A program made the position numbers and the translations under genes. A stretch of 18,390 bases of DNA from Candidatus Altarchaeum sp. (GTDB lineage Archaea > Altiarchaeota > Altiarchaeia > Altiarchaeales > Altiarchaeaceae), in contig JAGTWP010000025.1 of NCBI GenBank assembly GCA_018260755.1, positions 1 to 18,390 on the forward strand, given 5' to 3'. Numbering within the stretch: the first letter of the stretch is position 1; every line of letters begins with the position of its first letter. The notes below the pieces were generated by a model. That model was not told where the DNA came from, did not search any database, and worked only from the letters and a program-made list of their open reading frames with translations. Of this stretch, positions 1 to 18,390 are shown piece by piece.

Positions 1-185
1 ACCCAAAAAATTACGAGTAAATTTTTTGATTTTTTGGTATTTTTTGAAATTTTACGCTCACTTCGTTCGTGTATTTTCAAACAAGTTTGAAAATCGTAGG
101 TATTAAAAAATATTTGAAATATTTTTTAAGATTGAAAATTTATTTATAAATTTTCAGTAAATTTTTGTACCCTCTGAATAGTTAC
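1..185. mobile_element. Miniature inverted-repeat element, copy 1 (left end outside window)
   Basis: The right terminal repeat CTGAATAGTTAC is at 174-185. The body is almost identical to 16963-17108 (two differences over about 145 bases), including the linker TTTTACGCTCACTTCG... and three perfect stem-loops: 74-93 (TTTTCAAAC/GTTTGAAAA), 103-129 (TTAAAAAATATT/AATATTTTTTAA) and 133-156 (TGAAAATTTAT/ATAAATTTTCA). The left terminus and its target duplication are cut off by the window edge. No ORF is present, so the element is non-autonomous. It lies about 70 bases upstream of the exporter operon start. Confidence 0.85.
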
Positions 186-190
186 TAAAT

Positions 191-202
191 TATTTATAAT
201 AC
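191..202 (+). promoter_or_regulatory. Candidate TATA box for the exporter operon
   Basis: TATTTATAAT, just right of the miniature element, is the best archaeal box A-like string ahead of the operon. It lies about 55 bases before the ATG at 254. This is inferred from base composition in very AT-rich DNA, so the call is weak. Confidence 0.3.
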
Positions 203-253
203 TTATTAAAAATCAAAATTAAAAATAAATAAAATAAAAGCAAAATCATTAAA

Positions 254-1789
254 ATGGAAAAGCAACACAACAAAAGGGAAAATAGCAAAATGAACCCAAC
301 AAAATTATTTTCAGGAATTAATATCTTTGAAATTTTTGTATTGGTGTTTTGTATTTTAATTGTAAACGCAAATGTGCAGGCAATAGATGTGCAAGCTCAA
401 AGTCAGGTAACTTCAGCAAGTCCGTCCCAAATTTCAATTGACTTCAAAAGCGTTCAAATTTCAAAAATTTATCCTGATTCAGGTGGAACAATAAGTTTCA
501 TCATTGCTAATATGGGGGGATTACCTGCTGAAGAAATTGAAATTTCAATTCCTTCATCCCAGAATTTTCATATCGGGGACACAATAAAAATCGGAACATT
601 AAATCCAGGAACCCAACAGAGCATTCAGACAACAATAAATGCAGGCAATATCACGCCGGGGACTTATGCAATCACAGTAATTATAAAATACAAAAAGCAA
701 AAACAGACGAGTACGGGAATTGATCGCGAAAGTGTGGATGAAAATTTTTACATCCCCATCAATGTTTATGCACCACCAACAACGGAATTGATAATCAAGA
801 ATAATGACTTATTCCTGAACAAAGAGCAAGAATTAAATTTAGAGCTCACTCCAAAGACAAATTTAAGGGATGCGAGCGTTGAGTTGATTTCCGATTGCTT
901 ACAGGTCGTTGGAAACTCAAAAATTGAGCTCGGAAATTTAAATGCAAACGAAGGCAAAAACCTGATGTTCAATGTAATTCCAGCAAAAAAGGAGTGCAAT
1001 GCAAAGCTGAATTTGATTTATAAAGCAGGTGGCTATGAAACGGAAACATTAAATTTTGGATTAAAAGTAAGTGATATTTTTGTTGATTTTTTGACTGAAA
1101 TTGAAAGAAAAGAAATTTCTCCGGGTGATAGTCTGAATTTAACCATTGCAGCAAAAAATTTGGGAAATACAAAATTAAGCAATGTCAAATTTTCTCTGAA
1201 TCTTCCCGAGCAATTTGTCGTTACAAATGAGATATTTTTTGAGGAAATTTTGCCAAATGAAGAAAAGACATTAAATTTTCAAATTTATGTCAAGAGCGAT
1301 GCTGAAACAAAGCCGTATAAAGGAAATTTGGAGGTTGTTTATGAAATTTCAGGAAACAAATATAATATAAGCAAAGATGTTGGAATTGTTGTTGAGGGAA
1401 AAATTTTGCTTGTTATCACAAATTATGAAATTAAAGTGGACAAGGTAAATATTGAAATTGCAAATATTGGAACGAGAACAGCTGACTCAATAATTCTAAA
1501 ACTCGGGAACAGTTATTGTTATATTGATAAGATTGACGGCACCAAGAAAAGAACTGCTGTTTTCCTGTTAAAAGATGTAGGAAATGCTGATAAACTGACC
1601 ATTGAATATACCGCTGACAATAACAAAAGGGTTACATTTAATAAAGAAATTTCGCTGAATACCGATGTTGATACAGGAAGCAAAGGAAATAATAATTTTT
1701 TAGGGATTTTGATTGGGGTAGTTGTCATTGCCGGAATAATTGGATTTTATATTTACAAGAGAAAGAAAAATAAAAAGGAACAAAAATAA
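254..1789 (+). CDS. COG1361-like surface protein with CARDB-type repeats, single C-terminal anchor
   Basis: This is a predicted extracytoplasmic protein of 511 residues. A hydrophobic signal segment lies at about residues 25-43 (IFEIFVLVFCILIV, followed by an Ala-rich cleavage-like region). It is followed by beta-rich repeats of the kind found in CARDB/COG1361 domains ('PGDSLNLTIAAKNLGNTKLSNVKF', 'GTISFIIANMGGLPAEEI'). A transmembrane helix near residues 478-500 ends in a Lys-rich cytoplasmic tail. In archaea, COG1361 proteins are often encoded next to MacB-like permeases and probably serve as the external domain of the exporter, in place of the bacterial membrane-fusion protein. The permease gene starts 2 bases after the stop, which supports an operon. 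An alternative start is the ATG at 290 (MNPTKLF), which gives a more compact signal peptide; neither start has a strong ribosome binding site. The substrate is unknown. Confidence 0.8.
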   Translation: MEKQHNKRENSKMNPTKLFSGINIFEIFVLVFCILIVNANVQAIDVQAQSQVTSASPSQISIDFKSVQISKIYPDSGGTISFIIANMGGLPAEEIEISIPSSQNFHIGDTIKIGTLNPGTQQSIQTTINAGNITPGTYAITVIIKYKKQKQTSTGIDRESVDENFYIPINVYAPPTTELIIKNNDLFLNKEQELNLELTPKTNLRDASVELISDCLQVVGNSKIELGNLNANEGKNLMFNVIPAKKECNAKLNLIYKAGGYETETLNFGLKVSDIFVDFLTEIERKEISPGDSLNLTIAAKNLGNTKLSNVKFSLNLPEQFVVTNEIFFEEILPNEEKTLNFQIYVKSDAETKPYKGNLEVVYEISGNKYNISKDVGIVVEGKILLVITNYEIKVDKVNIEIANIGTRTADSIILKLGNSYCYIDKIDGTKKRTAVFLLKDVGNADKLTIEYTADNNKRVTFNKEISLNTDVDTGSKGNNNFLGILIGVVVIAGIIGFYIYKRKKNKKEQK

Positions 1790-1791
1790 AG

Positions 1792-2895
1792 ATGATTGAC
1801 ATTGCCTTAAAAAATTTATTCAGGAACAAAACAAGAAATGCATTAACGATTTTAGGAATTGCTATTGGTGTTGCGTTGCTTTTATCGTTGGTAAGTATCA
1901 GCGACGGAATAAACAAAAGGATTTCAAACTTTGGAGAAGGAATGGTCGGAACAATAAGCGTATTTCCCGAAGGAAAATCAATGTTTATCTCTACAGGAGG
2001 ACAATTATCTAAGGACTTTGCTGACGAACTGGAAAATTTTGAGGGCGTTGATTATGTTACTCCATATTATGGGGTTCGTCTTCAGTATATGGGAAGTTAT
2101 GCTATGGGCGTTCCAGCGGATAAAGTAAGCGAGATGGTTGGCGAAGAAATTAAAATTAAAGAAGGAAGAATGATTGATGAAGGTGATAACGATGAAAGAG
2201 TTGCAGTAATTTGTTCAACCTATTTAAATTACAAAAATACAAATGTAGGGGATAGAATAAGCATTCTCGGCAAGGATTTTGAGGTTGTCGGAAAATTAGA
2301 AGAGGGAGAGGGAAACAACATAGCAGGAAATGTTATGGTTCCAATAGATGCATTGCAGGAGATAGACAAAACAGATCAACTGACGGGAATAATAGTCAGG
2401 GTTAGCGATGTAAAAAGAACAGAAGAAATTGCAGAGGATATAAAATCAACACTTGGAGTTGAGGCAGAAACATCTAAGGATTTGGTGAGAAAATTTAGCG
2501 ATATGACCTCTGAAATTAGTCTTATGACTTATGCTATAGGAGTAATCTCTGCGTTAATCGGAGGAATAGGAATTGCCAACACAATGCTTATGAGCGTTTC
2601 GGAAAGAAGGAGAGAAATCGGGATAATGAAGGCAATAGGAGCAACAAGAAATATGATATTAAAGCAATTTTTACAGGAAGCAGTTATACTCGGATTAATC
2701 GGCGGAATAGCAGGAATAACATTAGCATTTTTAGGAATTTATATGATATCTTTAATGATGACTTTTGCTGCAATGACCTTAAATTTAATATTCGTGGGAC
2801 TTTTGTTTTCGGTAGGATTAAGCACGCTCTTTTCAATTTATCCTGCTTACACGGCGGCAAAAGTTGATCCGATTATTGCTTTAAAATATGAATAA
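1792..2895 (+). CDS. MacB/FtsX-family ABC transporter permease
   Basis: This is a 367-residue membrane subunit with the standard MacB layout. One N-terminal helix (about residues 15-38, after 'ALKNLFRNKTRNALTILGIAIG') is followed by a large extracytoplasmic MacB_PCD-type domain (about 40-235). Three C-terminal helices then form the FtsX domain. The typical motif 'SVSERRREIGIMKAIGATRNMIL' follows the second helix, and the protein ends in 'YPAYTAAKVDPIIALKYE', the usual end of this family. MacB-type permeases do not transport through a channel; they couple ATP hydrolysis in the cytoplasm to movement of an external domain. The gene overlaps the ATPase gene by 8 bases, so translational coupling is likely. 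Bacterial relatives export peptides, lipoproteins or macrolides; the substrate here cannot be read from the sequence. Confidence 0.92.
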   Translation: MIDIALKNLFRNKTRNALTILGIAIGVALLLSLVSISDGINKRISNFGEGMVGTISVFPEGKSMFISTGGQLSKDFADELENFEGVDYVTPYYGVRLQYMGSYAMGVPADKVSEMVGEEIKIKEGRMIDEGDNDERVAVICSTYLNYKNTNVGDRISILGKDFEVVGKLEEGEGNNIAGNVMVPIDALQEIDKTDQLTGIIVRVSDVKRTEEIAEDIKSTLGVEAETSKDLVRKFSDMTSEISLMTYAIGVISALIGGIGIANTMLMSVSERRREIGIMKAIGATRNMILKQFLQEAVILGLIGGIAGITLAFLGIYMISLMMTFAAMTLNLIFVGLLFSVGLSTLFSIYPAYTAAKVDPIIALKYE

Positions 2896-3571
2896 AATGC
2901 CTGCTATAATAACAAAAAATTTACAAAAGATATTTAACAAAGGAAAGAATAATGAATTTTTAGCAATAAAGGGAATAAATTTGAGCATAGATGAAGGCGA
3001 GTTTATTGCTATCACCGGATCGAGTGGATGCGGGAAATCAACCTTGCTTAATTTAATTTCCACTATTGATTCTCCAACAGAAGGAAAAATTTATATCTAT
3101 GACAAAGAAATTTCAAATATGAGTGATGATGAGAAAGCCATCTTAAGGAGAAAAATTTTCGGATTTGTTTTTCAGCAATTCAATCTGATAAATTCTCTGA
3201 CTGTTCTGGAAAATATTACTATGCCAATGCGACTTGAAGATTTAAATAAAAAGAAGGCAGAAGAAAGGGCACGACTTTTAATTAAGCAGGTTGGATTAGA
3301 CGGAAAGGAAAACAATAAAATTAGTGAGATTTCAGGAGGGCAGATGCAGAGAGTAGCAATAGCAAGAGCACTGGCAAATAATCCGAAAATCATACTTGCA
3401 GATGAACCGACGGGAAATCTGGACTCAAAGAGCGGAATGCAGATTATGGAAATTTTAAAGGATTTGAATAAGAGCGGAATAACTTTAATTATAGTTACCC
3501 ATGATTTAAATATTGCCAATACCGCAGAAAGAATAATAAAAATTAAGGACGGAGAGATTGTTGAAAGTTAA
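2888..3571 (+). CDS. MacB/LolD-type ABC transporter ATP-binding protein
   Basis: This is a 227-residue nucleotide-binding subunit. All motifs are intact: Walker A GSSGCGKST (about 44-52), Q-loop FVFQQFNL (Q96), signature ISGGQMQ (about 148-154), Walker B IILADEPTG (about 168) and the switch histidine in VTHD (H205). The length and the 'TGNLDSKSG' D-loop region are typical of the LolD/MacB/FtsE group. The start ATG at 2888 overlaps the end of the permease gene; a second in-frame ATG at 2897 is possible. The protein would dimerise under the upstream permease and power the exporter. It is the last gene of the operon; the DNA downstream decays into repeats and mobile remnants. Confidence 0.94.
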   Translation: MNKMPAIITKNLQKIFNKGKNNEFLAIKGINLSIDEGEFIAITGSSGCGKSTLLNLISTIDSPTEGKIYIYDKEISNMSDDEKAILRRKIFGFVFQQFNLINSLTVLENITMPMRLEDLNKKKAEERARLLIKQVGLDGKENNKISEISGGQMQRVAIARALANNPKIILADEPTGNLDSKSGMQIMEILKDLNKSGITLIIVTHDLNIANTAERIIKIKDGEIVES

Positions 3572-3643
3572 ATGGAAAATTATTATGTTGGTAAAATTTA
3601 ACATATTAAACAAAAATTCATATTTAAAAAAATTTAATATATA

Positions 3644-3694
3644 ATAAATTTAATTGTTTAAGAAATTTAATTATTAAAGAAATTTAATTATTAA
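3644..3694. repeat. 17-bp tandem repeat, three units
   Basis: Units lie at 3644-3660, 3661-3677 and 3678-3694. The last two are identical (AGAAATTTAATTATTAA) and the first differs at two positions. The array lies in the gap after the exporter operon, directly before the left end of the second miniature element. No function is evident. Confidence 0.75.
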
Positions 3695-3702
3695 AAAATT
3701 TT

Positions 3703-3881
3703 GTAACTATTCAGCCACCCCAAAAATCACAGGTAATTTAAAAATTTTTAGATTTTTAAAGATTGAAAATCTTGTGGATTTTCAGTAATTTTTTGAAATT
3801 TTACGCTCACTTCGTTCGTGTATTTTCAAACAAGTTTGAAAATCGCAGGTATTAAAAAATATTTGAAATATTTTTTAAGAT
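3703..3881. mobile_element. Miniature inverted-repeat element, copy 2 (right end lost)
   Basis: The left terminal repeat GTAACTATTCAG is at 3703-3714, followed by the family's subterminal CCACCC. The body carries two stem-loops not present in the other copies, 3737-3760 (TTTAAAAAT/ATTTTTAAA) and 3764-3784 (TGAAAATC/GATTTTCA). It then has the conserved linker (3799-3826) and the two hairpins also seen in copies 1 and 4. The sequence matches the other copies as far as TTTTTTAAGATT and then switches abruptly to an unrelated repeat (AGACATGTTGC) at 3883. The right terminus is absent, so the copy was truncated by a second insertion or deletion. Confidence 0.85.
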
Positions 3882-3882
3882 T

Positions 3883-3961
3883 AGACATGTTGCAAAATAA
3901 CTTTTCCACCTTTGAATTTTATTGGTTTTCACCTTTAAAATTTTTAATTTACAACAACTCT
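3883..3961. mobile_element. Remnant with AGACATGTTGC/ACAACAACTCT ends
   Basis: The left end AGACATGTTGCAAAATAA and the right end ACAACAACTCT resemble the ends of the next element (4010-4239). Both ends are flanked by ATT, which could be a short target duplication. The 79-bp interior has no ORF. It is probably a highly deleted insertion-sequence derivative; its family is unidentified. Confidence 0.45.
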
Positions 3962-4009
3962 ATTATATAAAATTCCTTTCTGACAAAGTCCTTCCAGCTT
4001 TTAATTATT

Positions 4010-4239
4010 AGACATGTTGCGAAATAATTTTCAATCTATTGTTATTTTAAATTTATTACCACCATTTAAAACTTTGTTTTAAATCTCTAAGCAAAGCGAG
4101 GTGATAAAAAAATAAATTTTCAGATGGTTTATCTATTGTTGTTGTAAAAACCTCTCAGGTTTTTAGAATACTCAAAAATGTTTCAAACATTTTTGATATG
4201 ATATAAAATAGCATATATAAACTATTTCGCAACAACTCT
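4010..4239. mobile_element. Small non-coding element with TGTTGCGAAATA inverted ends
   Basis: A perfect 12-bp inverted repeat (TGTTGCGAAATA at 4015-4026, its complement at 4223-4234) extends imperfectly outward as AGACA and AGAGT on the respective arms. ATT flanks both ends (4007-4009 and 4240-4242). The interior has two clean stem-loops: 4146-4164 (AAAAACCT/AGGTTTTT) and 4172-4196 (TCAAAAATGTTT/AAACATTTTTGA, 1-base loop). There is no transposase, so this is a miniature element or deletion derivative. Its right end interrupts the pseudogene that follows. Confidence 0.65.
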
Positions 4240-4477
4240 ATTGTTAGTTCTTCATTGGAAAATTTTTTGGAGTTTTCTTCAACATAACTATCAATAATTT
4301 CAGGATGGTCAAAAATATAATCTCTAACTTCTACTAAATATTTTCTCTCCACTTTTCTTATATCTATATCCTCTGTTTTGTTGATGTCCTTTGAAATTTG
4401 CCTTTTTTATTTGCATATACAAGCAACGGCTTGTAGAGTTTATAAAACAACTCAATATCTTTTTTCTCAAGTTGCAT
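4240..4477 (-). pseudogene. Frameshifted and truncated gene, possibly of a SEC-C-motif protein family
   Basis: On the minus strand an ATG at 4477 begins MQLEKKDIELFYKLYKPLL... and meets a stop after about 33 codons. A shift of one base at the A6 run (T6 on the plus strand, 4403-4408) opens a second frame, which continues through 'DINKTEDIDIRKVERKYLV' and 'VRDYIFDHPEIIDSYVEEN'. Joined, the two parts resemble the N-terminal half of small SEC-C/YecA-associated proteins as I remember them ('FYKLW.PLL.YVN', 'VR..LW.NPEIID.F..EN'). The reading frame then runs into the inverted repeat of the 4010-4239 element, so the C-terminal half is gone. Family assignment is from memory and tentative; the frameshift and truncation are visible in the sequence. 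Confidence 0.5.
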
Positions 4478-4557
4478 TTTGGTTTTTTTAAAATTTTGTT
4501 TTAATTTAAATTTATCTTTAAATTTATACAAAATTTATTAGTTTAAATTTATTAAAT

Positions 4558-4977
4558 TTATTCGCCCATAATCTGCACAACAATTTTCCTTTCTCTTGGT
4601 CGTGTATCCAACTCCACAAAAATAATCTGTTGCCATGTGCCGAGAATTAAATTTTTAGCTTTGAACGGAACATTTAAATCCGGCTTTAATAAACTTGATT
4701 TAACATGGCTTCTTCCATTGTCATCATTCCTTCTTTTGCCGTGTTCATAAGCAATATCTTTCGGAGCAATTCTTGTTAAGGCACTTATAAAATCATTTAA
4801 CAATCCGTTTTCATATTCAATTGTTGTAATTGCACCTGTTGCACCAACGGCAAAGACCAGAATTATTCCGTTCTCTAAATTTGTTTCATTCAGGGCATTT
4901 CGGACATCTTCAGTGATGTTTTTAATGTCATTCTCTCCTTTTGTGCGAAATTCCAGAAATTTTGTAATTATGACCAT
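4558..4977 (-). CDS. YjbQ/UPF0047 family protein
   Basis: This 139-residue protein belongs to the UPF0047/YjbQ (TIGR00149) family. Diagnostic stretches are 'VGATGAITTIEYENGL', a histidine near residue 79 ('YEHGKRRNDDNGRSH', H79 and H91), 'SLLKPDLNVPF', 'LGTWQQIIFVELD' and the end 'RKIVVQIMGE'. Members form small trimeric metal-binding proteins. A weak thiamine-phosphate-synthase-like activity has been reported for some, but the physiological role is unsettled. I prefer the ATG at 4977, which has GAAAGAGAT in front as a plausible ribosome binding site. A TTG at 4992 would overlap the stop of the upstream reductase gene and add five residues. The close spacing indicates co-transcription with the geranylgeranyl reductase gene. 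Confidence 0.9.
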   Translation of the reverse strand: MVIITKFLEFRTKGENDIKNITEDVRNALNETNLENGIILVFAVGATGAITTIEYENGLLNDFISALTRIAPKDIAYEHGKRRNDDNGRSHVKSSLLKPDLNVPFKAKNLILGTWQQIIFVELDTRPRERKIVVQIMGE

Positions 4978-4988
4978 TTTTATCTCTT

Positions 4989-6563
4989 TCAAATATGCTT
5001 TCTTAAATCCTCATAAATCCTTTCAACATTTTTCTTCCATTCAAAAAATTTCTCAGGAGACGGATAATTCTTATACAGTTCTTTTATTTCCTTCATCTTT
5101 TTTACCGTATAAGCGAGTTTTTTCGCAATGCTTAAAGCAGATAAGCCTTTTGATAGTCGCATTATTTTTTCCACTATGCTTAAATTTATTTCCTCCCCCT
5201 CTGAAATTTTAATTAAGTCATCTTCTTTTATCATGCCCGAACTCATTCCGGAATTTACTTCTTCATCGCTTAAATTTTGTAAAAAGATCCTGAATAAATC
5301 CAGCGAGGCAATAGTTCCGCCGTAATTTTGCATATAATAAGAATTATACTCCCATAAATCATTAAGCGAAATTTTGCCAATGCCATCCCTACCGTTTCTT
5401 TCATAAATTTTTTTTATTGCCATTCCTGCAAAATATCCTGCTCTCATCGCCTGCCCGATTCCGCCGCCGTGAATAGGATTTACCTGACATGCAGCATCAC
5501 CGACAAGCATAATTCCAATTCCGTTTTGCATTGCAACAAGCGAATCAACAGGTCTTCTTGTTGGACTAATGCCTCCGCCGGCATTAATAATTTCACTGTT
5601 TAAAAATTTTTCCCCCATAAATTTTGCGTATTGAGCATATTGTTTTTTTGGTGCCGAAGGATACAAAACACCCAATCCAACATTTAAATGCTCACCTTCC
5701 GGAAATTCCCAAACATAGCCGCCCGGTGAAAATTTATTGCTTAAATAAATATGGCAATGATGTGGATCTTCAAAATTATATTTTTTAATTTCCCGGTAAC
5801 ATATTGCCATGTCATTTTGAGCAATGTCTTTTTCCATGAGTAATAGAGCATTGTTATTATTATTGTTGTTATTATTATTATTGTTGTTATTATTATTGTT
5901 GTTATTATTATTGTTATTATTATTATTGTTGTTATTATTATTGTTGTTATTATTATTGTTATTATTATTATTGTTGTTATTATTGTTGTTATTATTATTA
6001 TTGTTATTATTATTATTGTTGTTATTATTATTGTTAATATTGTTATTATTGTTATTATTGTTGTTATTATTATTAGTCCTTTTCCTGACAACTGCATTAA
6101 ATCCCGATGCATCAATCACTATTTTGCATTCAATCTTTTCATTTTTCACTCCATCCTCTTTTCTCTCAACGATGATGCCTTTTTCATAAAAGTCCGTAAA
6201 TTTTGTATTGCTCATTAAATGAACATTTTTTATTTGTCTTAATAAATGCTGCCCGAATTTATGCCTGTCAAGCATATATCCACCCTCCTTTGTTTCAACA
6301 TTAAAGACCGTCTTTCTGTCCGGAGAAAATACCTTTATTCCATCAATTCTGTCCTTTACTTCTTCATCGGGATATTCCAAATTTATCTTTTCATATAAAA
6401 AGTCAAAAAATTCTTTTCCGACAGCATCGCCGCAGACCTTTTCGCCTATTTTTTCTCTTGGTTTTGTGTCTATCAAACATACAGATAAATTTGAATCATC
6501 TAAGGTTTTTGCTGCAATTGCACCCCCTGGACCTGCCCCTACAATCACTACATCATAATACAT
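4989..6563 (-). CDS. Geranylgeranyl reductase family flavoprotein with a poly-asparagine insert
   Basis: This is a FAD-dependent reductase of 524 residues. It has an N-terminal Rossmann motif GAGPGG (about 9-14), the family signature around 'GEKVCGDAVG' (C44), 'DASGF' before the insert, 'PGGYVWEFPEGEHLNVGLG', and the second FAD motif 'VGDAACQVNPIHGGGIGQAMRAG' (about 355). Family members saturate geranylgeranyl chains of archaeal ether lipids or other polyprenyl groups. The start is the ATG at 6561-6563 (MYYDVVIVGAGPGG); the frame stays open upstream, but that extension is low-complexity and not family-like. Residues 164-238 are 74 Asn plus one Ile, placed in the loop after the FAD-binding strand. 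Without the insert the protein would be about 449 residues, nearer family size. The frame is intact on both sides, so the gene appears functional. Confidence 0.9.
   Translation of the reverse strand: MYYDVVIVGAGPGGAIAAKTLDDSNLSVCLIDTKPREKIGEKVCGDAVGKEFFDFLYEKINLEYPDEEVKDRIDGIKVFSPDRKTVFNVETKEGGYMLDRHKFGQHLLRQIKNVHLMSNTKFTDFYEKGIIVERKEDGVKNEKIECKIVIDASGFNAVVRKRTNNNNNNNNNNNNINNNNNNNNNNNNNNNNNNNNNNNNNNNNNNNNNNNNNNNNNNNNNNNNNNNNNNNNNNNNNNALLLMEKDIAQNDMAICYREIKKYNFEDPHHCHIYLSNKFSPGGYVWEFPEGEHLNVGLGVLYPSAPKKQYAQYAKFMGEKFLNSEIINAGGGISPTRRPVDSLVAMQNGIGIMLVGDAACQVNPIHGGGIGQAMRAGYFAGMAIKKIYERNGRDGIGKISLNDLWEYNSYYMQNYGGTIASLDLFRIFLQNLSDEEVNSGMSSGMIKEDDLIKISEGEEINLSIVEKIMRLSKGLSALSIAKKLAYTVKKMKEIKELYKNYPSPEKFFEWKKNVERIYEDLRKHI
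5850..6074 (-). repeat. In-frame AAT/AAC microsatellite encoding 74 Asn and 1 Ile
   Basis: The array is 225 bases of strictly 3-base-period sequence, read as AAT and AAC on the coding strand, with one ATT (Ile). The two codons alternate in blocks (two AAC, three or four AAT), which gives a second-order period of 15-18 bases and points to growth by duplication of short blocks, not by single-codon slippage alone. It ends cleanly at a Thr codon on one side and an Ala codon on the other. It lies inside the geranylgeranyl reductase gene. Confidence 0.95.
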
Positions 6564-6570
6564 TTTATAA

Positions 6571-6607
6571 ATTAAAAAGTAATAAAAAGTAATTAAAAAG
6601 TAATTAA
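6571..6607. repeat. Short AT-rich tandem repeat (TTAAAAAGTAA units)
   Basis: About three 10-12-bp units (TTAAAAAGTAA, TAAAAAGTAA, TTAAAAAGTAA) lie directly upstream of the geranylgeranyl reductase ATG, so they fall in its leader or promoter region. Confidence 0.6.
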
Positions 6608-6612
6608 GAATT

Positions 6613-6624
6613 AAATTTATATAC
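6613..6624. promoter_or_regulatory. Candidate shared TATA box between divergent genes
   Basis: AATTTATATA reads as a good archaeal box A for the plus-strand GlmU-like gene (ATG 6688). Its complement TATATAAATT serves equally well for the minus-strand reductase gene (ATG 6563). It is the strongest such string in the 124-base divergent gap. The role is inferred from position only. Confidence 0.4.
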
Positions 6625-6687
6625 AAAAAACTATAAAATTTTAAAATCGTAATATCTTTCGGACATAAAATTAAAAAAAACATCAAA

Positions 6688-7908
6688 ATGGAATGCGTAT
6701 TATTGTCAGGCGGAGAGGGCAAGAGAATGAGGCCATTAACTTTAACAAAACCAAAACCAATGCTTCCTGTTGCAGGAAAGCCGATTTTGGAAAGAAATTT
6801 GGAAATTCTCGCAAAATTTTTCAAAAAGGTATATGTCGTTGTAGGATATAAAAAAGAAATAGTTATGCAGCACTTCGGAAATAAATTTAATGCCGCCGAA
6901 ATAGAATACATTGAACAAAAAGAACAACTCGGAACAGCTAATGCGATATTAACCTTAAAGGAAAAAATAAATAACAAATTTATTGTTATGAACGGAGATA
7001 TTGTTGTAAGTGAAAATGTAATAAAAAATTTTATAAATTTTGCAAACGAAAACAATACGGAAAACGCTATGTGTCTGACAAATGTTGAAAACCCATCAGA
7101 TTACGGCGTCGTTGAAATTGAAAACGAAAGTAATAGAATAGTAATGATTGAAGAAAAACCGAAAAACCCGAAAAGCAATCTCATCAATGCGGGAATCTAC
7201 ATCTTTAACAATAAAATTTTTCATCTAATAGACAATCTGAGAAAAAGCGAAAGAGCAGAATACGAAATCACAGATGCAATAAAAATTTTAATAAAAAATA
7301 AGGAAATTTATGGTTATGTAATTGACAATAATGAATTTTGGATAGATGTGGGAAAGCCGTGGGATTTACTTACTGCAAATGAAATTTTGCTTAAAAATAT
7401 TAAAAGTGAAATTTGCGGAAATGTTGAGGAAAGAGTAACAATTAAAAATAACATTTTTGTTGGCGAAGGCACGGAAATTTTAAGCGGATGCTATATTATA
7501 GGTCCGTGTTATATTGGAAAGAACTGTAAAATCGGACCGAATACATTCATAAGGCCTTACACTTCAGTCGGAGATAATTGCCATATAGGAAATGCGGTTG
7601 AAATTAAGGGAGCAATAATTATGAGCAATACAAATGTTCCTCATTTAAGTTATGTCGGCGATTCAATAATCGGAGAACATTGCAATCTCGGGGCCGGAAC
7701 AAATATCGCAAATTTACGACATGATAAGGCATCTATTAAGGTTAAGCTCAATGACAAAGTAATAGACAGCGGAAGAATTAAGTTGGGGGCAATAATCGGA
7801 GATGATGTAAAAACAGGAATAAACACTACAATTCTTCCAGGAACTGTTATTTATCCGAATGCAAGAATAAATGCTGGTGAGATTGTGAAACATGAGGTTA
7901 AATTTTAA
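6688..7908 (+). CDS. glmU: Bifunctional sugar-1-phosphate nucleotidylyltransferase/acetyltransferase (archaeal GlmU-like)
   Basis: This is a 406-residue, two-domain enzyme. The N-terminal nucleotidyltransferase fold begins 'LLSGGEGKRMRPLTLTKPKPMLPVAGKP' (about residues 6-32) and carries the metal-site motif 'VMNGDIVV' (about 97-104). From about residue 240 a left-handed beta-helix of hexapeptide repeats ('IGKNCKIGPNTFIRPYTSVGDNCHIG') ends in 'PHLSYVGDSIIGEHCNLGAGTNIANLRHD', the acetyltransferase signature seen in archaeal homologues such as Sulfolobus ST0452 and Methanocaldococcus MJ1101. Those enzymes acetylate glucosamine-1-phosphate and make UDP-GlcNAc, the donor for surface glycans. The length fits the archaeal form (about 400). 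No Shine-Dalgarno precedes the ATG, consistent with a short leader. moeA follows 10 bases after the stop. Confidence 0.9.
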   Translation: MECVLLSGGEGKRMRPLTLTKPKPMLPVAGKPILERNLEILAKFFKKVYVVVGYKKEIVMQHFGNKFNAAEIEYIEQKEQLGTANAILTLKEKINNKFIVMNGDIVVSENVIKNFINFANENNTENAMCLTNVENPSDYGVVEIENESNRIVMIEEKPKNPKSNLINAGIYIFNNKIFHLIDNLRKSERAEYEITDAIKILIKNKEIYGYVIDNNEFWIDVGKPWDLLTANEILLKNIKSEICGNVEERVTIKNNIFVGEGTEILSGCYIIGPCYIGKNCKIGPNTFIRPYTSVGDNCHIGNAVEIKGAIIMSNTNVPHLSYVGDSIIGEHCNLGAGTNIANLRHDKASIKVKLNDKVIDSGRIKLGAIIGDDVKTGINTTILPGTVIYPNARINAGEIVKHEVKF

Positions 7909-7918
7909 AAATTTAAAA

Positions 7919-9154
7919 ATGCAAAAAAAAAATATTTCATTAGATGAAGCAAAAAAAATTATAGGTGAAAATGTTGCTCCAATTCAAAGAACAGAAATTT
8001 TAAAAATAAAAGACCTGATTAAATTTAATGTATTTGCAGACAGGGTTTTAACAACTGATGTTATCTCAAGCATTAATGTTCCTCCTTTTGACAAATCAGC
8101 AATGGATGGATATGCCGTTAAATTTGAAGATACACAAAATTCGAGTTTGGAGAATCCTGTGGAGTTAAAATTGAGCGGAAGTGTTTTTGCAGGACAAACA
8201 CAAACAGGTAAAAATAAAACTACTCTAAAAGAAATAAAAAGCGGAGAATGTATCTATGTTACAACCGGCTCTATTCTTCCAATTAATGCTAATGCGGTTG
8301 TTAAGATAGAAGATACAAAAAGAGATGGAAACAATGTTAAAATTTTTAAGTCGCCGAAATTATTGGAAAATATAGGAAAAGAAGGCGAAGATATACAAAA
8401 AGGCAATGTTCTGTTAAGAAAAGGGGAAATTTTAACGCCTGCAAAAATCGGCGTGTTAGCAGCACTCGGAGTTAAAGAAACAGAGGTTTATTCCATTCCG
8501 AAGGTGGCAATTATTGGCACGGGCAACGAAATCATTGATATTGATAAAAATTTAACACCTGGAAAAATTTATGATATAAATTCTTATGCGCTCGCAGCCG
8601 TTATTAAAAAAGCAGGATGTATTCCAGTTAGACCTAAAATTGCAAAAGATAAAGAAGAAATTTTACAAAAACAACTTGAGGAAGCATTACAATATGATGC
8701 TGTTGTAATTTCAGGCGGGAGTTCTGTCGGTGAAAAGGACTTATTAAGCAAAGTCGTTGAAAGTAATGGAAAAATTTTATTTCATGGCGTCAATATTAAA
8801 CCCGGAAAGCCGACATTATTCGGGAATGTGAATGGCAAACCGGTTTTCGGAATGCCCGGAAATCCTGCATCCTGTTTAATGAATGCTTATGTATTTTTAC
8901 TTCCTGCGTTGCGAAAAATGGCTCATATTTCTTTTGAAAGAAAGATAGTAAAGGCAAAAATGTCCGAAAAATTGCGCTCAAATTCGGACAGGCACTTATT
9001 TGTTACCGTAAAGCTGGAAAACGGATATGCAAAAGTAGTATATAAAACATCAGGAGCAATAACAAGTATGAGCGGGGCGGATGGTTTCATCGAGATTCCG
9101 ATAACTAAACAGGTGATTGAGAAGGATGAAGGAGTAGAGGTAAATTTGTTTTGA
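7919..9154 (+). CDS. moeA: Molybdopterin molybdenumtransferase MoeA
   Basis: MoeA inserts molybdate or tungstate into adenylylated molybdopterin. The motifs are those of the family: 'SSINVPPFDKSAMDGYAV' (N-terminal domain), 'GECIYVTTGSILP.NANAVVKIED', the MPT-binding 'VVISGGSSVGEKD' and 'HGVNIKPGKPTLFG', then 'GMPGNPASCLMNAYVFLLPALR' and a C-terminal domain IV of about 70 residues. I chose the ATG at 7919 (MQKKNISLDEAKKII), which aligns with the usual N terminus. An in-frame ATG at 7892 would overlap the previous gene by 17 bases and add nine residues. The close spacing to the GlmU-like gene suggests co-transcription, although the pathways are unrelated. Its presence implies at least one Mo- or W-dependent enzyme elsewhere in the genome. 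Confidence 0.93.
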   Translation: MQKKNISLDEAKKIIGENVAPIQRTEILKIKDLIKFNVFADRVLTTDVISSINVPPFDKSAMDGYAVKFEDTQNSSLENPVELKLSGSVFAGQTQTGKNKTTLKEIKSGECIYVTTGSILPINANAVVKIEDTKRDGNNVKIFKSPKLLENIGKEGEDIQKGNVLLRKGEILTPAKIGVLAALGVKETEVYSIPKVAIIGTGNEIIDIDKNLTPGKIYDINSYALAAVIKKAGCIPVRPKIAKDKEEILQKQLEEALQYDAVVISGGSSVGEKDLLSKVVESNGKILFHGVNIKPGKPTLFGNVNGKPVFGMPGNPASCLMNAYVFLLPALRKMAHISFERKIVKAKMSEKLRSNSDRHLFVTVKLENGYAKVVYKTSGAITSMSGADGFIEIPITKQVIEKDEGVEVNLF

Positions 9155-9168
9155 AATATTTTTAAAAG

Positions 9169-9270
9169 ATGCTTATACATTTTATAGTATAACGATATGG
9201 CTATGCTTATACATTTTATAGTATAAAGATACGCCTATGCTTATACATTTTATAGTATAAAGATATAAAT
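9169..9270 (+). repeat. Three 34-bp direct repeats upstream of the AAA ATPase gene
   Basis: Units lie at 9169-9202, 9203-9236 and 9237-9270. The first 24 bases are invariant and the last 10 vary. Each core holds an inverted repeat TTATAC/GTATAA with an 8-base spacer. The array is phased at 34 bases (close to three helical turns) and ends 35 bases before the ATPase ATG. This arrangement resembles a multi-site operator or iteron; that role is inferred. Confidence 0.85.
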
Positions 9271-9305
9271 ACTTATATTTGTAATTATATAAAGTTAACA
9301 ACAAA

Positions 9306-10772
9306 ATGAACATAGATGAAAAAGAACATTTGTTGAAATATACATTTGAAAAGTTATCTGAAGCACCGAAGCTTGTTGAAACCCATTTGAAACATATACA
9401 TGGACACAGGAATGCCTACTTTGAACTCAAGAAGCATGCAGATAACTTTATGAAGGACGAAAATTCAGAGAATGCCGAAAGGCTCATTGTGTTGCCCGGC
9501 TTAAGGGGGGTCGGGAAAACTACTATAGTTTTTCAGATTTACAATTATCTTACAAATGAGAAAAAAATCCCTCACGATAGAATATTATATTTTTCAGCTG
9601 ATGAGTTAAAAGCATATTTGGATAAAAAAATTCTTGATGTTATCGACACATTTATTCGCGACATTCATAGAACTTCTCCTACATATCTGGAAGAAAAGTT
9701 ATTTATTTTTGTTGATGAGGCGCATTATGATCCTGAATGGAGCGAAACAGCAAAGGTCTTATTTGATAAAAACAGGAAAATTTTTATGATTTTTACAGGA
9801 TCATCTGCATTAAGTTTGGAATTGAATGTGGATGCAGCCAGACGAGCAACGAAAGAAATTGTCTTTCCAATGAACTTCTCAGAATATTTGATATTAAAAT
9901 GGGGATTGATTTTACCGAAAGATACATCTGAAAGTGTCATAAATCTAATTTTTCACAGCAATGATGACCTTTTTGTTGAAAATGCTATTTTAAAAGAAAC
10001 CGAACTCATAAAAAAACTCTTATCTTTAAAAATAAGGAAACCGATAGAGGAGGAATGGAATGATTTTGTTTGCTTTAACGGATTTCCATTTACCTTAAAT
10101 ATTACTCAAACCGAATCGCATGAAAAGATATATGATATGGTTGAAAGAGTTGTAGAAAAAGACGTTTTTTCTATACATTCCTTTAATATAAACACACGAA
10201 ATATCGTATTTAGAATATTAAGTTTTTTAGCATTACAACCTCCCGGGGGAACATCTGATGCTAAACTTTCCAAATATCTTGGTGTGTCACCAACATTAGT
10301 GCAGAATATATTGAACGCTATTGAAAATGCTCGTCTCATTTTTAGTATTAAGCCTTATGGCGGAGCTGGCAAAACAATAAGAAAGCCGTGGAAATATTAT
10401 TTTCTTTCTCCTTCAATAAATGCTGCAATGAGATCTAAACTTGGACATTTTAATATAAGTGATAGGCATATGTTTGGAGTATTACTTGAGACCCTTGTTG
10501 CTTCATCCTTAATAAGAATGAAAGAAACCTCTAATCCATTTATGGGGATATTTTATGATCCACAGGAAGAAGGAGTTGACTTTTTGATTCATGATGGAGA
10601 AGGAAACATAATTCCAATAGAAGTCGGTTACGGGGAAAAAAATAAACGTCAGATTGAAAAGGCAATTAAAAAATATAATTCAAAGTGGGGAGTAATCGTC
10701 AGCGAATGTAAGAGAATCAAAAAAGAAGGCAATCTTGTATATATTCCGTTTACAATATTTTCATTTATATAG
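9306..10772 (+). CDS. Archaeal AAA ATPase with C-terminal DUF4143/nuclease-like domain
   Basis: This is a 488-residue protein of the AAA_14/DUF4143 type. It has Walker A GLRGVGKTT (about 65-73), Walker B LFIFVDEAHYD (about 132-142) and a sensor-like 'IFTGSSALSL' (about 162). A winged-helix-like segment ('LSKYLGVSPTLVQNILNAIENARLIF', about 321-346) follows. The C-terminal part has the outline of a PD-(D/E)XK fold: E395 in 'GVLLETLV', D425 in 'EEGVDFLI', and E439 in 'IPIEVGYG'. The lysine expected after E-x is Gly here, so cleavage activity is doubtful. These ATPases are abundant in archaea and often mobile; their biology is poorly known and roles in defence or as addiction modules have been proposed. 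The gene stands alone between two unrelated tandem arrays. A TATA-like ATTATATAAA lies at 9284-9293. Confidence 0.85.
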   Translation: MNIDEKEHLLKYTFEKLSEAPKLVETHLKHIHGHRNAYFELKKHADNFMKDENSENAERLIVLPGLRGVGKTTIVFQIYNYLTNEKKIPHDRILYFSADELKAYLDKKILDVIDTFIRDIHRTSPTYLEEKLFIFVDEAHYDPEWSETAKVLFDKNRKIFMIFTGSSALSLELNVDAARRATKEIVFPMNFSEYLILKWGLILPKDTSESVINLIFHSNDDLFVENAILKETELIKKLLSLKIRKPIEEEWNDFVCFNGFPFTLNITQTESHEKIYDMVERVVEKDVFSIHSFNINTRNIVFRILSFLALQPPGGTSDAKLSKYLGVSPTLVQNILNAIENARLIFSIKPYGGAGKTIRKPWKYYFLSPSINAAMRSKLGHFNISDRHMFGVLLETLVASSLIRMKETSNPFMGIFYDPQEEGVDFLIHDGEGNIIPIEVGYGEKNKRQIEKAIKKYNSKWGVIVSECKRIKKEGNLVYIPFTIFSFI

Positions 10773-10870
10773 GTTATTATTTATATAGGTTATTATATAG
10801 GTTATTATTTATATGGGTTATTATATAGGTTATTATTTACCTGGGTTATTATATAGGTTATATTTGTATA
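10771..10870. repeat. 28-bp tandem repeat after the ATPase gene, about 3.5 units
   Basis: Each unit is a 16-base part (AGGTTATTATTTATAT) followed by a 12-base part (AGGTTATTATAT). Units lie at 10771-10798, 10799-10826 and 10827-10854, with a partial one to 10870. The first unit overlaps the ATPase stop codon (10770-10772). Unit variants (GGG for AGG, ACCT for ATAT) show some age. Confidence 0.85.
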
Positions 10871-10880
10871 AATTATAATT
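10866..10880 (+). promoter_or_regulatory. Candidate TATA region for ubiX
   Basis: GTATAAATTATAATT lies about 30-40 bases before the ubiX ATG at 10907, a suitable distance for an archaeal box A with a very short leader. No ribosome binding site precedes the ATG. Confidence 0.35.
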
Positions 10881-10906
10881 TAAAATTTATGGTCTAAAAA
10901 TTTAAA

Positions 10907-11479
10907 ATGCGTATAACAGTTGGAATTACCGGAGCAAGCGGTGCAATCCTTGCCAGACGGTTTTTGGAAATTTTGAAAAATTTAAAGATAGAGAGTGATT
11001 TGATTATTACTGATGAAGGTAAAGAAGTAATAAAAAATGAAATTGGAAATAAAGCACTGAAAGAGATTGAAAATTTAGCAACAAAACTTTTTAATATAAG
11101 TGATTTTTCAGCAGAGATTGCGAGTGGTTCTAATTGTCACGGTAAAAACAGAAGGGATGCACTCGTTATAATTCCATGTTCAATGAATACAGCAGCAAAG
11201 CTCGCCAGCGGGATTTCAGATAATTTAATTTTAAGGACATGTGATGTTATGTTTAAAGAAAATAAAAAAGTAATTGTTGTTCCGAGGGAATGTCCTCTTA
11301 ATTACAACCATCTGGAAAATTTGTTAAAATTAAAGCGTCTGAATGTAATTATTATTCCGCCTGTGCTTACATTTTATCATAATCCGAAAACAATAGAGGA
11401 TATGATTGACTTTACAATAGGAAAAATTTTGGATAATCTAAATATTGAACATAATTTAATTAAAAGATGGAAAAATTAA
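10907..11479 (+). CDS. ubiX: UbiX-family flavin prenyltransferase
   Basis: This 190-residue flavoprotein joins dimethylallyl phosphate to FMN to make prenyl-FMN, the cofactor of UbiD-type decarboxylases. Family features are the N-terminal 'GITGASGA' (6-13), 'ASGSNCHG' (about 72), 'IIPCSMNTAAKLASGISDNLILR' (about 88-110), 'DVMFKENKKVIVVPRECPLN' (about 113-132) and 'PPVLTFYHNPKTIEDMIDFTIGKILDNL' near the end. The length is normal. There is no ubiD in the window. In archaea one known client is the UbiD-like decarboxylase acting on trans-anhydromevalonate-5-phosphate in a mevalonate-pathway variant, which would link this gene to the lipid genes nearby; that link is inferred. The HAD-like gene follows after a 40-base repeat spacer and is probably co-transcribed. 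Confidence 0.92.
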   Translation: MRITVGITGASGAILARRFLEILKNLKIESDLIITDEGKEVIKNEIGNKALKEIENLATKLFNISDFSAEIASGSNCHGKNRRDALVIIPCSMNTAAKLASGISDNLILRTCDVMFKENKKVIVVPRECPLNYNHLENLLKLKRLNVIIIPPVLTFYHNPKTIEDMIDFTIGKILDNLNIEHNLIKRWKN

Positions 11480-11519
11480 AAAATGAAAATTAAAAAATGA
11501 AAATTAAAAAATGTAAAAA
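11475..11519. repeat. 14-bp tandem repeat between ubiX and the HAD-like gene
   Basis: Three units of ATTAAAAAATGAAA, the last with an inserted T. The first unit includes the ubiX stop codon and the array ends at the start codon of the next gene. Each unit contains an ATG, so small expansions could change which ATG lies nearest the upstream stop. Confidence 0.75.
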
Positions 11520-12170
11520 ATGAAAACCTACATAATTGACTTTCACGGCACGCTCGTAAAGGGCTATGATCTGGAATATAAATTTTATCAGGAAATTTTT
11601 GCGAACAAAAGCGTAAAGATAAAGGCGGAATTATTCCTGCGTCTGGCTGATATGTATATTCACAAAAAAAAAGACGATTTGAGCGAAATTTATAATGTTT
11701 TTGAAGACTGCCTTAATACCTTAAATTTAAAAGAAGACGAGGTTGAAAAATGTATGAATAAGTCAGCAGGTAAATTTTCCATTCCAGAAGATGTTGCTCA
11801 TACTTTAAAAAATTTAGAAAATAAAATTATCATAAGCAGAGGGATTGAAAATTTAATAAAAATTGCTTTAAAGGACTATGAAATTAGCGTCTATGGAAAT
11901 TTACTGGAAAAAGCCGAAAATACATGGAAAATAAGAAGGGACATAATAACAGCAGGTGATAAATTAAAGAAATTGAATGAAATTTGCAAAAAAGAGGACT
12001 GCGGAAAATTAATTGTGCTCGGCAATGGAAACAGCGATATTGAAATTTTAAAGTATGCGGATGTTCCTGTTGTAACATACGATGCACCCAAACAGATAAA
12101 AAAAATAGTTATGGAAAAAAACGGACTGATATTGAAAAAAGGAAAATTTTACGAAATGTTAAATTTATAA
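11520..12170 (+). CDS. HAD-superfamily protein with atypical motifs
   Basis: This 216-residue protein has an HAD outline. Motif I is IIDFHGTLV (D7 with His at the +2 position, where phosphatases have Asp), a helical cap follows (about 15-95), motif II is 'KIIISRG' (S106), a lysine-rich segment (K148-K151) could supply motif III, and motif IV is 'VLGNGNSDIEIL' (G168-D173). The nucleophile Asp and the last acidic residue are present. The DxD general acid is replaced by His, and the first Asp of the usual GD motif is Asn; GNG-type motif IV does occur in soluble P-type-ATPase-like HADs. Activity and substrate are therefore uncertain. The stop codon was originally only 3 bases from the stop of the convergent helicase gene, before the miniature element inserted. 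Confidence 0.75.
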   Translation: MKTYIIDFHGTLVKGYDLEYKFYQEIFANKSVKIKAELFLRLADMYIHKKKDDLSEIYNVFEDCLNTLNLKEDEVEKCMNKSAGKFSIPEDVAHTLKNLENKIIISRGIENLIKIALKDYEISVYGNLLEKAENTWKIRRDIITAGDKLKKLNEICKKEDCGKLIVLGNGNSDIEILKYADVPVVTYDAPKQIKKIVMEKNGLILKKGKFYEMLNL

Positions 12171-12171
12171 A

Positions 12172-12179
12172 TTTTATTC
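12172..12179. repeat. 8-bp target duplication, left copy (element copy 3)
   Basis: TTTTATTC directly left of the GTAACTACTCAC terminus. The same octamer is found directly right of the other terminus at 12281-12288. Confidence 0.88.
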
Positions 12180-12280
12180 GTAACTACTCACCCGCCCAAA
12201 AAATTACAGGTAAATTTTTTGATTTTTTGTATTTTTTTGAAGGTTTTGCAGGTAAATTTTGTTAATCTGTGAGTAGTTAC
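12180..12280. mobile_element. Miniature inverted-repeat element, copy 3 (complete, 101 bp)
   Basis: The element is bounded by perfect 12-bp inverted repeats, GTAACTACTCAC (12180-12191) and GTGAGTAGTTAC (12269-12280), and flanked by the 8-bp duplication TTTTATTC. It shares the CGCCCAAAAAATTAC subterminal part with copies 2 and 4 but lacks all the palindromic modules, so it is close to a minimal form. It has no ORF. GTAA ends with 8-bp duplications are typical of IS66-family elements, which makes IS66 a candidate for the helper transposase; this is inferred. The element lies between two convergent genes without damaging either. Confidence 0.92.
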
Positions 12281-12288
12281 TTTTATTC
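12281..12288. repeat. 8-bp target duplication, right copy (element copy 3)
   Basis: TTTTATTC, identical to 12172-12179. It contains the lhr stop codon (12283-12285 on the minus strand), so the helicase reading frame was left intact by the insertion. Confidence 0.88.
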
Positions 12289-14901
12289 TATATTTGCATC
12301 CGCATCACTCGTATCTTTATACTTTATCGCTTCCAATATTGCTTTATGCATCCTTCTTATGAACTCGATCCTTTCCTCATACTTCAGAACATCCATATAG
12401 CCCTGTGCAATCAGATTAAATGCAAACGGCGAAGGAATTGTCGTATTAATATATTCAACCTTGATTTTTCCTTCCTCAATCCATTTTAAAATCATCTTCG
12501 CATTTTTTACATCCATGAAGTCCTCAATAACTTCTCTCCTCGCTTCTTTCAAAATCGGGAAATTTTCGTTCAACTCCTTTACAAAATTCAGCAAAATTTT
12601 ACTGCTAAATTGCTGTTTTCCTACACTTTTTTGCACTCCTTTATACTGCCTCAAAATCATCAGAGAACGACCCGCACAGTGCCTAAATCTTCTGGTCAAT
12701 ACTTCTGTTTTGTCAATTGCATTGATTAAAATTTCTTCTATATTTTCCTGATTTAAATTTTCAAATGCCTGCAGCGCCTTAATTTTTCCCTCCGCACTTA
12801 AATAAAATCCGTTATCAGATATTGAAATACCTATATCCTTTTTTTCCGTCTTTGAAATAATGTAAGCAATTGCCCGCGATAAAGCATCATTAACCCTTTT
12901 TCCGAATAATGAATGAAATATAACAAATTTCCTGCCTCCGTAGCCGGTGTAAAACTCAATAAGCAAGCGATTGGCATGCGGAATTTTTGCATATAAAAAC
13001 TGCTCCCTGAAGTATTCGTAAATTGAATTTGCCGCATTGAAATCAACATATAAATAGTCGGCGATAAATTTTATTATTAAATTTTTATCTGATGTTTTAA
13101 ATTTTTCCTCTAAAAGCGAGCGAAATTTCTGAATTTCCAAAGCCAGTCCGAATGATAAAGGCAACTGTTCTGAAAACCACGAGGGAATTGTCGGAGGGCC
13201 CGAACAATTATTAACATAAGCAATCATTCCACGCGTATATTCAAACCTGTAAATTTTTCCGCCGAGAACAAACATATCCTTGCTCTTTAATTTTTCAAGA
13301 AAGTCCTCGTCAATCTTTCCGATTACTGTGTTTTCACTTGCTAATTTAACAAGAACATACGACTCATCGGGAATTGTCCCTATATTTGTAGCATATAAAA
13401 CCCTTGCCAATTTTCCCCTCCTTCCGAATAAATTTTTTTCGTAATTAAGCCAGATTTTTCCATAAACATATCTTTTTTCCAAACTGCTGTATTCTCCGGC
13501 AAGATAACTCATCACGCCCATAAAGTCGTCTTTTGATAAATTTTTGTAACAATAGCTTCTCTTTATTAAATCATAAGCATTATCAATATCCCAGTCATCT
13601 TCAATAGCCATTCCAAAAATTTGCTGCGAAAGAACATCAAGACAATTTTGCGGAATATCAATCTCATCAATCCTTCCTTCAACGGCGTTTTTAAGTATTA
13701 CTGCACATTCAACAAGGTCATCTCTGTCAATAACGATAATTATTCCTTTTGATTTTTCATGCAAACGATGACCGCTGCGGCCTATTCTTTGGAGTGCCCT
13801 TGCAACCGACTTCGGAGAACTTATAAGCACAACCAGATCAATATATCCAATATCAATGCCAAGTTCGAGGGAAGTGCTGCTAACAACGACCTTCAACTTC
13901 CCTTCCTTTAATTTATCCTCTGCTTCCAATCGCAGTTCCTTTGAGAGCGAGGAATGATGAGCCATTATATTGTCTCTGTAAAAATTTTTAAATTTATCTT
14001 TTAAATGAAATATAACCGACTCTGTCCCGCTTCTTGTATTTGTAAATATCAGGGTTGTTTTATGTTCCTGAATCAGGCGGTGCAGCATGGAATAAGTTGC
14101 ATTACTTAACTCTTCCGGAGTTGTTCCCATTATGTTTTCAACCGGACAAACAACCTCAATATCCATCAGTTTTAAAAAATTTACATCAACAATTTTGCAA
14201 TCCCTTGGTTTTCCTTTTTCATATCCGACTAAAAATTCCGCTATTTTTTCAAGTGGAGCAACCGTTGCACTTAATCCGATTCTTGTCCATCTTCCAGCTA
14301 AATTTTGCAGTCGTTCAAGTGTTAAGGTTAAGTGTACTCCTCTTTTGTTTTCGGCAAGAGAATGAATTTCATCAACAACGACATAGCGAACATCTTTTAA
14401 TTTTTCCCTGAATTTAGGGGCACAAAGGATTATTGCAAGTGTTTCGGGGGTTGTTATCAATATATGCGGAACCTTTTTTAACATTTCCGTTCTCTTTGCT
14501 TGCGGTGTATCTCCTGTCCTTACTGCAACCCTGATGCCAAATTTTTTTCCGGAAATTTTTTCAAGCTCATTTAATGGCTCATTTAAATTTTTTTCAACAT
14601 CGTTGTCAAGTGCTTTTAATGGAGAAATATAAATACAATAGACCTTATCTTCCAGTTCGTTTCTGTCTGCAAGCTTGATTAATTCATTTAAAATTGAAAG
14701 AAATGCGGCAAGTGTTTTCCCACTTCCTGTTGGAGAAGAAATCAAAACATTCTGCCTGTCGTGGATGTCCATTACGGCATACTTTTGCGGAACAGAAAAT
14801 TTACCAAATTTGTTCTTAAACCATTCCTTAACTACCGGGTGCAAAATTTCATAAATTTCCTCATCAGTATAAATTTCCTGTTGTTGTTCAATCACTTTCA
14901 C
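12283..14901 (-). CDS. lhr: Lhr-family ATP-dependent DNA helicase
   Basis: This is a superfamily 2 helicase of 872 residues, the size of archaeal Lhr core proteins. Motifs: Q-motif region 'FSVPQKYAV', Walker A SPTGSGKT (56-63), Ia '[11 protein letters not shown]', Ib 'TTPETLA', II DEIH (177-180), III LSAT (210-213), IV '[10 protein letters not shown]', V '[12 protein letters not shown]' and [11 protein letters not shown] (371-379). These are followed by the winged-helix and Lhr-specific C-terminal region. Lhr proteins unwind DNA and RNA:DNA hybrids, loading on single strands, and are implicated in repair. No ATG is available at the N terminus, and the best start is GTG at 14899-14901 (alternative GTG two codons later). 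It is probably in an operon with the upstream methyltransferase and GGPP synthase genes (gap 92 bases). Confidence 0.93.
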
Positions 14902-14993
14902 TTACTTTAATTTTCAAAATATATGTTAAAAATTAAATTTTTCAGTTTTAAAGTTTAAACATTCTGAGTTAAACTTTTCTATTTTTAAAACTT

Positions 14994-15584
14994 TTATGCT
15001 TTTACGCATACAACTCCGCTAACCTCCTCATAAATTTTAACCTCAAATCCAACCCCCCTCAACCGATTAACTATTCCTTTTTCAACCTTTCTGTTTCTGT
15101 ATTTGCTGCCAGGATTGGAAACATAATGAAACAATTTTCCGTGTGGCTTCAGGATACGATATAAATTTTCATAAAAAACTTTTCCGTACAATTCACCCGC
15201 CATTGAAACAGTCGGAGGATCGTGAAGGATATAATCAAATGACTTGTCACCAAATTTTTCTATTTCATAATACGCGTCGCCAATAATTGAATTTATATTT
15301 TTATTTGCGAACAACTCATGAGAAAATTTGTTATTTCTTGCAATTTCAATAACATTTTCATCTTTTTCAATTGTAACAACTTCATTAGCACAGTGTGATG
15401 CCGCAATTGCCGTATATCCCAGTCCAGTACATATATCCAAAATCCTTCCCTTTTTAATTCCTAAAATTTTCACCTTGTTTTCGGCGTCCTTTTTCGGAGA
15501 TGTCCATTTCATACAATGCATCAGGATTCCGTCAATCATCAGAGCGGGATAATCTTCCGTAGGAATTAATTTATAAACAGCCAT
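14994..15584 (-). CDS. COG2521-type archaeal SAM-dependent methyltransferase, lacking the usual N-terminal segment
   Basis: This 196-residue protein opens directly at the conserved 'YKLIPTEDYPALMIDGILMH'. The Rossmann motif I ILDICTGLGYTAIA, 'VVTIEKDENVIEIARNN', 'IIGDAYYEI', 'DYILHDPPTVSMAGELYGKVFYENLYRILKPHGKLFHYVSNPG' and 'VNRLRGVGFEV' follow. It matches the archaeal family COG2521 (predicted RNA or DNA methyltransferase, substrate unproven). As I recall it, the family normally has roughly 90-110 additional N-terminal residues, absent here. An in-frame stop lies four codons upstream of the ATG at 15584, inside the end of the adjoining tandem repeat, so the start cannot be moved. The usual DPPR is DPPT. 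It is probably co-transcribed between idsA and lhr. Confidence 0.82.
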   Translation of the reverse strand: MAVYKLIPTEDYPALMIDGILMHCMKWTSPKKDAENKVKILGIKKGRILDICTGLGYTAIAASHCANEVVTIEKDENVIEIARNNKFSHELFANKNINSIIGDAYYEIEKFGDKSFDYILHDPPTVSMAGELYGKVFYENLYRILKPHGKLFHYVSNPGSKYRNRKVEKGIVNRLRGVGFEVKIYEEVSGVVCVKA

Positions 15585-15592
15585 CGCAAAAA

Positions 15593-15837
15593 ATTACAAT
15601 CTTACTATATTACAATTTTACAACATATAATATTACAATCTTACTATATTACAATCTTACAACATATAATATTACAATCTTACTATATTACAATTTTACA
15701 ACATACAATCTTACAACATTATAATTTTACAACATATAATATTACAACCTTACAATATTACCATTTTACAACATATAATATTACAATCTTACAACATTAC
15801 AATTTTACAACATATAATATTACAACATACAATATTA
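15593..15837. repeat. 39-bp-period minisatellite, about six units
   Basis: The first two units (15593-15631 and 15632-15670) differ at one base. Later units show deletions and substitutions, and each unit is itself made of roughly 13-base subunits of the form ATTACAATNTTAC. The array fills the whole gap between the GGPP synthase and methyltransferase genes. It supplies the stop codon of the first (15835-15837) and an in-frame stop before the second. On the transcript the units read as repeated UGUUGUAA/UUGUAAUAU. Confidence 0.88.
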
Positions 15838-16848
15838 CACCTTTCTTGTAATTATAAAATCAATTAAATTTACAAGCACATCCTTACTCTCGTTGTTAAT
15901 GTCCGCAGTCGCTTCCATAAAAATTTCCCTTGCCTTGTTTGCAAATTCATACGATTTTTGTTTTGCATATTCAATGGACTTATAGGACTTCATTAAATTT
16001 AAAACATATAAAACATCATCATCCGTCTTATCGGTTCTTTTTTTCATGTATATTTTTATGACTTTCTTTTTCTCATCTGCAGTGCAGGTTTTTATAAGGT
16101 TGGCGAATATCAAAGTAAGTTTCCCCTCTCTTATGTCGCCTCCGATTTCCTTTCCGTAAATTTTTTCATCACCCGTTAAATTTAAAACATCGTCCTGTAT
16201 TTGGAATGCCTTACCGATTGCATCTCCGAATGGCCGGATAAATTTTAGACGTTCCGCATCAACTCCAGCAATTCTCGCTCCTAAAATCATAGGGGTTGTA
16301 ATTGAATAAAGACACGTCTTACCTTCGGCAATTCTGTAAAAGTCATCTTCGGAAAAGTCCTCTTTGACATTTTCCGTCCAGTGAATTTCCAGATACTGCC
16401 CTGCGGCAGTTCTTTCAAGCGTTGCATACATAATATCTATTATCTCAAAGGTAATATCATCGCCTAAAATTTCCCTGTTTTTCCTGAGCACATTCATCAT
16501 TATTAAGTACAACGCATCGCCAGCATTCACTGCAACAGGTACTCCATAAATTTTGTGTAAGACGGGTTTTCCTCTCCTCATATCCGAATCGTCTTCAATG
16601 TCATCATGAATTAAAATCCATTCTTCGCTTAATTGCATGGCAACAGCAGTATTTAAAGCAGTGGTTCCTTTTCCACCAAACATTTCGTAAGTAATTAGTA
16701 CCAGGAATGGCCGCAAATATTTTCCTTTTCGCAACGGATATTCTCTTAAAATGTTGTAGTGGTCAATAGGCTCTTTTTGCGGAATCTCTTTTATTAGTAG
16801 GTCAAATACCTTTTCCCTGTATTCTTCCAAAATTTTTAAAAAATCCAT
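15835..16848 (-). CDS. idsA: Geranylgeranyl diphosphate synthase (short-chain isoprenyl diphosphate synthase)
   Basis: This 337-residue prenyltransferase elongates DMAPP with IPP, presumably to C20 GGPP, the precursor of archaeal ether lipids. The first Asp-rich motif is HDDIEDDSDMRRG (D82, D83, D86) and the second is FQIQDDVLNLTGD (D219, D220). 'LRKGKYLRPFLV' (IPP-binding Lys/Arg) and 'EGKTCLYSITTPMILGA' (after a Glu-rich helix) are also present. Residue -5 from the first Asp is Trp77, a bulky aromatic at the chain-length-determining position of archaeal type I GGPP synthases, where Phe is usual. This supports a short (C15-C20) product. The stop lies at the edge of the 39-bp minisatellite. 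A miniature mobile element (with its duplication) ends 8 bases before the ATG, so the native promoter has been displaced. Confidence 0.93.
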   Translation of the reverse strand: MDFLKILEEYREKVFDLLIKEIPQKEPIDHYNILREYPLRKGKYLRPFLVLITYEMFGGKGTTALNTAVAMQLSEEWILIHDDIEDDSDMRRGKPVLHKIYGVPVAVNAGDALYLIMMNVLRKNREILGDDITFEIIDIMYATLERTAAGQYLEIHWTENVKEDFSEDDFYRIAEGKTCLYSITTPMILGARIAGVDAERLKFIRPFGDAIGKAFQIQDDVLNLTGDEKIYGKEIGGDIREGKLTLIFANLIKTCTADEKKKVIKIYMKKRTDKTDDDVLYVLNLMKSYKSIEYAKQKSYEFANKAREIFMEATADINNESKDVLVNLIDFIITRKV

Positions 16849-16856
16849 AATTTAAT

Positions 16857-16864
16857 TTTAACTT
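16857..16864. repeat. 8-bp target duplication, left copy (element copy 4)
   Basis: TTTAACTT, directly left of the GTAACTATTCAG terminus and identical to 17109-17116. It lies 8 bases from the idsA start codon. Confidence 0.9.
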
Positions 16865-17108
16865 GTAACTATTCAGCCACCCAAAAAATTACGAGTAAAT
16901 TTTTTGATTTTTACGCTCACTTCGTTCGTGTATTTTAAAATCTTTGAGATTTTAAAATTGTATTTTTTGAAATTTTACGCTCACTTCGTTCGTGTATTTT
17001 CAAACAAGTTTGAAAATCGCAGGTATTAAAAAATATTTGAAATATTTTTTAAGATTGAAAATTTATTTATAAATTTCCAGTAAATTTTTGTACCCTCTGA
17101 ATAGTTAC
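16865..17108. mobile_element. Miniature inverted-repeat element, copy 4 (complete, 244 bp)
   Basis: Perfect 12-bp inverted termini GTAACTATTCAG (16865-16876) and CTGAATAGTTAC (17097-17108) are flanked by the 8-bp duplication TTTAACTT. The imperfect inverted repeat extends inward to about 30 bases. The interior holds two copies of a 28-base linker (16909-16936 and 16973-17000), each followed by a different perfect hairpin: ATTTTAAAATC/GATTTTAAAAT at 16932-16958 and TTTTCAAAC/GTTTGAAAA at 16997-17016. Two more palindromes shared with copy 1 follow. There is no ORF. It occupies nearly all of the gap between GAPDH and idsA, so it probably affects idsA transcription. Confidence 0.93.
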
Positions 17109-17116
17109 TTTAACTT
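17109..17116. repeat. 8-bp target duplication, right copy (element copy 4)
   Basis: TTTAACTT, directly right of the CTGAATAGTTAC terminus and identical to 16857-16864. Confidence 0.9.
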
Positions 17117-17164
17117 TTAATAGGTCGTGGTTTTAAATTTCATTCATGGTTTGTTTTTTCCCTT

Positions 17165-17187
17165 TTCCTAAAAGAAAAAAGTTCACT
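17165..17187 (-). terminator. Possible T-tract terminator of the GAPDH gene
   Basis: About 10-30 bases past the GAPDH stop the transcript strand reads CTTTTTTCTTTTAGG, an oligo-T stretch of the kind that ends transcription in archaea. It is weak evidence because T-runs are common here. Confidence 0.3.
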
Positions 17188-17195
17188 CACTTAAC

Positions 17196-18390
<1,195 letters not shown>

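Follow-up and report, generated by a model that had tools for sequence, protein, structure and literature searches.

Palindromic hairpin units within and outside IS66-type MITEs of Candidatus Altarchaeum

Mobile hairpin elements in which pairing is kept are known mainly from mitochondria. Palindromic GC clusters of yeast mitochondria have very short direct repeats at their flanks (AG or ACT), have constrained stems, and merge and shuffle (PMC4478555), while sponge mitochondria contain hairpin and double-hairpin repeats (RHE; PMC2800124). Perfect stems can be produced by template switching, in which one arm serves as template for the other and a single event explains paired changes at several bases (PMC8794818). 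Members of the IS66 family have ends starting with GTAA and are flanked by 8-bp direct repeats (PMC11946415). No description of repeats like those reported here, in Altarchaeum or in other Archaea, was found in the literature searched, which excludes most subscription journals.

In Candidatus Altarchaeum, discrete hairpin units with fixed connectors are dispersed through the genome, show a partial site preference, have passed between diverged MITE backbones and keep their stems paired. The reading favoured here, with a probability of about 0.58, is that these are small mobile hairpin elements, nested in an IS66-type MITE, whose arms are kept perfect by templated copying. The window (the whole 18,390-nucleotide stretch of DNA analysed) corresponds to contig C58 in a genome of 1.32 Mb and 78 contigs (G000).

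MITE1 and its relationship to IS66

GTAACT-ended elements of the window belong to a family (MITE1) of IS66-type MITEs. Four copies lie in the window (Table 1), where ends with no more than one mismatch exceed chance (4 observed vs 0.05 expected). All four are where the sequence-only reading had placed them, within a phenomenon larger than it described, with the corrections that copy 1 is cut by the contig edge (about 14 left-end bases missing) and copy 2 has a left end only. Another type of inverted-repeat element (3881-4242, apparently two copies) lies at the end of copy 2, its first copy (3881 onward) interrupting MITE1 just past a GATT connector; the longer of the two holds additional palindromes. 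Elsewhere in the window, a 15-bp-period tandem repeat (5790-6115) encodes a long poly-asparagine run within an ORF that, judged by eye, has the look of a geranylgeranyl-reductase-type flavoprotein, and between genes lie a 34-bp triplicate and a further tandem repeat of short period (9169-9270 and 15556-15851).

Table 1 MITE1 copies, their modules and adjoining features in the window.
Feature	Positions	Strand	Description
MITE1 copy 1	1-185	+	Truncated at contig edge
Copy 1, type II module	54-94		
Copy 1, type I unit	103-159		
MITE1 copy 2	3703-3882	+	Left end present, without right end (limit approximate, ~3882)
Copy 2, type I unit	3737-3787		At left GGTAA site
Copy 2, type II module	3803-3843		
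Copy 2, second type I unit	3879-3882		Cut after GATT (positions given)
Other inverted-repeat element type	3881-4242	.	Ends TAGACATGTTGC / GCAACAACTCTA; apparently two copies
MITE1 copy 3	12180-12280	+	Complete, module-less, 101 bp; diverged subfamily, GTAACTACTCACCC ends; flanked by perfect 8-bp duplication TTTTATTC
Copy 4 target duplication, left	16857-16864	.	8 bp, perfect, TTTAACTT
MITE1 copy 4	16865-17108	+	Complete, 244 bp; GTAACTATTCAG inverted ends
Copy 4, type II module	16913-16958	+	Base site 48; connector ACGCTCACTTCGTTCGTGTA and hairpin 16933-16957
Copy 4, type II module	16977-17017	+	Base site 66; connector ACGCTCACTTCGTTCGTGTA and different hairpin 16997-17016
Copy 4, type I double-hairpin unit	17026-17082	+	Base site 75; hairpins A (17026-17052) and B (17057-17078; one broken pair), with GATT between them and AGTA after B
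Copy 4 target duplication, right	17109-17116	.	8 bp, perfect, TTTAACTT

The base form of MITE1 is a 101-bp module-less core with 12-bp inverted ends starting GTAA (GTAACTATTCAG on both sides) and 8-bp target duplications; copies range from 101 to 389 bp and carry no transposase gene of their own. The window's genome contains about 97 exact matches to the GTAACTATTCAG end and no fewer than 37 copies with both ends; the 8-bp duplications are perfect in 20 of these 37 and have one mismatch in 3 more. Many G000 contigs end within MITE1 or hairpin arrays, so that copy numbers are likely underestimates. Copy 3, previously said to have ‘lost all modules’, is one of at least eight module-less copies in this genome, which identifies the module-less 101-bp sequence as the base form; copy 3 is thus not a demonstration of loss.

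Elements with MITE1 ends and 8-bp duplications encode IS66 transposases in a Methanosarcinales genome (L187, 4988-6638; 484-aa ORF, DDE_Tnp_IS66, 5e-48) and a Methanomicrobiales genome (L147; DDE_Tnp_IS66, 3e-40). Within Altarchaeum, a broken 1725-bp IS66 element with MITE1 ends is present in a sister species (G001, L310, 516-2240), and two 361-bp elements of the window's genome have terminal sequence in common with it and, by inspection, also the start of its reading frame. IS66 transposase (PF03050) gave no match in the window's own genome (85% complete), a result that bears on present activity of MITE1, not on its descent. MITE1, a MITE of IS66 type that is non-autonomous and built on the 101-bp core, makes up the first of two nested layers; its movement would presumably be provided in trans by an IS66 transposase.

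Three other genomes of the genus carry MITE1, and named Candidatus Altarchaeum contigs carry its end. A genome from another archaeal family (G049) was rejected as a source of relatives, giving one weak match (77% over 71 bp). MITE1 ends and a perfect 8-bp duplication (TATAAAAT) also bound an element of 1607 bp (L188, 5977-7583) that encodes two proteins, one with a TIR domain (also matching ThsB_TIR) and one with a PIN domain, and lacks a transposase; it is a non-autonomous IS66-type transposon that carries cargo, possibly defence genes.

Hairpin modules as a separate dispersed repeat

MITE1 copies hold zero to four palindromic modules at fixed sites, inserted relative to the 101-bp base at positions 48, 66, 75 and 83, each independently present or absent. 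Modules at sites 48 and 66 (type II) consist of ACGCTCACTTCGTTCGTGTA followed by a hairpin, and that at site 75 (type I) is a double hairpin, A-GATT-B-AGTA; the same site is occupied by different hairpins in different species. Copies differ by modules at fixed sites and are not simple point-mutation relatives of one ancestor. In the window itself, the 28-base linker TTTTACGCTCACTTCGTTCGTGTATTTT of copy 4 occurs at 16909 and 16973 with a different hairpin after each, and the outer frame GATTGAAAAT...ATTTTCAGTA encloses differing cores, both as first described from sequence; the stem-loops, then called perfect, include one with a broken pair (last hairpin, B, of copy 4; TTTCC for TTTTC).

The proposed shuffling of modules within a mobile element is borne out by the independent filling of sites and by modules common to diverged backbones. 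Modules of C75:2919-3121, L361 and C26:1519-1674 are identical to the reference modules (57/57 and 46/46 bases), while their backbones match the window copy at only 88/100, 87/101 and 79/100 positions, respectively. Identical modules on backbones that are 12-21% diverged indicate passage of modules between backbones. Such identity at identical sites is also what would be expected if the modules had a single origin and were spread only by MITE transposition and homologous exchange (recombination or gene conversion), with no independent mobility of units. The connectors offer short homologies for this, some copies are mosaic (e.g. C40, C67), and the commonest type I module lies almost only at MITE-like sites, so that much of its spread may be due to MITE-MITE conversion and require no transposition. 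We nevertheless consider exchange alone an unlikely explanation: L353 and L360 are unique loci that carry units and whose orthologues are empty, another MITE family has units at a corresponding GGTA site, and arrays exist outside MITEs.

Two further structures in G000 involve MITE1. A complex module that includes the type II connector in inverted orientation (C13:9067-9440, C67:3628-3919, C40:24986-25237) is found at two different MITE sites with different hairpins after it. At C57:11146-11463, two left ends are fused head to head at hairpin TTAAAAAATATTTGAAATATTTTTTAA, together with another inverted-repeat insert; this resembles a snap-back product or an inverted recombinant and suggests templated or recombinational change, with the palindromes involved in the rearrangement.

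The palindromes had been taken for parts of the element family, but are also found alone and in MITE2, a second family with GTATTTGTTTAGCT / AGCTAAACAAATAC ends and 8-bp duplications (L333, L344, L351, L503 and others), and are a separate dispersed repeat rather than parts of MITE1. Units of about 40-80 bp, each a single or a double hairpin, are spread through intergenic DNA, and the double-hairpin unit occurs outside MITE1 either solitary or in head-to-tail arrays of up to eight units. The pattern GATTGAAA-N(2-28)-TTTCAGTA has 99 matches in the window's genome and 37, 173 and 213 in the other three Altarchaeum genomes (0 for the reversed pattern, used as a control), and a stricter form was found only in these four of the 297 archaeal genomes searched, being absent from the other 293. 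Units enter MITE1 and MITE2 alike at GGTA(A). Two other identities were considered and rejected: CRISPR, prompted by the motif ATTGAAA (the units are self-complementary, dispersed and stem-variable), and a viral carrier (a pattern scan of viral contigs gave single matches per contig, none with MITE ends, and these were treated as chance).

That units are gained as discrete insertions, often behind GTA, is seen from empty sites. The unit at L353 is present in G000 and missing from G003, in otherwise aligned DNA, as well as from G001 and G002, and the array at L347 is absent from the three relatives. A composite unit at L360 is missing in G002; 8 bases, TAAAAAAT, lie on both sides of it, the right copy being one arm of the last hairpin, a pattern compatible with a duplication as well as with snap-back copying of the target. 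The MITE2 copy at L503 lacks a unit and MITE1 empty sites were also found; pairs from the all-against-all locus comparison for empty sites were mostly MITE-internal. At L356, G000 and G003 share the array, its flanks and the hairpin B frame but differ in hairpin A, the G003 one being broken in part towards the outside; such a difference between orthologues suggests templated or recombinational change. Of 45 distinct contexts, 18 have GTA or GTAA at the left junction and 27 do not, and the connectors CTCA and GATT also precede units; a binomial figure for GTA enrichment was discounted, as boundaries had been chosen by pairing and contexts may be related. Unit flanks (GTA/TA) are compatible with a 2-3 bp duplication, with ambiguous boundaries.

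Chimeric assembly of repeats, a concern in metagenome-assembled genomes when so many contigs end inside repeats, has a negligible chance of accounting for these structures: perfect 8-bp duplications surround moduled copies, arrays lie mid-contig between orthologous flanks, and the same architecture recurs in four separate assemblies.

On this evidence the second layer of the favoured reading, mobile hairpin elements nested in MITEs, would consist of palindromic modules inserting as discrete 40-60 bp units into MITEs, each other and intergenic DNA, the best-defined module being the double hairpin [A-GATT-B-AGTA]. Units would chain head to tail because each ends in AGTA and often follows GTA. 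Their movement as hairpin elements would be due to an enzyme or to a replication or repair process, and recombination would also carry modules between MITEs.

Pairing kept through replacement of stems

Connectors are conserved and stems are replaced yet still paired (permutation P ≤ 0.0005). When arms were re-dealt among cores of equal length, no shuffle reached the observed number of pairs for hairpin B (382/422 vs 359 ± 3.8), hairpin A (371/420 vs 347 ± 5.8) or type II hairpins (241/270 vs 217.8 ± 3.95), although cores were pre-filtered by their outer bases and copies are related, so that these figures do not count independent events. The excess was weaker when only the inner part of hairpin B was considered (141/170 vs 131.2 ± 2.6; largest shuffle 143). 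Among 166 hairpin B units, 131 are fully paired except at the innermost position, 25 have one mismatch, eight have two or more and two have an indel in one arm. Pairing is kept in most copies and exceeds that of re-dealt arms, in agreement with the initial claim that it survives replacement of the stem sequence.

Intact pairing in most copies, its excess over re-dealt arms, strong conservation of connectors and the folding of the 244-bp copy 4 (z = -5.4) are also consistent with hairpins kept by selection for a function of the host or element, such as RNA processing, transcription stop, protein binding or DNA structure in transposition, with stem changes as compensatory mutations and modules copied around with MITEs. 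A host function, raised from the outset, is possible, but selection appears unlikely as the explanation: the units are confined to one genus, their stem and loop sequences are freely replaced, they occur in many unrelated contexts, their orientation relative to genes has no clear bias (in a crude test), and an Rfam search of the window matched no family. A terminator or promoter role specifically was set aside for the same lack of clear orientation bias, a weak test.

Under templated copying, as favoured here, one arm would be copied from the other by template switching at the hairpin, and whole cores may be swapped by recombination through the conserved connectors; stems would stay paired while cores change because of these two processes together. 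Loop inversion is a prediction of template switching, and one candidate pair only was noticed (CTTACAG/CTGTAAG). More tentatively, the units may represent a genus-specific class of archaeal mobile elements made up of hairpin pairs only, whose insertion close to GTA involves no known transposase and which spread into unrelated MITEs; with palindromes kept perfect by arm copying, covariation here would mark a mutational process, not a selected structure.

Comparison with known repeat systems

MITE1 resembles IS66-family IS and MITEs in its GTAA ends and 8-bp repeats, and elements with IS66 transposase found here have the same ends; it differs from IS66-family IS in being non-autonomous, with a 101-bp base and inserted palindromic modules. 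In architecture, the aspect compared, it is also like the MITE-like BOX elements (boxA, boxB and boxC) of Streptococcus pneumoniae (PMC3049150), whose terminal parts likewise enclose internal modules in varying number and which also have inverted ends and duplicated target sites, whereas Altarchaeum modules have variable paired stems, occupy several fixed sites and also occur outside MITE1 and in MITE2.

REP/BIME sequences mobilised with RAYT (PMC3733652) are likewise short dispersed palindromes with unpaired tags, occurring in groups, and the Altarchaeum units insert beside a tetranucleotide resembling their own end. A comparable system, with AGTA as the tag and a Y1 (RAYT-type) transposase whose substrate would be single-stranded DNA, is nevertheless very unlikely here. 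The fixed tags are GATT and AGTA, neither GTAG nor CGTC, and units are arranged head to tail and not as inverted pairs. Y1_Tnp (PF01797) was found in none of the four Altarchaeum genomes (65-87% complete), with control genomes positive, and by that test this is not a REP/RAYT system.

Hairpins generated by template switching have been described for RNA genes (PMC8794818), and are proposed here for a mobile repeat. The units number in the hundreds across four species, and because their connectors are fixed, their cores vary and empty sites exist, they provide a natural test of whether paired stem changes stem from selection or from templated mutation, and a caution that covariation is not by itself proof of a functional RNA. 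If modules move alone, Archaea would have an enzyme or repair route for moving hairpins.

By analogy, the closest working parallel to the Altarchaeum units is the palindromic elements of mitochondria, which are similar in size (roughly 40-80 bp), in having one or two hairpins and in their intergenic scatter (PMC4478555, PMC2800124); palindromes merge and shuffle in Altarchaeum too. Mitochondrial elements are organellar and often GC-rich, whereas the Altarchaeum units lie in an AT-rich archaeal chromosome, form head-to-tail chains with GATT/AGTA connectors and are nested in MITEs.
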